From positions 29,227 through 93,226 of the forward strand of contig JARVGJ010000005.1 of the NCBI GenBank assembly GCA_029762595.1: a stretch of 64,000 nt of DNA, read 5' to 3'. Shown one piece after another: positions 1 to 64,000 of the stretch; the first letter of the stretch is position 1; each line of letters opens with the position of its first letter. Source of the DNA: Methanolobus sp. Its GTDB lineage: Archaea; Halobacteriota; Methanosarcinia; Methanosarcinales; Methanosarcinaceae. The position numbers and the translations under genes were made by a program. The notes under the pieces were generated by a model, which was not told where the DNA came from, ran no database searches, and saw only the letters and a program-made list of their open reading frames with translations.

Positions 1-86
1 GAAACACAGTTACTGTAAGTTACAACGTAGATGATGCTGCTGGAAACAGTGCAACAGAAGTATCAGCAACCTTTACATCAGTTTAA
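1..86 (+). CDS. C-terminal fragment of a surface protein (Ig-like fold)
   Basis: The reading frame that starts at base 3 stays open to a TAA stop at 84-86. It encodes about 27 residues rich in Val, Thr, Ser and Asn, ending in SATFTSV. The run VTVSYNVDDAAGNSA looks like the last beta strands of a bacterial Ig-like or cadherin-like repeat, as found in archaeal S-layer or adhesin proteins. The rest of the gene lies upstream of the window, so its size and anchor cannot be judged. A strong hairpin terminator follows 20 bases after the stop, which supports this as the true gene end. Confidence 0.6.
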   Translation, partial: NTVTVSYNVDDAAGNSATEVSATFTSV

Positions 87-106
87 TCTACAATATGTTA
101 AACGAT

Positions 107-138
107 TGCATCTCAATATTTTGGGATGCATTTTTTTT
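107..138 (+). terminator. hairpin terminator after the surface protein
   Basis: Two 10-base arms (107-116 and 121-130) pair with a single G-T wobble around a 4-base loop, TATT. Eight T residues follow directly. It lies just after the stop of the partial CDS and reads as the end of that transcript. Confidence 0.75.
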
Positions 139-441
139 ATAACTAACAATTCATTATTATGCACAGATTATAACTGATAACAGGGCAGTAACAACTATTA
201 TTTTCTGACTATGTAGAAAACCCACTTTATATTTTATTTAAGTGCGTTTATTTAAAAATGATAACTCTTCAGAGTTTACTTGTCACAATAAAGACATGCA
301 GAGGATTAGTGTGTTTTGCCGAATAAGTACTTAATGTTTGTTGATAAAGCGCCAACTATATCGGGAAAATCAAGTCTTAAAATCCATAGTTGTAAATATT
401 AAAAAAGAAAACAACTCAAGAGCAGTTATTTAAATTGTTTA

Positions 442-635
442 GTAACTATTCAGCCTACAACAATCGGCCTATAGATACTGATTTCATCGAAACGGAGATG
501 TTTGTTCAATAACAACCTAAGAATCAAAAAAGCAATCAATAGCAACAATCAAAATAAATAATCCTAATAAAATTTACGTCTCAAATTTATGTTAAGGTTT
601 CGATTGATAGTGTTTTTATCAGGCTGAATAGTTAC
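442..635. mobile_element. MITE-like element with 15-bp terminal inverted repeats
   Basis: GTAACTATTCAGCCT at 442-456 is the exact reverse complement of AGGCTGAATAGTTAC at 621-635. Complementarity stops at both ends of the 15 bases. The bases just outside are nearly the same on both sides, ATTGTTTA (434-441) and ATTGTTTT (636-643), as expected of a target site duplication. The 164-base interior is AT-rich and has no credible reading frame. This is the form of a small non-autonomous element. It sits next to a decayed transposase, which may or may not be related. Confidence 0.55.
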
Positions 636-1040
636 ATTGTTTTTATTGAAAGAATTTCTTGATGAGAATTGTAGAGATATAGTAAAAATTGTTGAAGTGG
701 TTGATAAAGTAAAGACAAGAATTGGAATAAAAAAGGTTCCACATTTCAGTACACTTCATAAATTCATGACAATGCTGAGCTCTTTTTACTTTAGTGGATT
801 ATTATAACACACACTAAAAACATTTTGCTTATATAACTAAAAGGTAGAAGTTAAAGCTATCGATTCAAGTGGGTTAAGTAGTGGTCATTGTAGCATTACT
901 ATTCATGGAGAACAGGAAAGAAACGGAGATATTTATTAAAAACGAGTATTTCAATTGATACTGGAAAGTTTGTAATTAGTGGTTTTAAGATCATGTAAAC
1001 CTGTACATGATGCAAAACATGCAATAAAATTACTGAAGTA
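628..1040 (+). pseudogene. decayed IS4/IS5-type transposase remnant
   Basis: Transposase-like peptide pieces lie in order but in different frames. Bases 652-807 read EFLDENCRDIVKIVEVVDKV and then KKVPHFSTLHKF before a stop. Around 839-894 the frame reads KAIDSSGLSSGHC, which fits the first catalytic Asp block of DDE transposases. From about 896 another frame reads [12 protein letters not shown] followed by [16 protein letters not shown] last piece near 996-1038 reads KPVHDAKHAIKLLK. At least three frameshifts or stops separate them, and no intact C-terminus is visible. The order matches IS5-group transposases common in Methanosarcina. It cannot make a protein. The stretch from 1041 to 1257 shows nothing further that I recognise. 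Confidence 0.7.
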
Positions 1041-1257
1041 ATTCCCTCCATGGTGCAACAAAATTCTTTGTTCTCTGGACTCAACTTTAGGACGAGCCGG
1101 TTCACCAACTTAAGAAATGATAGCCAAACAAAAGCGATTTTTCAGAATCATCACCACGAAGCTATTACCACAACAATACCCATCTCCATTCCCTTATCAT
1201 AATTTTAAGACGCAACTTTCAACTTTCAACTTACCTTAGCTAAAACACCATGACAGA

Positions 1258-2222
1258 TCAATTTCCAAGGAGCTGTTTCACCCTCTCATCTACAAGTCTA
1301 TTGATCTTTGATTCTATGATCGAGGCTGTATCAAAGTTTGAAACGGGTGCAAAATCCTGGATTTTAGCAGTTTTCTCTTTGGATATGATTCCGTTTGCTT
1401 TCAGGACGGCATCATCGACGTCGCGTCCGGAAAGGTGGACATACACGCTTGGCATATCTGAACCCTGTATCCATCCAAAATATAGATTCATCTGAGCTTC
1501 GGTCAGGTAGTTGGCCATATAGGTACATCTGGAATGGCGGAAGAGATGTGGATGTATCCTTTTTTTAACCTTAGCCTTTTTAGCGATTTTCTTGAGTCTC
1601 ATACGGATTGCATCGTAACGTAATATCTCAAGGGAGTCGCTTTTACTGCTCAAGTTGAACCAGAGTGGAGCGTTTGGATCATCTCGCTTGGGATGGATCT
1701 TTAGCCATTCTTTGAGGTACAGTACGCTCCATACAGCCCTTACTCGCATGAACCCCTTTTTTTCCCTTTAAGTTAATGATGGCTCCATGTTCATCAAAAG
1801 TCATGTGTTATGAGTTTTAATATATTGGGTTCATTCAGCAGAATATCCTCTGGTAGTTTCTGGTTCTTTTTTTTGATTGCAGTAGTGATCCATTTTGTAA
1901 GTGCAGGATTATCTTCATCGAATAACCATTTGTATAATTTTTTCAATGCGACCTTATAGTCATGTTTTGTCCACTCACTTTTATCGGACCTTTCTAAGTT
2001 TGCAATGTATCTTCGTATTACCTTTTCATCAGCTTTATCAAAATCAACCTCAATAGACAGTGCAATACTTTTTAATTTTGAAATGTATTTCAAGACCCTA
2101 TGTTCGCTCACCCCTTCTGTGAAGCAGTGATCAGCAAAACGTGAGATGACTTCTTTGTTCGCCGCATTCACACAGGGATGAGATGACTGTACATGTAGGT
2201 ATTTATAAAAAATTCCAAACAA
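1258..2222 (-). pseudogene. broken Xer-type tyrosine recombinase (integrase)
   Basis: Two ORFs are halves of one gene. The upstream half (2222-1794) is the N-terminal core-binding domain and ends near LPEDILLNEPNILKLITHDF. The downstream half (1749-1258) carries the catalytic part with HPHLFRHSRCTY (the HxxR motif), GWIQGSDM, and the YVHLSG block with the nucleophilic Tyr. Between them a third frame reads FDEHGAIINLKGKKG, a normal segment of this family. So there are at least two frame changes. The segment that should carry the first catalytic Arg (a CRIGE-like motif), about 35 codons in intact relatives as I recall them, is missing. The first codon is TTG, 1 base after the neighbouring stop, so the N-terminus may also be clipped. 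Inactive as recombinase. Confidence 0.8.
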
Positions 2223-2223
2223 T

Positions 2224-3018
2224 TTAGTCCATTACAATCTCCACCATGTTCTGTTCCCTTTCATCCCATACTCCATCGATGATCGCAAACACAACATTCC
2301 TGTTGTATAATGTTATCTCTATCGTGTGATTGGTTACTACCTGGGAAACCATCTGGTCTGTCCTGTTACCGTAACCGCCGTGGCTGCTGATGAAAGTGTA
2401 GGTGAGGGTATGTTGTGAAGGATATTGGGTGCTGGAATGGTAGTCTTCAAAGGCTAAGTTCGAACCGTCGAAATCGTACGTGGGCGCATTCATGATCCAC
2501 TCCTCAGCAATCATTTTTGCTTCATCCTCAGATATTGACATGGCATAGCTTCTCAGATCCGTCAATGCTTCATTTATTTCCTGCAGATTGGCAGGCATGT
2601 AGTCATTGAAGTATGGATCAATCTTTACATTTTTAGTCATTCCGTCCTGAGTCACTGTTATCTGTGCGGTTCCGGTGTCGGTAACAAGTGGCTGTCCTTT
2701 CTGTGGTTCGTAGAGTTCTTGCATCCCGGTAAAACCATTATTTCTTAGAAGATCAAGCAAGTTATTGCGAGTTTTACCGTCAATTGCTTTGATGTACCTG
2801 GCTGTCAGTTCATGCTCATAGTTGTAGTAACTGAGATTAACCGTCGTGGAGTTAATAACAAGTTCACTCACTGCCATCTCAGCTGGAGAGTATGCTCCGT
2901 ATGTCAAAAGGGTGATGACAGCGTCATCGTTTATCTCTGGTGTACTATTTTGTTCTTCTGTACATCCTGCACTGAGAATGACGATTGACAGAAGGAATAC
3001 TATTATAATTCGTTTCAT
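2224..3018 (-). CDS. lipoprotein of unknown function
   Basis: The protein has about 264 residues and begins with a lipoprotein signal peptide, MKRIIIVFLLSIVILSAGC, with Cys19 as the lipidation site, so it should sit on the outer face of the membrane. The ORF track starts 10 codons earlier, but GGAG six bases before this ATG (start at 3018) marks the likelier start. The mature part has no motif that I recognise; it is polar with some aromatic strands (for example NLSYYNYEHEL). It lies directly upstream of a dead recombinase, at the edge of an AT-rich decayed region, and may have come with that region. No function is proposed. Confidence 0.7.
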   Translation of the reverse strand: MKRIIIVFLLSIVILSAGCTEEQNSTPEINDDAVITLLTYGAYSPAEMAVSELVINSTTVNLSYYNYEHELTARYIKAIDGKTRNNLLDLLRNNGFTGMQELYEPQKGQPLVTDTGTAQITVTQDGMTKNVKIDPYFNDYMPANLQEINEALTDLRSYAMSISEDEAKMIAEEWIMNAPTYDFDGSNLAFEDYHSSTQYPSQHTLTYTFISSHGGYGNRTDQMVSQVVTNHTIEITLYNRNVVFAIIDGVWDEREQNMVEIVMD

Positions 3019-3048
3019 AGATCTCTCCATAATTGTTAATCTGTTCAA

Positions 3049-3594
3049 GTTTATGATTGCTGCTGATCTGTCAGCTATTATATAGTAATGTAATTTAACT
3101 TATTAAATAATTGTCTAAACTTCAAACAGAGTTGTAGTTATGGTTTTTGGGAAAAATGGGTGCTCAATATATATTGATGCTCCTTTTAGTTATGGACTTA
3201 ATGGGCTCTGTAGAAAACAGACATTTCATTTTATAATGGCATAATAATTTAAAAAGGATAAATCCCGGCTTTGTAGAAGTCCTCGTTTGAATAACAAATA
3301 CAGTTTTATACATTGTCAAGGTTATGGCATAATCGCTTGAATTTGACTGATTTTGCTAAATTCCACTACGTCCTTTCTATGATGTAATCTCTGACACTTG
3401 TAGAAAGGAAGTTAAATAATAAAAAAAATCAACATGTACCTTTTTGCTGTGGGTACTGTGGTGTTTCTATGAAACCCTTTTTTGAGATAGATCCTATATT
3501 AGAACGTTGGGATAACCTGGAATCCTTTTATTTACATTCATGCGATCATTTACTAGAAGTGCCCGTTATTTAAAACCGGCATCTTTTTACTTAT
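3049..3594. other. gene-poor AT-rich spacer with one Cys-rich ORF scrap
   Basis: No credible gene fills this stretch. One open stretch on the plus strand (3427-3573) encodes CCGYCG and later HSCDH, spaced like a small zinc-binding fold, but it has no ATG, GTG or TTG before the Cys pair and in-frame stops lie just upstream. It could be the tail of a lost gene. The motif CTCTGTAGAAAAC at 3206-3218 resembles CTATGTAGAAAAC at 209-221 and may mark old insertion sequence ends. The bases next to 3049 probably hold the lipoprotein promoter. Confidence 0.4.
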
Positions 3595-4083
3595 TCACTT
3601 TACAGGCATGCATATATCGATGATGTGATGATTCTGCGGATGTTCATCGGGGCTGTTCAAATATATCTCGTAACTTGCCCGGGACATGTCTATCTCAAGG
3701 TTATTTCCCATCAGCCACTCAACGACCTTTTCCCATGCAGGCCCATACTCTTGCGGTCCTGTCAGTTCTGCTTGCATAAGCACATATTTTCCTCCCGGGA
3801 GCTTTTTCTTTTTTATTTCCCCTTCCGCTTCAACGTCATCACCAATGGTCATGCACACATCCAGTTTGAGCTCTTCAGGAGGTGTAACAGCCGGATCATC
3901 ATAATAGGCAGACATCATAACCGTATCCTGTCCCATCAATTGCTTCGGACCCGCCCAGCCACAGAGTTTACCGAATAACTCTTCAAAGACCCCGGTGTTT
4001 CCCAAGTAGTTGCCAACATATGAAACATATGCCACATTTCTTTCTTCTATTTCTTTTATTACAGGCTCGCTTAATATTTCCAA
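3595..4083 (-). CDS. GyrI-like / effector-binding domain protein
   Basis: About 162 residues make a single GyrI-like (AraC effector-binding) domain, a fold that binds small molecules. Typical blocks are the N-terminal EIEERNVAYVSYVGNY, the acidic DDPAVTPPEEL, the central KKLPGGKYVLMQAELTGP and the C-terminal DICMPVK. No DNA-binding domain is attached, so this is a stand-alone version, often annotated as a gyrase inhibitor or SbmC-like protein. The track starts 8 codons earlier at a GTG, but that part overlaps the ribosome site AAGGTGATC; the TTG at 4083 lies correctly behind it and gives the usual family N-terminus MEI. Its ligand is unknown. Confidence 0.75.
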   Translation of the reverse strand: MEILSEPVIKEIEERNVAYVSYVGNYLGNTGVFEELFGKLCGWAGPKQLMGQDTVMMSAYYDDPAVTPPEELKLDVCMTIGDDVEAEGEIKKKKLPGGKYVLMQAELTGPQEYGPAWEKVVEWLMGNNLEIDMSRASYEIYLNSPDEHPQNHHIIDICMPVK

Positions 4084-4275
4084 TCTGATCACCTTTTTTA
4101 ATATCACGATATCTTCTGTATCACGTGCTATAAAAGCTCATAGGAAGTTAAGTGAAAGTGTTTATATGTGGCCTGAAAAAGGGAAGCACAACGACGATCA
4201 TATTCAAGTGGAGAAAAGAAGAAATAATTATTATATAAAATGTTTACAGAACAATCCGTTAAAGAGAGTTTGGTT

Positions 4276-5049
4276 TTATTTCCTCCCTCTGCTCCTTTTA
4301 TCCCTCACAAAAATAAGAACGCTCTTGCCGGCTCCACTCTGTGAGCGCTTATCTATATCAAAAAGACCTGTTGCCTCAACCAGTTCTCCCAGTTTCTTGT
4401 AGCCGTAGTTCCTGGGGTCAAAGTCGGGGCTGCGCTTGATGAGGTTTCCTCCAACTTCGGCAAGGAAAGCCCAGCCTTCATCATCGGCGGAATCTTCAAC
4501 TGCATTTCTCAGGTGGTTCACAAGTCTTGAATCACCTTTGAGCTCGTTCGTGCTCCACTTTTCATCTCTTTCTGAGGTCGTGACCGCTGAACCGGAAATT
4601 TCCTCTTTTCTCAGGTTCTCGGTGTAGATGAACTTATCACAGGCCGCAATGAACGCCTGCGGCGTTTTCTTTTCACCAAAACCATAGACCTTAAGGCCTG
4701 CTTCCCTTATTCTCTGGGACAGGCGCGTGAAATCACTGTCACTTGATACGATACAGAACCCATCGAGCTTTTCGGTGTAGAGCAGGTCCATGGCATCAAT
4801 TATAAGTGAACTGTCCGTTGCATTCTTCCCGGTGGTATATGCAAACTGTTGTATTGGCTGGATCGAGTGCTCAAGCAGGGAATCTTTCCATGAACCAAGG
4901 TTTGGTTTAGTCCAGTCCCCATAGATCCTTCTCACGCTTGCAACACCGTATATTGCTATCTCGTCCAGCAGACCTTCTATTATGGATGGCTGGGCATTAT
5001 CAGCATCTATCAGAACGGCCAGTTTATCCTGATTTGTGTTTTCTTCCAT
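4276..5049 (-). CDS. NYN-domain protein with C-terminal OST-HTH/LOTUS domain
   Basis: Residues about 10-140 form a NYN (PIN-like) ribonuclease domain. The acidic residues expected in the metal site are present in AVLIDADNAQ, DSSLIIDAMDLL and IVSSDSDF. Residues about 170-250 look like an OST-HTH/LOTUS domain, with the FDPRNYGYKKLGELVEATGLF core. LabA-like proteins with this layout are known in bacteria and archaea and are thought to act on RNA, with the LOTUS part binding RNA or partners. The start at 5049 follows a clear GGAGG. It is flanked by spacers and shows no operon partner, so the substrate cannot be inferred. Confidence 0.85.
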   Translation of the reverse strand: MEENTNQDKLAVLIDADNAQPSIIEGLLDEIAIYGVASVRRIYGDWTKPNLGSWKDSLLEHSIQPIQQFAYTTGKNATDSSLIIDAMDLLYTEKLDGFCIVSSDSDFTRLSQRIREAGLKVYGFGEKKTPQAFIAACDKFIYTENLRKEEISGSAVTTSERDEKWSTNELKGDSRLVNHLRNAVEDSADDEGWAFLAEVGGNLIKRSPDFDPRNYGYKKLGELVEATGLFDIDKRSQSGAGKSVLIFVRDKRSRGRK

Positions 5050-5220
5050 TTTTCCTCCGCTTGGAAGCTTGTATTGATCATCCTTTTGTATAAGAACATC
5101 ATCAGTTTAAATTAAAAACCAGTATCATTATCACAGCTGGTGCAAAAAGCAAAGAAACAACCCTTCCATCTTTAGGAAGTACAATGGATAATTTTTCTTG
5201 TAAAAAGGAAAAGAAAACAT

Positions 5221-5562
5221 TTATTTATCTGCTTTCCTCAGCCCCTTCATTCTCTCAAGCTCAGCCTCAAGTTCCTTTATTTTCATTTCGTCTATCCTGT
5301 CTGCAAGTTCCCCAAGCTCCTGGTCTGCCATCTTTATCGAACTGTGCAGTTTCTCGATTATATTCTTCTCCAGGTTCAGCCTCTGCTTTTTTGTTTCATT
5401 GACAAGGTCCTCTACAAGTATCTTACCTTCTTCCTTGCTAAGCTTACCTGCTTCGACCTTCTCTTTGACAAATTCCCTTATTTTCTCTTCAGACAATGCA
5501 GCAAGCCCGGCACCAATCAGCGCGGCTGCTCCTAAAAGGCCTATTTTTTTCATTTTGTCCAT
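5221..5562 (-). CDS. phasin-like coiled-coil small protein
   Basis: This 113-residue protein starts with a short hydrophobic stretch (residues 6-23, KIGLLGAAALIGAGLAAL). A long charged helical part rich in Lys and Glu follows, with heptad-like spacing up to the C-terminus (DEMKIKELEAELERMKGL). The middle block (KEKVEAGKLSKEEGKILVEDLV) resembles the phasin or PhaF-like family found on polyester granules and in many genomes without them. Here a structural coiled-coil role at the membrane is the most that can be said. A GGGAG site precedes the start. Confidence 0.6.
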   Translation of the reverse strand: MDKMKKIGLLGAAALIGAGLAALSEEKIREFVKEKVEAGKLSKEEGKILVEDLVNETKKQRLNLEKNIIEKLHSSIKMADQELGELADRIDEMKIKELEAELERMKGLRKADK

Positions 5563-5906
5563 TTTACAAACTCCCTTTTCATATGTATTCCTGCATGTTG
5601 CATATTAGATTTCCCACAATTTCCTGTCCTGCCATTACTGGCATGAAAAGAAGCGGTCCACAATATACTTATCAGGATGCCATGCCCCACATAGTCACCC
5701 ATATTGGTATATATTCATTGGAAGTCCAAACTATATTAATGCACTGACTCAAAAATACCTCTTCCATCCTTTAATCATTCGTAAAAAACAATACCGATTA
5801 AAAATATTTTGCCCCGGCTCCCGGAGATGACAGAATACTTGTCGATACATTTTGCTTTCATATTCAGCAATAGTGTGAACTACCACCCTATAAGCAAAAA
5901 GGAAAT
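5563..5906. other. intergenic spacer, nothing recognised
   Basis: This 344-base AT-rich stretch separates two leftward genes. I see no hairpin terminator, RNA gene or credible small ORF. The promoter of the phasin-like gene must lie in its lower end. Confidence 0.4.
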
Positions 5907-6134
5907 TCATGGCATCTCAAGGTGCCCACATCCGCAACTTCTTCCCAGGAATGTTGAGATCCTGTGTTTAAGAAGATGTATCTCATATTCGCTCATACTG
6001 CCAAGGAGGTCCTTATGCTCACTTTCGATATGTGCAAGCATATTCTCCTCTACCTCATCGATATCATTCCCAAGAGCTATGAAATTACAATTGCTGATTC
6101 CTACATCACTGCATTTAACCATTCTCATTTTCAT
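5907..6134 (-). CDS. DUF1059 family small protein
   Basis: About 75 residues. The N-terminal KMRMVKCSDVGISNCNFIALGNDIDEVEENMLAHIESEH matches the DUF1059 pattern: a strand with Cys, then CxF, a gap and a helix ending in a His. The C-terminus carries CGCGHLEMP, a Cys and His tail that could add a metal ligand. The track ORF begins 16 codons earlier, but AAGGAG lies 8 bases before the ATG at 6134, so that start is chosen. Function of the family is unknown to me. Confidence 0.75.
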   Translation of the reverse strand: MKMRMVKCSDVGISNCNFIALGNDIDEVEENMLAHIESEHKDLLGSMSEYEIHLLKHRISTFLGRSCGCGHLEMP

Positions 6135-6257
6135 AAGGACTGCTCCTTTGTTCTGAATGAAAAACAATGGATCTGGTGGCATATAAACTTAGTTTTTTGA
6201 ACCGGAAGGGTTTACTATTTTCCTCCAGAGAAAATATATTTTTTAGCACATTAAATA

Positions 6258-7058
6258 TCATCCGTTCTGAGGAATATTGAAGCCATGTTGCTCCAGTATG
6301 GACCTGCCCTTTTCTCCTGTGATGAAATCTACCAATGTCTGTGATTCCTGACGGTGCGTGGTGGTTGAGACAACAGCTATCGGGTAGGTTATAGGTGAAC
6401 TCACAGGAACTGAACTGATTACCTCTATTTTATTTGCTTGTGCGGTCTTTATGTCCGTCTCAAACACAAATCCGGCATCCGCCTCTCCTCTTTCCACGTA
6501 AACTAATGAGTTTTTTACCGTGTCCCCTATCAACAACTTATTTTCCACGTCATTCCACAAGCCCTTTTCTATCAATGATCGTTTCGCATATTTTCCGACA
6601 GTTGAAGCATCCACATCTGTGAATGCTATCAGCTTCACTTCAGGCTTGGCCAGGTCTTCTATGCTTGTAAGATTGAGAACGTTGCCTTTTGGGACTATTA
6701 TTACAAGGGAACTAGCTGCAAATTCTCTCCGTGAATCTTTGTAAACGAATCCATTAGAATCCAGGATGTCCATTTGGATTCTATCTGCTGGTGCATACAC
6801 ATCTATAGGTGCCCCTCCTTCAATTTGCATTCTTAGGGAACCAGCATTTGCAAAGTTCATTATGACATCTATCTCAGGGTTTTCAGCCTCAAACTCTTTT
6901 TCTATATCTTCAAAGGCTTCTGTCAGTACTGCAGAAGCAGAAACTGTTATCTTTGTAGCATGTTCCTGTTCAGGAATCTTGTCAGCGCATCCGCTTGCAA
7001 TTAGTACAATTGTCAATATAACTGCGACAGCCAGTATGTATCTTTTGTTTAATATCAT
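6258..7058 (-). CDS. modA: molybdate/tungstate ABC transporter substrate-binding lipoprotein
   Basis: A 266-residue ModA-type binding protein. Residues 1-24 are a lipoprotein signal with box LIASGC (Cys24). The mature part has the ModA blocks: the first strand with ITVSASAVLTEAFEDIEKEF, the oxyanion-binding NFANAGSLRMQIEGGAPIDVY, and the hinge region DTVKNSLVYVERGEADAGFV. It would capture molybdate or tungstate outside the cell for a ModBC permease. No modB or modC lies next to it in this window, so it is an orphan here. An AAGGT site precedes the ATG. A ModE-like palindrome lies 53-76 bases upstream of the start. Confidence 0.92.
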   Translation of the reverse strand: MILNKRYILAVAVILTIVLIASGCADKIPEQEHATKITVSASAVLTEAFEDIEKEFEAENPEIDVIMNFANAGSLRMQIEGGAPIDVYAPADRIQMDILDSNGFVYKDSRREFAASSLVIIVPKGNVLNLTSIEDLAKPEVKLIAFTDVDASTVGKYAKRSLIEKGLWNDVENKLLIGDTVKNSLVYVERGEADAGFVFETDIKTAQANKIEVISSVPVSSPITYPIAVVSTTTHRQESQTLVDFITGEKGRSILEQHGFNIPQNG

Positions 7059-7110
7059 GCTTACTACCTTCTTTCAAGTGGCCTGAATGACAGCAAATAG
7101 GAGAACTGCG

Positions 7111-7134
7111 CGTTATGTTTGGCCATACCTAACG
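7111..7134 (-). promoter_or_regulatory. ModE-like operator upstream of modA
   Basis: CGTTATGT (7111-7118) and ACCTAACG (7127-7134) form arms with one mismatch, and the 8-base spacer contains TGGCCA on the same centre. The layout matches the CGTTATAT-N8-type operator of E. coli modA as I remember it. A TATA-like TTATAGTA (minus strand, 7158-7151) would place the start of transcription near 7130, inside the palindrome, where a bound protein would block transcription. No ModE gene is in the window. Confidence 0.6.
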
Positions 7135-7150
7135 CACATTAATCTTGATT

Positions 7151-7158
7151 TACTATAA
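7151..7158 (-). promoter_or_regulatory. TATA box of modA
   Basis: The minus strand reads TTATAGTA here. With the usual archaeal spacing of about 25 bases the transcript would start close to 7130, over the palindrome. The rest of the 7059-7502 spacer holds the promoter of the rightward TPR gene and nothing else that I recognise. Confidence 0.45.
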
Positions 7159-7502
7159 GTACTTTTCTAAATTTGTTTGTAGATAAGCTGCTTTTGTCTT
7201 TTATGGTGACAATTGGACTTTTACGGAGACCAAAAACCAAATATTGAGTCAATATCAAGGACAAGATCAAATCTCAATCGATTTATATAAAAAAATGAAC
7301 ATGTCAAATATGTACACTTTTAATACTAAAAATTGCATACATTCCATGTAAAAGGTTCTATACAATCATTTTTATATCCTTATATGTGGTTAAATAAACA
7401 ATAGAAATGTTCAACAAATTCTGCTTAGAAGGAAAAAGAGTTTTTCATATCTTCAAGTAACTTGGATCATGATATGTTCATTGATGTACAAAAGGTGTAA
7501 AC

Positions 7503-8780
7503 ATGGGAATGCTAGATGACGTAAAATCAAAGAAAAAACAGAAAGCTGCAGAGAACTGGATGAAAATGGGTGATTCTGCAAAAACAATTGAAAAACAGAT
7601 AGAGTACTATACAAAATCCCTTGATATCGATCCATATAACGCGCAAGCATGGTTCAAGAAGGGTAAGGGTCTGGAAAAGCTGGGGCGTTTTGAGGAAGCA
7701 AAAAAGTCCTTTGATCTTGCAGTAGAGATCGATCCCGATTATCAGGGGCTGGTTGATAAGAAATATGAGCCCTCTGTATCTTCGGAACCACAAATTGCAG
7801 ATGAGACTGAGTTCGTGGAGGAGTCCTCAGCTCCTGTTGTGGAAGAAACAAGTAATGATGAGGAGCAATGGATCGAAGAGGATCTGCAGCCTGTATCTGA
7901 AGAGATTCAAACACCTCAGAAAGATGAGTTTGGAAGGGCAGACGAATATTCTTTCAGGCCACCTTCAGGAGAAGAATCTGCATTTAGTAATATCTTTATC
8001 GGAGAAGACGATGATAATGGCACTCCTTTAACTGATAAAGAGAAAGCAGAGGACGTAGAAGAGGAAAATCTCTTTAGCACCGATCACAAGGCATCATCCC
8101 TGGATAATGAGCCCGAGACAATTTCCGGTGGCAGCTATATAGTCGGCAGGGAAGAAGTGAATGAAGAAGGAAACAAAGAAGAAAGTGAAAAAGAGAATGA
8201 AAGAGATCTCCCTTTTCCAAGTTCAGGATATGTTGAGGCTGAAAAGGAAACTCTGCCGGAAAGAGATATGAGTCCGGAAGAACAAGGCGTGTTCAAAAAA
8301 GAAGATGTTGCAGTGGCAGAAGAAGCTATAGATGGATCAACAGATAAAACAATAGGAATGGATGACATTATAAACAAAACCGCAGAAACCGGAACTGTAG
8401 ATACAAACTATGGCTATGTTGAAGAAAAGCAAGAGATAAGAGATGGAAATGAGAATACCTTCATTTCAAGCCCTGCAGGAGTTCCAAAAGCAGCTCCCTA
8501 TTCAGCCGCTTATGATGAAAACGTGATCAGTGGCAGGAAGCCAGAGCGTCCGGTTTCTGAAAAGATCCCGGTCAGTGGGGAGCATGCAGGGGCTGCTATA
8601 CAGAATAAGCAGGCTGCTGGTTATGATGCATCGTCAGGAACTATCACGACCCCAAGGTCAGTTGCAACTTCAGGAGCCGGACCCGTGGACATCAGGATAC
8701 CATTGAGTGAGGCAATCAAATTCTGGGCAATAGGCATTGTTGCAATGCTTATAGTTCTGATAATCTCCTCTGTTCTTTAA
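7503..8780 (+). CDS. TPR protein with acidic linker and C-terminal membrane anchor
   Basis: The 425-residue protein has three parts. Residues about 15-90 hold two TPR units (KQIEYYTKSLDIDPYNAQAW and GRFEEAKKSFDLAVEIDPDY). Residues about 90-395 are low complexity, very rich in Glu, Asp and Ser, and probably disordered. Residues about 403-424 are a hydrophobic helix at the extreme C-terminus, so the protein is likely tail-anchored with the TPR part in the cytoplasm. It would serve as a protein-binding scaffold at the membrane. AAGGTG lies before the ATG. It is a single gene with a convergent transporter downstream. Confidence 0.8.
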   Translation: MGMLDDVKSKKKQKAAENWMKMGDSAKTIEKQIEYYTKSLDIDPYNAQAWFKKGKGLEKLGRFEEAKKSFDLAVEIDPDYQGLVDKKYEPSVSSEPQIADETEFVEESSAPVVEETSNDEEQWIEEDLQPVSEEIQTPQKDEFGRADEYSFRPPSGEESAFSNIFIGEDDDNGTPLTDKEKAEDVEEENLFSTDHKASSLDNEPETISGGSYIVGREEVNEEGNKEESEKENERDLPFPSSGYVEAEKETLPERDMSPEEQGVFKKEDVAVAEEAIDGSTDKTIGMDDIINKTAETGTVDTNYGYVEEKQEIRDGNENTFISSPAGVPKAAPYSAAYDENVISGRKPERPVSEKIPVSGEHAGAAIQNKQAAGYDASSGTITTPRSVATSGAGPVDIRIPLSEAIKFWAIGIVAMLIVLIISSVL

Positions 8781-8862
8781 AAGACGGATGGGATAGATCT
8801 CTGCTGTTATTCAATGCCTTTACTTTGCTTTTTTCTTTTTCATTGTTTTGTGGATCTTAGCT

Positions 8863-10098
8863 CTAAACAAGGAATGCCCAGTAGACCATCAGCTGCAAAA
8901 TGGTAAGTGGAATGCCTATCCTGGCAAACTCGACGAAACCCAGGGATACTTTGCCTTTACGCTCTGCGTTCTGTATGATTATCACATTACTTGCAGCTCC
9001 CAATATGGAGAGATTGCCTGCAATAGTGCTGCCTGCTGCCAGTGCCATCATACCTGTGATCGTGACATCAGCATGTGAGAGTATTGGCATGTAAAGGGCT
9101 ACAAGTGGCACATTGGATATGAACTGGCTGAGTATCACGCTTATTGCCAGGATCATTGGGGTACTTGTAATGTTCAGGCCGGAATTATCTATATATCCCT
9201 GGAAAAAACCGCTGTTCCAGACACTTTCCATCAGGATGAACATCGCCACAAAAAAAACAAGGGTATGCCAGTCCAGGTTTTTGACCACTTCTCTTCTTCT
9301 TTTGCTTATCAATAGTATTGGCATTGCTGATATCAGGGCAATGTACGTCAGTCCGATATCATATTCACGTCCGGATAATGCCATTATTATCTTTATGCAC
9401 ACAAGCAGGACAACAAGGCTTAGTGATAGTCTGGAAAGAGCTGCAAGCTTTTTATCCGTCACAGGTTGTTTTGAATGATTCAGGGAACAGGAAGTGAAAT
9501 GCTTTCTGAAGGATATCCTGAGGATAATGAAAGCTATCAGAAGATTGATAGCAGTAGGTAACAGGAGATATTTCATAAAGGTCAGGAATGGATTATACAT
9601 GTCGCTTCCTAGTGCTATCAACAGGTTCTGCGGGTTTCCCATGGGACTGATTACGCTTCCTGTTGTCACTGCAAAAGCAAGTGCCATCAAAAGTAGTTTT
9701 GGATCGATACTATGCTCTTTTGCAAGCAGGAGCACAACCGGTGTTCCGATTATTGCCAGGGTATCATTCATCAGGAATGCCGAGGCAAACCCCATCCCAA
9801 TAAGAATGTAGAGTATTACTGCATCTATAGAACCTGTGCTCTTAAAGAAACGGTATGAGAGGTGGGACAGGTATCCGCTCATCTCCAGTGCCTGTCCTAT
9901 TGTAAACATTCCAAAAAGGAAGAGCATAACATCAATATTGATGGCATCAATGGCATATGAAATTGATATCCGGGCAGTGAGCAGTACTGCCAGTGCTCCC
10001 ATAGACATTATCTGCCATATCTCCAGCCGGATATTTCCGACCTGTCGTATGGCTGTGAGCAGGAATACAAGCGCAAGTATGATCACAGGTATCATCAT
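8863..10098 (-). CDS. ArsB/NhaD/SLC13-type anion or ion transporter
   Basis: A 411-residue integral membrane protein with about eleven hydrophobic helices. The signature repeats of the ion transporter superfamily are seen: FLMNDTLAIIGTPVVLLLAK followed by TTGSVISPMGNPQNLLIA in the first half, and QFISNVPLVALYMPIL with AGSTIAGNLSILGAASNVII in the second. The paired NxP and GxxxNxx loops are the substrate-binding hairpins. Members move arsenite, citrate or dicarboxylates, or sodium against protons; the sequence alone does not choose. No arsR or arsA is near. The ATG is doubled at the start and has no clear Shine-Dalgarno. Confidence 0.8.
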   Translation of the reverse strand: MMIPVIILALVFLLTAIRQVGNIRLEIWQIMSMGALAVLLTARISISYAIDAINIDVMLFLFGMFTIGQALEMSGYLSHLSYRFFKSTGSIDAVILYILIGMGFASAFLMNDTLAIIGTPVVLLLAKEHSIDPKLLLMALAFAVTTGSVISPMGNPQNLLIALGSDMYNPFLTFMKYLLLPTAINLLIAFIILRISFRKHFTSCSLNHSKQPVTDKKLAALSRLSLSLVVLLVCIKIIMALSGREYDIGLTYIALISAMPILLISKRRREVVKNLDWHTLVFFVAMFILMESVWNSGFFQGYIDNSGLNITSTPMILAISVILSQFISNVPLVALYMPILSHADVTITGMMALAAGSTIAGNLSILGAASNVIIIQNAERKGKVSLGFVEFARIGIPLTILQLMVYWAFLV

Positions 10099-10261
10099 TC
10101 AGGTCCCGGAATCAGTTACTGTGTTTAAATAGTTATCTGCTTGTATTTTTATCTTACCGGTTCCGTTGTTCTGTTTTTGCAGTTCAACACCCCTTAATAA
10201 CGACGTTATATTTTTTGTAACACTCATCCTTATCTAGAATGAAAACAAAACAGTTCCAGCA

Positions 10262-10993
10262 ATGTTTGGACGATTCAGATATAATAACGAAGTTTTTTAC
10301 GGAGAACTGAAGGAAGATACTGTAATCTCACAGGAGTCAACTTTCATGGAGTATGATCTTTCTGAGTTAGAGGTACTTCCCCCTTCTTCTCCTTCAAAGA
10401 TCGTATGTGTGGGTCTTAATTACCATGATCATGCAAAGGAACTTGGTCTGAATGTCCCTGAAGAGCCAATACTCTTTATCAAACCGCCGTCTGCTTTAAT
10501 AGGGCAACATGGAAAGATACTCTATCCCAGAAATAGTAACAGGGTGGACTTTGAAGCAGAACTGGCTGTAATTATAGGGAAAAAATGTAAGAGCATCGCT
10601 TATGACCGGGCTTATGATGTCATTGCCGGTTTTACATGTTTCAACGATGTTACTGCACGTGACCTGCAGCAGAAGGATGGTCAGTGGACAAGGGCAAAGG
10701 GGTTTGATACCTTTGCACCTCTTGGACCCTTCATAACTCCTGCGAAGGATTTTAACCCTGAGGATGCAGCGATCAGAAGTCGTGTCAATGGTGAACTGAG
10801 GCAGGATTCAAATATCTCAAACCTGATATTTGATGTGCCCTATCTTATAGAGTTCATTTCAGGAGTAATGACACTGGAAGTTGGTGATGTGATTGCAACA
10901 GGTACTCCTCCCGGAGTTGCTGAGCTTCATACGGGAGATACCGTGGAGATAGAAATCGAAGGAATAGGAACTTTGATCAATGAGGTTGCATAA
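10262..10993 (+). CDS. fumarylacetoacetate hydrolase family enzyme
   Basis: A 243-residue FAH-domain protein. A short N-terminal domain (about 1-45) precedes the catalytic domain, with VGLNYHDHAKELG, the metal-binding acid block NRVDFEAELAVIIGK, FNDVTARDLQ and the C-terminal GDVIATGTPPGV. Family members hydrolyse or decarboxylate 2-oxo acids such as acylpyruvates or oxaloacetate with Mg or Mn. In a methanogen the substrate is unclear. The stop overlaps the start of the next gene (TAATG), so the two are translated as a pair. Confidence 0.88.
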   Translation: MFGRFRYNNEVFYGELKEDTVISQESTFMEYDLSELEVLPPSSPSKIVCVGLNYHDHAKELGLNVPEEPILFIKPPSALIGQHGKILYPRNSNRVDFEAELAVIIGKKCKSIAYDRAYDVIAGFTCFNDVTARDLQQKDGQWTRAKGFDTFAPLGPFITPAKDFNPEDAAIRSRVNGELRQDSNISNLIFDVPYLIEFISGVMTLEVGDVIATGTPPGVAELHTGDTVEIEIEGIGTLINEVA

Positions 10994-11292
10994 TGCTGTT
11001 CGATCAGGTTAACAGGGAATTGGAACTGACCCAGCGCCATCTTAATGTCTTAAAGGCGGTCATTGATCGCGGACCAATCGGAATATTAAAACTGGCTGAA
11101 GAGACTGGTATGCCTACACACAAGGTACGCTATTCTTTGCGTGTACTTGAACAGGAGCAACTGATAAAGCCTTCATCCCATGGTGCGGTTGCAGGTGATG
11201 CTGTGGAAAGGTTCATTGATGATTTTGAGAACAATGTTGCTGATATAATCAGCAGGTCAGAATCAATAAAAGATGTTGGAAAAACATTCTGA
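10993..11292 (+). CDS. small winged-helix transcriptional regulator
   Basis: Ninety-nine residues. Residues about 15-65 form a winged helix: LNVLKAVIDRGPIGILKLAEETGMPTHKVRYSLRVLEQEQLIKPS. The remaining acidic helix may dimerise. The ATG shares a base with the stop of the FAH-family gene, so it is co-expressed with that enzyme. The pairing may mean regulation of the same pathway, but that is inference. No ligand domain is present. Confidence 0.75.
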   Translation: MLFDQVNRELELTQRHLNVLKAVIDRGPIGILKLAEETGMPTHKVRYSLRVLEQEQLIKPSSHGAVAGDAVERFIDDFENNVADIISRSESIKDVGKTF

Positions 11293-11399
11293 CCACATAT
11301 TTTAAGTTCAGTTCCAATAATTCATGCTGCAATGCCTGTCATATGGTGCGGGCAATTCAAGGATCTATTATACATGTTTGTTCTTTTCGGAGACTAATT

Positions 11400-13112
11400 A
11401 TGACTTTAACTGATGATGATAAAAAGACTATAGAGAAGTATGCACTCCAGAATGCCGTGAAATATGGCCAGGCGCCGCAGGTCGGGGCTGTTATGGGCCG
11501 TGTCATGGGAGAATGCCCTCATCTTCGTTCCAAAGCCAGGGATGTCACCCCCCTCATACAGGAAATACTTGCGGAAGTGGCAAGGGAGACCCCTGAGCAG
11601 TGGCAGGTCCATCTGCAGTCACTGGCTCCGGAGCTTATAGAGGAACTGAATGTTAAAAAGGAACCTGATAAGGGTTTAAAAGCGCTTGATGTTGAGGAAG
11701 GACAGCAGGTAGTAATGCGTTTTGCACCAAACCCTAATGGACCCCCAACTCTTGGAAGTACCCGTGGTATAGTTGTAAATTCCGAATATGTCAAAAAATA
11801 CGGAGGCAAGTTCATCATACGTTTTGATGATACTGATCCACAGACAAAACGCCCCATGCTTGAAGCCTATGACTGGTATGTAGATGACTGCAAATGGCTG
11901 GGTGCAGACCCAGATGAGGTGGTCATTGCTTCTGACAGGATCCCGGTCTACTACGATCATGCCCGCAAGCTTATAGAGATGGGACATGCTTACGTATGTT
12001 TCTGCGATGGCGAGGTGTTCAAGAAGCTGAAGGATGCAAAGCAGGCATGTCCGCACAGGGATGTAAGCCCTGAAGAGAACCTGAAGCATTGGGATAGGAT
12101 GCTTGCAGGTGATTACGAGGAAAAGACGGCAGTCTTGCGTATCAAGACAGATATCACTCACAAAGATCCGGCGCTGCGTGATTATGGTGCATTCAGGATA
12201 GTAAAGACTCCCCATCCCCGTCCGGAAATAGGTGACACGTACTGTGTCTGGCCATTGCTTGACTTTGAGGGCGCCATTGAGGACCATGAACTTGGCATGA
12301 CCCATATAATCAGGGGCAAGGATCTCATGGACAGCGAAAAGCGCCAGGGTTACATTTATAACTATTTTGGATGGCAGTATCCGAAGACCACACACTGGGG
12401 TCGTGTTAAGATGCACGAATTTGGTAAGTTCAGTACAAGTGGACTGCGCAAGGCTATAGAGGATGGTGAATATTCAGGCTGGGATGACACCCGTCTTCCC
12501 ACTATCCGCGCGATTCGCAGACGTGGTATACGTCCGCAAGCCATCCGCAAGTTCATGATAGAGATGGGTGTGGGAGAGACTGATATAAGCATCAGTATGG
12601 ATTCCCTCTACGCAGAGAATCGTAAGCTTGTGGACCCGATAGCAAACAGGTATTTCTTTGTGTGGGACCCAGTTGAGCTTGAGATAACCGGTGCTAAACC
12701 TTGCATGATCACTCCTGCACTTCATCCGACCGAGGACCGGGGATGCCGTGAGATAGAGGTCAATGACAGGGTTTACACTTGCAGGGAGGATGTAGAAAAG
12801 CTTGAAGCGGGCTCTAAGATAAGGCTCAAGGACCTGTACAATGTGGAGATCACTTCCACGTCCCCTCTTCGGGCAAAGTATCTTGATGATTGCATAGGAT
12901 CGGTTAAAAAGGAAAAGATGAGGATAATCCACTGGGCTCCCATGGACGGGGTTACTGTTAAGGTCCTCTCTCCGGATGGTGAGTTTAAGGGTATAGCTGA
13001 AAAACAGGTGACCACTGAACAGGACAATGTCGTGCAGTTTGAGAGATTTGGTTTCTGCAGGATAGATACTGTGGACGTTGAGGAAGTAGTGGCCTACTAC
13101 ACACACAAATGA
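11400..13112 (+). CDS. gltX: glutamyl-tRNA synthetase (archaeal type)
   Basis: The product of about 570 residues charges tRNA-Glu, and in archaea also tRNA-Gln for later amidation. The N-terminal 100 residues are the archaeal extension. The HIGH-equivalent motif is FAPNPNGPPTLGSTRG, in the GlnRS-like class I form of archaea. The KMSKS-equivalent is near GKFSTSGLRKAI, and the C-terminal part is beta-barrel anticodon-binding. The track starts 19 codons upstream at 11343; the ATG at 11400 has GGAG nine bases before it and gives the usual N-terminus MTLTDDDK. The gene ends in a strong terminator. Confidence 0.96.
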   Translation: MTLTDDDKKTIEKYALQNAVKYGQAPQVGAVMGRVMGECPHLRSKARDVTPLIQEILAEVARETPEQWQVHLQSLAPELIEELNVKKEPDKGLKALDVEEGQQVVMRFAPNPNGPPTLGSTRGIVVNSEYVKKYGGKFIIRFDDTDPQTKRPMLEAYDWYVDDCKWLGADPDEVVIASDRIPVYYDHARKLIEMGHAYVCFCDGEVFKKLKDAKQACPHRDVSPEENLKHWDRMLAGDYEEKTAVLRIKTDITHKDPALRDYGAFRIVKTPHPRPEIGDTYCVWPLLDFEGAIEDHELGMTHIIRGKDLMDSEKRQGYIYNYFGWQYPKTTHWGRVKMHEFGKFSTSGLRKAIEDGEYSGWDDTRLPTIRAIRRRGIRPQAIRKFMIEMGVGETDISISMDSLYAENRKLVDPIANRYFFVWDPVELEITGAKPCMITPALHPTEDRGCREIEVNDRVYTCREDVEKLEAGSKIRLKDLYNVEITSTSPLRAKYLDDCIGSVKKEKMRIIHWAPMDGVTVKVLSPDGEFKGIAEKQVTTEQDNVVQFERFGFCRIDTVDVEEVVAYYTHK

Positions 13113-13113
13113 G

Positions 13114-13138
13114 AAGGGGATCCCTATGGATCCCTTTT
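13114..13138 (+). terminator. terminator of gltX
   Basis: GGGATCC (117-123 of this block of 13,000) pairs exactly with GGATCCC across a CTAT loop, flanked by A residues before and TTTT after, two bases past the gltX stop. Confidence 0.8.
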
Positions 13139-13185
13139 AATATTATAGTTTTTTAAATGCTAGTATCTCAATGAGTGGTTTTTGA

Positions 13186-14148
13186 ATGTCAGGATTTCCT
13201 CGTCCAAAGATCGTTGTCAGTAAATGTCTTGGTTTTGCAGCCTGTCGTTATGACGGAAAGATGCTACAGGCCACTATTGTGGATCATCTGAAATCATTTG
13301 TTGATTTTATTGATGTCTGTCCGGAATCGGAGATAGGGCTGGGAATTCCCCGAGATCCGGTCATTATTGTACTCAATGACAGAAAAAGACTCTTGCAGCC
13401 GTCTAATGGCCTTGATTTTACGGACAGGATGGAAGGCTTTTCAAAGTCATATCTTGAGGAACTGGATGACTTTGATGGCTTCATCCTTAAATCGAAGTCT
13501 CCTTCATGTGGTGTCGGGACAACAAAAGTCTTCCATGATGCAGGAAGTAAAGAATTCTTACATGGGCACGAGAATGGTTTTTTTGCTGATGCAGTTCTGA
13601 GGGATTACCCTGACCTGCCGCTGATCGATGAGCAGCAATTGAACGATCCTGTGCTCAGGGAGCATTTTCTTACAGGGGTCTTTGCATTGGCATCTTTCAG
13701 GCAATGCTCACTTTCCGGGAAGGTACTGACGCTGGAGCCGTTGATCGGGTACCATGCCAGGAACAAACTTCTATTCATGGCACTTGACAAACAGATAATG
13801 ACTGCCATGGGGAATATTGTCGCAAACAGGGATGGTCTTTTGATTGAAGTTATCTATGAAAAGTACCTTTCATATTTGTTGAAGATACTTGCCAAAAGGG
13901 CAGAACCCAGGTCAACTGTCAATGCGATGATGCATGCCTTCGGATATTTTTCACGCAATCTCAGTGCCGGTGAAAAATTTGAATTCATGAGGAAGCTGCA
14001 GGAATGTCGTGAAGATCTTTCTGTCATATTTGAATTGAGACAATGGTTCATATCCTGTGCACAGGAATTCAATGTGTATTATCTTTTGGATCAAACTCTT
14101 TTTAATCCATATCCTCCTGAACTGTCCGACGGTTTCAGGGTAGTTTGA
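13186..14148 (+). CDS. TudS-like DUF523 domain fused to DUF1722
   Basis: A 320-residue two-domain protein. Residues about 8-160 are DUF523: KCLGFAACRYDG, IDVCPESEIGLGIPRDP and KSKSPSCG. The Cys residues 14, 45 and 108 fit the three ligands of the iron-sulfur cluster in thiouracil desulfidase (TudS), the characterised member. Residues about 180-310 are the helical DUF1722 domain (YbgA-like), with the typical HARNKLLFMA. The fusion is common in bacteria and archaea. The desulfidase role is transferred from the family and the natural substrate here is unknown. It stands alone between terminators. Confidence 0.85.
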   Translation: MSGFPRPKIVVSKCLGFAACRYDGKMLQATIVDHLKSFVDFIDVCPESEIGLGIPRDPVIIVLNDRKRLLQPSNGLDFTDRMEGFSKSYLEELDDFDGFILKSKSPSCGVGTTKVFHDAGSKEFLHGHENGFFADAVLRDYPDLPLIDEQQLNDPVLREHFLTGVFALASFRQCSLSGKVLTLEPLIGYHARNKLLFMALDKQIMTAMGNIVANRDGLLIEVIYEKYLSYLLKILAKRAEPRSTVNAMMHAFGYFSRNLSAGEKFEFMRKLQECREDLSVIFELRQWFISCAQEFNVYYLLDQTLFNPYPPELSDGFRVV

Positions 14149-14217
14149 TATCATTTAAGCACCCATACTATAATGCATATAGTAAGTCAGCAGGGGTAAC
14201 ACAAAGGAGGCTAGTTC

Positions 14218-14460
14218 TTGGAAGATGGGGATATTGTATCTGGTGTCATCGATGAACCGGATGAAGATGAAACAGAGGAATTGATAGAAGTATGTCCTGT
14301 GTGTGGTAGCCCGGACCTATATTATGAGGCCGGAGGTATTGAAGGTCTTTATCATTGCAAAGACTGTGGCTACATTGGCTCTTTTGTCATTGAAGCGAAC
14401 AGGAAGATGAGGCAATTGATACGTGATGAATACGAACGTAACCTGAGAATTTCTGAGTAA
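14218..14460 (+). CDS. small zinc-ribbon protein
   Basis: Eighty residues with an acidic N-terminus, then CPVCGSPDLYYEAGG and YHCKDCGYIGSF, which give a four-Cys zinc ribbon. The start is TTG at 14218, fixed by the very strong AAAGGAGG site eight bases upstream. Proteins of this form occur near translation or transcription genes in methanogens, but the role is not known to me. A 15-base perfect hairpin follows the stop. Confidence 0.8.
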   Translation: MEDGDIVSGVIDEPDEDETEELIEVCPVCGSPDLYYEAGGIEGLYHCKDCGYIGSFVIEANRKMRQLIRDEYERNLRISE

Positions 14461-14484
14461 AATTCCAAAAATAATTAAAGAAAA

Positions 14485-14499
14485 GGTGGCCAGGCCACC
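14485..14499. terminator. GC-rich hairpin between convergent genes
   Basis: GGTGGCCAGGCCACC is a perfect palindrome lying between the stops of the zinc-ribbon gene and eS1. It has no T run on the plus strand, while the minus strand after it reads CTTTTCTTTAATT, so it may serve the leftward eS1 gene or both. Confidence 0.5.
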
Positions 14500-14515
14500 C
14501 GGGTACTAAGGATGT

Positions 14516-15112
14516 TCAGTTCTGGGGTTTTGCAGGGACAGCTCTTACTTCTGTCTTCCTGATCTCAACCCTTCTAAGAGGGTAGATGGATTTTGCGTTC
14601 CTGTAGATGTTTGCAGAAAGCTTGCCCATTATGGCCTCTTCGATGAATTGCTCAAAGTTAAGCTCTGCTGCACGCTCTTTGACGATATTATCCATGACTT
14701 CCCTGATACCTTTTATCTGGCTTGTCCTTGCCCTTTTGACAGTGAAGCAGATAGGTTTAACCCTGATGATGTATCCATCCTTTGTTGTAACATCCAGGTT
14801 AGCATCTATCCTTGAGGTCTGGCGCTTTACAATGGATCGCAGGTAATCTGTGGTTATCTCGTGCCCAAGGAATCTTGTGTTTGCGATGTCACCGTTGATA
14901 TCGCTGATCTCAAGCCTGAGCTTTGTGTTATGCTTTGTGAAATCGTTAGCAATTTCGCCGACAGTGGTCTCCACAATACGACCGATGAGTTGCTCCGGTG
15001 TTTCTGCAGGTGTGACGCCAATGTTTGCCCTGCTCATAAATTCTGGTGTTTCAACGTTGTACCATGTCTTTGACTTCCATTTGTCTAACTTTCTCTGCAC
15101 TTTCCTTGCCAA
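14516..15112 (-). CDS. rps3ae: 30S ribosomal protein S3Ae (eS1)
   Basis: The 198-residue protein matches archaeal eS1 along its length. Its N-terminus is Lys-rich ([19 protein letters not shown]), followed by [18 protein letters not shown], the block [20 protein letters not shown] and [19 protein letters not shown]. It sits on the 30S platform. It is transcribed alone, leftward. The spacer upstream (15113-15410) holds its promoter and the divergent thiM promoter; I looked there for a thiamine riboswitch and saw none. Confidence 0.96.
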
Positions 15113-15410
15113 GTAATTCCTCCGAATGATTGTGATTTGATGATATAATGATATATGTGATTGTTCAACGAGCTGTCATAATATGATTATTAAATAAGGT
15201 ATGAGCTGATAAATTGGCTCTCTATACTATGCATGTCCATATATAAATAAATCGGTTAAGGCCCACCGTGAAACCAGTGAGCAATTTGAATTATCATAAA
15301 GTATTTTATGTATAAGTACCTCTCTAGCTCATTCACAATTGTAAATATGCTTTCTGGAATATTTACCTAAGCTGTATACACGTAAATAATAAAAAAACAG
15401 GAGATGTTCT

Positions 15411-16196
15411 ATGAACCACCCGCTCCAAAAGATAAGAGATACAAAACCTCTGGTTCACCACATAACCAACTGGGTGACCATATATGATTGTGCGAATATG
15501 ACAAGGGCCATGGGAGCTCTTCCCGTAATGGCTCATGCTCCACAGGAGTGTGCAGATATGACGGGTATCTCGTCTGCGCTTGTGCTGAATATCGGTACTC
15601 TTACAAATGATCTCATCGATGCAATGATCATCTGCGCAGGCGCTGCTAATGAAAAGAAGATCCCTGTGGTGCTTGATGCAGTGGGTGTGGGTGCCACAAA
15701 ATTCAGGGATGATATGGCAGCAAAGATACTTGGATCGGTCAATGTAGATATAATCAAAGGTAACTATTCTGAGATCGCAAAACTGGCCGGTGGGAACGCC
15801 CAGACCAAGGGTGTGGAGGCAACAACGATAGATGCGGATCCTAAGCAGATAGCAGCAGGATTTGCAAGATCAAGGTCATGTGTTGTCGTTATGACAGGAA
15901 AGGAAGATATTATCAGTGATGGAAAAAGGACCTTTGTTGTAAGGAACGGCCATGAGCTTATGGGTAGTATTGTAGGTACAGGATGTATGGCAGCATCTGT
16001 GATCGCTTCTTTTGCGGCGGTCAATCCTGATCATTGTGAAGCAGCAAAGGATGCGCTATGCTATTTTGGCATAGCAGGGGAGCTTGCGGCAGCAAGGTCT
16101 GAAGGTCCGGGTACTTTCAAGATGTATTTCTACGATGAAGTATCCGGTCTTTCAGATGAGAAGGCACAGTCCAGAATGAATGTTGAAGAGTGCTGA
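15411..16196 (+). CDS. thiM: hydroxyethylthiazole kinase
   Basis: A 261-residue ribokinase-fold enzyme that phosphorylates the thiazole alcohol for salvage into thiamine phosphate. The motifs are [22 protein letters not shown] at the N-terminus, the substrate site [14 protein letters not shown], and the catalytic loop [20 protein letters not shown] precedes the ATG. The downstream thiE starts seven bases after the stop, so both steps of thiamine salvage are made from one transcript. Confidence 0.95.
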
Positions 16197-16202
16197 AATG
16201 AC

Positions 16203-16859
16203 ATGGAACATAAAAGATCATTGCTCCAGCATATAGACTTCTATCTTGTGACAGATTCGAAGCTATCCAGAAAAGGAACCCTGTCGGATGTGGGGAGTGC
16301 TGTTGCTGCAGGATGCAGGATCATACAGTACAGAGAGAAGAATGTAAGCACACGGGATATGCTCATCCAGGCAGCGCAGATAAAGAAGCTCTGTGGGAAC
16401 GAGGCAATATTCCTGGTCAATGACCGTGTTGATGTGGCCCTTGCAGTCGATGCTGATGGTGTCCACATTGGCCAGGATGACATGCCCATTGGTGTTGCAC
16501 GCAAGCTCCTTGGTCCTGAAAAGATTATCGGCCTTACAGTCCACGATCTCAGTGAGGCTCTTGATGCCCAGCGAAACGGTGCGGATTACGTAGGTCTCAG
16601 TCCCATATTTGACACATCCACCAAAAAGGATGCAGGAAAGGGCATCGGCCCGGGAAGGATAAGGGAAGTGAAGGATTCCCTGAACATCCCCATAGTAGCG
16701 ATTGGAGGCATCAATAAGGAAAACTGCGTGAGCGTTGTCCGGGGAGGTGCCGACAGCCTGGTTGCCATCTCGGCCATAGTCTGCAGCGAAGATGTGAAAA
16801 GAGAAACAAAGGATTTCATTGATCTCATCCGGAAAACAAAACAAGACATAGGGCAATGA
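16203..16859 (+). CDS. thiE: thiamine-phosphate synthase
   Basis: A 218-residue TIM barrel that joins hydroxymethylpyrimidine pyrophosphate and thiazole phosphate to thiamine phosphate. Its motifs are YREKN after the first strands, [26 protein letters not shown], and the phosphate-binding [15 protein letters not shown] and IVAIGGI. It is the second gene of the thiM-thiE pair. The next gene is convergent, with a short spacer and no obvious hairpin. Confidence 0.95.
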
Positions 16860-16892
16860 GCACAGGAACGTCTGCGGGGAAACTGATCTTTT

Positions 16893-17588
16893 TCATCCTA
16901 GTTTAATCCTCGCGGATTCCACAGCATTCTTACTGACTAGCTCAGCTGCAAATATGTCTGCCATGATCTCAAGCTCATTCTCGGAGCGGTTCCCTGTGAA
17001 GGTTATCATCGAGAGCTGCCTGAGGAGGGGTGTCCTGGTATTGTGGCGCAGGTGCCATGCTTCGTGAGCAAGTATCGCTTTAAGCTCGTTTTTTTCCATG
17101 ATCTCAAGCAGCCCCATGGACAGGAATATAGCCTTCCCCGAAGCGAAGGCCCTCGGGACTGCAGAATCGTAGTAATAGACCTCCCGGGTGCCTGGTGATT
17201 TCTCCATTTTTCCAAGGCTGTCAACAAAAGCCTGCGGCCATTCCATTATCTCTGCTATCGGCCTGGCACCATACCTTCTGATTAGGACAATGTAATAAAT
17301 CCTTGGCAGGAACAGGATAAGCACTGTTGAGATGATCGCATAAGCTGTGTATATCTCAATGCTGAGCATCCGGCTGCAATGCATGGAAGAAACTACCATC
17401 CCTATAGAGATGAGCATGCACAACTGTGCAGCAGTGAATGAGTATATACGGACCTTTGGGCCTTTTGCGCCAAGGTAGGACCCAAACAGCAGTAAGGCAA
17501 GCAAAACAGATGCTGATATGATCGGAAGGAGGCCGGAACCTGAGATGCAGGCCATATAACATCCAATCTCGTCCTGTATGGAAAACAT
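16893..17588 (-). CDS. membrane zinc metallopeptidase, M48/M56 (BlaR1-like) type
   Basis: About 231 residues. Three or four hydrophobic helices fill residues 20-105. A cytoplasmic peptidase domain follows, with HEAWH (residues about 177-181 of the track ORF) as the zinc motif and ENELEIMAD (about 205-213) as the block with the third ligand. This is the M48/M56 pattern of HtpX, BlaR1 and MecR1. There is no penicillin-binding sensor domain. It lies 48 bases downstream of a BlaI-type repressor gene, the classic partner of BlaR1, so its likely task is to cleave or inactivate that repressor on a signal; this is inference. The ATG at 17588 is better spaced from GGAG than the TTG at 17594. Confidence 0.8.
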   Translation of the reverse strand: MFSIQDEIGCYMACISGSGLLPIISASVLLALLLFGSYLGAKGPKVRIYSFTAAQLCMLISIGMVVSSMHCSRMLSIEIYTAYAIISTVLILFLPRIYYIVLIRRYGARPIAEIMEWPQAFVDSLGKMEKSPGTREVYYYDSAVPRAFASGKAIFLSMGLLEIMEKNELKAILAHEAWHLRHNTRTPLLRQLSMITFTGNRSENELEIMADIFAAELVSKNAVESARIKLG

Positions 17589-17642
17589 GATCAATGCTCC
17601 GGGAATAATGCCTCTTTCCTTTTGTGGGCCTTGTTTTGCTCC

Positions 17643-17999
17643 TTATTTCTTATTGTAGGTGTGGAAGTTCTCAATAGCAACCTTGCCGAATGTATCGACA
17701 AGGCTGTCCAGTACTTTCCGGGTAATGGTATTTGCCGTGCTGTCCATGGATTCGCTTGCATAATACAGGTACCTGACCCTATTTTCTTTCTTGTCCACGG
17801 TCCTTTTGGCATAACCTGCCTTTACCAGCCTGTCAAGTGTTCCGGCTACACTGGATAAAGGAATGCCTGTACTTTCGGTGATGTCAGGTGTTGTGCGCTC
17901 TCCTTCCTCCCAAAGGACCGTCATTATCCTGGCCTCGATCGGGCTGAAGAACTTGGTCAGGCCTTCATTTGAAATGTTTATCCGGTCAAGTTTAACCAT
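17643..17999 (-). CDS. BlaI/MecI/CopY-family transcriptional repressor
   Basis: A 118-residue Penicillinase_R family protein. Residues about 20-85 form the winged helix: LTKFFSPIEARIMTVLWEEG, then the recognition helix region TTPDITESTGIPLSSVAGTLDRLVKAGYAKR, and the wing with YLYYA. The C-terminal helix (about 90-118) should dimerise. Family members repress beta-lactamase or copper genes from palindromes of TACA and TGTA. Such a palindrome lies just before its own ATG, and three more lie before the divergent transporter operon. There is no Shine-Dalgarno and a TATA-like run sits about 25 bases upstream, so the mRNA is probably leaderless. Confidence 0.88.
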   Translation of the reverse strand: MVKLDRINISNEGLTKFFSPIEARIMTVLWEEGERTTPDITESTGIPLSSVAGTLDRLVKAGYAKRTVDKKENRVRYLYYASESMDSTANTITRKVLDSLVDTFGKVAIENFHTYNKK

Positions 18000-18003
18000 G
18001 TGT

Positions 18004-18018
18004 TTACAACAGGTGTAA
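18004..18018. promoter_or_regulatory. BlaI-type operator 1 (repressor promoter)
   Basis: TTACA-ACAGG-TGTAA is a perfect inverted repeat with a 5-base spacer, five bases upstream of the repressor ATG and just downstream of its TATA-like element (18021-18030). Binding here would give autoregulation. Confidence 0.65.
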
Positions 18019-18122
18019 GATAATATAAGCCTTATCGTTCCTTAGCTCTTGCGAGTTACCTTCTGGTGTTCAGGTTTTCCAGGCATCCGGCCTGTGTTAT
18101 GGAGTCCTGGCAGTGCTCATGG

Positions 18123-18141
18123 CTTTACACTCGGCGTAAAG
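18123..18141. promoter_or_regulatory. BlaI-type operator 2
   Basis: CTTTAC and GTAAAG form a perfect inverted repeat around a 7-base centre. Read as TACA-CTCGG-CGTA it differs from the other sites by one base. It is the most distant of three sites upstream of the permease operon. Confidence 0.55.
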
Positions 18142-18153
18142 TTAAAGTAGTTA

Positions 18154-18166
18154 TACATTTATTGTA
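18154..18166. promoter_or_regulatory. BlaI-type operator 3
   Basis: TACA-TTTAT-TGTA is a perfect inverted repeat with the same 5-base spacing, centred 28 bases from operator 2 and 24 bases from operator 4. Confidence 0.6.
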
Positions 18167-18177
18167 AAACAGTACTT

Positions 18178-18190
18178 TACACTTGATGTA
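18178..18190. promoter_or_regulatory. BlaI-type operator 4 next to the TATA box of the transporter operon
   Basis: TACA-CTTGA-TGTA is a perfect inverted repeat. Its last bases run into TATAATAA (18189-18196), the likely TATA box of the permease operon. A repressor bound here would hinder TBP/TFB. Confidence 0.6.
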
Positions 18191-18246
18191 TAATAAAAAT
18201 ACAATTGACTCCGGATGCTTCCATATACGGATCAAGAGGTTCATAT

Positions 18247-19422
18247 ATGCATTTACACTCTTTAGTCCTGAAAGACATATCCCGCAGAAAAACAAAACTC
18301 CTGGTAGCTGTACTTGGTGTGGTAGTGGCATCTGCGGCAATAGTGGCTGTGGTCACCACATTTTCCGCAGCAACCGGTAGTCTCTATGAGGAGTCCAATA
18401 ACTTCGGCGCAAATATCATAGTCAGGCCGGAAGTCAGGACCATTCCCCTTGTAACTGGCTCCACATCCATGGGTTCCCTGTTCACAGGAGAAAACTACAT
18501 CGAAGAGTCTGAGATCGCTAACATATACACTATCATGCACAGCTCAAAACTGTCAGTTGTGGCACCGAGGTTATACGGGGTTGCAGAGCTTGGCAACTCA
18601 TCGGTCGTCATAATGGGCGTTGATCCAGAACAGGAAAGGAATCTCAAGTCATGGTGGAATGTCAAGGGCAACTGGATATCCTCAGAAGGCCTAATGCATA
18701 CGGAAGTGATGGTCGGCTCGGACATAGCCACACCCATGGGACTTACGGAAGGGTCCTTCATCACTCTGCGCAATGGTAATACCTCCATTGATGCCCGGGT
18801 GACCGGAGTGATAGAGAGCACAGGCGGCAGTGAGGATGCATATTTAATTCTCCCTCTTGTCGCCTCCCAGCATCTGCTTGGCAGGGAGGGGAAGGTAAGC
18901 AGCCTGGAGGTCAGGGCCCTGTGCAATACCTGTCCGGTAGAAGAGATCAGCATGGAGATCGAGGAGAAATTCCCCGGGCTGGAAGCCAGGTCCATGAGCC
19001 AGATAGTCCGCAATGAGCTGGCTATGGTCGAACACACCCGTTCTTCTGCAATGGCAGTATCGATCATCACCCTCCTGGTGAGTACATTGACGGTGGCTTC
19101 CACCATGCTTGCCTCAGTTAATGAGAAGTTGAAGGAAATTGGCATCATGCGTGCAGTGGGCGCGAGCGATTTCCAGGTAGTATCCATGCTTTTCTTTGAA
19201 GGTGCCATAATAGGCGCAGTGGGCGGCATTATCGGCTTTATAGTGGGGACCATTGCTTCATCAATTGCAGCCCCTCTGCTATTCCAGGCAACACCTTCGC
19301 CAATGTGGGAGATCCTGCTTCCAGTGACCGGCATATGTGTCCTCACCGGCATGCTGGCATCCGTCCTGCCTGCAAAAAAGGCTCTAGGTATCGATCCTGC
19401 GGAGGTGTTGAGAAGTGTCTGA
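18247..19422 (+). CDS. FtsX/MacB-type ABC transporter permease
   Basis: A protein of about 391 residues with the MacB/FtsX layout: one N-terminal helix (residues about 17-40, TKLLVAVLGVVVASAAIVAVV), a large outer domain (about 45-260) and three C-terminal helices. The last part carries MLASVNEKLKEIGIMRAVGAS, the typical FtsX permease motif. It should work as a dimer with the next gene's ATPase, moving or pulling on something outside the membrane rather than classical import. The track starts 14 codons earlier; GAGGT six bases before the ATG at 18247 decides the start. The gene ends inside the start of the ATPase gene. Three BlaI-type operators control it, by inference. Confidence 0.88.
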   Translation: MHLHSLVLKDISRRKTKLLVAVLGVVVASAAIVAVVTTFSAATGSLYEESNNFGANIIVRPEVRTIPLVTGSTSMGSLFTGENYIEESEIANIYTIMHSSKLSVVAPRLYGVAELGNSSVVIMGVDPEQERNLKSWWNVKGNWISSEGLMHTEVMVGSDIATPMGLTEGSFITLRNGNTSIDARVTGVIESTGGSEDAYLILPLVASQHLLGREGKVSSLEVRALCNTCPVEEISMEIEEKFPGLEARSMSQIVRNELAMVEHTRSSAMAVSIITLLVSTLTVASTMLASVNEKLKEIGIMRAVGASDFQVVSMLFFEGAIIGAVGGIIGFIVGTIASSIAAPLLFQATPSPMWEILLPVTGICVLTGMLASVLPAKKALGIDPAEVLRSV

Positions 19423-20083
19423 CGATAAAATGATGATTCGTGTCCAGGGTGCAGCTAAAAGGTATCTGGTGGGCACTGTTGAGGTGGAAGTCCTGCGTGA
19501 CATCAATATGGGCATAAGAGAAGGCGAATTCGTCTCCGTGATGGGCCAGTCAGGCTCAGGGAAGACCACCCTGATGAACCTGATCGGGATGCTTGACAGC
19601 CCCAGCGATGGCAACATCTTCATCGATGGTGTCGATATCACCGGCAAGTCACAGAAAGAGCTGGTGGGGTTGAGGCGCAGGACAGTTGGTTTCGTGTTCC
19701 AGCAGTTCCATCTCATACCCTCCCTCACAGCCTATGAGAACGTCGCCCTTCCTCTGGTATTTGCGGGAGAGAAGGATCAAAGAGCTGTTACCGATGCTCT
19801 GGAAAGGGTAGGGCTGTCCCACCGCCGGGAACACAAGCCTGCGGAGCTGAGCGGGGGAGAACAGCAAAGGGTAGCTATTGCGCGTGCAATTGTAATGAAG
19901 CCAAAGATATTGCTTGCTGATGAGCCCACCGGGGCACTGGATGCAACCACAGGTTCAATGATCATCTCCCTGTTAAGGTCCATGGCAGGGGAGATGACAG
20001 TGGTGATGGTCACTCACAACAGGGAACTTGCACTGCATTCTGACCGGATAGTGAATTTAAAGGATGGTAACATCGCGGAGTAA
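19415..20083 (+). CDS. ABC transporter ATP-binding protein (MacB/LolD type)
   Basis: A 222-residue ATPase. Walker A is GQSGSGKTT, the Q-loop lies in VFQQFHLIPSLTAYENVALPL, the signature is LSGGEQQR, and Walker B is ILLADEPTGALD followed by the switch His in VTHNREL. The Q-loop and DEPTGALD pattern are those of LolD/MacB ATPases that partner FtsX-like permeases. The start is GTG at 19415, eight bases inside the permease end, behind GGAGGTG. Confidence 0.93.
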   Translation: MSDDKMMIRVQGAAKRYLVGTVEVEVLRDINMGIREGEFVSVMGQSGSGKTTLMNLIGMLDSPSDGNIFIDGVDITGKSQKELVGLRRRTVGFVFQQFHLIPSLTAYENVALPLVFAGEKDQRAVTDALERVGLSHRREHKPAELSGGEQQRVAIARAIVMKPKILLADEPTGALDATTGSMIISLLRSMAGEMTVVMVTHNRELALHSDRIVNLKDGNIAE

Positions 20084-20088
20084 ATAAA

Positions 20089-20583
20089 ATGACTTTTAAG
20101 ATAATAGCTGTTGTTTTATCAGTGCTCGTAATATCTGTACTTGCACTTGGATGTACGGGAAATGATCCTGCTGCATTGAAAGACTCTGCAAAGCCTGTAG
20201 AGGCCACATGGATAAACCCCCTGTCAACAGATCAAACAGTCTCCATACCAGTTGAAGCAGTGAACATGCATACCAATGTACACTTTAAAGTGAACACAGA
20301 CATCGGAGAGCTTGTTTTAATGGCATACATGTTTGATGATGATATATTCATCAGGTCCAATGTTTGCCCTCCCTGCGGCTCCATCGGATTTGCTCTCGAT
20401 GATAGCATACTCATTTGTGATGCATGTGCCAGTACATTTGATGCTTCCACAGGTAAGGGTATTGGAGGAGCCTGTGTTGCATACCCTAAGGAAAGCGTTC
20501 CATATACTGTTTCAGGGGGTACTATTATCATGAATCTTGAAGACGTAATGAGTGCACACCAGGAATCCCTAAGGAGAAAGTAA
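20089..20583 (+). CDS. FtrD-like (DUF2318) metal-binding lipoprotein
   Basis: A 164-residue lipoprotein with signal box LALGC (Cys22). The mature domain carries two Cys pairs and a further Cys in the DUF2318/FtrD arrangement: CPPCGSIGF (Cys93, Cys96), CDACASTFD (Cys110, Cys113) and GGACVAYP (Cys129). FtrD belongs to bacterial ferrous iron uptake systems, and related clusters pair this domain with FtsX-type permeases and an ATPase, as in the Campylobacter P19 region as I recall it. Here it sits six bases after the ATPase and closes the three-gene operon. A role in iron or copper handling outside the membrane is likely but not shown. Confidence 0.82.
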   Translation: MTFKIIAVVLSVLVISVLALGCTGNDPAALKDSAKPVEATWINPLSTDQTVSIPVEAVNMHTNVHFKVNTDIGELVLMAYMFDDDIFIRSNVCPPCGSIGFALDDSILICDACASTFDASTGKGIGGACVAYPKESVPYTVSGGTIIMNLEDVMSAHQESLRRK

Positions 20584-20718
20584 TGTGCTCTCTTACGAAA
20601 GTGGCGACAGTTCTTCTGTTTTCTTCATCTTCCTTTAAGGACAGTTAGTCTTTTCTGTGTAAACAACCATGCGTAATATTAGTTGAATATGGTTCTAAGT
20701 TTAGCAGGAGGAGTGAAT

Positions 20719-21663
20719 ATGAAAGCTGCCCAGATAAATGAGTACGGAACAGATGTTGTTGAGATAAACAACAATGCAGGGATGCCTGCGACCTCTCCCG
20801 GAAAGGTCCTTGTGAAGGTCCATGCAGCAGGTGTGAATCCTTTTGACTGGAAGATATGTGAAGGATACGTGAACCAGAGCAGGAAATTCAGTTTTCCTAT
20901 CACCATTGGCGGAGATTTCGCCGGGACTGTTATTGATGTCGGTGAAGGCGTAGTGCAATATGAAAAAGGTGATTCCGTGTATGGCAGCGGTCTCTTTCTC
21001 TCCGGGGGCTCGGGGACTTTTGCGCAGTTCGTATCCACCGGTGAGAACCTGTTAGCCATGAAACCGGAAAAAGCAAGCTATCAAGAAGCTGCTGCATTGC
21101 CTCTTGTGGGTGTGAGTGCATTGGATGTCCTTTCACACAAAATGAAATTGCAGAAAGGACAGAAGATACTCATACACGGCGGTTCCGGAGGTATCGGTTC
21201 AATGGCAATCCAGATAGCAAAACACATGGGTGCCTATGTAGCGACCACTGCCAGGAAAGACAGGGCTTTGTATCTGGAAGACCTCGGGGCTGATGAGATA
21301 ATCGACTACAAGGAAGAGATATTTGAAGAGAAGCTACAAGAGTATGATGCAGTCTTTGACACGGTGGGCACGGAAACTTACAGGAGATCGTTCCAGGTAC
21401 TCAGGAAAGGAGGAATTATCGTTTCAATGCTTGAACAGCCGGATAAGGAACTGATGGACAGGTATCACGTAAATTCACTGGCCCAGTCCACAAGGATCAC
21501 CAGTGACAGTCTCCGAAAGCTGTCTGGCCTCTTTGACAATGGAGTGATCAGGGTCAGTATCGACAGGGTCTTCTCTCTGGATGAGGCAGCACATGCTCTG
21601 GAATACCAGCGCAATGGAACTGTGAAGGGGAAAGTCGTGATAGCATTATTACAGGAAGGGTAA
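20719..21663 (+). CDS. zinc-free quinone oxidoreductase (MDR superfamily)
   Basis: About 314 residues of the medium-chain dehydrogenase family, NADPH quinone reductase branch. The N-terminal GroES-like domain has AAGVNPFDWKICEGY and GGDFAGTVIDVGEGV, without the Cys and His zinc ligands of alcohol dehydrogenases. The Rossmann part has ILIHGGSGGIGSMAIQIAKHMGA. It would reduce quinones or enones with NADPH. The track start is 12 codons upstream; AGGAGG before the ATG at 20719 sets this start. It is a single gene, convergent with serS. Confidence 0.9.
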   Translation: MKAAQINEYGTDVVEINNNAGMPATSPGKVLVKVHAAGVNPFDWKICEGYVNQSRKFSFPITIGGDFAGTVIDVGEGVVQYEKGDSVYGSGLFLSGGSGTFAQFVSTGENLLAMKPEKASYQEAAALPLVGVSALDVLSHKMKLQKGQKILIHGGSGGIGSMAIQIAKHMGAYVATTARKDRALYLEDLGADEIIDYKEEIFEEKLQEYDAVFDTVGTETYRRSFQVLRKGGIIVSMLEQPDKELMDRYHVNSLAQSTRITSDSLRKLSGLFDNGVIRVSIDRVFSLDEAAHALEYQRNGTVKGKVVIALLQEG

Positions 21664-21673
21664 AAAAGAAGGA

Positions 21674-23245
21674 TCAGAGGAACCTGATGCCCTCCGGGAT
21701 CTTTCCGACTCTTTTCCTGAATTCCTCAGGCCAGTTCTCAGGGTCAAGTCCCTTCTGTGCAAAGAATGCGGAAGCCCATCTCTCAAGTCCCACACCTGAG
21801 CATCCGGACCACAGTTCCTCACCTGACTGGCATTTGACATTGAATCCAGATGGATACTTGTTTCCATTCACACTGACATTCTGGAATTCCAGCCATTCAG
21901 CATCTTCCCCGCGGTAAGGCAGTACTGCTTCGTAGTCAGTTGTACCGGCCTCAGTCTGCTTGGCAACTCCGGTAAGACCTTCCTGTGCCATGAACCATGG
22001 GGTAACCCATGCTTTTCTCCATTCCAGGTCGAGTATCTCATTGAAGATATGCATGTACCTGTCGTGCAGTTCATTGGCAGCTTTGATTACCTGTTCCTTT
22101 GTACCTACCCAGACTATCTCTATCCTGTGGAACTCGTCCACTCTTTCCATACCGTGGATACCACCACTCTCATATCTGTGTGATGTACCTGACCTGTCAA
22201 AGACCTTTACAGGGAACTCATCAGTGGGTACTGTTTCTCCCTGCAGGTATGTCCAGAAGGGAGGGCACTGTGCATAACACATTCCACCGATAGGGTCACC
22301 GATCTTCTCCTTGATAAGGGAGGTGGGCACTTCCAGTGTTACTTTGTAATGGTCGATTACCTCTTCCCAGAATTCAGGGTCCCTGGTCTTGGGAGGGCAT
22401 ACATAATATATCTCTGGGTAAACACCCTTTGCATGTCCGGATTTCTGCCACACTTCCCATGGTACGAGTTTTGGGAAGATCATTTCCCTGTATCCCAGGG
22501 GCTCAAGCAGCTCTTCAAGTACTATTCTCTCAAATGTCCTGAACATCTTTGTGGACTGGGGGCCATGTATCCACTGTCCCCTGCTGGCACCTCTCTTAAG
22601 CCAGCCTGCTTCCATCATGGCTTTGGTGGGATCTTCTGTAAACTTATGCTCCTTTTTCCCGCTCTGCCAGAGTACGTTCCAGTGCTCGGTCTTCCCGCCA
22701 TAGGAATGCTGTTCTATCTTATCCTCCATCAGGGACAGTATCCTGTCAGGCACACGGTTTGACATGGCCGATTCATCAACATCAAGGACGAGTTTCAGAA
22801 TTCCTTGCGCATAGCTCATTTCTGCAACGTAAGGGATCTTCATTGGGGGAAGTTCTTTTTCAGAAGGAACTTCTATTGTGTATGAACCGACCTCAACTCC
22901 ACGGATGCCGATCTTAAACTCCTGGCCAAGCTTTCCGGCAAGAGGTTTTCTCATACGCAGCAGAGCATCATGGACACGCACATGTCTGCCTGACTCAATG
23001 CTCAGTTTTATCCTGTCACCTTCAATACTCCATGCTGTGACCTTTGCACCCTGTCCCTGGGGAGCACCTTTGTTAAGAATGGTTTTGTTTGCTTCTTCAA
23101 TGTATGCGCCTACAATCTCAGTTGCCTTGCTGGCATCAGCACTTGTCTTAAGTGAACACTCCAGCCTGAATTTGAATTCAATTGCAATTCCTGCACCCTC
23201 CGGTTTCTCTGCCGGACAGCATTCATCTCTTTTCTTTGCATCCAT
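21674..23245 (-). CDS. serS: seryl-tRNA synthetase, methanogen-specific type
   Basis: A 523-residue class II synthetase of the rare type found in methanogens, not the bacterial type. It lacks the long N-terminal coiled coil; residues 1-165 are instead a mixed tRNA-binding domain. The catalytic core has the zinc-dependent substrate site with [16 protein letters not shown], the block with [26 protein letters not shown] (motif 2 area) and [12 protein letters not shown] (motif 3). Cys in the first and third blocks and Glu in the middle fit the zinc ligands known from M. barkeri SerRS. This gene is one of the best pointers to the host lineage. Confidence 0.95.
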
Positions 23246-23461
23246 GGATTTCCATTCCTGTGTATGATTATAATGTGTGGTATTGAAGCAGTGGTAACTG
23301 CTTTTTGTGGCTTTTTATGAATATCACTTGTAATTTCCAGCTCTTTGGTTACTTTATGCATGATGTATCTTTTGCTAATTAAGAGCTTCTCTTAATTGCT
23401 TATTCTCCAAGAGTTATTCTTTTAACGGAAAAAAGCATCTAAAGCAAAAAAGAGGTGCTTT

Positions 23462-24391
23462 ATGAAAGTCCTGATATTGGGCGCAGGGGCAGTGGGTCTG
23501 ACACTTGCTGCTAAATTATCTTCTGTTTGTGATGTACATGCCGTCTGCCGCCAGAGGCACGCTGACAGGATAAAATCGGAAGGCTTTAAGATGACCGGCA
23601 TATGGGGTGAAGCAACCTGTAAATTCAGCTGTTCTGAAGATGCCCCGGAAGATGATTACGATTATATTCTCATTTCCTCAAAGTCCACTGCAACTGAATC
23701 AATATGCAAGGAGTTTGCGGATATCATTAAAGGCAGGGAAGTCGTCAGTATGCAAAACGGCATTGGAAATGAGGAAATCATTGCAAAGTATACTGATAAG
23801 GTAATAGGTGGCACTATAATAACCGGATTTGAATGGACAGGCGATGCACAGATACATGTTTCAGTGGAAACCGGACCTATGAACCTTGGAAGATTCCCTT
23901 CCGGGCTCGATGAAAGTGTTCTCAGGCTTGTTGAACTGATAAAAAGTGCAGGGATCAGGGTTAGCGGAACAGAGAACATTATGAGTTCGGTCTGGTCCAA
24001 GGTCCTTTACAATTCCGCACTCAATCCCCTTGGTGCTGTGATGGGTGTTTCCTATGGGGAACTTGCGAATTCACATGCATGGAGTATCATTGAGAATATT
24101 GTGAAAGAAGCTTTCATGGTCACTGAAGCAGAAACAGTTGTGTTTCCATGGAAGACAGCAGATGAGTATCTTGCCTTCCTGCATGATTTCCAGCTGCCCA
24201 ACACAGCAGATCATCATTCCTCCATGTACCAGGACATCTCATCCGGTAGGAAGACCGAGATCGATTTCCTTAACGGTGCAATAGTATCAAGGGCAAAGGA
24301 ACTGGGAATCGATGCACCATACAACACATTCATTTCAGAGCAGATACGCTTCATGGAAGCATTGCAGGCAGAAAAACAGAAACATGAATAA
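23462..24391 (+). CDS. panE: 2-dehydropantoate 2-reductase family protein
   Basis: A 309-residue ketopantoate reductase (ApbA/PanE). The N-terminal Rossmann motif is LILGAGAVGLTLAAKL, followed by QNGIGNEE and ITGFEW, and the C-terminal helical domain has the catalytic Lys in SSVWSKVLYNSALNPLGAVMG and SSMYQDISSGRKTEIDFLNG. It would make pantoate for coenzyme A. Related enzymes act on other 2-oxo acids, so the substrate is moderately sure. A single gene followed by the glycosylase after 43 bases, perhaps on the same transcript. Confidence 0.9.
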   Translation: MKVLILGAGAVGLTLAAKLSSVCDVHAVCRQRHADRIKSEGFKMTGIWGEATCKFSCSEDAPEDDYDYILISSKSTATESICKEFADIIKGREVVSMQNGIGNEEIIAKYTDKVIGGTIITGFEWTGDAQIHVSVETGPMNLGRFPSGLDESVLRLVELIKSAGIRVSGTENIMSSVWSKVLYNSALNPLGAVMGVSYGELANSHAWSIIENIVKEAFMVTEAETVVFPWKTADEYLAFLHDFQLPNTADHHSSMYQDISSGRKTEIDFLNGAIVSRAKELGIDAPYNTFISEQIRFMEALQAEKQKHE

Positions 24392-24434
24392 GGATAAAAA
24401 CAAAAGTTGAAACTAAGATTGGAACAGTGATCAT

Positions 24435-25004
24435 ATGGCAGTCAGGTCAGTAAGTGAACTTGTGGAACAGGGTTTTGAAGCTGTTGAAAAGGAAATACTT
24501 GAGTGCACAGACTGTCAGCTTCATGAAACTGTAAGCAACAAGGTGATCAGCAAAGGTTCCAAAAGTCCCAGGGTTGTTTTTGTAGGCGAGGCACCCGGCA
24601 AGAACGAAGATGAAACCGGTGTCCCTTTCTGTGGCAGGGCAGGCAGGAACCTCGATAGCATGATAGAGTACATGGGGCTTTCAGGTGATGACTATGCCGT
24701 TATAAATACGATCAAGTGCCGCCCCCCTAAAAACCGCAATCCCCTGAAAAGTGAGATCAGGGCATGTAAACCATTTCTTGAAGCACAGATAGAACTGCTT
24801 GGTCCTAAGGTAATCATCCTGCTTGGAAACACTGCAGAAAAGGCATTTTGTAATGGTGAAAAACTGGAGTGGGGAGTTCCAAAAACAGTGGAAGGAAAAT
24901 ACACCCTCCTTAAGATCTATCACCCGGCTGCTCTTATATACCAGCGCTCAAGGATCGAGGAACAGAATGCACTGATCGATAATAACAGGCATTTATGGGA
25001 ATAG
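24435..25004 (+). CDS. family 4 uracil-DNA glycosylase
   Basis: The 189-residue protein has the iron-sulfur type of uracil-DNA glycosylase. Cys24 and Cys27 (ECTDCQLH), Cys95 (IKCRPPKNRNP) and Cys111 (ACKPF) form the expected cluster ligands. The uracil pocket motif is GEAPGKNEDETGVPFCGRAG, and the C-terminal motif is YHPAALIYQ. It removes uracil from deaminated DNA. A 15-base tandem duplication follows the gene (25016-25045). Confidence 0.93.
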   Translation: MAVRSVSELVEQGFEAVEKEILECTDCQLHETVSNKVISKGSKSPRVVFVGEAPGKNEDETGVPFCGRAGRNLDSMIEYMGLSGDDYAVINTIKCRPPKNRNPLKSEIRACKPFLEAQIELLGPKVIILLGNTAEKAFCNGEKLEWGVPKTVEGKYTLLKIYHPAALIYQRSRIEEQNALIDNNRHLWE

Positions 25005-25015
25005 ATCCATCTATA

Positions 25016-25045
25016 TTACTTACAAAAAAGTTACTTACAAAAAAG
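25016..25045. repeat. 15-bp perfect tandem duplication
   Basis: TTACTTACAAAAAAG occurs twice back to back in the spacer between the convergent glycosylase and Pcc1 genes. Confidence 0.85.
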
Positions 25046-25066
25046 CATCAAAAATAGGGGCCAGTT

Positions 25067-25300
25067 TTATTCTTCAAGGTCCCTGGCTATCTCTTCTGCT
25101 ATCTTTGCGTTCATAAGGAGGTCATCCACCGTAGCTATCAGTGAACCGATGCGCTCCGTTGAGATGTGGATGGATACAGCATCTTCTGTGATCTCAGTAT
25201 GCATGTTTGTCAGGTTATCAGGAGCCAGGGAATTTGCAATTCTCTTTGCAACCTGCATGGCACCTTCATCCCTGAATTCTATAGTTGTAGTAATTTTCAT
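25067..25300 (-). CDS. pcc1: KEOPS complex subunit Pcc1
   Basis: A 77-residue protein with the Pcc1 alpha-beta pattern: TTTIEFRDEGAMQVAKRIANSLAPDN, then an Asp-rich strand and ISTERIGSLIATVDDLLMNAKIAEE. Pcc1 dimers hold the KEOPS complex that makes t6A on tRNA. The ATG overlaps the stop of the RecJ-like gene by four bases (ATGA), so the two are coupled. It is the last gene of the leftward UDP-GlcNAc operon region. Confidence 0.88.
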   Translation of the reverse strand: MKITTTIEFRDEGAMQVAKRIANSLAPDNLTNMHTEITEDAVSIHISTERIGSLIATVDDLLMNAKIAEEIARDLEE

Positions 25301-26637
25301 TCAGCGTTCTCCTGGTTTGGGAGTTGTTGAGCGACTATCTCATCGACTTTGGCAATGAACTCTTCTGCAGTTCCCGGAGGTATCGAGGCACCGGATGCAA
25401 CATTGTGTCCGCCGCCCTCACCACCCACCAGCTTTGCAGCCTCCCGAAGTGCAAATGAAAGATCAAGTCCCTTTTCCACAAGTGCACGGGTGCCCCTTGC
25501 AGAAACCTTGACCAGTTCATCCACCTGGTTCACTGCAACAAATGGCATTTCAGGATCAACGTATCTGACAAAGGTGCTGGCTATCATTCCGGTGGATTCC
25601 ATGTCCTCTCCTATCAGGTATCCGATGCTTTTTCCCTTTTTGACCATATCCATACCTTTCTTGATATTCTCAACAATGGATATCTGGTGGGAAACTGCCA
25701 TATCCCTTGCCTCTTCCAGGTGTGTCTTATCCCTCATACAGATGGAAAGTCCCATACCTCCTTTCTCGGCTTTGCCGCAGGTATTCAGTATTGCAACAAG
25801 GTCATAGACATTAGGGACCAGTTCCTTATTAAGGAGGTACACATCACCGATGGCTGCATCAATGGCTTCGGGACTGGCATGTTTTGCCAGTTTCAGGGCA
25901 ACTGCCGATGTGAGTTTCTTTATCCTGTCAGTGTCAAGGTCTTCAATATTACCATGCAGTCCAAGGATATCAAGGAAACTATCTATCTTATCCCGGTCAC
26001 CGGTGATATCAAGATATGGTTCGGGTGTGTACTCTAACACTCTGGCAAGGTCCCCATCACCTATACGTAGTCCCTTTTTTACTGATATGACCCCGGCGTT
26101 GACTGCTTCTTCCAGTATATGGCCATTGATTGTACTGAAAAGCTGTTTATCACCTACAGCACCTGCTATGGCAAGCCCTGCCAGGTCGATGTTCCCTGGC
26201 TCCATTTCCATTGCCACAAGGAAGGTGGTCCCGGAGCCTGATACATGCATTGCCCCGTCTATGCCCACAAGATGAGGATTCACAAGCACTTTAGCTGGCG
26301 TCTCACCAACCGGAACATGGTGGTCGAGAACGATGATCTCCTGTTCTATATCTGATATCATCTCTGACTGCCCGCTGCCCATATCGCAGAACAGGACCAG
26401 GTCGTTTTCCGAGGTACTGGACTTTACCATCTCAACAACAGATGTATCCAGTCTTGGCACAATACTTGTATGAAAACGGATGCCTTTTCTTATGAGTGCC
26501 TGGCAGATTATCCCTGCAGATGTAAGGCCATCTGCATCGTTATGCGATATGACACGTACATATTCGTGTTTTTCAATGATATCCGCTGCCTCTCTTGCCA
26601 GGGCTTTAAGTTTTTGCATCTCAATATTCAGGTTCAT
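25297..26637 (-). CDS. archaeal RecJ-like DHH phosphoesterase
   Basis: A 446-residue DHH/DHHA1 protein. The metal-binding motifs are SHNDADGLTSAG, FCDMGSGQ and the DHH box VLDHHVPVGE, followed by a C-terminal DHHA1 domain with SARGTRALVEKGLDL and GGEGGGHNVASGA. Archaeal relatives are RecJ-type single-strand nucleases (GAN) that associate with the replisome, or oligonucleotide hydrolases. It begins 33 bases after the GlmU-like gene on the same strand and overlaps Pcc1. Confidence 0.9.
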   Translation of the reverse strand: MNLNIEMQKLKALAREAADIIEKHEYVRVISHNDADGLTSAGIICQALIRKGIRFHTSIVPRLDTSVVEMVKSSTSENDLVLFCDMGSGQSEMISDIEQEIIVLDHHVPVGETPAKVLVNPHLVGIDGAMHVSGSGTTFLVAMEMEPGNIDLAGLAIAGAVGDKQLFSTINGHILEEAVNAGVISVKKGLRIGDGDLARVLEYTPEPYLDITGDRDKIDSFLDILGLHGNIEDLDTDRIKKLTSAVALKLAKHASPEAIDAAIGDVYLLNKELVPNVYDLVAILNTCGKAEKGGMGLSICMRDKTHLEEARDMAVSHQISIVENIKKGMDMVKKGKSIGYLIGEDMESTGMIASTFVRYVDPEMPFVAVNQVDELVKVSARGTRALVEKGLDLSFALREAAKLVGGEGGGHNVASGASIPPGTAEEFIAKVDEIVAQQLPNQENAE

Positions 26638-26669
26638 CCGAGTCTCCAGGTTAATGATGGCAAGGTGCC

Positions 26670-27878
26670 TTAATTAGTTTTTCTTTTGTACGTTACGACT
26701 TCACCAGGTGTGGTAAAGCTTCCCGGATCCATCATAGTGCCGATGTTAATGCTGGTGTTGATGCCGGTGTGGACCTCATCGCCCATTATGACCCCAAGTT
26801 TTCTCCTTCCGGTATCCACCATTTCTCCTTTCACCATTGTTCTTATGTTCCGGTTATCGTGCCGGAGGTTGGCTATCTTTGTTCCGGCACCAAGATTACA
26901 GGCAGTACCAATGACACTGTCGCCAAGGTATGAAAGGTGGCCTATTTTAGTTCCATCCATTATTATGCTGTTCTTAACTTCAACAGCATTACCTACGTGT
27001 ACATTGTTTCCGATGGCTGTTGAAGCCCTGATGAAGCAGTTTGGACCTATATCGCAGTCATCTCCTATTATGACAGGACCCATTATATAGGCACCATTGC
27101 GGACAATGCTGTTTTTGCCAACCTTTACATTCCCGTGAAGTGTTGCATAAGGCTCAATGGTACCTTCGCGGATGTTATCTATATTATCAAGCAGGACCTT
27201 GTTTGCGTCCAGCATGTCCCAGGGCCTTCCGATGTCTATCCATTCAGTTGTCAGTATCTCAAAACCAATCATGTACCCATCTTCGATCATCATTTGCAGG
27301 GAGTCTGTGATCTCATATTCTCCTCTTTTTGACTTTCCAGTTCTCTGTATATAGTCAAAAACGATCTCGTCAAAAAGATAGATGCCGGCATTTGCAAGGT
27401 TTGTGGGCGGATCTTTGGGTTTTTCTATGATCCTGGTGACATTGTTCCCGCTGGTCTCAATTACGCCGAAATGGGATGGTTCTTCAACTTCCTTCACACT
27501 GATGACTGCATCCTCTGTTCTTAACATCAGCTGTCTGATATGTTGGGTACTCACGAGCATGTCCCCGTTGAGCACAATAAATTTTCCTTCAACATACCCA
27601 TTTGCACAGGCTATTGCATTTGCGGTTCCAAGCTGTTCTTCCTGGCGCACATATTCAATATTGATGCCAAAAACACTTCCATCATTGAAATAATTCCTTA
27701 TGGCATCTTCCCTGTAACCTGTTACAATGAGGAACTCACTGATCCCGGCATCAATGGCAGCTTTAATGGTGTGTTCGATCATGGGTTTGTTAGCTATTGG
27801 AAGCATAACTTTGGGCTTTGACGAAGTAAGCGGTCTCATTCGTGTGCCTTCACCGGCAGCGAGTATCACTGCTTTCAT
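26670..27878 (-). CDS. bifunctional GlmU-like uridylyltransferase/acetyltransferase (paralogue 2)
   Basis: About 402 residues. The N-terminal nucleotidyltransferase has [25 protein letters not shown] and [11 protein letters not shown]. The C-terminal left-handed beta helix has repeated [19 protein letters not shown]-type hexads and keeps [12 protein letters not shown], the segment with the catalytic His in bacterial GlmU. It should convert glucosamine-1-phosphate to UDP-GlcNAc in two steps. The ATG at 27878 lies eight bases behind AAAGGAG and overlaps the glmM stop by four bases, so the track start at GTG, three codons earlier, is rejected. Confidence 0.88.
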
Positions 27879-29182
27879 TGGAGGCACTCCTTTACAATAT
27901 CCTCTATCCTGGCATGAAGCCCTTCAACATCTTTTCTTGCCTCTGCTGTTATCCTTATCTTTGCTTCGGTTCCCGAGGGTCTGACAAGTACCCAGCCTTC
28001 TTCCATATCAACCCTGATGCCATCGATACTGGAAACCTTGCCCATGCTGTGAAGCTTTGTTCTGACCTTTTCCATTACCTTTTGTTTTACTGCATTATCA
28101 CAGGCAATAGTGCTTCTGAGAGTGGGATACTCTGGCAGTTCTTCCCTGAGAGCAGCCAGGCTCTTTTCGCTGACCACGTCCACAAGTAAGGCTGCAGCAT
28201 AGATGCCATCCGGGCAATATGATATTCGGGGAAATATCCAGCTTCCAGAGGGTTCACCGCCAAAATCCGCTTTCTGCTTTTTCATTTCCTCTGCTACATA
28301 TACGTCACCGACCTTTGTGTGGATCACATTGGAACCTGGCAGTGAGTCATCAACCATCATCGAGGTGTCAACAGGGACAACTACCAGGGGACTGCTTTTA
28401 CCCTTACATTCATAGCGTGCAAAGATGGCAAGCATTTCGTCCCCTGAAAGGAAGACGCCATTCTCATCCACTGCCATCATCCTGTCGGCATCTCCATCAT
28501 GGGCAATGCCGATATCAGCTTCAAAAGACTTTACCGTCTTTTTGAGCATCCAGAGATTTGCATCGTTAGGTTCGGGATTACGTGCCGGGAAGTATCCGTC
28601 AAGCTGGGAGTTAAGCGTGATGACCTCACATCCCATTTCCCTTAAGAGGTATGGTGTAATGGTTCCGCCAGCACCTCCGCCACAGTCCACAATAACCCTC
28701 ACAGGGGCACCTTTGGCGTAGCTGCGTATCATGTCGATGTGGTCACGTACTGCATTCCCATATGATGAGACCTTTCCCACCATGTCCCATGGTGCATATA
28801 CGAAATCCTCTTTTTCGATTATGGACTCTATATCTTCCTGCTGGGCAGAATCAAACGCCATACCATCTGGATTCCACAGCTTGATCCCAACATACTCGGC
28901 AGTGTTGTGTGATGCGGTTATCATTACACCGCAATCATAGTTACGGGCAGCATATGCAAGAGTTGGCGTGGTTACAAGCCCAACCCGGACAACATCACAT
29001 CCTGCAGCCATCATTCCTGAGATTACTGCCAGCTCTATCATTTCCCCGGCCAACCGGGGGTCCCTTCCAATGACGGCAGTCTTCTTAGATCTTCCAAGGG
29101 CCATGCCCACTTTCAGGGCAAGGTCCACGGTTATTTCTATATTTGCAAGACCGCGGATGCCCGATGAACCAAATAATCTCAT
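27875..29182 (-). CDS. glmM: phosphoglucosamine mutase-type phosphohexomutase
   Basis: A 435-residue alpha-D-phosphohexomutase. It begins [17 protein letters not shown] and has the phosphoserine loop MITASHN, the metal loop [13 protein letters not shown], the sugar loop [10 protein letters not shown] and the phosphate-binding [11 protein letters not shown]. It should turn glucosamine-6-phosphate into the 1-phosphate. Its place between glmS and a GlmU-like gene makes GlmM the best call over phosphomannomutase. A 14-base tandem repeat lies in the spacer before it. Confidence 0.9.
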
Positions 29183-29201
29183 TCAATATCCTCTCATAGA
29201 A

Positions 29202-29229
29202 AAATCATACATTACAAATCATACATTAT
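29202..29229. repeat. 14-bp tandem duplication
   Basis: AAATCATACATTAC is followed at once by AAATCATACATTAT, one mismatch in 14, in the glmS-glmM spacer. Confidence 0.8.
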
Positions 29230-29237
29230 CATTAAAC

Positions 29238-31067
29238 TCATTCAACGGTCACACTTTTTGCAAGGTTCCTGGGTTTATCGATAGAACAATACTTTGCCAG
29301 TGCAGTATAATATGAAAGCAACTGGAGGACCACAGAAGAAAGCACCGGGGCCAGCAGCTCATGCGATGTAGGTACCCGGAGCACAACATCAACATACTTT
29401 TCGATCTCAGTATCATCGTCATCAGCAACAGCGATGACAGTTGCATTGCGTGCCTTCACTTCCTTGATGTTGCTAAGTATCTTCTCATATGTGTGCCCTT
29501 TAGTGGCTATCGCCACCACAGGGGTGTCCTCGGTGATCAGTGCCAGAGGTCCGTGTTTTAGCTCACCTGCTGCATATCCTTCTGCATGGATGTAGGATAT
29601 CTCCTTAAGCTTCAGGGCACCTTCAAGGGCCACTGGGTAGTTCAGGTAGCGTCCTATGAAGAAGTAATCATGCTTGTCTGCAAACTGCATGGCACACTCA
29701 TTGATAACCTCTTTCCTGCCAAGCACTTTCTGGATCTGTCCCGGAAGGCGTTTTATACCAACTATAAGATCCTTTGCCTCATTTGCACTGATAATCCCCC
29801 GTATCCTTCCAAAATTGATCGCAAGCATATAGAGTGCTATCAGCTGGGCTGTGAACGTCTTTGTTGCAGCCACTCCTATCTCCGGTCCTGCCCTGGTGTA
29901 GAGTACACTGTCAGCTTCTCTTGTGATGGTACTCCCAACGACATTGGTAATGGCGATGCTGCGACATCCATAGGAGCTTGAACTTCTTACGGCAGCCAGG
30001 GTGTCTGCTGTTTCCCCTGACTGGGTTATGGCTATGGTCAGTTCCTCACCGCAAAGCACAGGATTACTGTACCTGAACTCCGATGCTGTCTCTACATCAG
30101 TATGAAGTCCGGCCAGTTTTTCAAACAGGTATTTACCGAGTATCCCTGCATTCCACGAGGTTCCGCAGGCTATGATGGTAGCTCTTCTAAGCCTTTTTAT
30201 CTCTGCAGGATCGAGATGGAGCTCATCAAGGGTTACTGTTCCTTCAAGTTCTGACAGTTTGCCGGCAAAAGTGTTCTGTATTGAAGTGGGCTGTTCATGT
30301 ATCTCTTTTAGCATGAAATGCTCATAACCTGCCTTCTCAGCAGCCTCAAGATCCCATTCGATGGTTTCCGTGTCCCTTGAGAGACGATTCCCTCCCTGGT
30401 CGAATATCTCAATGGAGCCGGGTCTTAAAAGGCCGATCTCATTGTCATTGATAAATATCACTTCTTTGGTGTGCCTTAAAAAAGCAGTGACATCGGATGC
30501 TGCATAGTTACTCTCCTCTCCAATGCCTATTACAAGAGGGCTATCCTTTCTGGCAAAAGCCAGTATATCCGGTTCTTCGGCACATAGAGCTGCAATGGCA
30601 TAGGAGCCTTCCAGCTCTTTTACAGTTTCTGCCAGGCCATCAAGAAGACATTTATTCCCATTACAGTTCATATTGAAATGCAAAAGGTGGGCAATGACCT
30701 CAGTATCCGTATCTGACAGGAACTCATATCCAAGCCCTGACAGCCTTTCTTTTAGCTCCAGATAATTTTCAATGATGCCGTTGTGAACAACAGAGACATT
30801 GGAAGACAGGTGTGGATGTGCGTTCCTTGTTTCGGGTTTCCCGTGTGTGGCCCATCTTGTATGACCTATGCCGGTGCTTCCCGTTACATTCTGTGGAATG
30901 ACCGTTTCCAGATCTTTTATCATGCCAGCTATCTTGTATGTCTCAAGTGATCCGTTAAAGACCGTGACCCCGGCAGAATCATATCCCCTGTATTCAAGCA
31001 TTTTAAGCGATTCAAGTAAAATGGGAACTGCCTGCTCTGAACCTATATATCCAACTATTCCGCACAT
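29238..31067 (-). CDS. glmS: glutamine-fructose-6-phosphate aminotransferase (isomerizing)
   Basis: About 609 residues in the standard GlmS layout. The N-terminal glutaminase begins MCGIVGYIG, so Cys2 becomes the nucleophile after removal of Met, and has LEYRGYDSAG and TRWATHGKP. Two SIS domains follow, with ITQSGETADTLAAV and ATKTFTAQL, then the C-terminal LAKSVTVE. It makes glucosamine-6-phosphate, the first step of the amino sugar pathway. GAGGTGATTGAA before the ATG at 31067 shows that the track start (GTG) is part of the ribosome site. It follows the first GlmU-like gene by ten bases. Confidence 0.96.
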   Translation of the reverse strand: MCGIVGYIGSEQAVPILLESLKMLEYRGYDSAGVTVFNGSLETYKIAGMIKDLETVIPQNVTGSTGIGHTRWATHGKPETRNAHPHLSSNVSVVHNGIIENYLELKERLSGLGYEFLSDTDTEVIAHLLHFNMNCNGNKCLLDGLAETVKELEGSYAIAALCAEEPDILAFARKDSPLVIGIGEESNYAASDVTAFLRHTKEVIFINDNEIGLLRPGSIEIFDQGGNRLSRDTETIEWDLEAAEKAGYEHFMLKEIHEQPTSIQNTFAGKLSELEGTVTLDELHLDPAEIKRLRRATIIACGTSWNAGILGKYLFEKLAGLHTDVETASEFRYSNPVLCGEELTIAITQSGETADTLAAVRSSSSYGCRSIAITNVVGSTITREADSVLYTRAGPEIGVAATKTFTAQLIALYMLAINFGRIRGIISANEAKDLIVGIKRLPGQIQKVLGRKEVINECAMQFADKHDYFFIGRYLNYPVALEGALKLKEISYIHAEGYAAGELKHGPLALITEDTPVVAIATKGHTYEKILSNIKEVKARNATVIAVADDDDTEIEKYVDVVLRVPTSHELLAPVLSSVVLQLLSYYTALAKYCSIDKPRNLAKSVTVE

Positions 31068-31077
31068 TTCAATCACC

Positions 31078-32295
31078 TCAGATAACTATCGAATCTGCGG
31101 GTATGTCCTCTGAGATGGTTTTGCCGGAGCTGATGCGACAGTTGGAGGAAATCATATTTCCTGCACGAACAAGGACATTCCCTCCAATCTCAGCATCATC
31201 TCCCACGATCGTACCAAGTATCTCCGCATGTTGCAGTTCGCCCTCTATCTGAATAAGCATATCATTGCCTTCCTCGGTTATGAAGTTAGGGCCAGTTGCA
31301 ACGTTGCTTCCAATAACAGAACTGGATATATTGCTATGGGTGCTTATGCGCACGTCATTCATAAGGATACTGTTCCTGATCTGTGAGAAGGAGGCAACTG
31401 ATACATTACTACCGATGCTTGTAGAAGGTAGTATGACAACACCAGGTCCGATGTCGCAGTTGTCTCCTATGATAACAGGTCCCACTATATATGATCCTGC
31501 CCTGATGGTAGTGTTCTTTCCTATGTACACATTTCCTTTGATGCTCACTCCATCTTCTATTTTTGCGTCTTCAAGGTCTTCCTCCAGGTTACCAAGTACT
31601 ATTGTGTTTGCTTCCAGCAGGTCCCAGGAGTAAGCAGCATCAAGCCATTCTGCGTTCGTTACTGCCATTGTCACGCTCATCTTGGAATCTATCATTGCCT
31701 GCAGGGTATCAGTGATGGCGTATTCACCAGTTGGGGATATTGGTGTCTTTTCGATCATTTCGAATATTTCCTGCCTGAAAAGATAAATTCCTGTGTTTAT
31801 CAGGTGGCTCACTAAGGTCTTGGGCTTTTCAATTATCTCACTGACATTTTTCCCTTTTGCAACTATCACCCCATAGTCGCTGACATCATTTTTTTTGCAT
31901 GCAAGGAGTGTGGCATCACCTCCTGCACCTCTTATAAGGTCGGATATTACATCCGGTCCGATAATGTTGTCTCCGTTGACGACGATGAACTCTTCTTCAT
32001 CAGCAGAGATCTTCTGCCGTGCCTGGAGAATGGCATGAGCCGTACCTATCTGGGCTTTCTGCTCGATGTATTCTATTTTCACACCGAAGTTGATCCCATC
32101 CTCAAAATAATCCATGATACGTTCTTTTTTGTATCCTACGATCAGTATGATGTCCTTTATATCGTTTGCCACAAGGGCGTTTATAACATGTTCAAGTATC
32201 GGCTTGTTTGCCACTGTAAGCATTACCTTAGATCTTGTAAGTGTTAGAGGCCTGCACCTTTTACCTTCGCCGGCTGCAAGGATGATAGCTTTCAT
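31078..32295 (-). CDS. GlmU-like nucleotidyltransferase with beta-helix domain (paralogue 1)
   Basis: A 405-residue protein, first gene of the leftward operon. The N-terminus is MKAIILAAGEGKRCRPLTLTRSKVM, with FIVVNGDNI later, so it is a sugar-1-phosphate nucleotidyltransferase. The C-terminal beta helix has VIIGDNCDIGPG repeats. Where paralogue 2 keeps [12 protein letters not shown] this one has STHSNISSSVIG, and its C-terminus lacks the [14 protein letters not shown] block. So acetyltransferase activity is doubtful here, and it may act on another sugar phosphate or supply only uridylyl transfer. Confidence 0.82.
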   Translation of the reverse strand: MKAIILAAGEGKRCRPLTLTRSKVMLTVANKPILEHVINALVANDIKDIILIVGYKKERIMDYFEDGINFGVKIEYIEQKAQIGTAHAILQARQKISADEEEFIVVNGDNIIGPDVISDLIRGAGGDATLLACKKNDVSDYGVIVAKGKNVSEIIEKPKTLVSHLINTGIYLFRQEIFEMIEKTPISPTGEYAITDTLQAMIDSKMSVTMAVTNAEWLDAAYSWDLLEANTIVLGNLEEDLEDAKIEDGVSIKGNVYIGKNTTIRAGSYIVGPVIIGDNCDIGPGVVILPSTSIGSNVSVASFSQIRNSILMNDVRISTHSNISSSVIGSNVATGPNFITEEGNDMLIQIEGELQHAEILGTIVGDDAEIGGNVLVRAGNMISSNCRISSGKTISEDIPADSIVI

Positions 32296-32391
32296 GGCAT
32301 ATAATGTTCTTTAAAACAATTTATAAGTTCCCTTTTCAAGTATTATTATGTCTGCAAAAATACCACATATATACCATATATTATACAATAC

Positions 32392-32410
32392 AATGGAATA
32401 TAATGGAATA
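32392..32410. repeat. short direct repeat in a spacer
   Basis: AATGGAATA occurs twice at a 10-base period. The surrounding spacer (32296-32593) otherwise holds the operon promoter and the uS15 terminator. Confidence 0.5.
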
Positions 32411-32532
32411 AGCGATACGCTGTAGTAATGCCGGTCAACAGTAATATCGCTTAACAGTAAGTAATTAGTAGATGTGTTATACGAAGTTCCTGCTGGCCGA
32501 CATTAATGAACAGGAAAAAAAGAACGCATTAT

Positions 32533-32570
32533 AAAAAGAGCAATTATGTTTGACCGTAGCCAAACATAAT
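32533..32570 (-). terminator. terminator of rps15
   Basis: ATTATGTTTG (32543-32552) pairs exactly with CAAACATAAT (32561-32570). On the minus strand the hairpin is followed by TGCTCTTTTTATAA. It lies 24 bases past the rps15 stop. Confidence 0.75.
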
Positions 32571-32593
32571 GGAAATGATCATGCAGGATTAAC

Positions 32594-33052
32594 TTATCTG
32601 GTGATAAGCATCTCTGCAGTATCTGGTTTATATTTCCAGTCAGCTGGAAGGACCTTTGAGGACTGGTAGTATTTGACCAGTCTCCTGATCTTGGATTCGG
32701 TATTCTGGAGGGAACGCTTGTTATGAACATCCTTGTGGTTGTAGTTCATGTGTTTCCTCATACCGATAGCCCTCACGATAAGGTTGTATAGATCCTCAGG
32801 GACAGCGAATTTTTCGCCATTTTCTCTGAGTATCTGTGTGATCTTCTTGCCTGTAGCGATCTTAGCATCAGGTACTCCGTATTTGTCCCTGAGTACCATG
32901 CCGATCTCACTTGTGCTGATACCCTGCTTCCACAGGTCAGTCACTACTTTTGTCACTTCATCACTGGTCATTGTTGACCATGCAGGTGCTTCAGTGCGAA
33001 GTGGTCTTGTAGGTCCGGAGTTTCCTTTCCTACGGGTGTGCATTTTTGCCAT
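32594..33052 (-). CDS. rps15: 30S ribosomal protein S15 (uS15)
   Basis: A 152-residue archaeal uS15, longer at the N-terminus than the bacterial protein. It starts [16 protein letters not shown], continues with [31 protein letters not shown] and ends in the rRNA-binding part with [24 protein letters not shown]. It binds 16S rRNA in the platform. It is a single leftward gene with its own terminator. Confidence 0.97.
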
Positions 33053-33310
33053 TAGCTTCCTCCTGGTAATTATTATTTATTTAATCTGTTTATGAATAAT
33101 CTCTGATCCATCATATGGGTCAGATATTTGATCCTTACCAGGTTGTTGAACATGGGAGACAACCTGATAATATGTTAATATGATTGGCGAAGTGCTTCCT
33201 ATGAATACCATCATCTCTTATATATGTTATGATTGCAGCCAGCGCAGTGATTTTCTGTATCTTCCACGCGAGATTGGATACGTGGTCTGGAATTATCCTC
33301 TCCTCCTTCC

Positions 33311-34537
33311 TCACCAGATCATAAGTACGATGTCAGCACCGCCAGGATTTGCTGTCCTGTATATGGCATCGAGCCTGTTAATGACAAGCTCGTTCCTTGT
33401 GCTGTTGTCCGTGGCACTAGTATTGCACATGAGTGCTATGGTATGGTTGATGTCGTCAGCATGGAAGTCTATGATATGGGCTGAGATCTGGTCTTTATTC
33501 TTTTCCAGTATCATATAATGGACCATATCCACCAGATCAAGACCAATGCTTTGTTCTTGCGGGCTTATTGTGACATTCAATCCATAAAGTCCGCTTACTG
33601 TGTAGTTCATGCAGCCAAGTACGCTCTGCATCACCGGACTACTGCAACCTTTACATTGAGGTCCGGTTAAAAAGGCCAGCTGCTCACTGTTGACTGCTAT
33701 CTCAGTACCGTTAAGTGATGAAAGGTAATCGTATGGGAAAACAATATCAGTGATAAGTTCCGCACAACCGGATGATACAACTTCAATGCTCTTTCCGAAC
33801 ATATGAAGGAACTCAGATTCAGGATCATTGGAATTGAATGCGTTGTATACTCCTGTTTCATTGAAAGGAGCATATATCTCTTCCATGGGTACGGGATATA
33901 TTACTGGCATCGAGATCCTTACCTTTTGTTTTATGGCATTATCAGGTGCTGGATCTCCGATGGTCATCCCACTTCGTATATTGTGTCCGGTAACAGGCTG
34001 CCAGTGGGCTTCGAACCTGTAATAATACCTCTGTCCTATTGTCCTTTCAAGATGCGCAGCTATTTGTTTTTCGGTTTCTGTCCTTTGCATCTGTGTCATG
34101 GGATTGAGTGCCTTTTCAGTTCCGTCCTTTTCCATTACCAGGCCCAGTACCAGACCTTCGGCAACAAGGTCTGAAAAAGTACGATGTCGCTGTTCCTTTG
34201 TGAACAAGGTTCTCGCAGTGTCCTGAAGTATCGAATTTTGTGAAAGGTTCACATCAATTCCTGCAAGTTCTCCAGGTTCCAGTGTATATTCATATTCTTC
34301 CAGGGTACTGCTCATTATGGTGTTAAGCAGGTAAGTATCCATCTGTTGTGCAGATATATAATGGGCTGAACTATATTGGTAATCGGCAGCTATCGATGGC
34401 ATAAGGATGACTGCGGAAATAGAGACCAGTATCAGGAAAAGGCAGGCATCGATGCTTGATGAGAACGCCTTATCGTTTGCAGACAGGTCATTAATGACGT
34501 TCTGTAATTTTTTTTTAAATCTTTTCTCTTGAACCAA
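33311..34537 (-). CDS. pilin-like membrane protein, fourth of the hisS operon
   Basis: A 408-residue protein not recognised by name. Residues about 29-50 form one hydrophobic helix (ACLFLILVSISAVILMPS) preceded by a basic N-terminus and NDKAFSSS. The remaining 350 residues should lie outside the membrane and hold several N-glycosylation sequons and four clustered Cys (CKGCSSPVMQSVLGC). The TTG start lies seven bases behind GAGGTGG and abuts the stop of the preceding gene. The layout (short charged head, one helix, large outer part) is that of a pseudopilin with a big passenger domain. It is the last of four similar genes. Confidence 0.65.
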   Translation of the reverse strand: MVQEKRFKKKLQNVINDLSANDKAFSSSIDACLFLILVSISAVILMPSIAADYQYSSAHYISAQQMDTYLLNTIMSSTLEEYEYTLEPGELAGIDVNLSQNSILQDTARTLFTKEQRHRTFSDLVAEGLVLGLVMEKDGTEKALNPMTQMQRTETEKQIAAHLERTIGQRYYYRFEAHWQPVTGHNIRSGMTIGDPAPDNAIKQKVRISMPVIYPVPMEEIYAPFNETGVYNAFNSNDPESEFLHMFGKSIEVVSSGCAELITDIVFPYDYLSSLNGTEIAVNSEQLAFLTGPQCKGCSSPVMQSVLGCMNYTVSGLYGLNVTISPQEQSIGLDLVDMVHYMILEKNKDQISAHIIDFHADDINHTIALMCNTSATDNSTRNELVINRLDAIYRTANPGGADIVLMIW

Positions 34538-34538
34538 C

Positions 34539-35045
34539 TCATTTCCACCTCTGATATATTATTTTGACTGTAATGGTTCCCGTAACGCAGCGGGCATTGC
34601 TTCCAAGCTCGATCACAACAGGCACTGAAGCAGCAATAACGTTCCTTCCTTCACAGGAATAAGGTCTCTGCTCAATGGTCCATTGATGACTGCCATCATC
34701 AGTGCTTGCCTCTACATAGAATTCAATGTTCGGGGAGAAGCGCTGGAAGAAAAGATAATGTTCCTGTGGCTCTATTAACGGGTTTGCAATGTTATCAAGT
34801 GCTTTTGCACAGATAATTCCCGGCCTGCTGCCCTGGAGTGGTGGATATGATGCAATGTCGGCTGCTATCATGACAGCCTGTTCGTAGTTTTCAAGTGCCT
34901 TGGAGTTATCACTGAAGGCAAAGTATGTATTTGAGAGTATGGATGCAAAGACAACAAAGCCCACAACTACCAGTGCAGTTGTCATAATGTCGTTATTCGG
35001 CTCAAGCAAAGCCCTTTCGTCACTGGTAAACGAGGATATATTCAA
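34539..35045 (-). CDS. pilin-like membrane protein, third of the hisS operon
   Basis: One hundred and sixty-eight residues. TSDERALLEP precedes a hydrophobic helix at residues about 21-41 (MTTALVVVGFVVFASILSNT), much like archaeal type IV pilins whose helix follows a DERA or EAAVSP sequence. The outer domain has two Cys and ends in a short strand. The TTG start lies six bases behind GAGGTGA and 26 bases inside the preceding gene, so translation is coupled. Function unknown; a minor pilin role is inferred. Confidence 0.65.
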   Translation of the reverse strand: MNISSFTSDERALLEPNNDIMTTALVVVGFVVFASILSNTYFAFSDNSKALENYEQAVMIAADIASYPPLQGSRPGIICAKALDNIANPLIEPQEHYLFFQRFSPNIEFYVEASTDDGSHQWTIEQRPYSCEGRNVIAASVPVVIELGSNARCVTGTITVKIIYQRWK

Positions 35046-35715
35046 GTTCTCTCACCTCGCTTGCATCAGTCACGAATATCGATCTCTTCTTAATATGGAC
35101 CTTCTCATCTATATTCAGATGGCTCTCTTTAGCTGAAGCAACCGCAAGGAATTCGGTCACATCCGTGTATGGGAATAAAGAACTAATTGGATAAACTACA
35201 GTTCCGTTAGCTGCAAATTCTATGGTCAGCAAGTTCTCCAGTTCTGCCGGACTGAAAGGAAGGGTCCTGTAACTGAGTGACCTGGCAGAATTGATATTCC
35301 TTCCATTGTCTTGAAACGTACAGGCTACATATTCCCCTGTTACTGAAATATTCAGCTTTTTATAATCTTCAGGCGTCAGTAACCCTGAGTATGCATCAAA
35401 GCTGTAGTCCTTCACAGCATAGGCTGTGCCTGAAGGGCTGCTTCCCACAGAATCTATATTTGATGCAATATCAAAGGTTAAGGTATCAAGTCCATCCTTT
35501 TTGCTAATGTCTGCATGAAGTGTAGCCAGATTATATAATGCAACAAGGATTATCGCAGACGCAACGATAAGTGCGGTCTTGGAAAGGATGAGGTCTGCCC
35601 ACGCGTTTGAATCCTCCTGCAGGTTTTTGGGAACCTTGACCTGCCCACATGCTTTGGATAGGGAAGGATGGATTCTTTTTGGCACATCAGGCACGACTTC
35701 ATTTTGATTTTTCAT
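35020..35715 (-). CDS. pilin-like membrane protein, second of the hisS operon
   Basis: A 231-residue protein. The N-terminal 45 residues are polar and cytoplasmic, ending in EDSNAWAD, followed by a helix at about 47-65 (TALIVASAIILVALYNLA). The outer 165 residues are beta-rich and end with VRELEYILVYQ. Its ATG overlaps the stop of the first pilin-like gene (TAATG). No family is recognised. The shared shape with its three neighbours suggests one assembled structure. Confidence 0.62.
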   Translation of the reverse strand: MKNQNEVVPDVPKRIHPSLSKACGQVKVPKNLQEDSNAWADLILSKTALIVASAIILVALYNLATLHADISKKDGLDTLTFDIASNIDSVGSSPSGTAYAVKDYSFDAYSGLLTPEDYKKLNISVTGEYVACTFQDNGRNINSARSLSYRTLPFSPAELENLLTIEFAANGTVVYPISSLFPYTDVTEFLAVASAKESHLNIDEKVHIKKRSIFVTDASEVRELEYILVYQ

Positions 35716-36236
35716 TATAATTGCGACTTATCACTAAGTGCAATAAAAATTTTTCTATTTTGATCGCGTACACTTTCCAGGCTCAGCAGATGAGGTCCGG
35801 CTTCCAGGACAACACAGCCGTTAAGCATTGCGTTAGAATAATATCCGGCAGATTCTCCGATTATCTGCTTTCCGTTGGTCTCTATATAATAGTTCCTGGC
35901 ATCAGAGGGCCAGTCATCTTCTTTTCCCGGTATCGCTCCCATTACAACTCTGGTATTGTCCGGTATGTTCACATTCAATGTGACACTGCTGCCTGCTCCT
36001 CCATAAGACATCTGGCTGGCATGCGATTCTATCTCCGAGATTGCAGTCTGCGCAGCATATATCTCCTCTTTTTCAAGAAGTGAACTGATCGATGCAGAGA
36101 GAAGCACCACCAAAGCCCCGATGACTATCACCGCAACCGCCATTCTCATGGGTAGGGCATCAGATGCCCTTTCATCGCTACGTATAGCCCTGAGATACGG
36201 GATCAATGGGGCCGTTGGCACCATTGTCGCTTTCAT
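35715..36236 (-). CDS. pilin-like membrane protein, first of the hisS operon
   Basis: A 173-residue protein. [13 protein letters not shown] is followed by a helix at residues about 33-52 ([20 protein letters not shown]), then an amphipathic helix ([19 protein letters not shown]) and a beta-rich outer domain. This is close to the pilin plan: a conserved acidic-basic-Ala head, hydrophobic helix, amphipathic extension and globular end. The ATG overlaps the hisS stop by four bases, so expression follows HisRS. Confidence 0.66.
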
Positions 36237-37471
36237 TGTTTATGACCAAGTTCCAATATCACTTCATCAATGCTTAGCAGTTCCTGTTCACCCGTGGTCA
36301 TATTTTTCAGTGTGACCTTCCCTGCTTCTACTTCCTGTTCGCCTATTATTATCACATGACTGGATCCGATGTTGTTTGCATAGGATAGCTGTGCCTTGAA
36401 GTTTCTCTTCATCAGGTCCGTGTAGACCGGCATATGGGGCCGAAGTCTTATAGCAGTTTTCAGGGCATCGGTACGTGTGCTGTCCTTGGCAATGATGACA
36501 ACAGGTATGTCATCAGGGGCCTGGATCTCACAAACCTCCATTATCCTGTCAAAGCCAAGGCCAAATCCTGTGGATGGTACATCGCCGCCTCCAAAGAGCT
36601 TGATGAGCTGGTATGAACCTCCGCCACACACCTGGTTCTGGGCACCAAGACCTTCGGCATATATCTCAAAGACAGTTCCGGTGTAGTAGTCAAGTCCCCT
36701 GGCAATCCCGAAATCAATAGTATATTCCACTCCATAGATGTCCAGGATGCTTAGAAGTTCCTGGAATGCTTCTATTTCCGGGATATTTCCTATAAGGTCC
36801 CTTGCCTTTGCGATCGCTCCTTCTCCTGTAAGGCATATCAGTTCCAGGAGTTTCATGCGCAGGTCTGCAGGGGCATCAATTTCTTCAAGTAACTCATCAA
36901 GTCCAACGTCATCCTTTTTATCAACAAGCCTCATTATCCTGCTCTGCTGCTCCGGCTCCAGAACACTTAGCAGATGCCTGATCACTCCCAGATTGTTCAC
37001 ATGGAGGTCACCTTTTATGCCTGCTGATCTTAGCATCTCCGTTGCAAGTGCAATAACTTCTGCATCAGCCTCAGCGTTAGTGCTTCCTATGAGCTCTACG
37101 CCAAACTGCCAGAATTCCCTGAAGCGTCCCTTCTGTGGTCTCTCATACCTGAAGCAGTTCTCGAAATAGAAAAGCTTTACAGGCTGCTGGTAAGCCTGCA
37201 TCTCATTGACGTACATCCTCATGACCGGGGCGGTCAGCTCAGGACGCAGGGTCATCTCCCTGTCTCCCTTGTCCCTGAAGTTGTAAAGTTCCCCTATTAT
37301 CCCTTCGCCTGATTTAAGCGTGAAGAGTTCCAGGTTCTCAAAGGTAGGTGTGATTATCTCATTAAATCCCCAGTTCCTGACTACCTGGCGTAAGATGTTC
37401 TCTACGTTCCTTCTTTTTTTCGTGTCCTGCGGAAGGAAATCACGTGTGCCTCGTGGTTTACTGATCTTCAT
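36233..37471 (-). CDS. hisS: histidyl-tRNA synthetase
   Basis: A 412-residue class II synthetase. The motifs are [10 protein letters not shown] at the start, [14 protein letters not shown] (motif 2 entry), [27 protein letters not shown], the His-specific [15 protein letters not shown], and motif 3 in [10 protein letters not shown]. The C-terminal 90 residues form the anticodon-binding domain. It heads a leftward operon whose next four genes encode pilin-like proteins, an odd set of partners for a synthetase. Confidence 0.97.
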
Positions 37472-37936
37472 TTCTGGTCAACCTGATGATATGGGTAGTA
37501 AAGGATAGTAGCTTATATGCATGATGACTTCTACTGATAATTGTCGTGTTCATCTGTAAAATGCAGTTAAGCGAACAAATCCTTCTCTGATCTATATGTT
37601 ATCAATAAAGTGTGTCAGTAGTATAAAAGTACTATATTTTACAGTTTCGATTAGTTCTTTATGGGTCATGACTTTGAAGAGAAGCCTTATTTGCAATATA
37701 CAGGAAGGTGTTTTTACATTATCTTTGATGTGTGTACCACCTATGGGTCCGGCCTAATCCTTAATTTTATGGCTGCTGTATCTACTTTGTTCACCGTGCC
37801 AGTATTGAAGGAGTAACGGATGCTTTTGAGGATGGAAATATCTACCACTGCGGGCCTGTAAATCAAAAGCATTAAATATCACATCCAATGTACTCAGTTA
37901 TACATTATTGAATCAATTTCTGACAGAGGTAATATT
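37472..37936. other. divergent promoter spacer hisS / trpB2
   Basis: A 465-base AT-rich stretch between divergent genes. TTAAATAT at 37872-37879 is a plausible TATA box for trpB2, which has AGAGGTAAT before its ATG. I found no RNA gene, repeat or credible ORF. Confidence 0.4.
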
Positions 37937-39235
37937 ATGGACCACACAAAGATCTTACTTGATGAAAATGAGATGCCAACACAATGGTATAACATCCTTG
38001 CGGATATCAAGGTGGACCCGCCACTAAATCCGGCAACCAAGGAGCCCATGGACCCCAAGGACCTTGAACCTATATTTGCCAGGGAGCTCATAAAACAGGA
38101 GATAAGCTCTGAGAGATATATCGATATTCCAAAAGATATCCTGGAGATATACAGTCTCTGGAGGCCATCTCCTCTTCACAGGGCTCACAGGCTTGAAAAA
38201 GCACTGGGGACACCTGCAAAGATATATTACAAGAATGAAAGTGTCAGTCCCGCCGGAAGCCACAAGCCTAATACTGCCATTGCACAGGCCTATTATAATA
38301 TGAAGGAGGGCACAGAGAGAATTACCACCGAAACCGGTGCAGGACAGTGGGGCAGTGCATTATCACTCTCATGTAATTACTTTGACATAGAATGTAAGGT
38401 CTACATGGTACGCTCAAGCTTCTACCAGAAGCCATACCGCAAGTCCCTGATCAATCTATGGGGGGCCAATGTAGTTCCGTCCCCAAGCACTGAAACACAA
38501 TTTGGAAGGAAGATCCTTGAGATGTATCCGGAAACCACTGGCAGTCTTGGAATTGCAATCAGTGAGGCCATAGAGGAAGCTGCGCTCAATGACAATACCA
38601 AGTATGCTCTTGGCAGTGTGCTCAATCACACCTGTCTTCACCAGACAGTTGTTGGTATTGAGTCCCAGGCACAGTTCGCCAAGACAGAGGATTATCCTGA
38701 CATAATCATCGGATGCTGTGGTGGCGGAAGCAACCTTGCCGGTGTGAGCCTGCCTTACATAAGGGACAACATTGCCGGTAAGACCGACACCAGGATAATC
38801 GCTGTGGAGCCTTCTGCATGCCCGACCCTTACATCAGGGCAGTTCAGGTATGACTTTGGTGATATGGCCCAGATGACACCACTGCTTAAGATGTACACAC
38901 TTGGTTCCGAGTTCATACCCCCTGCCATCCATGCAGGAGGTCTCAGGTACCATGGTGCCTCCCCGATAGTCAGTAAGCTTGTTGCCGATGGTCATATGGA
39001 GGCAACCTCCTATCACCAGATAGAGGTGTTCGATGCGGCTGTTACATTTGCACGCAGTGAAGGTATAGCACCAGCTCCTGAGTCATCACATGCCATTAAA
39101 TGTACTATTGATGAAGCCCTTAAGTGCAAACAGACAGGTGAAGAGAAGACAATAATGTTCAACCTGAGCGGCCACGGACACTTTGACATGGGTTCCTATG
39201 ACAAGTACTTCAGTGGCGAGCTGAGCAACGACTGA
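37937..39235 (+). CDS. trpB2: tryptophan synthase beta chain, TrpB2 type
   Basis: A 432-residue PLP enzyme of the TrpB2 group. The PLP Lys lies in [14 protein letters not shown], followed by [13 protein letters not shown], the phosphate loop [12 protein letters not shown] and the TrpB2-type C-terminal [17 protein letters not shown]. TrpB2 makes tryptophan from indole and serine or phosphoserine without a tight TrpA partner. No other trp gene is near, so it is a stand-alone gene with its own terminator. Confidence 0.93.
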
Positions 39236-39248
39236 GTTTTTGAAGGAC

Positions 39249-39280
39249 ATGTGGCATTCAATGCCGCATATCTCTTTTCA
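39249..39280 (+). terminator. terminator of trpB2
   Basis: ATGTGGCA and TGCCGCAT (39249-39256 and 39262-39269) pair with one G-T wobble, followed by a pyrimidine run TCTCTTTTC. It lies 13 bases past the stop. The remaining spacer to 39514 shows no gene. Confidence 0.6.
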
Positions 39281-39514
39281 TTTTCTGCACAGAATAGACA
39301 TTTTTACTTCTGCATAGCTCCAAAAAGTTTATTGCTTATTCCTCTGAAGTATTTAGTGGAGTGAACAAATAATTCTGGCAGGGAGTGTATCTTATATCAA
39401 ACATGGAATGATTAGCTGGAGCTGTATTTGCTTAAATGTGATCATATGATTTTTTAGTTTTTGATAGTATCCTGTCCGATAGCTTGTGCACTTTCAAACG
39501 GATAAGGGGTCAGT

Positions 39515-40990
39515 ATGAAAGAGATATATGACAAAATGGCTACAGAAGCCATGAATGCACAGAAAGCGGTTGTAAGCACTATAAATAAGAAGCGTGGTAC
39601 TGCATTTAAGGTGGAAGATGCAAAGCCATATGTTGATGCAGTCAACATGATGGAGCCAAAAGGCGACCAGTGCAAAGAAGTATTCGACCTGCACATAGAT
39701 TCGGTAAATAAGCATTATGAGATCCTTTCTGGTTTAACGGACAGTGTGAGGCCAGAAGATGATCCATTTGTTGAACACTACCAGACACCTCCTATCATGG
39801 ATATATTGTACGAGGAAGATCCTGCATTCAGGACATCTGTGGAGAAGTTCATTGAAAGGATCGGCAGGTCTGGGGCTCTCATCGGTAAAGAATCGATACG
39901 AAGATACGGGGGTTTCTATGGTCCTACCTGCGTTGTAGACTTTGCCTTTGTTCCCGGAAGTACAAGCAATGTGGTTAACAGGATTCTGCAGAAAACAGAT
40001 ATTCCGGTGGACCACAAGCGTGCGATACTCTCTTCCAAGTCATGGGGAATGAACACATCATACGGCATTGGTGCCAAATTCCAGATGGCAATCGAGAATG
40101 GCAAGACTCCGGATGAAGCCTTGAAAGAAGAGATAGAGATGCTTCAGATGGTCTATGATACACCCATGGTTGCCCAGGCCAGGCTCATGGATGAGGCTGG
40201 TCACACATCCTTTGACGTGAAGAAATACATGAATCAGTACAAGCAGAAGATGAAGAAGACGGTAAGGGCTGCAATGGATGCTGATGTGTTCTACGGTAAC
40301 ATTGTTACTGTTCCGGCGTACGGCGTGGGTGATGTTGCCCACCACATATCCCAGTCAATGTTCAACATGACAAAGGATGATGTGGTCATGGCTATCATCA
40401 ATGCTGTGACCGATGTAATGGACGGGACCATGAAGAATGCCATGGGCAAGTTCAGGGACGAGTATTCCCCGCTGACCATAGCAACGGACGCTGCTGCAGC
40501 AGCAACCACCAAGATACTCTGGATGGATGGTTTTACAACCATGATGGTACTTGACCTGCTGGTCAAAAGATTCCACAACCTGGTCCTGAACAATCCTGCA
40601 AGGGGTGCTGCGGCCGAACTTCATAACGTGGACTTCATTGACCTGATAGAAAAGGGCGAACGCATTATTGATCATAAACCAAGGGGTATGGGTGGTATAG
40701 TCCAGGACATACCCGTTGACCTGAGTCCCATTGCCAGCAACGAGGTTCTTAACAACCCGCAGCGTTACACCTATCCGGCATGTGCCATCACTGTCCGGTT
40801 CTCGGCATTGATGAGGCTGGCTGACTTCCCGTGCCTGCTGACCAGTGAACCTGTTACAGCAACGATGCTTACAAACATCATAGCCCTCCATAAGACAGAA
40901 CCGCATTCTCCGGCACGTACCTGCAAGTTCTGTGCTGCCAACTACTTCGATTACAAATGCAAGTATTGTAACTGGACGGAGGCAGTCTGA
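39515..40990 (+). CDS. DUF2193 family protein of methanogens
   Basis: A 491-residue soluble protein that I recognise as the archaeal DUF2193 family, widespread in methanogens and without a known function. The body is alpha-helical, with conserved-looking stretches such as SKSWGMNTSYGIG, VGDVAHHISQSMFNM and ARGAAAELHNVDFIDLI. The C-terminus carries CKFCAANYFDYKCKYC, two Cys pairs that should bind zinc or an iron-sulfur cluster. AGGGG precedes the ATG. It is a single gene with a strong terminator, between trpB2 and hel308. Confidence 0.75.
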   Translation: MKEIYDKMATEAMNAQKAVVSTINKKRGTAFKVEDAKPYVDAVNMMEPKGDQCKEVFDLHIDSVNKHYEILSGLTDSVRPEDDPFVEHYQTPPIMDILYEEDPAFRTSVEKFIERIGRSGALIGKESIRRYGGFYGPTCVVDFAFVPGSTSNVVNRILQKTDIPVDHKRAILSSKSWGMNTSYGIGAKFQMAIENGKTPDEALKEEIEMLQMVYDTPMVAQARLMDEAGHTSFDVKKYMNQYKQKMKKTVRAAMDADVFYGNIVTVPAYGVGDVAHHISQSMFNMTKDDVVMAIINAVTDVMDGTMKNAMGKFRDEYSPLTIATDAAAAATTKILWMDGFTTMMVLDLLVKRFHNLVLNNPARGAAAELHNVDFIDLIEKGERIIDHKPRGMGGIVQDIPVDLSPIASNEVLNNPQRYTYPACAITVRFSALMRLADFPCLLTSEPVTATMLTNIIALHKTEPHSPARTCKFCAANYFDYKCKYCNWTEAV

Positions 40991-40994
40991 GCAC

Positions 40995-41020
40995 AAATGT
41001 GCCTCTATGAGGCACATTTT
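40995..41020 (+). terminator. terminator of the DUF2193 gene
   Basis: AAATGTGCCTC and GAGGCACATTT form a perfect 11-bp stem around TAT, ending in a short T run, five bases past the stop. Confidence 0.8.
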
Positions 41021-41105
41021 ATACTTTATGAACTACTATCTTTTCCTGAAATGATCGACAGGGTAATTTTAATTACATATTACTCTCCTTTAAACCCCGG
41101 TTACC

Positions 41106-43358
41106 ATGAAAATAGAATCCCTGGACCTGCCGGATGATGTAATTCGTTTCTACCTGGATTCGGGTATAGAAGAACTCTATCCACCTCAGGCAGAGGCAAT
41201 TGGAAAGGGTTTGCTTGAAGGTAATAACATACTTGCTGCAATTCCCACAGCCTCAGGAAAAACATTGCTTGCCGAGCTTGCGATGTTAAAGGCGATCTCA
41301 AGAGGTGGCAAGGCACTTTATATTGTACCCCTGCGGGCCCTTGCAAGTGAAAAGTTTGACAGGTTCAGGACATTCTCCTCTGTTTTGGTAAAGGGCCCGG
41401 GACATGGCGGCCTGAAAGTCGGGATCTCCACAGGTGATTTCGAATCCCGTGACGAGTGGCTGGGGTTAAATGATATCATCGTTGCCACATCTGAAAAAAC
41501 AGATTCGCTCCTGCGCAATGAGACCAGCTGGATGCAGGAAATAACCACCATCGTGGTTGACGAGGTGCATTTACTTGATTCTGCCAACAGAGGTCCAACT
41601 CTTGAAGTCACGCTCACAAAGCTCATGAAACTTAATCCTGATTGTCATATAATAGCTCTTTCAGCAACCGTTGGAAATGCTAGTGAAGTTGCAAACTGGC
41701 TGAAAGGAAAACTTGTGCTCAGTGAGTGGCGTCCTACAAGCCTTCGTGAGGGTGTTTACTATAATGGCAACATACATTACCATGGTTCACAGAAGCGCAT
41801 TGAAGCCAGATCACAGGATGATGCAGTTAACATCCTTCTTGACACATTAGAGGAAGGGGGCCAGTGCCTTGTATTTGAAAGCAGCCGTAAGAACAGTGTT
41901 TCATTTGCCAAAAGGGCAGGCACAAAGGTGGCTGAAACTCTTGACAAGCCTACAAGAAAAGCACTTGATGAACTCGTCGAGGAGATCATAGAGAACGGTG
42001 AGACCGAGGCAGCAAATGAACTGGCAAAGTGCGTGAGGAACGGAACTGCTTTCCATCATGCAGGACTAAACTCTGCACACCGCAAGATTGTGGAGGATGG
42101 TTTCAGGGCTAGCAAAATAAAGGTAATTTCCAGCACCCCTACCCTTGCGGCAGGGCTCAATCTTCCTGCAAGAAGGGTAATTATCAGGAGTTATAGGCGT
42201 TATGATCCAAATTACGGTATGCAGCCGATTCCGGTGCTTGATTACAAGCAGATGGCAGGTCGTGCAGGCAGGCCACATCTTGATCCTTATGGAGAGTCTG
42301 TCCTTATCGCAAAATCTTATGATGAGATGGCAGGACTGTTTGATAATTATATCGATGCTGATGCAGAGGACATCTGGTCCAAGCTTGGTTCAGAGAACGC
42401 GCTAAGAACTCATATCCTTTCGACGATCGTCAATGGCTTTGCAACAACAAGGGCTGGTCTTCTGGAATTTATTGAAGCAACGTTCTTCGCTTACCAGAAT
42501 GATACCTGGGGAATTATGGAAGTTGTAGATGAATGTCTGGATTTCCTGAGATACAATGGTATGCTTGAGGGCGAGGACACACTGCAGCCAACAGTGCTTG
42601 GAAGACTGGTATCTACACTCTACATTGATCCTCTTTCCGGTGCTTACATTGTTGACGGGCTGAAAAAAGCTAAGGCAGATAATTTTACAGATATGACCCT
42701 CTTGCATCTGATATGCAAAACACCGGATATGAGGCAGCTCTACATGAGAACCAGCGATTATGAAGTGATCAACGATATCATCATGGACCGTAGCGATGAG
42801 TTTGTGGAGATCCCACCCAGGTCAAAGGAAGTTGATTATGAATGGTTCATGGCTGAAGTGAAAACCGCGCTTCTTGTAGAGGACTGGATTAACGAGAAGT
42901 CCCTTGACCTGATAACAAAGAAGTTCGGTGTTGGCGAAGGTGATGTCCATGCATTTGCCGATATCGCAGAATGGCTTATGCATTCGACTTCAAGGCTTTC
43001 AGGACTCATTGCACCTGAAATTCCAAAAGATGTTTCCAGTCATGCTGCACTGCTGGAAAAAAGGATACACTACGGAGCTTCGTCTGAACTTATCGAGCTT
43101 GTAAGCATCAGGGGAATTGGTCGTGTGCGTGCACGTAAGCTATATGAAAGTGGACTTAAAACTGTGCAGGCTATCAAAAATTCTGATATCGGTACTGTAT
43201 CTGAGCTGATAGGTCCAAAGACTGCCAGGAAACTTTTTGATGAGCTTGGCCTTACTTCAGGATTAAGGCCATCCAGGTCAAGTGAGGGCATAAAGTCCGG
43301 AACAATGAGTTCACTTATGGAAAGAGAGCAGAGCACTTTCAATGATTTTGAAAAATAG
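41106..43358 (+). CDS. hel308: Hel308 DNA helicase
   Basis: A 750-residue superfamily 2 helicase. Walker A is PTASGKT (47-53), the Walker B box is DEVH (152-155), motif III is ALSATVGN, and motifs IV to VI include [25 protein letters not shown] and QMAGRAGRP. The C-terminal ratchet domain is followed by a helix-hairpin-helix part ([18 protein letters not shown]). It unwinds lagging strands at stalled forks. The ATG has no Shine-Dalgarno, so initiation may be leaderless. Confidence 0.96.
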
Positions 43359-43493
43359 GCTATTGTTCTGTATGGGTGAAGAGGTGCACGTTCTAAACAT
43401 TATATATGATGAACAGGTATAAACATCAGAAAATAATCATTATCTTTAGCAATACATCGTTACTAACAAATCACAAACTACAGGGGAATAGAT

Positions 43494-44774
43494 ATGCTTT
43501 ACAAGAAACTATCCGAACTAACCGATGAAGAAAAGAGCAAACTGATAGGACGTGGCGGAGGGGATCTTGCAAATGTCGGCGAGACCGTTGCAGCTATCCT
43601 TAAGGATGTAAGGCATAATGGCGATGCAGCCCTGCGTCAATATACCAGGAAATTCGATGGTGCCGACATTGAGGCGATAGAGGTCACAAGGGAAGAGATC
43701 GATGAGGCTGTGGCAAGTATCGACCCTGAACTCATGAAACACCTTGAGTTCGCTGCCAGCAATATAAGGAAATTCCATGAGGCACAGATGCCTCAAAAGA
43801 TCTGGTTCATTGAGCTTTCACCGGGAATTGAGCTGGGACAGAAGTTCACTGCACTTGAAAGTGTGGGGGCATATGTTCCTGGGGGGAGGGCTTCTTATCC
43901 TTCCACTGCCCTGATGACAATAGTTCCGGCTAAGGTTGCAGGCGTTAAGAATGTGGTTATGTGCACGCCTCCTGGTAAGGATGGAAAGGTTAATCCTCTC
44001 ACACTTGCGGCAGCAAAGGTAGCTGGCGCGGACCATGTTTATAGGCTGGGCGGTGTACAGGCTGTTGCCGGCATGGCCTATGGTACTGAAAGTGTCATGA
44101 AGGTTGATAAGATCGTGGGCCCGGGTAATGTATTTGTGACAGCTGCCAAGATGCAGGTAAGGGATGTTGCAGAGATCGATTTTCCGGCGGGGCCCAGTGA
44201 GTTGCTCATCATAGCGGATGATTCATGTAATGCCAGGATGGCTGCATCGGATATGATAGCTCAGGCTGAACATGATCCAAGTGCGGTGTCGGTGATGGTG
44301 ACAACTTCTCAAAGTATTGCATCACAGGTCAGGGACGAGGTAATAAAACAGGCAAAGGAAACCCTCAGGCAGGATATAGTAAACACTTCCCTTGAAAATG
44401 CTGCAGTCCTTGTGGCATCATCTATGGCTGAATGTGTTTCATTTTCCAATTCATTTGCTCCTGAGCACCTTGAGATCATGGTCCATGACCCGGATCCCAT
44501 CCTTGAAGGTATAGAGCATGCTGGATCTATATTTGTGGGTAACTATGCTCCGGTGCCTGTGGGTGACTATGCATCCGGTACCAATCACGTGTTGCCCACA
44601 GCAGGCTATGCCAGGATATACTCCGGCCTGAACCTCGCTCATTTCATGAAGTCCTCAAGCATACAGAAAATAAGTAAGAAGGGGCTTGAAACCCTTAAAG
44701 GTTCGGTTATTTCGATTGCTGAGGAAGAGGGTCTTAAGGCGCACGCGGATTCTGTCAGGCTAAGGTTTGAGTGA
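43494..44774 (+). CDS. hisD: histidinol dehydrogenase
   Basis: A 426-residue zinc enzyme that makes the last two oxidations of histidine synthesis. Motifs are [50 protein letters not shown], the [14 protein letters not shown] block, AQAEHDP, and the C-terminal [10 protein letters not shown] and [18 protein letters not shown] precedes the ATG. No other his genes are next to it. Confidence 0.96.
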
Positions 44775-44882
44775 ATTGTATGATGACCCTTTGATTTTTT
44801 TATGCTTCAAATCGGTAATTATTTAATAGGTAAGCACATAGATTATTTTAATAAGTTCTCAACGAACTGGAGAGGGTTACTT

Positions 44883-45287
44883 ATGAAAATAAGAGTTGTA
44901 AGCTCGCGAGAGGAAATACCACATCTTAATCCAAACGAAAAGGTAATTCACCTTGCATTCAGACCATCAAACAAGGATATCTTTTTGCTGGTTCAGACAT
45001 GTCCTAAAGTGGAAGTCATCCAGATACCGGGTTCTTACAGGCGCACAGTCTCAAAGTCCATCGAGATGTTCATGGAAATGCAGAACATCAGGCTCATAGA
45101 AGGTGATGTCTGGGGTCACAGGAAAGATATAAATGAGTACTATAGTATTGCTCCTGCATTACTGGACAAGATCAAAGAACTTAAATCAGAAGGCATGTCT
45201 AATGAGAATATAGTGAACAAACTGGAACGTGAGGGAAAATTGAACAGAGATATGCTGTTGTATGTACTGAGTAAGAATAAGAGTTAA
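44883..45287 (+). CDS. DUF1699 family protein (MreA-like)
   Basis: About 134 residues. The N-terminal half (MKIRVVSSREEIPHLNPNEKVIHLAFRPSNKDIF) and the middle (CPKVEVIQIPGSYRRTVSKSIEMFM) match the DUF1699 family of Methanosarcinales. The C-terminal helical part (LKSEGMSNENIVNKLEREGKLNRDMLLYVL) could be a helix-turn-helix. The family includes MreA, a global regulator of methanogenic pathways in M. acetivorans, as I recall; whether this is its orthologue is not shown. The track starts 27 codons upstream; GGAGAGG before the ATG at 44883 sets this start. Confidence 0.72.
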   Translation: MKIRVVSSREEIPHLNPNEKVIHLAFRPSNKDIFLLVQTCPKVEVIQIPGSYRRTVSKSIEMFMEMQNIRLIEGDVWGHRKDINEYYSIAPALLDKIKELKSEGMSNENIVNKLEREGKLNRDMLLYVLSKNKS

Positions 45288-45318
45288 GAGTTGTAAATCA
45301 GTATTTTAAGGGTTGGAT

Positions 45319-45344
45319 AGTGCGCCATCTTGGAGGTACGCACT
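45319..45344 (+). terminator. possible hairpin after the DUF1699 gene
   Basis: AGTGCG and CGCACT form a 6-bp stem with an inner CC/GG pair. It is followed by AT-rich bases but no T run, so terminator function is uncertain. Confidence 0.35.
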
Positions 45345-45538
45345 TAATATCTATTTTATTAACTGAGTATTTGGATCATTTGTTTGTTTTATTATTGTGT
45401 TTGTTTTGTGTGTTCTTTTCCATATTTTCTTTTCATTGAAGATTCAGGACGATGCATATTTATAACTTGGTAAGTTCATTACCATTCTAAAAACATATAT
45501 TGTATTTCACTTAGAAAAGTATACAGGATTTCATTAAC

Positions 45539-46306
45539 ATGACCCAAAAATATGGTAAAGTCTACTTGGTTGGCTCAGGCCCGGGGGACCCGGAGTTACT
45601 AACACTAAAGGCCCGCAGGCTTCTTGATACTGTTGAGGTTGTGGTATACGACCAGCTTCCCGGGAAGGTTATTATTGATTCCATTCCTGAAAGTACTGAA
45701 AAGATAGATGCTGGTAAATATGCCGGGGATCATACACTTACCCAGGCTGAGATCAATGCTATTATAGTACGCAAAGCCAGGGAAGGCAAAGATGTGTTGA
45801 GACTTAAAGGTGGTGACCCTTATATGTTCGGCCGCGGCGGGGAAGAGGCACAGGAGCTGATCAAAGAGGGAATTGATTTTGAGGTCGTCCCGGGTATAAC
45901 ATCTGCTGTTGCTGTTCCTGCCTATGCGGGTATACCTGTGACACATAGGGACCATGCTTCAATGGTCACTTTCATCACGGGTCATGAAGACCCAACAAAA
46001 GAGGAAAGTGCACTTGACTGGGAGACACTTGCTAAATTCGATGGGACTATCGTCATATTCATGGGTGTGAAAATGCTTGGCAGCAATGTCGGTGAACTGA
46101 TGAAATATGGAAAAGATCCGAAAACCCCTGTAGCACTGATAGAAAGAGGCACACGTCCGGACCAGCGGGTGACTGTGGGAGTTCTTGAGAACATAGCTCA
46201 GATAGCAAAGGAAAGAGCCGTAAAGGCTCCTGCAATTACGGTCATCGGCAATGTTGTGACACTACATGAGCTTCTGGGTGAACAGCTCCCTTCAGGTTTT
46301 GAATAA
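45539..46306 (+). CDS. cobA: uroporphyrinogen-III C-methyltransferase
   Basis: A 255-residue SUMT. Motifs are YLVGSGPGDPELLTLKA, the second loop VLRLKGGDPYMFGRGGEEAQEL, VVPGITSAVAVPAYAGIPVTHRDHA and the C-terminal ALIERGTRPDQRVTVGVLENI. It adds two methyl groups to uroporphyrinogen III to give precorrin-2, the branch point to siroheme, heme (in archaea), F430 and cobalamin. hemD follows after a few bases. Confidence 0.96.
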   Translation: MTQKYGKVYLVGSGPGDPELLTLKARRLLDTVEVVVYDQLPGKVIIDSIPESTEKIDAGKYAGDHTLTQAEINAIIVRKAREGKDVLRLKGGDPYMFGRGGEEAQELIKEGIDFEVVPGITSAVAVPAYAGIPVTHRDHASMVTFITGHEDPTKEESALDWETLAKFDGTIVIFMGVKMLGSNVGELMKYGKDPKTPVALIERGTRPDQRVTVGVLENIAQIAKERAVKAPAITVIGNVVTLHELLGEQLPSGFE

Positions 46307-46317
46307 AGGTGATTTCC

Positions 46318-47115
46318 ATGTCAGAACAAGTCAAAAGACCTTTGCTTGCAATAATGCGGCCTGAAAGCTACCTCAAGGAATCTGCAGAGCTGGCTGAATA
46401 CATGGGATTTGAACCATTGGCCGTCCCGATGATAGAACTTGCAGATATGAAGGATGAATTCTTTGATGGGTTTGTTGAAAGAGTTCTATCTGGTGTTGCG
46501 GACTTTGTTATATTTACAAGTGCCAATGGAATAGATTTTACTCTAAGGAAGATCCCCTCAGATGACAGGGGCAAATTCATAGACGCACTGAATGCTACAA
46601 AGGTCATAGCAATCGGTCCCACTACCCGTAAGGCCCTGGAAGATCTGGGTATAAATGTAATTGGTATGCCAGGTGTATATAGTTCAGAAGGGCTGGTGGA
46701 ATTCCTCTGCCCGAAAGTAAAAGGTAAGATCATTGACACAGCAAGAAGTTTTTATGGTTCATCCCATTTAATAGAAGGACTGAAGGAATGCGGGGCCCAG
46801 GTCCATGAGACCAATGTCTACACACTGACAAAACCCGAGGGTGATGCCCAGGATGATTTCATACGCAGGATGCTTGATGGCCAGATCGATGTATTCGCTT
46901 TCACAAGTTCAATGATGGTGCGCAATTTCTTTGAATACGCTATTGATAAGGCTTCCATTGAAGAGGTCATAGCCATTATGAACAGGTCGATAGTTGCAGC
47001 TATAGGTATACCTACGGCAAAGACACTTGAAAGCTATGGTGTTAAGGTTTCTGTCACTCCGGGCAAATTCACATTTGAAGACATCCTGATAAAGGTTCTT
47101 GAACAGCTTGATTGA
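46318..47115 (+). CDS. hemD: uroporphyrinogen-III synthase
   Basis: About 265 residues in the two-lobed HemD fold. The N-terminal lobe has MRPESYLKESAELAEYMGFEPLAVPMIEL, the middle has FTSANGIDFTLRK and IAIGPTTRKALEDLGI, and the second lobe has FTSSMMVRNFF and AIGIPTAKTLESYGV. It closes hydroxymethylbilane to uroporphyrinogen III, the substrate of the upstream cobA. The ATG at 46318 lies behind AAAGGTGAT, so the GTG start of the track is rejected. Confidence 0.92.
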   Translation: MSEQVKRPLLAIMRPESYLKESAELAEYMGFEPLAVPMIELADMKDEFFDGFVERVLSGVADFVIFTSANGIDFTLRKIPSDDRGKFIDALNATKVIAIGPTTRKALEDLGINVIGMPGVYSSEGLVEFLCPKVKGKIIDTARSFYGSSHLIEGLKECGAQVHETNVYTLTKPEGDAQDDFIRRMLDGQIDVFAFTSSMMVRNFFEYAIDKASIEEVIAIMNRSIVAAIGIPTAKTLESYGVKVSVTPGKFTFEDILIKVLEQLD

Positions 47116-47244
47116 GTTTTTCAAGTAATTCAGACATTTTATTTTTGCTATCTCTCTACCATAGATATAATATAGGATGATGATATAGGAGTTCGCACAC
47201 AATAGAACGATCTTATTTTATCATTTTATTACGGAGTCCTGATC

Positions 47245-48447
47245 ATGATAGGCATTTCAAAACTTTATTGCAGAACTGTAGAGCCTTCGGATGCGCTTCG
47301 ATATGGGCGCGATTCAAAAAGACTCCCATCTCACCTGCTCCAGTTCTCAAAGGATAAGAAACCGGTTGTTGTCTGGAATGTAACACAGCGATGTAACCTT
47401 CGCTGTGTTCATTGTTATGCCCACTCCAGGGATATTGACTACAGGAACGAGCTCACTTTTGAGGAAGGCAAGTCACTTATCGATGATCTTGCAGAGTTCG
47501 GCTGTCCTGTGATATTGTTCTCGGGAGGTGAACCTCTCATGAGAAAAGACCTTCCGGAACTGGCAGGATATGCAACATCAAAGGGTATCAGGGCCGTTAT
47601 ATCCACTAACGGGACACTGATCACAGAAAAGATTGCAAGGAAGCTTAAGGACATAGGTCTTTCCTATGTAGGTATCTCCCTTGATGGCATGAAAGAGACC
47701 AATGACAGTTTCCGTGGTATTGAAGGCTCTTTTGAAAGAGCATTGCAGGGTCTTCGCAACTGTCAGAAAGAAGGGATCAAGGTAGGTCTGCGATTTACCA
47801 TCAATCGCCATAATGTACATGATATTCCGGCAATCTTTGATCTTATGGAACTGGAGAATATTCCGCGTATCTGCTTCTATCACCTTGTATACTCAGGCCG
47901 TGGTTCTGAAATGGTGGCTGAGGACCTTTCACTTGAGGAAAGCAGAAGGACTGTGGATCTGCTGATCGATAAGACAAGAGAGCTTCACAGTAAGGGGAGG
48001 AAGGTAGAGGTTCTGACAGTGGATAATCACTGTGATGGTCCATACATCTATTTGCGCCTCCTAAAAGAGGACCCTGAAAGGGCTGCCGAGGTACTGGAGC
48101 TTCTGAACATGAACCGGGGCAATTCATCAGGGATCGGCTTTGGTTGTATCTCATGGGATGGTTCTGTCCATCCGGACCAGTTCTGGAGGCACCACTCATT
48201 TGGAAATGTGCGGGAGCGTAAGTTCAGTGAGATATGGAGGGATACCGATGACAAGCTCATGGCAGGACTGAAGGATCGCAAATCTCCCATTATGGAGAAT
48301 GCTGACAGATGCGCCAGATGTAAGTGGTTCGATGTGTGTAACGGTAACTTCCGTGTACGTGCCGAAGCTGTGTACGGCAATGTATGGGCAGATGACCCTG
48401 CCTGCTATCTCACAAAGGATGAGATTGGCTATGATGACCAATCATGA
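47245..48447 (+). CDS. ahbC: radical SAM 12,18-didecarboxysiroheme deacetylase
   Basis: A 400-residue radical SAM protein with a SPASM-like end. The cluster motif is CNLRCVHCYAH, with FSGGEPLMRKDL and STNGT following. The N-terminal MIGISKLYCRTVEPSDALRYGR is that of AhbC/NirJ1 proteins. The C-terminal Cys set (FGCISWDGSVHPDQF and CARCKWFDVC) should bind a second iron-sulfur cluster. AhbC removes acetate side chains on the siroheme-dependent route to heme. It lies 129 bases after hemD on the same strand and may share its transcript. AhbD, the other radical SAM enzyme of the route, is a less likely match. Confidence 0.85.
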   Translation: MIGISKLYCRTVEPSDALRYGRDSKRLPSHLLQFSKDKKPVVVWNVTQRCNLRCVHCYAHSRDIDYRNELTFEEGKSLIDDLAEFGCPVILFSGGEPLMRKDLPELAGYATSKGIRAVISTNGTLITEKIARKLKDIGLSYVGISLDGMKETNDSFRGIEGSFERALQGLRNCQKEGIKVGLRFTINRHNVHDIPAIFDLMELENIPRICFYHLVYSGRGSEMVAEDLSLEESRRTVDLLIDKTRELHSKGRKVEVLTVDNHCDGPYIYLRLLKEDPERAAEVLELLNMNRGNSSGIGFGCISWDGSVHPDQFWRHHSFGNVRERKFSEIWRDTDDKLMAGLKDRKSPIMENADRCARCKWFDVCNGNFRVRAEAVYGNVWADDPACYLTKDEIGYDDQS

Positions 48448-48449
48448 TT

Positions 48450-48551
48450 TCAGTTCTGCATGTGTGGTATCACATAACTCAATATGACATATGACATAAT
48501 TGCTACTATCAGTGCCAGGACTGCAAACTTGGCTACAAGTTTTGCGATCAT
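48450..48551 (-). CDS. 33-residue hydrophobic membrane peptide
   Basis: This ORF is too short for the track. It starts at ATG (48551-48549), right behind a full GAGAGGTGAT ribosome site, and ends at TGA (48452-48450). The peptide has a short basic head (MIAKLVAKF), one hydrophobic helix (AVLALIVAIMSYVILSYVI) and the tail PHMQN. A TATA-like TTATAT on the minus strand at 48596-48591 would start transcription about 16 bases before the ATG. The gene lies just past the terminator of the superoxide reductase gene and is convergent with ahbC. A single-span membrane peptide with unknown partner. Confidence 0.65.
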   Translation of the reverse strand: MIAKLVAKFAVLALIVAIMSYVILSYVIPHMQN

Positions 48552-48616
48552 TATTATCACCTCTCTTCTTCCAAGGGCTTATGTGTCTTCATATAAGGTG
48601 GGAGGTGAACAGGTAT

Positions 48617-48643
48617 AAAAAAGATGTGGCTACCGATGCCACA
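48617..48643 (-). terminator. terminator of the superoxide reductase gene
   Basis: On the minus strand TGTGGC and GCCACA form a stem around a 7-base loop, followed by TCTTTTTT. It lies 26 bases past the stop of the superoxide reductase gene. Confidence 0.75.
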
Positions 48644-48668
48644 AATGTCATATTTTTCCTTTAAGTCT

Positions 48669-49019
48669 TCAGACTTCTATGCAGTTCTGCCAGACTCCGT
48701 GGATGTTGCAGTATTCAAGAGCGCAGAATGCCTTGAAGTTATCCATGTCGTTCACGTGAAAAGTTGCAACAGGGTCAGTGTGCACAGGCTCAAAGTCCAT
48801 TCTGCCAAAATTGATGGTCCTTCCCTCTTTTGTGATACCGTAAAGTTCGACCCATTCGATGTGATGCTCAACAGTGTTTGGGTGTGGCACTTCCTTTCCT
48901 ACGACCACGCGTACAAAATCAGCCTTTGCCTGGCCATGTCCCCTGATGATCTCTATTTCAGGCACATGTTTTTCTTTCCCTTCAACTTCCTTTCCTTTAA
49001 GTATTTCCTTGAATTCCAT
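48669..49019 (-). CDS. superoxide reductase (neelaredoxin type)
   Basis: About 116 residues, a one-iron superoxide reductase without the N-terminal desulforedoxin domain. The iron site is formed by KHVPEI, PHPNTVEHHIEWVELYG and the C-terminal CALEYCNIHGVW, which bring four His and one Cys. It reduces superoxide to peroxide without releasing oxygen. The ATG at 49019 lies behind AGGTGAT, three codons inside the track ORF. It is followed upstream by ferritin and a DsrE-like gene on the same strand, forming an oxygen and iron defence group. Confidence 0.93.
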   Translation of the reverse strand: MEFKEILKGKEVEGKEKHVPEIEIIRGHGQAKADFVRVVVGKEVPHPNTVEHHIEWVELYGITKEGRTINFGRMDFEPVHTDPVATFHVNDMDNFKAFCALEYCNIHGVWQNCIEV

Positions 49020-49060
49020 GTATATCACCTATTACACTTTGCGAATATGCTCAAATTCTA

Positions 49061-49570
49061 TTATTCTGTGGCAGGTGGCACAAAGCTCCTTGCTTCTAGT
49101 TCCCTGTCAAGCATGAACAAACCGTTCCCGTCATTACCGACAAGTTTGAGCTTTGCTATCAGTTCATTGTCATTTGCCTCTTCCTCTATCTGTTCCGTGA
49201 CGAACCACTGGAGGAATATCTGGGTAGCATAGTCCTTTTCTTCATATGCAAGTTCTACAAGTTCATGTATTGACTTTGTGATGAACTGTTCATGTTTCAG
49301 TGTTGCCTCAAACATCTCCAATGGGGTTCCAAATGTCCCCGGGGGCTTTTCGATGGCATTAAGGACCACTTTCCCACCCTGCTCGTTTATGTAATCATAT
49401 ATTTTCATGGCATGGGACATCTCTTCCTGATATTGCACCATGAACCAGTTAGCAAAACCACCAAGTCCTTCATATGTGCAGTGTGCGGACATGTCCATGT
49501 AAAGATACGCAGAGTACATCTCCTTATTGATCTGCCCGTTCAGGGCTTCTGTCATATTTTCGCTTAACAT
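49061..49570 (-). CDS. ferritin (FtnA-like)
   Basis: A 169-residue four-helix ferritin. The ferroxidase residues are in NGQINKEMYSAYLYMDMSA, the QYQEEMSHAMKIYDYI helix with the E..H pair, and the later EQFITKSIHELVELA and QWFVTEQIEEEAND helices. It oxidises and stores iron, and its place between superoxide reductase and a DsrE-like gene fits control of free iron under oxidative stress. GGTGA precedes the ATG. Confidence 0.94.
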   Translation of the reverse strand: MLSENMTEALNGQINKEMYSAYLYMDMSAHCTYEGLGGFANWFMVQYQEEMSHAMKIYDYINEQGGKVVLNAIEKPPGTFGTPLEMFEATLKHEQFITKSIHELVELAYEEKDYATQIFLQWFVTEQIEEEANDNELIAKLKLVGNDGNGLFMLDRELEARSFVPPATE

Positions 49571-49604
49571 ATGTTTTCACCATTATTTCTTATTATGTAG
49601 ATTA

Positions 49605-49955
49605 TCATACAACTATGACCTCATAGTTATCATCTATGTATCGTGCCATGCTCGGATGTCCCAGCATTTCATCGCACAGGGGAAGATCCTGTCTCTTTGC
49701 ACTTTCAAGGCTTTCCATTTTTGAGGCACATGCCCTGCATACACAGTCTATTAATCCGGATTCCTTTGCTTTTGCATAAAGCTTGCTGAAAGGCCTGTTG
49801 CCATCCTCTGCTTCCTTTACAAGCCTGGTTGCAGAACCTTCGATTATCAATTTAACATCATAGCCTTTTTTTTTCATGTCCAGTGCATTCATCAGGGCAT
49901 GAACGAAACACATTTCTTCTCCATTAAATGCAAAAACAGCTATCTTCTTTCTCAA
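49605..49955 (-). CDS. DsrE-like small protein
   Basis: A 116-residue protein with the DsrE/YchN fold pattern: IAVFAFNGEEMCFVHALMNALDMKKKGYDVKLIIEG at the N-terminus and a C-terminal strand YEVIVV. Three Cys in LIDCVCRACASK sit where sulfur-carrying family members have reactive Cys. It may handle sulfur or act as a redox sensor. The start is TTG at 49955 behind AAGGTGAT. It is the first gene of the leftward ferritin and superoxide reductase group, by orientation and spacing. Confidence 0.7.
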   Translation of the reverse strand: MRKKIAVFAFNGEEMCFVHALMNALDMKKKGYDVKLIIEGSATRLVKEAEDGNRPFSKLYAKAKESGLIDCVCRACASKMESLESAKRQDLPLCDEMLGHPSMARYIDDNYEVIVV

Positions 49956-50435
49956 AAGATCACCTTATCCTACAAATTATTCTATGGATTACTCGATCTT
50001 ACTTATTCCTCTTTCTCTCCCTTCTTAGGATTGACCAGATATATATAAAGTGTTTTCGGTATACTGATATTTATTTTAAATATAGCGGTACTATTTCTAT
50101 AAGTAAATACGTATGTAATTAATTTTTATATTTAGTCTGGCTCTTTGTCTGGGTGTATTTGCGCAGATCACTCTTAGGTGTCAAGTGAAGAGGTGTCAAG
50201 TGAAGTGCAAAGTGGGGAAGTGCTGGAGCATACCTGTATCAGTAAATGTTACAGGTCATGGCGTTTAGCTTTGCTGTGTCTGGCTGTCCATAAATTCTCA
50301 TGTCTTTCCTTTGCATCCCTGGCCTTTACCAGATAATTTAAATAATCTTACGCCACTTAGGATAAAAAAACACAACCAATATATTGGATATGCTGATCAA
50401 TATATTATCCACATCACATTTATCGGAGAGTCACA
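49956..50435. other. divergent spacer before valS
   Basis: A 480-base spacer holding the promoters of the leftward DsrE-like gene and of valS. It contains a 15-base perfect tandem duplication (50176-50205) and a 12-base palindrome CCAATATATTGG (50376-50387) close to valS. I see no gene or RNA. Confidence 0.45.
50176..50205. repeat. 15-bp perfect tandem duplication
   Basis: AGGTGTCAAGTGAAG occurs twice without a gap in the spacer upstream of valS. Confidence 0.85.
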
Positions 50436-53042
50436 ATGACCGTTCCAAAAGAATATGACCCACATATCATAGAGCCGAAATGGCGTGATTCATGGAACAT
50501 GTCCATGTACCATTTTGACTGGAAAGACAAAAGCAGACCCCAGTTCATCATTGATACGCCGCCGCCATACCCGACGGGAAATTTCCACATAGGCAACTCG
50601 CTTAACTGGTGTTACATTGATTTTGTTGCAAGATATAAGCGTATGTGCGGATACAATGTCATGTTTCCCCAGGGCTGGGACTGCCATGGCCTGCCCACAG
50701 AGGTAAAGGTTGAGGAGACATACGGTATCACTAAGAATGAGGTTCCCAGGGAAGAGTTCAGGAGGATGTGCCGTGAACTTACCATTGGCAACATCGAAAA
50801 AATGAGAAGCACGATGCTCAACCTGGGCTTTTCCACCGACTGGAGCAATGAATTTGTGACCATGGAGCCTGAATATTATTCCAAGACCCAGAGGTCTTTC
50901 CGGAAGATGTATGATATGGGTCGCCTCTACCAGTCCGAACATCCTGTTAATTGGTGTCCCAGGTGTGAAACTGCAATTGCTTTTGCAGAAGTGGAATACG
51001 ATTCAAGGGAAACAATGCTTAATTACCTGCATTTCGGGGATCTGGAGATAGCAACCACCAGGCCGGAATTACTTGCAGCATGTGTTGCTGTAGCTATTAA
51101 TCCCGAAGATGAGCGTTATTGTGCTTACGTTGGTTCCACTGTGAAAGTACCGCTTTTCGGTCATGAGGTAAAGGTCATCGGCGACATGGCTGTTGATCCT
51201 GGTTTCGGTACCGGTGTGGTCATGATATGTACCTTTGGTGACAAGCAGGATGTCAGGTGGTGGGTGGAGCATGGTCTCCCACTTCGCAAAGCTATTGATA
51301 AGAACGGCCTGATGACAGAGATTGCCGGCAAGTATGCCGGAATGACAATTCCGGACTGCAAAAGGGCCATTGTTGAAGACCTCAAAAAAGAAGGTTATCT
51401 TTTCGAGCAGAAACCCTTGGATCAGAATGTTGGTATGTGCTGGCGGTGTGATACGCCAATCGAGATACTTTCCGAGCGTCAGTGGTTCATTAAGATAGAT
51501 ACCGATGAGGTCTCAAAGGCATCCAATGAGATAAAATGGCTGCCGGAGTATATGAAGGTCAGGCTTGACAACTGGACAGGCACGATGGAATGGGACTGGT
51601 GCATATCCCGCCAGAGGCTTTTTGCAACGCCAATACCCGTATGGTACTGTAAGCATTGCGGTGAGGTAATGGTTGCAAAGGAGGATTGGATGCCTGTTGA
51701 TCCGACTCAGCAGGAGCCTCCCCAGACCTGTAAATGTGGCAGCAGCGAGTTTGAGGCTGAAGAGGATGTCCTGGATACATGGATGGACTCATCTATAACA
51801 GCACTGCATGTTTCGGGCTGGCTCACAGATCATGAGATGAGGCTGCCCACGCAGCTTCGTCCACAAGGGCATGATATCATAAGGACCTGGGCCTTCTACA
51901 CTATACTACGTTCTATGGCCATCCAGGGCAAGAGGCCATGGGATGCCATTCTTGTAAACGGTATGGTGCTTGGGCAGGATGGTCACAAGATGAGCAAGTC
52001 GCTTGGTAATGTTATATCTCCGGAAGAGGTCATCAAGGACTACAGTGCTGATGCTTTCAGGCAGTGGGCAGCCATAGGTGGTTCCCCGGGCTCTGATGTC
52101 ATGTTCCGCTGGAAGGATGTGGTTTCAGCGTCACGGTTCTTTGCAAAGATGTGGAGTATCTACCGGTTCAGCATGTCCCATCTTGAAGATTACGAGCATG
52201 ATGATTATAAGCACAGTGGCCCTGATATATCCGGACTGAAGATAGTTGACAGGTGGCTTCTGAGCAACCTGAACAGGCTTATCGGTTCAGTGACAATGTC
52301 AATGGATAATTATCAGTTCGATGAGGCTTTTAAGGCTATAAGGGGTTTTACATGGGACATACTTGCAGACAACTATATCGAACTTGTGAAATCACGTCTT
52401 TATGGTGAGGATGAAGCTGGAAAGAATGCTGCAAGATATACTTTGTATGTTACCATCGATGCTCTATCCCGCTTGCTGGCACCTTTTGCCCCGTTCTTTG
52501 CAGAGGAGATGTTCTCAGGTATCGGAAATGGCAGTGTTCATGTGCAATCCTGGCCAAAGGTTAACGGGTCCATGATAGATGCTGATGCAGAGGCCTCGGG
52601 AGAGTTCATAAAGGATGTTGCAGGCAGCGTCAGAAGATACAAGTCAGACCATGGCATGGCCTTAAATGCTCCTCTTGAAAAAATAGAGATATATGGCACT
52701 CTTGATGATATAACCGATGTTCTGGGAGCTACGAATTCTCCGGTGGAGATCATAGCTGGTGAACCTGATTTTGAGCATGTTCCTGTTAGTGTCAAGCCTA
52801 ATATGGGTGTGATAGGTCCTAAGTTCAGAGGCCAGGCGAAGGCCATAATCAATGCGTTGGCAGAGGAGAATCCTAAAAAGATCGCTGATGAGATAGTAAA
52901 TGGCAGGATAACTGTGAGTGTCAATGGGGACATGCTTGAACTTGATCCGGACTGCGTTGAAGTGGAGAAGGAGGTCGTTTCTGCAGGAAGAGCAGTTGAT
53001 GTTCTTGATATCAACGGAATCCCGGTTGTCATTGTAAGGTGA
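50436..53042 (+). CDS. valS: valyl-tRNA synthetase
   Basis: An 868-residue class I synthetase. The HIGH motif is in [17 protein letters not shown] and the KMSKS motif in [12 protein letters not shown]. The editing domain in between has [20 protein letters not shown], typical of ValRS, and zinc-binding Cys are present in CWRCDTPIE and in the CKHCGEV and CKCGS pairs. The anticodon domain follows at about residue 600. GGAGAG precedes the ATG. The gene ends in a strong terminator. Confidence 0.97.
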
Positions 53043-53049
53043 ACACCTG

Positions 53050-53079
53050 ATGTTTATGCGGGGCTGGCCGCATAAACAT
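53050..53079 (+). terminator. terminator of valS
   Basis: ATGTTTATGCGG pairs over all 12 bases with CCGCATAAACAT around a 6-base loop. Only a single T follows the stem, so release may depend on the hairpin itself. Confidence 0.65.
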
Positions 53080-53187
53080 TAAAAGCAACCATTAGCTATT
53101 TTACAGAAGCGATATCTATCAGATTTATAGTATGGTATACCGTATTATGGTAAAAATTATGTCAATTATGTCTGCCTGACGGGTGAT

Positions 53188-53673
53188 TTGTTGAAAGTAA
53201 AATCCAGGGTACAGCTAAGAAAATCTGCAAAAGGCCAACTCTTGGACGATATAGGTTCCATTTTTGGTGAGGCAGTAGAACAGTTTGGGAACAGTAAGTT
53301 TGAAACAGCAAACATTGATGATACATCCCTCATTCTGGTGGATGGGGAACCTCTGCTTTTCCAGGTAAACGGTATCTATTTCCCTACGGTAAAGGGTGTG
53401 TTGAAACTTAAGCTGATGAAGAATGTGGTCACTGTGGATTCCGGCGCAGTGCGCTTTGTTGTCAACGGTGCTGATGTCATGTGCCCCGGAATAGTTGATG
53501 CTGACCCTGATATCAGGGAGAATGACCCGGTCATTGTGATAGAAGAAGCTCACAGCAAACCACTTGCTATAGGGATTTCCTTGATGTCCGGTAAGGATAT
53601 GAAAGGAAACAAAGGAAAAGCCGTAAGGTCTATCCATTATGTAGGTGATAAACTCTGGAATCTTGATGTGTGA
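53188..53673 (+). CDS. PUA-domain RNA-binding protein
   Basis: About 160 residues. The N-terminal 80 residues are a pre-PUA domain (SRVQLRKSAKGQLLDDI, then DTSLILVDGEPLLFQVNGIYFPTVKG). The C-terminal part is a PUA domain, with VTVDSGAVRFVVNGADVMCPGIVDAD and EAHSKPLAIGISLMSGKDM. This is the arrangement of MCT-1-like proteins that bind the 40S subunit or tRNA. GGTGAT comes just before two consecutive TTG codons, of which the second (53191) may be the real start. Confidence 0.85.
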   Translation: MLKVKSRVQLRKSAKGQLLDDIGSIFGEAVEQFGNSKFETANIDDTSLILVDGEPLLFQVNGIYFPTVKGVLKLKLMKNVVTVDSGAVRFVVNGADVMCPGIVDADPDIRENDPVIVIEEAHSKPLAIGISLMSGKDMKGNKGKAVRSIHYVGDKLWNLDV

Positions 53674-53697
53674 CATCTATATGGTGTGACATCTATA
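53668..53697. repeat. 14-bp direct repeat at 16-bp period
   Basis: GTGTGACATCTATA lies at 53668-53681 and again at 53684-53697. The first copy contains the stop codon of the PUA-domain gene. Confidence 0.8.
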
Positions 53698-53840
53698 AGA
53701 AATCATTAAAATAGTATGAGTTTAAATATAAATACCAGCAACATTTCATACCCGTGAATCTTAAGGGTCCGGATTCCGGTAACAATTTAAGTAGTAATGA
53801 TATCAATATAACAATGTTTTTGAATACATGAGGGCGAATT

Positions 53841-54221
53841 ATGGCAAATATCATGAACAAATTATTTGGTGGCAGCGGCAAAAGCTCAACCCCTGAAGAT
53901 GAATATACTGAACTTGATCTTACCAAGTATGAAGACGTAATAGGCGATGAGCCGGCAGAGACCTACATCAGGGTTGCAGAACTCACTAACCTCAATGAGC
54001 TCACGTCGCTCAAAAAAGAGATATATGACGGCAATATCGTAATGATCGATATATCCAGTATCAAAGTGGACAAGTTACTGCTTGACCGTGCTTTAAAGGA
54101 CCTTAAAGAAGTGGTGCTTGATGTCCACGGCGATATTGCCGGTATCAAGGACGACCAGGTGCTTGTAACACCTGCGGGTATTAAGATCGACAGGTCTAAG
54201 ATCGTTGGTGGAAGATATTGA
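53841..54221 (+). CDS. sepF: SepF cell division protein
   Basis: A 126-residue archaeal SepF. The N-terminal amphipathic stretch (MANIMNKLFGG) should bind the membrane, followed by a short acidic linker and the SepF core: YIRVAELTNLNELTSLKKEIYDGNIVMIDIS and VLDVHGDIAGIKDDQVLVTPAGIKI. SepF anchors FtsZ to the membrane at division. The stop overlaps the start of the ZPR1-type gene by four bases. Confidence 0.93.
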   Translation: MANIMNKLFGGSGKSSTPEDEYTELDLTKYEDVIGDEPAETYIRVAELTNLNELTSLKKEIYDGNIVMIDISSIKVDKLLLDRALKDLKEVVLDVHGDIAGIKDDQVLVTPAGIKIDRSKIVGGRY

Positions 54222-54856
54222 ACGGTGAAGGATCCTTCCACAGTTTTGAAACAAGAACTTCTTGCCCTCTTTGCCATGATGATCTTATTATAAGATGGCA
54301 AGGGGATGAGATCCCCTACTTTGGCGAGGTTATGTACATAACTGCTGCATGTAGGTGTAGCTTCAGGTTCGCAGATACCATTATTCTTTCACAGAAAGAA
54401 CCAATGAGGTATGAACTTAAAGTAGAAGGCCTTGAAGATCTCAATAGCCGGGTCGTACGCTCCACCTCCGGTACTATAAGGATACCGGAGCTGGGAATAG
54501 ACGTTGAGCCAGGTTCGATATCAGATTCCTACGTCACAAATATTGAAGGCGTGCTTGACAGGATATATAAGGTAGTCATCACTGCTACCAAGTGGTGTGA
54601 GGATGAGGAAGATAAGCATGCCAGGGGACTTGAGGTCCAAAAAGCCCTTGAAGAAGCGATCGATGGGAAAAGAACACTCTCTGTCATCATAGAGGATCCA
54701 TTCGGTAACAGCGCCATTATCTCTGATAAGGCTAGATCCAGTGTTCTGACTCATGAGGAAGCTGAACATCTGAGGACTGGTATGATAGTCTTTGATGCAA
54801 ATTCTTCAGATATATCTCTTGATGCATGTGATTCGGAACACATGTTAGAAGAATGA
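54218..54856 (+). CDS. ZPR1-type zinc finger protein
   Basis: A 212-residue single ZPR1 unit: an N-terminal zinc finger with CPLCHDD and the paired CRCSFRFADT, then the beta-rich ZPR1 domain with RVVRSTSGTIRIPELGIDVEPGS and IIEDPFGNSAII. Eukaryotic ZPR1 binds elongation factor 1A; the archaeal single-unit protein probably acts on its archaeal counterpart, but this is inference. It starts at TTG inside the sepF end, so the two genes are coupled. Confidence 0.9.
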   Translation: MNGEGSFHSFETRTSCPLCHDDLIIRWQGDEIPYFGEVMYITAACRCSFRFADTIILSQKEPMRYELKVEGLEDLNSRVVRSTSGTIRIPELGIDVEPGSISDSYVTNIEGVLDRIYKVVITATKWCEDEEDKHARGLEVQKALEEAIDGKRTLSVIIEDPFGNSAIISDKARSSVLTHEEAEHLRTGMIVFDANSSDISLDACDSEHMLEE

Positions 54857-54934
54857 CATTCCTTCTATCCGATATGTTCTTTCCATTTCTTTTTTATCTT
54901 TGTGAATAATCCTTATTGTGTGTAATCCTGAAGA

Positions 54935-54956
54935 CAATCCTTAAACCAATCCTTAA
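54935..54956. repeat. 10-bp direct repeat at 12-bp period
   Basis: CAATCCTTAA occurs at 54935-54944 and 54947-54956, in the spacer before the peroxiredoxin gene. Confidence 0.6.
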
Positions 54957-55046
54957 TTATTTATTCTCTGGATCTTTAATATTCCTGTATATATTTTAGG
55001 AGGAGTTCATCTGGAAGAGGGTTCATGTCGGGAAGGGGGTATCCCA

Positions 55047-55763
55047 TTGATAGGTGATGATGCGCCTTCTTTTAAAGCGCGGACCACTCTGGGGATGGTT
55101 AATTTCCCGGAGGATTATAAGGGGAAATGGGTCATATTCTTCAGTCATCCTTCTGATTTCACGCCTGTATGCACGACTGAATTTATGAAATGTGCCAGCA
55201 TGCAGGATGAACTGAGGCAGCTGAATGCCGAACTTCTGGGTCTTTCGGTTGACAGTATCTATTCGCATATAGCATGGCTTGAGATCATTCGGGACCGTAT
55301 AGAGTACAAGGGCCTGAAGAACATAGACGTAATGTTCCCTGTAATAGAGGATCTGGGTATGGAGATTGCACGCAAATATGGAATGATCCACCCCAATGCC
55401 CATTACACTCCTGAGATGATCCTTGAGAAGTTCGAGAGATCGGGGGGGGTTCTCCCATTCAGCAAATCCACTACCGAGACCGTCAGGGCGGTATTCATTA
55501 TCGATCCTATGGGGAAGATAAGGGCAATTCTTTATTATCCATTATCCAATGGCAGGGACATGGAGGAGATCAGGCGTCTTTTGATAGCCTTGCAATTAAG
55601 TGACCGTGATAATGTTTCAACTCCTGAAGGGTGGTTGCCGGGGGATGATGTCATAGTTCCATGTCCTGTTACCTGGGCCGGTGCAAAGCAAAGGTCCGAA
55701 AATTCAGACGAAGGCATAAAGTGTATTGACTGGTTCCTCTGTATGAGGAAGCATAATCCATGA
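55047..55763 (+). CDS. peroxiredoxin, Prx6/archaeal type
   Basis: About 238 residues. The peroxidatic Cys is in SHPSDFTPVCTTEF (Cys42), with the Arg and Thr of the active site in the usual places. The C-terminal part ends with KCIDWFLC, the Cys pair that resolves the disulfide in archaeal peroxiredoxins. It reduces peroxides, the product of superoxide reductase. The TTG at 55047 has AAGGGGG before it. The frame stays open upstream to a CTG at 55011 that sits seven bases behind a strong AGGAGG, so a longer N-terminus is possible. Confidence 0.9.
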   Translation: MIGDDAPSFKARTTLGMVNFPEDYKGKWVIFFSHPSDFTPVCTTEFMKCASMQDELRQLNAELLGLSVDSIYSHIAWLEIIRDRIEYKGLKNIDVMFPVIEDLGMEIARKYGMIHPNAHYTPEMILEKFERSGGVLPFSKSTTETVRAVFIIDPMGKIRAILYYPLSNGRDMEEIRRLLIALQLSDRDNVSTPEGWLPGDDVIVPCPVTWAGAKQRSENSDEGIKCIDWFLCMRKHNP

Positions 55764-55903
55764 TGGAAATATGGAATGTATTATTTCAGTTAACTTTTCT
55801 GTTCTCATCCTTTTTTATTTAGGACATTTCTGGCATTAAAGGAAATGCCTATAAGCAATGTCCTTATTAATGTAGCCAAAATCAAGTGTAAACAGGTGAA
55901 TGA

Positions 55904-57340
55904 ATGGCAGAGCAAGAAAAAGAAGCCGGGCTTCCTTCTAAAGAGAACTTCAGTGAATGGTATAATGAGCTGCTCATAAAAGGCGAGATAATGGACGTAC
56001 GTTATCCTGTAAAAGGACTTTACGTATGGTTCCCCTTTGGTTTTAACATCAGGAGGAATGTTTATGATATTATCCGCCGTCTGCTTGATAAAGACCATCA
56101 GGAGACTCTTTTTCCTTTACTCATTCCGGAAAATGAGTTCATGAAAGAGGCTGAACACATAAAGGGCTTTGAGGACGAGGTCTACTGGGTAACTCATGGT
56201 GGTACCTCTCCCCTGGATGTCAAACTGGCACTGCGTCCCACCAGTGAGACTGCCATCTATCCTATGTACAAGCTATGGATAAGGTCTCATGCAGACATGC
56301 CTCTCAGGCTTTATCAGATAGTAAACACTTTCAGGTACGAGACCAAACATACACGTCCGCTTATAAGGTTGCGTGAAATAACATCCTTCAAGGAGGCGCA
56401 TACTGTCCATGCTACCTGGGATGATGCAGCATCACAGGTAGAAGAAGCTATCAGGCTTTACACAGAGTTCTATCGTCAGCTTGCAGTTCCAGTTCTCGCA
56501 TCCAAAAGACCTGACTGGGATAAGTTTCCTGGTGCTGACTATACCATAGCCACAGATGCCCTGATGCCAGATGGTAAGACCCTGCAGGTGGGCACGGCTC
56601 ATCACCTTGGGGATAATTTCGCTAAAACCTTTGACATCACTTATGAAGATACAGAAGGTGAACAGGTCTATGCTTACCAGACATGTTACGGTGTCTCTGA
56701 GCGTTCAATAGCAGCTCTGATATCCATACATGGTGATGATAAGGGTCTGGTCCTGCCACCGGCAGTAGCTCCTGTTCAGGTCGTTATCATCCCTATTATA
56801 TTCAAGGAATCCGGGGATGTCCTTGATGCCTGTGAAAATGTTATCAACATGCTTGAAGAGGCAGGTATGCGTGTGAAGATGGATTCAAGCGATATCCGCC
56901 CGGGTGCAAAGTATTATAAGTGGGAAATGCACGGGGTTCCTGTCAGGCTGGAGCTTGGTCCAAGGGACCTTAAGAACAATGCTGCTATGCTTGTGCGTCG
57001 CGATACCGGAGAGAAAAAACAGGTATCCCTTGATAATATTACAGATGAGGTGCGCTCTCTGCTTGACGATATCCATGGCAATCTTTATGAGAAGGCAAGA
57101 CAAGATCTTCAGGATCGTATTTTCCAATGTGATGATCTTGAGTCTGTCAGGGATAAGCTTCCCCGGGGTATTGCAAAGATATTCTGGTGTGGCAACAAGG
57201 ATTGTGGTCTGAGGCTGGAGGCTGAGATAGGTGCAGGTATATTGGGTATCCCCACAGAACAGGTGCAAGGTTGCTCGGGCAAATGTCCTGTATGTGGTGA
57301 GGGTGCGAATACTCAGGTGTATGTTGCCAGAACGTATTGA
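55904..57340 (+). CDS. proS: prolyl-tRNA synthetase (archaeal/eukaryotic type)
   Basis: A 478-residue class II ProRS without the bacterial editing insert. Motif 1 is near [21 protein letters not shown], motif 2 has [17 protein letters not shown] and [16 protein letters not shown], and the middle has [20 protein letters not shown]. The anticodon domain is followed by the extra C-terminal zinc domain with CGNKDCGLR and [10 protein letters not shown], which is usual for this type. AGGTGA precedes the ATG. Confidence 0.96.
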
Positions 57341-57391
57341 TTTTGTGGAAAAGGTCATATACTCCCTGTAAAATACATCTAGGCGATTGGT

Positions 57392-58468
57392 ATGGATATA
57401 TTAGCACCTGAAAATACCCGGTTACCTGAAAAACCGTTGTTCATATGCGTTCTTGGAAATACGGAAACAGCCTATATAGAAGGTCTCTCTGCAGCAGGTA
57501 AAACTGCTAAACTAACGGACTATACTCCGGCAGGGGATGCGGAAATCCTTGAAACGGGCACTATAATTGATATTCCCATCCTGCCAATGACACCGCCTTA
57601 TGACACTCCGACACCTGCTCTTATAACCCGTGCAGCTCTTTCCCTGACAGGGGTGCCACATATATTTGTTAATGCAGGGTTGCGTGTGCTTCCTGCAAAA
57701 CAGGTATCTCTGATAGAGGTCGGTGGAAAACCCGGTGATGATATAAGGAAGTCTGTTGCTGTTCATAATGTTGAGGAAGTGTTCAGGAATTCCTTTATTC
57801 TCGGTGAGGAACTTGCTAAGGATCATGATCTGGTTGTAATAGGAGAAAGTATCCCTGCAGGGACTACCACTGCAAATGCTGTGCTTCAGGCATTGGGTTA
57901 TGATGGTAATGTGAGCAGCAGTTCCAATTCCAATCCACTCTCACTTAAAAAAGAGGTGGTTAAGGAGGCCCTGAAATCGTCGGATATAACCTTTGGCTCT
58001 CTGAGCAATGATCCTCTAAAGGCTATTGCCTCAGTTGGTGATCCCATGATGGTTGCTGTTGCGGGAATTGCAGCAGGCCTTGGTACAATTCCTGTTATAC
58101 TTGCAGGTGGGACACAGATGATTTCCATATTTGCTGTGATCAAGCATATGGGTTACCCTGCAGATAACCTCAAAATAGTTACTACCAGTTATGTAATGCG
58201 TGATGAGTCTGCCAATTTCTCAGAACTTGCAGATGATGTAGGTGCTATTTATGCGGCAGCAGATCCGCAATTCTTTAAATCTTCATTCAAGGGTTTGCAG
58301 CAGTACGAGGCAGGATTTGTTAAGGAGGGTGTAGGTGCCGGCGGTGCTATATATATGGCCGGAATGTTTGGTCATTCTATGGAAGAGCTGCGCCTGCATA
58401 TAGAGGAACTTTGCGACAGGTTATGTAAGTTCGGTGATCTGAACAGGGTTGGCGGTGGAAGCACATAA
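57392..58468 (+). CDS. CobT-like nicotinate-nucleotide phosphoribosyltransferase family protein
   Basis: A 358-residue protein of the archaeal UPF0284/CobT-like group, related to nicotinate nucleotide-dimethylbenzimidazole phosphoribosyltransferase. The matching blocks are VVIGESIPAGTTTANAVLQALG, DPMMVAVAGIAAGLGTIPVILAGGTQM and the C-terminal VKEGVGAGGAIYMAGMFG. In archaea it probably activates the lower base for cobamide synthesis; the exact base is not known from sequence. It follows proS by 51 bases. Confidence 0.87.
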   Translation: MDILAPENTRLPEKPLFICVLGNTETAYIEGLSAAGKTAKLTDYTPAGDAEILETGTIIDIPILPMTPPYDTPTPALITRAALSLTGVPHIFVNAGLRVLPAKQVSLIEVGGKPGDDIRKSVAVHNVEEVFRNSFILGEELAKDHDLVVIGESIPAGTTTANAVLQALGYDGNVSSSSNSNPLSLKKEVVKEALKSSDITFGSLSNDPLKAIASVGDPMMVAVAGIAAGLGTIPVILAGGTQMISIFAVIKHMGYPADNLKIVTTSYVMRDESANFSELADDVGAIYAAADPQFFKSSFKGLQQYEAGFVKEGVGAGGAIYMAGMFGHSMEELRLHIEELCDRLCKFGDLNRVGGGST

Positions 58469-58537
58469 ATGAATGCGGTGTGGTACCGCTAAATATATCA
58501 TTGATTAGATGTATTCAGGGGTACTGCCCGTAAATAT

Positions 58538-58729
58538 GGGGCTGTGGCCTAGCCCGGCATGGCGATGGGCTCCAGCGGATAAATGATGAACAACGGGTCT
58601 ACCGAGACTAACCCGACGGGGTTTGTCTGTGAGGAGCCGTTGGAGCACTGATATGTGCTCAACTGAATGCTGTTTATACAGCTGTTCGGAGAGACCCGTC
58701 GATCGTGAGTTCGAATCTCACCAGCCCCA
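58538..58729 (+). tRNA. trnW: tRNA-Trp (CCA) with a 118-nt intron
   Basis: The exons are 58538-58575 and 58694-58729, 74 bases in all with no encoded CCA end. The acceptor stem GGGGCTG pairs with CAGCCCC and the T arm is GTGAG-TTCGAAT-CTCAC. The anticodon stem ATGGG/CCCGT encloses CTCCAGA, with anticodon CCA at 58572-58574. The intron is inserted after G37. Around the cut sites CTCC of the exon pairs with GGAG of the intron, and 3-base bulges (AG^C and AG^A) flank this 4-bp helix, so the archaeal splicing endonuclease has its bulge-helix-bulge target. The intron is a box C/D RNA. Confidence 0.96.
58576..58693 (+). ncRNA. box C/D guide RNA within the tRNA-Trp intron
   Basis: Box C is ATGATGA (58583-58589), box D' is CCGA (58602-58605), box C' is GTGAGGA (58629-58635) and box D is CTGA (58648-58651). 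Both guide spaces are exactly 12 bases. By the rule of the fifth base before the box, the D guide (TTGGAGCA) places C34 of the tRNA for 2'-O-methylation. The D' guide (ACGGGTCTA) places C39. Each guide also pairs with intron bases next to the splice sites, so the unspliced tRNA is the target. This is known for Haloferax pre-tRNA-Trp. Confidence 0.88.
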
Positions 58730-58863
58730 TTTATTTTTTTAAGAAAGTGCATTTATCCTATTAAAATTGGATTTTGTTTTTTGTGCCTAAACTATATATG
58801 TATATAGGACTATATGATTTAAAGTAAATTTTAAAATAAAATTTACTAAATATTATGTTGGCG

Positions 58864-58895
58864 ATATAAGTGATTACCAATATAAGTGACCACCA
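58864..58895. repeat. 16-bp imperfect tandem duplication
   Basis: ATATAAGTGATTACCA is followed by ATATAAGTGACCACCA (two mismatches) in the spacer between tRNA-Trp and the response regulator gene. Confidence 0.7.
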
Positions 58896-58951
58896 GATTT
58901 ATATTGCAGCATATTTACTTAATTCACCTGTTAAACGGGAGCCTATAATTT

Positions 58952-59713
58952 ATGCGAGCCAGGGATAAAGTACTCATTGTTGATGACGAACAGGCCATAG
59001 TAGAGTTAATGGCCCTTTATCTTAAGTCCGATTATGATGTTGTTCCTGCTTACAGCGGTCAGGAAGCTCTGGACAAGGTCAAAAGTGAAAAGCCTGATAT
59101 CATTCTCCTTGATGTGATGATGCCCGATATGAATGGGTATGAGGTTTGCAGGGTTCTGAAAACATCTGTGGAGACCCAATTCCTGCCTGTTGTGATGGTC
59201 ACAGCATTGTCAGGAAAGGACGACCGTATCAAAGGTATAGAAGTGGGTGCAGATGAGTTTCTGGGAAAACCCGTAAACCGTCTTGAACTTGTTACCAGGG
59301 TAAAATCCCTTTTGAGGATAAAACATCTTCAGGACAAGGTTCTTGCTGAAAGGAACGAAGCAATGAATTATGTGGATGTTGCCGGTTTTGTTATTCTGGT
59401 CATAGACGGCGATATGAAGATCAATCTGGTCAATAACAAAGGTAATGATATACTGGGCTACGGTGAGTTCGAATTGCTGGGCCATGATCTGTTAAAGTCT
59501 CTTGTTCCCGAAGATCTCCGGGATGATTTAAGGATGTCATTTAGCAGTGCAATGAATGGTGATTCTGATCTGCCGGAATTTATGGAACATCCTGTATTGT
59601 CAAAGGAGGGGGATACAATCCCGGTTCGCTGGTATAATGTTGTCCTAAAAGATCATGATGGCAATGTTACAGGGATCATGTGCTCTGGTGAGGACCTGCG
59701 CAAATTCCTGTGA
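58952..59713 (+). CDS. response regulator with REC and PAS domains
   Basis: A 253-residue protein. Residues about 5-122 are a receiver domain: acidic pair DD (11-12), phosphorylation site Asp54 in ILLDVMMP, Thr84, and Lys106 in FLGKP. Residues about 138-250 are a PAS domain with INLVNNKGNDILGYGEFELLG. There is no kinase or DNA-binding part. Such REC-PAS proteins are common in Methanosarcinales and act as relays to separate sensor kinases. GGGAG precedes the ATG. No kinase gene is adjacent. Confidence 0.92.
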   Translation: MRARDKVLIVDDEQAIVELMALYLKSDYDVVPAYSGQEALDKVKSEKPDIILLDVMMPDMNGYEVCRVLKTSVETQFLPVVMVTALSGKDDRIKGIEVGADEFLGKPVNRLELVTRVKSLLRIKHLQDKVLAERNEAMNYVDVAGFVILVIDGDMKINLVNNKGNDILGYGEFELLGHDLLKSLVPEDLRDDLRMSFSSAMNGDSDLPEFMEHPVLSKEGDTIPVRWYNVVLKDHDGNVTGIMCSGEDLRKFL

Positions 59714-60032
59714 GCTGTATTTTTAAAACAAGGTCAATGAAAAGCAATGTCATTAAGTTATTAAATTAACTATGATCGTGTTTGGGTTATAATTAATTTG
59801 CAATCTCATTATAATATACTGTAATATACTGTGTATAAAGCTGTGCATAAAGGATGCTTTTGAACCCGATCTGCTTTTATCTCATACCATTTTTTTCTTC
59901 ATGGGCTGTGCAAAGGTTTAAATTAGATCACGTTAAGTAGTAGTCCTGTTTCATTGTCGGGATGAGTCCCGTGGGAATGTGGCTTTACAAAAGCTGAACC
60001 GTGAAACTAGAAATGAAACTTAGGTGAAAGAA
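59714..60032 (+). other. spacer and leader of rpl15e
   Basis: The first part holds a 10-base perfect tandem duplication (TAATATACTG, 59812-59831) and AT-rich sequence. The last 75 bases form two hairpins before rpl15e: CGGGA-TGAG-TCCCG (59958-59971) and GGCTTT-ACA-AAAGCT (59981-59995). They lie where an autoregulated ribosomal protein leader would fold, but no known motif was recognised. No ORF is supported. Confidence 0.45.
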
Positions 60033-60623
60033 TTGTCAAAATCATTTTACGCATACGTAAGGGACGCATGGAAAGACCCGGACAGCACATATGTCCAGGA
60101 ACTAAGATGGGAAAGGCTTCAGGAATGGAGAAAAGAAGGCTCCGTTACTAAGATCAGGCGTCCAACCCGTATTGATCGCGCACGTTCCCTTGGCTACAAG
60201 GCCAAGCAGGGTATAGTCGTAGCCCGTGTTAAAGTACGCAGAGGTGGTCTCAGGAAGTCAAGGTACATCCGTGGAAGGCGTACCCAGCGTATGGGCAAGA
60301 ACAAGATATCAGGCGGAATGAGCATCCAGCGTATTGGTGAAGATCGTGCAGGAAGGAAATTCCCCAACCTTGAGGTACTTAACTCTTACTGGGTGGGTGA
60401 GGATGGTCGTTCAAAGTGGTACGAGGTCATCCTGGTTGACCCAAGTCACCCTGTTATAATGAGTGATAAGAATCTTAACTGGATCTGTAACAGCTCTCAG
60501 AAGGGACGTGCACAGCGCGGTAAGACCAGTGCAGGCCGTAAAGGCAGAGGCATGATGTCACGCGGAACAGGTACTGAAAAGACCAGGCCAAGCATACGGT
60601 CAAACCTTAACAGGGGCAAGTGA
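60033..60623 (+). CDS. rpl15e: 50S ribosomal protein L15e (eL15)
   Basis: A 196-residue basic protein. It begins [34 protein letters not shown] and has [31 protein letters not shown], the strongest eL15 block. It lies near the peptidyl transferase part of the large subunit. The track start (GTG, 60024) is inside the ribosome site AGGTGA; the TTG at 60033 follows it correctly. It heads the exosome and RNase P superoperon. Confidence 0.97.
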
Positions 60624-61075
60624 TCCATTATATTAACCTGCGTGTGATCGCGCACTCGACAGAGGATCAATCCAGGGTACGTGCTGCCCTGGACTTATTT
60701 TTACAGCATGCCTTTGGCATGTCCGATAATGTCGTTACTGATGAACTTGTGGAAGTAACGTACATTGAAGGTCACTATGGGAATTCCTCTGTAATGCTTA
60801 GTTCACAGATCACTCGCAGATCGGATTCTGTAAGACTTGCTAGGTTCATCAGGGGGAGTATGTCTCCTAAAGATGTTGAGGTCCTGCGCAACGAAATGCC
60901 GGAAAGGCTGGATGATGAACAGTTATTTCATATGAGGTTCGACAAACAGGCTGCTTTCCTTGGGAAGCTAGTTCTGGTATCTTCATCAGATGCCATTACT
61001 GTGAAGGTGAAGATCGCCACTTATCCCAAGGATCGCCTTAAGGCCGGACTAATTGTGGAGGAATTGTTTGGCTAG
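60620..61075 (+). CDS. archaeal RNA-binding domain protein of the exosome operon
   Basis: A 151-residue protein of the archaeal RNA_binding family (PF01877, as I recall it). It starts with the strand [24 protein letters not shown] and ends with [24 protein letters not shown]. Members are found in this same operon in many archaea and are thought to bind RNA as dimers. The GTG start overlaps the eL15 stop by four bases. Confidence 0.78.
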
Positions 61076-61805
61076 TCTGGATATTTACGACCTGAACGTC
61101 TATTCTGTTCCTGAAGGTAAGAACACGGTTGAAGAAATGGCGGCCCTTGCAAAACGTTTTGGGTATGCGGGCATTGCCATTACAAACCCGCATGATTCAT
61201 GTAAACCGGAAAAAGCTTCAGTGTCCAAAGGCTTGGAAATTCTTAGTGGTGTTGAACTGAGGGTTGATAATGCCTCCAGGTTACACGGACTGGTGGGGAA
61301 ATACAGGAGCATGGTGGATATTATTGTTGTCAGGGGTGGCAGTGAGAACATAAACCGGGCAGCTGTGGAAAATCCCAATGTAGATATCCTCACGAGTTTC
61401 GGCTCAACTAAGGACAGCGGTTTTAATCATGTACTTGCCAGGTCTGCAAATGAGAATGATGTATCGATATCTTTTGATCTTGCTGAGTTTATAGGACAAC
61501 GTGGTGGAAGAAGGGTAAGGGCTTTATCCAATTTCAGAAAGGACCTTGAACTTGTACGCAAATATGATGTTCCTTTCATCCTCACTGCAAATGCAAGATG
61601 TTTATATGATATGCGTGCTCCCCGGGAGTTGATTGCTCTTGCAGGGCTTTTCGGCATGAACCGTGAAGAGGCTTTATCAGGGATTTGCACCAATCCTCAG
61701 AGAATCATCTCAAAGAACAGGCACTCTTCCAAGTATGTGTTCGATGGTGTGGAAATTCTGGACCCATCCATGGATGTGGTCCTGGATGAAGGTGATGGGC
61801 AATGA
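61068..61805 (+). CDS. rnp3: ribonuclease P protein component 3 (Rpp30)
   Basis: About 245 residues in a TIM-barrel fold. Motifs are DLNVYSVPEGKNTVEEMAALAKRFGYAGIAITNP, then GVELRVDNASRLHGLVGKYRSMVDIIVVRGG and FDLAEFIGQRGGRRVRALSNFRKDLELVRKYDVPFILTANA. It forms the Pop5-Rpp30 pair that helps the RNase P RNA cleave tRNA 5' leaders. TGGAGGA lies five bases before the TTG at 61068, so this start is preferred to the TTG at 61053. It overlaps both neighbours slightly. Confidence 0.94.
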   Translation: MASLDIYDLNVYSVPEGKNTVEEMAALAKRFGYAGIAITNPHDSCKPEKASVSKGLEILSGVELRVDNASRLHGLVGKYRSMVDIIVVRGGSENINRAAVENPNVDILTSFGSTKDSGFNHVLARSANENDVSISFDLAEFIGQRGGRRVRALSNFRKDLELVRKYDVPFILTANARCLYDMRAPRELIALAGLFGMNREEALSGICTNPQRIISKNRHSSKYVFDGVEILDPSMDVVLDEGDGQ

Positions 61806-62176
61806 AGGTGCTTCCGCCTACAATGAGGGAAAACAAAAGATACCTCGCATTTGAATTAATTGCAGAGGGCAATATTAGCAGGGATGATCTTATCAGGGAG
61901 ATATTTTCCGCATCAGGCAGTTTGCTTGGTGATCTGGGTTCAAGTGAGTGCAACATATGGCTTTTTGCATTCGATAACCTTAAAGGCATAATAAGCTGTG
62001 AAAGGGAGCATGTTAGTCAAACACGTGCTGCTCTTGCTACAATAAGCTATGTAAAGGGAAAAAGGGTAAGTTTCCACATCCTTGGTGTGTCGGGTACGGT
62101 TCTCGGTGCAACAAAAAAGTATTTAGAGGGTGCGGATATATCTAACCCCGAAGAACAGTCACATATAAATGAATAG
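61802..62176 (+). CDS. rnp2: ribonuclease P protein component 2 (Pop5)
   Basis: A 124-residue Pop5 protein with [28 protein letters not shown] at the start and [15 protein letters not shown] near the end. It pairs with Rnp3, whose stop overlaps its ATG by four bases, so the two partners are made together. Confidence 0.94.
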
Positions 62177-62238
62177 AAAGCATATTTCAGTTAGTTATCG
62201 TATATATTCTGTTATTTATAAATAAATCAGGAGATGAA

Positions 62239-63030
62239 GTGAAGATGCAAATGACACCACAGATGGGCTATGATCGTGCCATTACAGTTTTTAGTCCCGA
62301 CGGACGTCTCTTCCAGGTAGAATATGCAAGAGAGGCAGTTAAGAGGGGTACAACCGCCGCCGGAGTAAAATCAAAGGATGGTGTGGTATTGCTTGTAGAT
62401 AAAAGGATTACAAGCAGACTGATAGAGGCTGAGTCAATTGAGAAGATATTCCAGATCGATGATCATATCGGTGTTGCCACTTCAGGACTTGTTGCCGATG
62501 CCCGTGCTCTTGTGGACCGGGCAAGGGTGGAAGCCCAGGTCAATATGGTTTCATATGATGAGCCAATAGGTGTTGAAGTGATCGCTAAGAAGATATGTGA
62601 TCATAAACAGACATACACCCAGTATGGCGGAGTTCGTCCATACGGTACTGCTCTTCTGATAGCAGGCGTTGATGATTCAAGGCCACGTCTCTTTGAAAGT
62701 GACCCAAGTGGTGCACTGCTTGAATATAAGGCTACAGCTATAGGTGCTGGCAGGAATGCCTTTATGGAAATATTCGAGGCAGACTACAGGGAAGATATGG
62801 ACATTGATGCTGCAATAATGCTTGGAATGAAGGCACTTTATACTTCAACTGAAGGAAAAATGGATCCGGCAACCCTGGAGCTTGGCGTGGTAACCCTTGG
62901 GGACCGTCAGTTCAGGAAACTATCTGAGGAAGAAGTTGCAACTTTTGTTTCAAGGGTCATTGAAGAGCTCAAAGATAGTGGGAAAGATGAAAAAGATGAC
63001 TCTGAGGGTCAGGAAGAAACTACAGAATAA
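62239..63030 (+). CDS. psmA: proteasome alpha subunit
   Basis: A 263-residue alpha subunit of the 20S proteasome. The N-terminal gate segment and first helix read [29 protein letters not shown], the alpha signature. The core has [38 protein letters not shown], and the acidic tail ends [12 protein letters not shown]-like. The catalytic N-terminal Thr is absent, as in all alpha subunits. The GTG at 62239 sits five bases behind GGAG. Confidence 0.97.
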
Positions 63031-63061
63031 ATTTATGTGTTTTCTAATGAGGTGAACTAAC

Positions 63062-63754
63062 ATGGTATCTCTTGATGAGTCGGTTATTGCAAGGCTCAAA
63101 AAAGGAAAGAATAATTTCGAAGTCTTTGTTGAACCTGAAGGCGCATTTGCACTTAAAAGGGGCGAGGATGTGAATATCGAGGATATAATAGCCGTAGAAT
63201 CAGTGTTCTATGATGCCAATCAAGGAGACCATGTTGCAGAATCTGATCTGGTAAGCACTTTTGGTACCAACAATATAATGGAGATCGCTGAGCAGATAAT
63301 AGTGCATGGTGAGCTCCAGCTTACCAAAGAACAAAGAAAACACATTCTGGAGGAAAAGACCAGGAAGGTCATTACTATCATTGCCCAGAATGCTATCAAC
63401 CCTCAGACAAAGTCCCCACACCCTCCTGCAAGGATAGAAAAGGCAATGGAGGAAGCTAAGTTCCATATAGATCCTCTCAAAGGTGTGGATGAGCAGGTGA
63501 ACCTTGTAATGAAAGCCATCAGGCCTATAATTCCTATAAGGTTTGAGGAAGTGGATGTTGCGGTGAAGGTTCCTGCAGAATATGCGTCCAAGGCTTATGG
63601 TGATATTGCTAAGTTCTCGACCCTGATAAAGAACGAATGGCAAAATGATGGTTCATGGGTTGCGGTTGTAAGAATGCCTGCAGGCCTGCAGAATGATTTT
63701 TATGGTCTTGTGAACCACCTGACAAAAGGGGATGCTGAAACCAAATTATTATGA
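63062..63754 (+). CDS. sdo1: ribosome maturation protein SBDS
   Basis: A 230-residue SBDS protein. Domain I has SVIARLKKGKNNFEVFVEPEGAFALKRGEDVNIEDIIAVESVFYDANQGDHVAE, domain II has EQRKHILEEKTRKVITIIAQNAINPQTKSPHPPARIEKAMEEAK, and domain III is ferredoxin-like. It helps release the anti-association factor aIF6 from large subunits. GAGGTGA lies before the ATG. Confidence 0.96.
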   Translation: MVSLDESVIARLKKGKNNFEVFVEPEGAFALKRGEDVNIEDIIAVESVFYDANQGDHVAESDLVSTFGTNNIMEIAEQIIVHGELQLTKEQRKHILEEKTRKVITIIAQNAINPQTKSPHPPARIEKAMEEAKFHIDPLKGVDEQVNLVMKAIRPIIPIRFEEVDVAVKVPAEYASKAYGDIAKFSTLIKNEWQNDGSWVAVVRMPAGLQNDFYGLVNHLTKGDAETKLL

Positions 63755-63763
63755 GGCTGCATA

Positions 63764-64000
63764 ATGGAGCGTGAAATTGTAATTCCGGGGCAGTTACTGT
63801 CCGAAAACAAGACCGATTCCGGTCCGGGTACGTATGTAAAGGACGGGAATGTCTATTCTCTTTTATACGGAGTAAAGAATGCCAAAAATAAGATATCTGT
63901 AATTCCCTTTTCCGGTAAATACATTCCATCGCCCGGCGATTATGTGATCGGTACGGTCATAGAGGTGACCCCATCTAACTGGATATTTGATATCAGTTCT
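63764..64000 (+). CDS. rrp4: exosome complex RNA-binding protein Rrp4 (partial)
   Basis: The first 79 codons are present; the rest lies past the window. The start MEREIVIPGQLLSENKTDSG is typical of Rrp4, followed by GTYVKDGNVYSLLYGVK and KYIPSPGDYVIGTVIEV, the entry to the S1 domain. It caps the Rrp41/Rrp42 ring and binds RNA. The ATG lies nine bases after the SBDS stop with GAGG in front. Confidence 0.93.
   Translation, partial: MEREIVIPGQLLSENKTDSGPGTYVKDGNVYSLLYGVKNAKNKISVIPFSGKYIPSPGDYVIGTVIEVTPSNWIFDISS

Follow-up and report, generated by a model that had tools for sequence, protein, structure and literature searches.

Does an archaeon control an envelope transporter through a repressor that is inactivated by a membrane protease? 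In bacterial antibiotic resistance, repression by BlaI-type proteins is known to be lifted by proteolysis, and our literature searches found no paper on an archaeal BlaI-protease pair. The question is raised by five genes in the window (the whole stretch of 64,000 nucleotides of Methanolobus DNA that was analysed), where a preliminary description had placed a blaI-like repressor gene in tandem with the gene of an HEAWH membrane peptidase, and a permease-ATPase-FtrD-like lipoprotein operon running divergently. All five genes sit at the positions given there, and coordinates and Pfam matches bear out the arrangement:

16893 to 17588, minus strand: M48-family membrane peptidase, 231 aa (Pfam PF01435, 36-sequence alignment, positive-inside topology)
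17643 to 17999, minus strand: BlaI/MecI-like winged-helix repressor, 118 aa (Pfam PF03965, alignment of relatives)
18247 to 19422, plus strand: FtsX/MacB-type permease, 391 aa (Pfam FtsX and MacB_PCD)
19415 to 20083, plus strand: LolD/MacB-type ABC ATPase with a GTG start (Pfam ABC_tran)
20089 to 20583, plus strand: FtrD-like lipoprotein (PF10080/DUF2318)

The peptidase probably starts at the corrected ATG at 17588, as homologues begin with MFSI, and the permease start was likewise corrected to what is probably the ATG at 18247. The ATPase gene begins inside the permease gene, with an overlap of 8 bp, and its stop codon is followed after 5 bp by the lipoprotein gene.

A survey of 112 Methanosarcinaceae genomes yielded 20 intact BlaI orthologues, and in 20/20 the M48 gene lies in tandem and the permease gene diverges, followed by the ATPase and FtrD genes at every locus with a complete contig and a complete permease gene. 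The outer neighbours (thiM/thiE, a quinone-reductase-like gene and serS) are common only to the closest Methanolobus. Because all blaI orthologues keep the block while the outer genes vary, the five genes are a real unit, the arrangement of which is not due to chance. The block also occurs in two genomes (f8) from another class of the same phylum. The check proposed in the preliminary description, co-location in archaeal relatives, turned out in favour of the unit. BlaI-M48 adjacency is found in every lineage checked (20/20 Methanosarcinaceae, 3 ANME-2, 16 Methanoperedenaceae and 2 f8 loci), even at loci lacking the permease, which supports the idea that repressor and peptidase form one unit.

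The repressor matches Penicillinase_R (PF03965) with 34.2 bits against a cut-off of 22.6. This is the best family for the window protein and is matched by 31/31 relatives, with the MarR and TrmB models scoring close behind; a PDB search with the repressor profile retrieved MarR-like proteins, not BlaI/MecI, a point against the BlaI-like reading. The 31-repressor alignment contains neither a conserved Cys nor a CxC metal site. An N111-F112 dipeptide near the C-terminus, similar to the Asn-Phe at which BlaI is cut in its dimerisation domain, is invariant in these 31 sequences and was not found in the two distant f8 repressors, which weakens it as a candidate cut site.

The intergenic spacer between blaI and the permease gene, 247 bp in the window, harbours operator-like dyads of 17 bp with the consensus TTTACRN5YGTAAA. 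Each of 20 Methanosarcinaceae spacers holds three or four of them (75 in total, versus 0.17 in shuffles), one between the TATA box and the start of blaI, the others over the permease promoter. The elements in the window are as follows:

18003 to 18019, no strand: candidate operator dyad O1 (TTTACAACAGGTGTAAG), between the blaI TATA box and start codon
18021 to 18028, minus strand: blaI TATA box (TTATATTA)
18124 to 18140, no strand: candidate operator dyad A (TTTACACTCGGCGTAAA), upstream edge of the permease promoter
18152 to 18168, no strand: candidate operator dyad B (TATACATTTATTGTAAA), 28 bp after A
18176 to 18192, no strand: candidate operator dyad C (TTTACACTTGATGTATA), 24 bp after B

In 20/20 spacers the blaI TATA box begins 29 bp before the ATG and O1 lies between the two, and O1 is also present in the ANME-2 and most Methanoperedenaceae loci scanned. 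The permease-side dyads are approximately 28 and 25 bp apart, and this spacing is constant though the spacers range from 114 to 374 bp; from B to C the distance is 24 bp in the window and 25 bp in most relatives. Dyad B presumably covers the transcription start of the permease operon. A genome-wide dyad search in the window's own genome returned background only, this spacer excepted.

The dyads track BlaI. Eight genomes of one genus (g7) possess the permease operon and lack BlaI altogether, and no dyads precede the operon; one f8 genome that lacks BlaI has the homologous sites in degraded form. In ANME-2 the permease operon is unlinked from blaI, yet its promoter retains dyads. Dyads are found in 25/25 cases with and 0/9 without BlaI (Fisher test ignoring relatedness, p = 2e-8). 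The half-sites TACA/TGTA are those of the BlaI/CopY family (PMC7253601), and their placement at own and target promoters agrees as well; their N5 spacing, where CopY/BlaI sites have N2, counts against the match. We strongly infer that the BlaI-like repressor binds the dyads. The earlier proposal that it acts at the spacer is supported by their conservation at both promoters, and the circuit as a whole gains strong support from the sequences; taken with the corrections below, the reading in the preliminary description is supported in part.

The peptidase is the candidate sensor. It matches the M48 family (PF01435) with 39 bits against a cut-off of 20.3, and the M48 domain is found in 36/36 homologues, whereas M56 gives a weak match in 11/36, the window protein not among them. 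The assignment to the BlaR1-type M56 family was rejected, and the comparison drawn in the preliminary description does not hold at the level of family. The gluzincin motifs of BlaR1 are HEXXH and EXXXD (PMC9834060); the archaeal counterparts, H175EAWH179 and E207xxxD211, are invariant in the 36 peptidases. The protein is predicted to span the membrane about three times and ends 20 residues past the EXXXD motif, without a sensor domain, in agreement with the earlier remark that it lacks a penicillin sensor. Its most conserved non-catalytic residues are Cys and Met predicted to face outward (C10, C14, M69, C71 and M74, invariant in 36), and the resulting CxxxC and MxCxxM motifs suggest a thiol or soft-metal sensor. 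AlphaFold, given the 36 sequences, produced a poor model (pLDDT 68), for which Foldseek found no fold match.

We favour, at a probability of roughly 0.7, a derepression switch that is signalled from the membrane in the manner of BlaR1-BlaI, governs an envelope thiol/metal ABC operon and may respond to a soft-metal or thiol cue. A BlaI-like dimer would occupy the TTTACRN5YGTAAA dyads at its own start and at the permease promoter and so hold the expression of both operons down. The peptidase would expose its CxxxC and MxC(x)xM cluster outside and its M48 zinc site inside; upon binding of a soft metal (Cu(I)-like) or a change in thiol redox state, the protease would inactivate the repressor, by analogy through cleavage, and the permease-ATPase-FtrD operon as well as the repressor/peptidase pair would be made. 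Taken by itself, a soft metal or thiol redox is the somewhat favoured signal, iron or haem are improbable, and any other cue is less probable still. Operators, regulon and a candidate sensor site are all visible in the sequence, and thus the archaeal switch is directly testable.

The foremost alternative, though a doubtful one, holds that the same switch senses the supply of iron or haem, or a failure to assemble cytochrome c, and that the operon belongs with fetABCD among the iron systems. A DUF2318 protein, an FtsX/MacB permease and an ATPase indeed occur in FetMP-fetABCDEF and FtrABCD, including the fet iron cluster of E. coli plasmids (PMC10783030), and the FtrD-like lipoprotein matches PF10080 with 36.8 bits against a cut-off of 26.3. 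The Methanolobus cluster, however, lacks FTR1, P19 and thioredoxins, and a search of the whole genome retrieved neither FTR1 nor P19. Its single permease carries an invariant extracytoplasmic CxxC (C226, C229) that FetB and FetC lack, Fet has two FtsX permeases, and the DUF2318 protein is a lipoprotein rather than an 8-TM fusion. The closest bacterial DUF2318-permease-ATPase trio found, on Pelobacter pPRO1, shares the three genes and a single permease with an ALCxxCP motif. It differs in its regulator (RicR/CsoR-like), in placing DUF2318 first and in its linked genes for a CopA-like P-type ATPase, HMA, TolC and RND proteins; this copper context is that of one bacterial locus. The iron uptake suggested in the preliminary description is doubtful because the genome lacks FTR1/P19 and this trio lies in a copper-export cluster, and with the permease CxxC absent from Fet we downgraded it. 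The invariant Cys/Met of the sensor region likewise favour a soft metal or thiol. The lipoprotein (CPPC, CDxC and C129) has a Rieske-type fold as modelled, and we propose that the operon encodes an envelope ABC system for thiol/metal handling.

Haem enters through the methane-oxidising relatives, archaea that rely on many c-type cytochromes. Ten of their genomes (f5) contain 7-21 dyads each, compared to 0-3 when the pattern is reversed. The genes preceded by dyads in Methanoperedens are CcmE-CcmF-CcmH, thioredoxin-PCYCGC-DsbD, MacB/ABC and Lrp-TRASH genes; one target region includes an FTR1 iron permease and others include haem-handling Ccm proteins, which speaks for iron/haem sensing. The same BlaI-M48 pair seems to control cytochrome c maturation there, and Ccm genes, belonging to the archaeal maturation system described previously (PMC9084895), are predicted targets also in one Methanosarcinaceae MAG. 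In contrast, the ccmE genes tested in Methanolobus and Methanosarcina have no dyads, which in Methanolobus speaks against iron/haem sensing, and a cytochrome regulon is accordingly not claimed for the Methanolobus genome. The ancestral theme may have been extracytoplasmic thiol-metal-haem homeostasis, turned to cytochrome c maturation in Methanoperedens. Tentatively, and at somewhat less than even odds, the pair would be a minimal archaeal BlaR1-BlaI analogue based on an M48 protease with outward Cys/Met residues. It would act as a portable sensor in the envelope, for soft metals or thiol redox state, and control a Cys-rich ABC system in methylotrophic methanogens and, in Methanoperedens, a regulon for cytochrome c maturation. 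If true, the latter would provide a first handle on the control of haem attachment and envelope thiol chemistry in methane oxidisers.

Somewhat less plausible than the iron/haem alternative is a repressor that acts on the dyads but responds to a ligand of its own, the M48 protein being a co-regulated, HtpX-like envelope quality-control protease. HtpX is the only solved relative of the peptidase by sequence, most of the Methanoperedenaceae loci scanned have a further, HtpX-like M48 gene after the pair, and the N-F motif is not universal; yet the adjacency persists even with different target genes, the repressor lacks both a conserved Cys and a CxC site, and conservation in the peptidase peaks at the outward Cys/Met. 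That the dyads belong to another regulator, with BlaI as the bystander, is very improbable. In its favour, Lrp-TRASH regulators adjoin dyads in Methanoperedens; against it, nearly all of the scanned loci with BlaI have a dyad where blaI starts, permease promoters of genomes lacking BlaI have absent or degraded dyads, and the half-sites agree with the BlaI/CopY family (PMC7253601).

The favoured derepression switch resembles BlaR1-BlaI and MecR1-MecI of Staphylococcus and Bacillus in the tandem of repressor and membrane gluzincin genes, its divergent target operon, its TACA/TGTA half-sites and a predicted repressor site over its own promoter. Unlike BlaR1/MecR1, the archaeal peptidase is an M48 protein of 231 aa with Cys/Met outside and no beta-lactam sensor or large extracellular domain; unlike BlaI/MecI, the repressor lacks a C-terminal extension and pairs with N5-spaced operators and archaeal promoters. 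With CopY/CopR it shares the PF03965-type winged helix, the TACA/TGTA sites and possibly a soft-metal theme, but it has a partner protease instead of a CxC metal site, and N5 instead of N2 spacing. A second PF03965 match in the Methanolobus genome lies within a 335-aa open frame.

The tandem of M48 peptidase and BlaI-like repressor genes in Methanolobus sp. probably forms a switch of the BlaR1-BlaI type, in a variant whose peptidase family, candidate sensor and regulon are new. As reported in the preliminary description, this tandem faces a permease-ATPase-lipoprotein operon; positions and strands of all five genes are confirmed, and all match Pfam families above the cut-off (M48 peptidase, Penicillinase_R repressor, FtsX/MacB_PCD permease, ABC ATPase and FtrD-like protein). 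The operon is compact, with an 8-bp overlap followed by a 5-bp gap.

Among named organisms, Methanolobus has the proteins most closely related to those of the window. The relatives compared included Methanolobus, Methanosarcina, Methanosarcinaceae MAGs, ANME-2 and Methanoperedenaceae. In the 112 Methanosarcinaceae genomes searched, 20 intact BlaI orthologues (67-91% identity) were found, and at all 20 loci the M48 gene lies in tandem with blaI and the permease gene is divergent. The ATPase and FtrD genes come next wherever contig and permease gene are complete. Wherever the sequence is complete, the five-gene neighbourhood is co-located at these loci, and it also occurs, in the same arrangement, in two genomes of f8, a family in another class of the phylum (permease ~31%, BlaI ~45% identical). 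Because the flanking genes vary from genus to genus, selection must be maintaining the block as such. The BlaI-M48 pair occurs without adjoining permease at 16 Methanoperedenaceae and three ANME-2 loci. At most of the Methanoperedenaceae loci L147-L161, the next gene after the pair also encodes an M48 protein, which is HtpX-like and ~290-330 aa long. Decaying copies of the BlaI-M48 locus are found at L053 (genome G075), L052 (G106) and in G103; the two loci retrieved, L052 and L053, have no permease left. One Methanosarcina harbours a blaI pseudogene interrupted by stops, another genome a truncated blaI adjoining an M48 gene, and a third a broken M48 gene.

The spacer between blaI and the permease gene contains three exact TACAN5TGTA sites and one with a single change. 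With up to one mismatch, the dyad TTTACRN5YGTAAA occurs 75 times in 20 spacers, compared to 0.17 times in dinucleotide shuffles. The permease-side dyads hold 28-bp and 25-bp spacing, although the 20 spacers range from 114 to 374 bp. The blaI TATA box begins 29 bp before the ATG, and one dyad always occupies the gap between them, a position at which a bound protein would keep transcription from starting. In the 2.43-Mb genome of the window, ~22 places match TTTACAN5TGTAAA with no more than one mismatch, and the window's blaI-permease spacer accounts for four of these. Two more TACAN5TGTA sites, possibly due to chance, lie upstream of a TPR-repeat gene starting at 7503 (window 7338-7350 and 7485-7501), the latter directly preceding the start codon.

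The dyads track the presence of BlaI. Eight genomes of one genus carry the permease-ATPase-FtrD operon and lack BlaI throughout; within 350 bp upstream of their operons there are zero dyads, even with a mismatch permitted in the TACA/TGTA core. Intact dyads are found in the two f8 genomes with BlaI, and degraded sites at the same places in a third without it (61% complete). Overall, operons bear dyads in 25/25 cases with BlaI versus 0/9 without (p = 2e-8, a value that ignores relatedness, the cases amounting in effect to a small number of independent gains and losses). In ANME-2, operon and blaI lie on different contigs, and the dyads retained at the operon promoter have the appearance of a footprint of control in trans. 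BlaI very likely binds the dyads, and the repressor-operator half of the circuit proposed earlier is strengthened accordingly.

The dyads also extend to a regulon. Each of ten Methanoperedenaceae genomes contains 7-21 copies of the exact dyad, versus 0-3 of the reversed pattern. Across five such genomes, 41 of 56 non-blaI sites stand before one of a few recurring operons, a descriptive fraction, since the families were named after the site positions were known; what supports the regulon is that the dyads outnumber the reversed pattern and recur from genome to genome. According to Pfam, these operons encode CcmE-CcmF-CcmH and other cytochrome c assembly proteins, DsbD/CcdA, thioredoxins and PCYCGC, a Lrp-TRASH regulator, and a MacB-type ABC system adjoining an FTR1 permease in some Methanoperedenaceae genomes. 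Dyads likewise occur at a ccmE-thioredoxin-PCYCGC-DsbD operon in one Methanosarcinaceae MAG, and before a homologous thioredoxin-like gene, named by sequence resemblance, in one ANME-2 genome. In another ANME-2 genome they lie between a thioredoxin-PCYCGC-DsbD operon and a divergent second BlaI-like gene (L179:3500-3931; also L180), next to which no M48 gene was seen. No dyads were found at the ccmE genes of Methanolobus and Methanosarcina. In several Methanoperedenaceae genomes (L187, L195, L174), dyads precede the gene for a Fer4_5 membrane protein of ~550 aa whose N-terminus is rich in Met and His; its Met-rich part looks like a copper-binding stretch.

The peptidase belongs to M48 in 36/36 relatives, with weak M56 matches in 11. 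It shares with BlaR1 the HEXXH and EXXXD motifs (PMC9834060) and, as noted earlier, has no penicillin-sensor domain. Judged by its charge distribution, the N-terminus and the TM2-TM3 loop face outward, and the catalytic part lies inside. Within residues 1-105, M1, C10, C14, Q55, M69, C71, M74 and Y83 are invariant in 36 sequences (42-74% identity), and three Cys and two Met of these cluster outside; f8 peptidases retain CxxxC, and their second motif is MxCPM. The repressor has no conserved Cys and is therefore unlikely to respond to a metal itself, as CopY does. Given the external Cys/Met cluster and the repressor without conserved Cys, we propose the peptidase as the sensor of the switch; as a hypothesis, it responds to a soft metal or to the state of thiols. 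The constant pairing and the analogy to BlaR1 suggest that M48 likely inactivates BlaI. An N-F dipeptide near the repressor C-terminus, invariant in 31 sequences, resembles the BlaI cleavage site Asn101-Phe102 (PMC9834060); since it is missing in f8 repressors, it is only a lead for the cut site.

Iron uptake as the operon's function is suggested by the E. coli plasmid relatives of the permease, which are the pair of permeases in the fet iron cluster. Both, however, lack the extracytoplasmic CxxC of the window permease, and a whole-genome search found neither FTR1 nor P19. The single-permease trio, including the ALCxxCP motif, recurs on a Pelobacter plasmid. Its neighbours there are a RicR/CsoR-like regulator, an HMA protein and a CopA-like ATPase, a copper-side context that is thin, coming from one bacterial locus. 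On these grounds a soft-metal or thiol function appears likelier than iron uptake. The lipoprotein contains CPPC, CDxC and a fifth Cys, and its model (pLDDT 78) resembles Rieske-type ferredoxins (Foldseek E ~1e-4).

Elsewhere in the window, Rfam identifies a tRNA with an intron holding the box C/D RNA sR3 (58538-58729; not detected by ARAGORN) and an eL15-Euryarchaeota ribosomal protein leader (59958-60005; RF03144).

Follow-up and report, generated by a model that had tools for sequence, protein, structure and literature searches.

Exploring the spacer between a small repressor gene and a divergent FtsX/ABC/FtrD operon in a 64,000-nucleotide stretch of Methanolobus DNA (the window), we asked whether the TACA-N5-TGTA palindromes clustered there are operators, which protein reads them and how they might be released. 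Exact copies of TACA-N5-TGTA are found at 18005, 18154 and 18178 and a one-mismatch copy at 18126; all four sites that an earlier note on this DNA had listed are present, its position 18004 being the T that precedes the first TACA. Three exact copies occurred in 0 of 20,000 composition-preserving shuffles of the spacer. The 17-mer described below matches with at most one mismatch at 40 places in the 2.43-Mb genome (35 for the reversed control), 4 of them inside these 190 bases, and the number of such clusters expected in the genome is about 2e-7. On these shuffles, counts and expectation we rejected chance clustering, as the earlier note had done. Two further exact copies lie in the window, one at 7338, which the note had given as a chance copy, and one at 7487, which it missed. 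Neither was admitted to the operator set, the former falling below the 11-of-12 arm threshold and the latter having A instead of a pyrimidine at position 8.

Palindromes at both promoters of the spacer

The gene of the 118-aa repressor (17643..17999, minus strand) has the TATA box CTTATATTA (18021..18029, minus strand, written on the repressor strand), recognized in aligned promoters of 24 loci. Between this box and the ATG lies the putative, autoregulatory operator O1 (TTTACAACAGGTGTAAG; 18003..18019; unstranded, as are the other operators). The putative operators O2 (TTTACACTCGGCGTAAA; 18124..18140), O3 (TATACATTTATTGTAAA; 18152..18168; 28 bp from O2) and O4 (TTTACACTTGATGTATA; 18176..18192; 24 bp from O3, 25 bp in other three-site loci) precede an operon on the plus strand encoding an FtsX/MacB-type ABC permease (18247..19422; Pfam FtsX 8.2e-19, MacB_PCD 5.1e-13), an ABC ATPase (19415..20083; ABC_tran 6.1e-37) and an FtrD-like (DUF2318) cysteine-rich lipoprotein (20089..20583; FtrD-like 4.5e-9). 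Promoter alignment yields a candidate TATA-like element for this operon (TTAAAGTA; 18142..18149, plus strand), the assignment of which is uncertain. The placement described in the earlier note was confirmed, with one site between the TATA box and the ATG of the repressor and another abutting the TATA-like element of the operon.

Our comparative set comprised 24 loci that carry a repressor orthologue; orthologues from one family are non-independent events. In 24/24 loci a site directly follows the repressor TATA box and ends 2-4 bases before the ATG. Two or three sites were present in each of the 20 permease promoters shown, all of which have a site aligned with O2; the step from the first to the second is 28 bp (27 in L007, 29 in L035), and that to a third site, in promoters that have one, is 25 bp (24 bp in the window). 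Aligning the orthologous spacers, as the earlier note had proposed, thus revealed that the N5 palindromes are kept upstream of both transcription units. Their loss in relatives that keep both operons, which the note had named as the outcome that would count against it, is the opposite of what we found. In L011-L013 and L018, TTRATATA occupies the candidate TATA position and one site precedes the ATG; the TATA-site-ATG order of the repressor promoter recurs at the permease in these four loci, suggesting start-site occlusion.

In a sister genus, eight genomes retain the permease operon, at 65-67% identity, and have neither the repressor nor the adjoining M48 protease. In 8/8 of these, no operator was found in the 400 bp upstream of the permease, the best match reaching 9/12 arm bases. 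Another conserved element, GGCCATATTTACC followed by a ATTNATGTA stretch, lies ~30-70 bp upstream of the permease start in this genus (L085-L092) and is perhaps the site of a different regulator.

The 79 sites of the comparative set give a 17-bp operator consensus, TTTACR-N-Y-N-R-N-YGTAAA, in which the arms TTTAC/GTAAA are nearly fixed and position 6 is A or G. Position 8 is a pyrimidine and position 10 a purine in 79/79 sites, indicating that the N5 centre is N-Y-N-R-N and not five free bases. Of 52 exact Methanoperedens sites, 29 fit Y8/R10 (13 expected). Among centres of 0 to 11 bases tested, only 5 is represented by TACA/TGTA palindromes in the window spacer; a 2-base centre is absent from it, and the orthologue loci likewise have 5. 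In one Methanoperedens genome 18 of 26 TTTACR/YGTAAA pairs are spaced by exactly 5 bases, the only spacing enriched genome-wide. The N5 spacing singled out by the earlier note is real and general, and its statement that CopY sites read TACA-N2-TGTA agrees with the published operators (PMC7253601).

Motif excess and the genes marked by sites

Counting the exact motif against its reversed control in 238 genomes of the class, we found an excess in 34/34 genomes of the Methanoperedens family (410 matches vs 73; mean per genome 12.1 vs 2.2) and in 5/6 repressor-bearing genomes of a second family; G129 carries the repressor with zero exact matches. Groups without the repressor showed no excess over the control (16 vs 22, 4 vs 11 and 7 vs 15). 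The label Methanoperedens comes from named records, those underlying loci L014, L016 and L017, and its use for the whole family f5 we infer from repressor presence and motif counts. Motif excess tracks the repressor across the class, a link between repressor and motif by co-occurrence. In the window's own genome no large regulon was found (the 40 places and 35 control matches given above), and on the ccmE contig (C13) no listed motif match lies within 3 kb of ccmE. With the motif otherwise at background, the regulon looks local in this organism.

In four Methanoperedens genomes, sites precede ccmE-ccmF-ccmH (paired in most), CcdA/DsbD_TM, secreted thioredoxins, an AsnC-TRASH regulator, MacB-type ABC pumps, an operon of HMA, NikR-like and P1B-ATPase genes, and the repressor itself; they are often paired, 24-29 bp apart. 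Across 13 further stretches from 8 other genomes in two families, sites were again found at ccmE, MacB, CcdA, AsnC-TRASH and CcmF, and in two second-family genomes an FtsX-ABC-FtrD operon with 48-57% identity to that of the window has sites 28-29 bp apart. The common theme of the site-marked genes is the extracytoplasmic handling of metals, thiols and haem proteins. For methane oxidation Methanoperedens relies on many multihaem cytochromes. As to copper as the sole signal, the indications are mixed: the motif CPCALAISTP of the P1B ATPase is one that we take to be zinc/cadmium-like, and Met/Cys-rich secreted proteins together with a cupredoxin near sites suggest copper. Two small exported Met/Cys/His-rich proteins near Methanoperedens sites (L130:3731-4063 and L152:3236-3601), neither with a Pfam family above cut-off, are copper-binding candidates.

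Together, these comparisons of sequence strongly support the identity of the operators and their regulon, and the four palindromes are very probably operators of the neighboring repressor. The part of the earlier note's interpretation that took them for such operators held, as they are kept upstream of both units and absent where the repressor is absent.

A repressor and an M48 membrane protease as a candidate pair

The repressor is predicted to consist of a winged helix and one long C-terminal helix and has no Cys, either in the window protein or among the invariant columns of a 24-sequence alignment. Its top Pfam match is Penicillinase_R (PF03965; 3.7e-8, 34.2 bits, cut-off 22.6), and TrmB (1.9e-7, 31.2 bits, cut-off 25.6) and MarR (1.8e-5, 25.0 bits, cut-off 24.6) also pass. 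In the AlphaFold monomer model (pLDDT 80.7) a single C-terminal helix spans residues 85-116 (block pLDDT 65-90). In a fold search, MarR-like proteins or archaeal winged helices make up most of the nearest solved structures, and MecI comes at rank 17 (TM-score 0.52).

Adjoining the repressor is the gene of a 233-aa M48-type membrane metallopeptidase (16893..17588, minus strand; Pfam Peptidase_M48 8.6e-10), a candidate sensor/antirepressor by Pfam, alignment, gene order and hydropathy. The motifs HExxH (HEAWH; H176-E177-x-x-H180) and ExxxD (E208-x-x-x-D212), as well as C11, C15 and C72, are invariant in 21 sequences; no penicillin-binding sensor domain or M56 match was detected by Pfam. Hydropathy and charge suggest three transmembrane helices; the protease domain would lie inside, and the N-terminus and the loop carrying C72 outside. 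The structure model (pLDDT 62) is too low in confidence for fold comparison. BlaR1 has the same HExxH and ExxxD motifs and a protease active site facing the cytoplasm, and among membrane proteins of known structure its nearest relatives are Ste24p and ZMPSTE24 (PMC9834060). The M48 gene follows the repressor in every listed locus except L040, where the repressor is broken, and L041, a 1.7-kb fragment; the two are also adjacent in Methanoperedens, whose loci have no FtsX operon close by. Since the pair persists in these loci, repressor and protease (16893-17999) may have travelled as a unit. The broken repressor gene of L040 (G075:C10:735630-735905) carries three stop codons, and no permease operon was found in its genome (G075), a possible natural loss.

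We propose that the repressor would bind between the TATA box and the start of its own promoter and occupy two or three sites, in steps of 28 and ~25 bp, over the divergent FtsX/ABC/FtrD promoter, where it would block assembly of the archaeal transcription machinery; repression itself we infer from the position of the sites. The FtsX/ABC/FtrD operon would belong to a larger group of genes that handle metals and thiols outside the cytoplasm and mature cytochrome c. For the M48 protease, whose Cys are predicted to lie outside and whose active site is predicted to lie inside, we consider it probable that it senses a metal or thiol signal and that its proteolytic activity inactivates the repressor, in the way that BlaR1 acts on BlaI; gene linkage and anatomy point to both signal and proteolysis. 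Proteolytic derepression is suggested, tentatively, by a repressor without conserved Cys beside an M48 protein with invariant Cys and a BlaR1-like layout. Taken as a whole, an explanation by operators, repression, a metal/thiol/cytochrome regulon and proteolytic derepression through M48 appears likely to us. That an M48-type archaeal sensor-protease/repressor pair derepresses a regulon of metal, thiol and cytochrome c maturation genes, in wide form in Methanoperedens, we put forward with some reserve.

It is conceivable, although somewhat unlikely, that the repressor itself senses the signal as a MarR/TrmB-like ligand or redox sensor and that M48 is simply a linked membrane quality-control protease. 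The TrmB and MarR matches above cut-off and the mostly MarR-like structural neighbors are in keeping with this, and a MarR-type dimer would suit half-site centres about one helical turn apart. However, the lack of Cys in the window repressor and in the invariant columns, the persistence of M48 beside the repressor in loci that lack the FtsX operon and the three invariant Cys of the protease argue against it.

The earlier note had implied that a true BlaI/CopY-type dimer reads the TACA/TGTA half-sites through a stretched interface. Penicillinase_R is indeed the top Pfam match, and the half-sites equal those of BlaI and CopY (PMC7253601). However, constraint here extends to the outer TTT/AAA and the central Y/R, which sets these sites apart from the published CopY consensus, and one C-terminal helix is predicted for the repressor. 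MecI and BlaI have a multi-helix C-terminal dimerization domain. With three Pfam families passing and mostly MarR-like fold neighbors besides, a changed BlaI-type dimer geometry was not borne out and we consider it unlikely; the repressor may simply not be a BlaI-type dimer, and its BlaI/CopY label is weak in view of the differences in operator spacing, protease family and predicted C-terminal fold.

That another transcription factor co-occurring with the repressor binds the palindromes, a reading left room by the comparative basis of the repressor-operator link, is highly improbable, given that the only site shared by all loci stands before the repressor start, that repressor-less groups have no motif excess and that, in another family, a paralogue with 34% identity likewise carries a site at its start.

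Relation to known systems

The proposed repressor-protease pair resembles BlaI/BlaR1 at the level of design. As in BlaI/BlaR1 and MecI/MecR1 of Staphylococcus aureus, the gene of a small winged-helix repressor with TACA/TGTA half-sites adjoins that of a membrane metalloprotease carrying HExxH and ExxxD, and there are several operators per promoter. Unlike in those systems, the centre is 5 bases and not 2 within a constrained 17-bp operator, the protease is M48 and not M56 and has no penicillin-binding sensor domain, and the promoters are archaeal, with metal/cytochrome targets in place of beta-lactam resistance. We did not class it with BlaI/BlaR1 because operator spacing and protease family do not match and the dimerization domain is doubtful. 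The copper repressors CopY/CopR (RNYKACANNTGTMRNY) share the TACA/TGTA palindrome, two operators per promoter and control of metal export, but differ in spacing and in having a C-terminal Cys-X-Cys metal motif, absent from the Cys-less window repressor, and no protease partner. Closest by profile and fold search are compact winged-helix archaeal regulators of MarR/TrmB type (AF2008, 1sfx; Methanosarcina mazei 3r0a), for which we know of no M48 partner or such operator. In Campylobacter fetABCDEF a DUF2318/FtrD domain protein is likewise encoded with ABC permease and ATPase genes, whereas the window operon has no FetM/FetP or thioredoxins; the C. jejuni fet cluster has been linked to iron limitation (PMC10783030).

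We found no prior description of this repressor/operator/M48 system in the literature. It offers a short operator, together with a candidate for the regulator of metal handling and cytochrome c maturation in methane-oxidizing or methane-making archaea; if true, the BlaI/BlaR1 logic, in which a membrane protease frees the repressor, would extend to archaea with a different protease family and signal.

BlaR1 cleaves BlaI at Asn101-Phe102, and N111-F112 is invariant in 24/24 repressors. As a BlaI-like cleavage site it is doubtful, lying too close to the C-terminus of the 118-aa protein for a cut that removes a dimerization domain, and its alignment to the BlaI site is ambiguous. BLASTP, with a provisional BlaI query sequence, pairs BlaI SLVLNF with repressor SLVDTF and not with N111-F112, and because the cleavage region aligns elsewhere we keep the N-F pair as a remark only. 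A second repressor paralogue with its own site is found at L167:2997-3431 (G128) and at G134:C50:1702-2064; the G128 copy is the one 34% identical to the repressor, and it is divergent to a gene set of thioredoxin, PCYCGC and CcdA.
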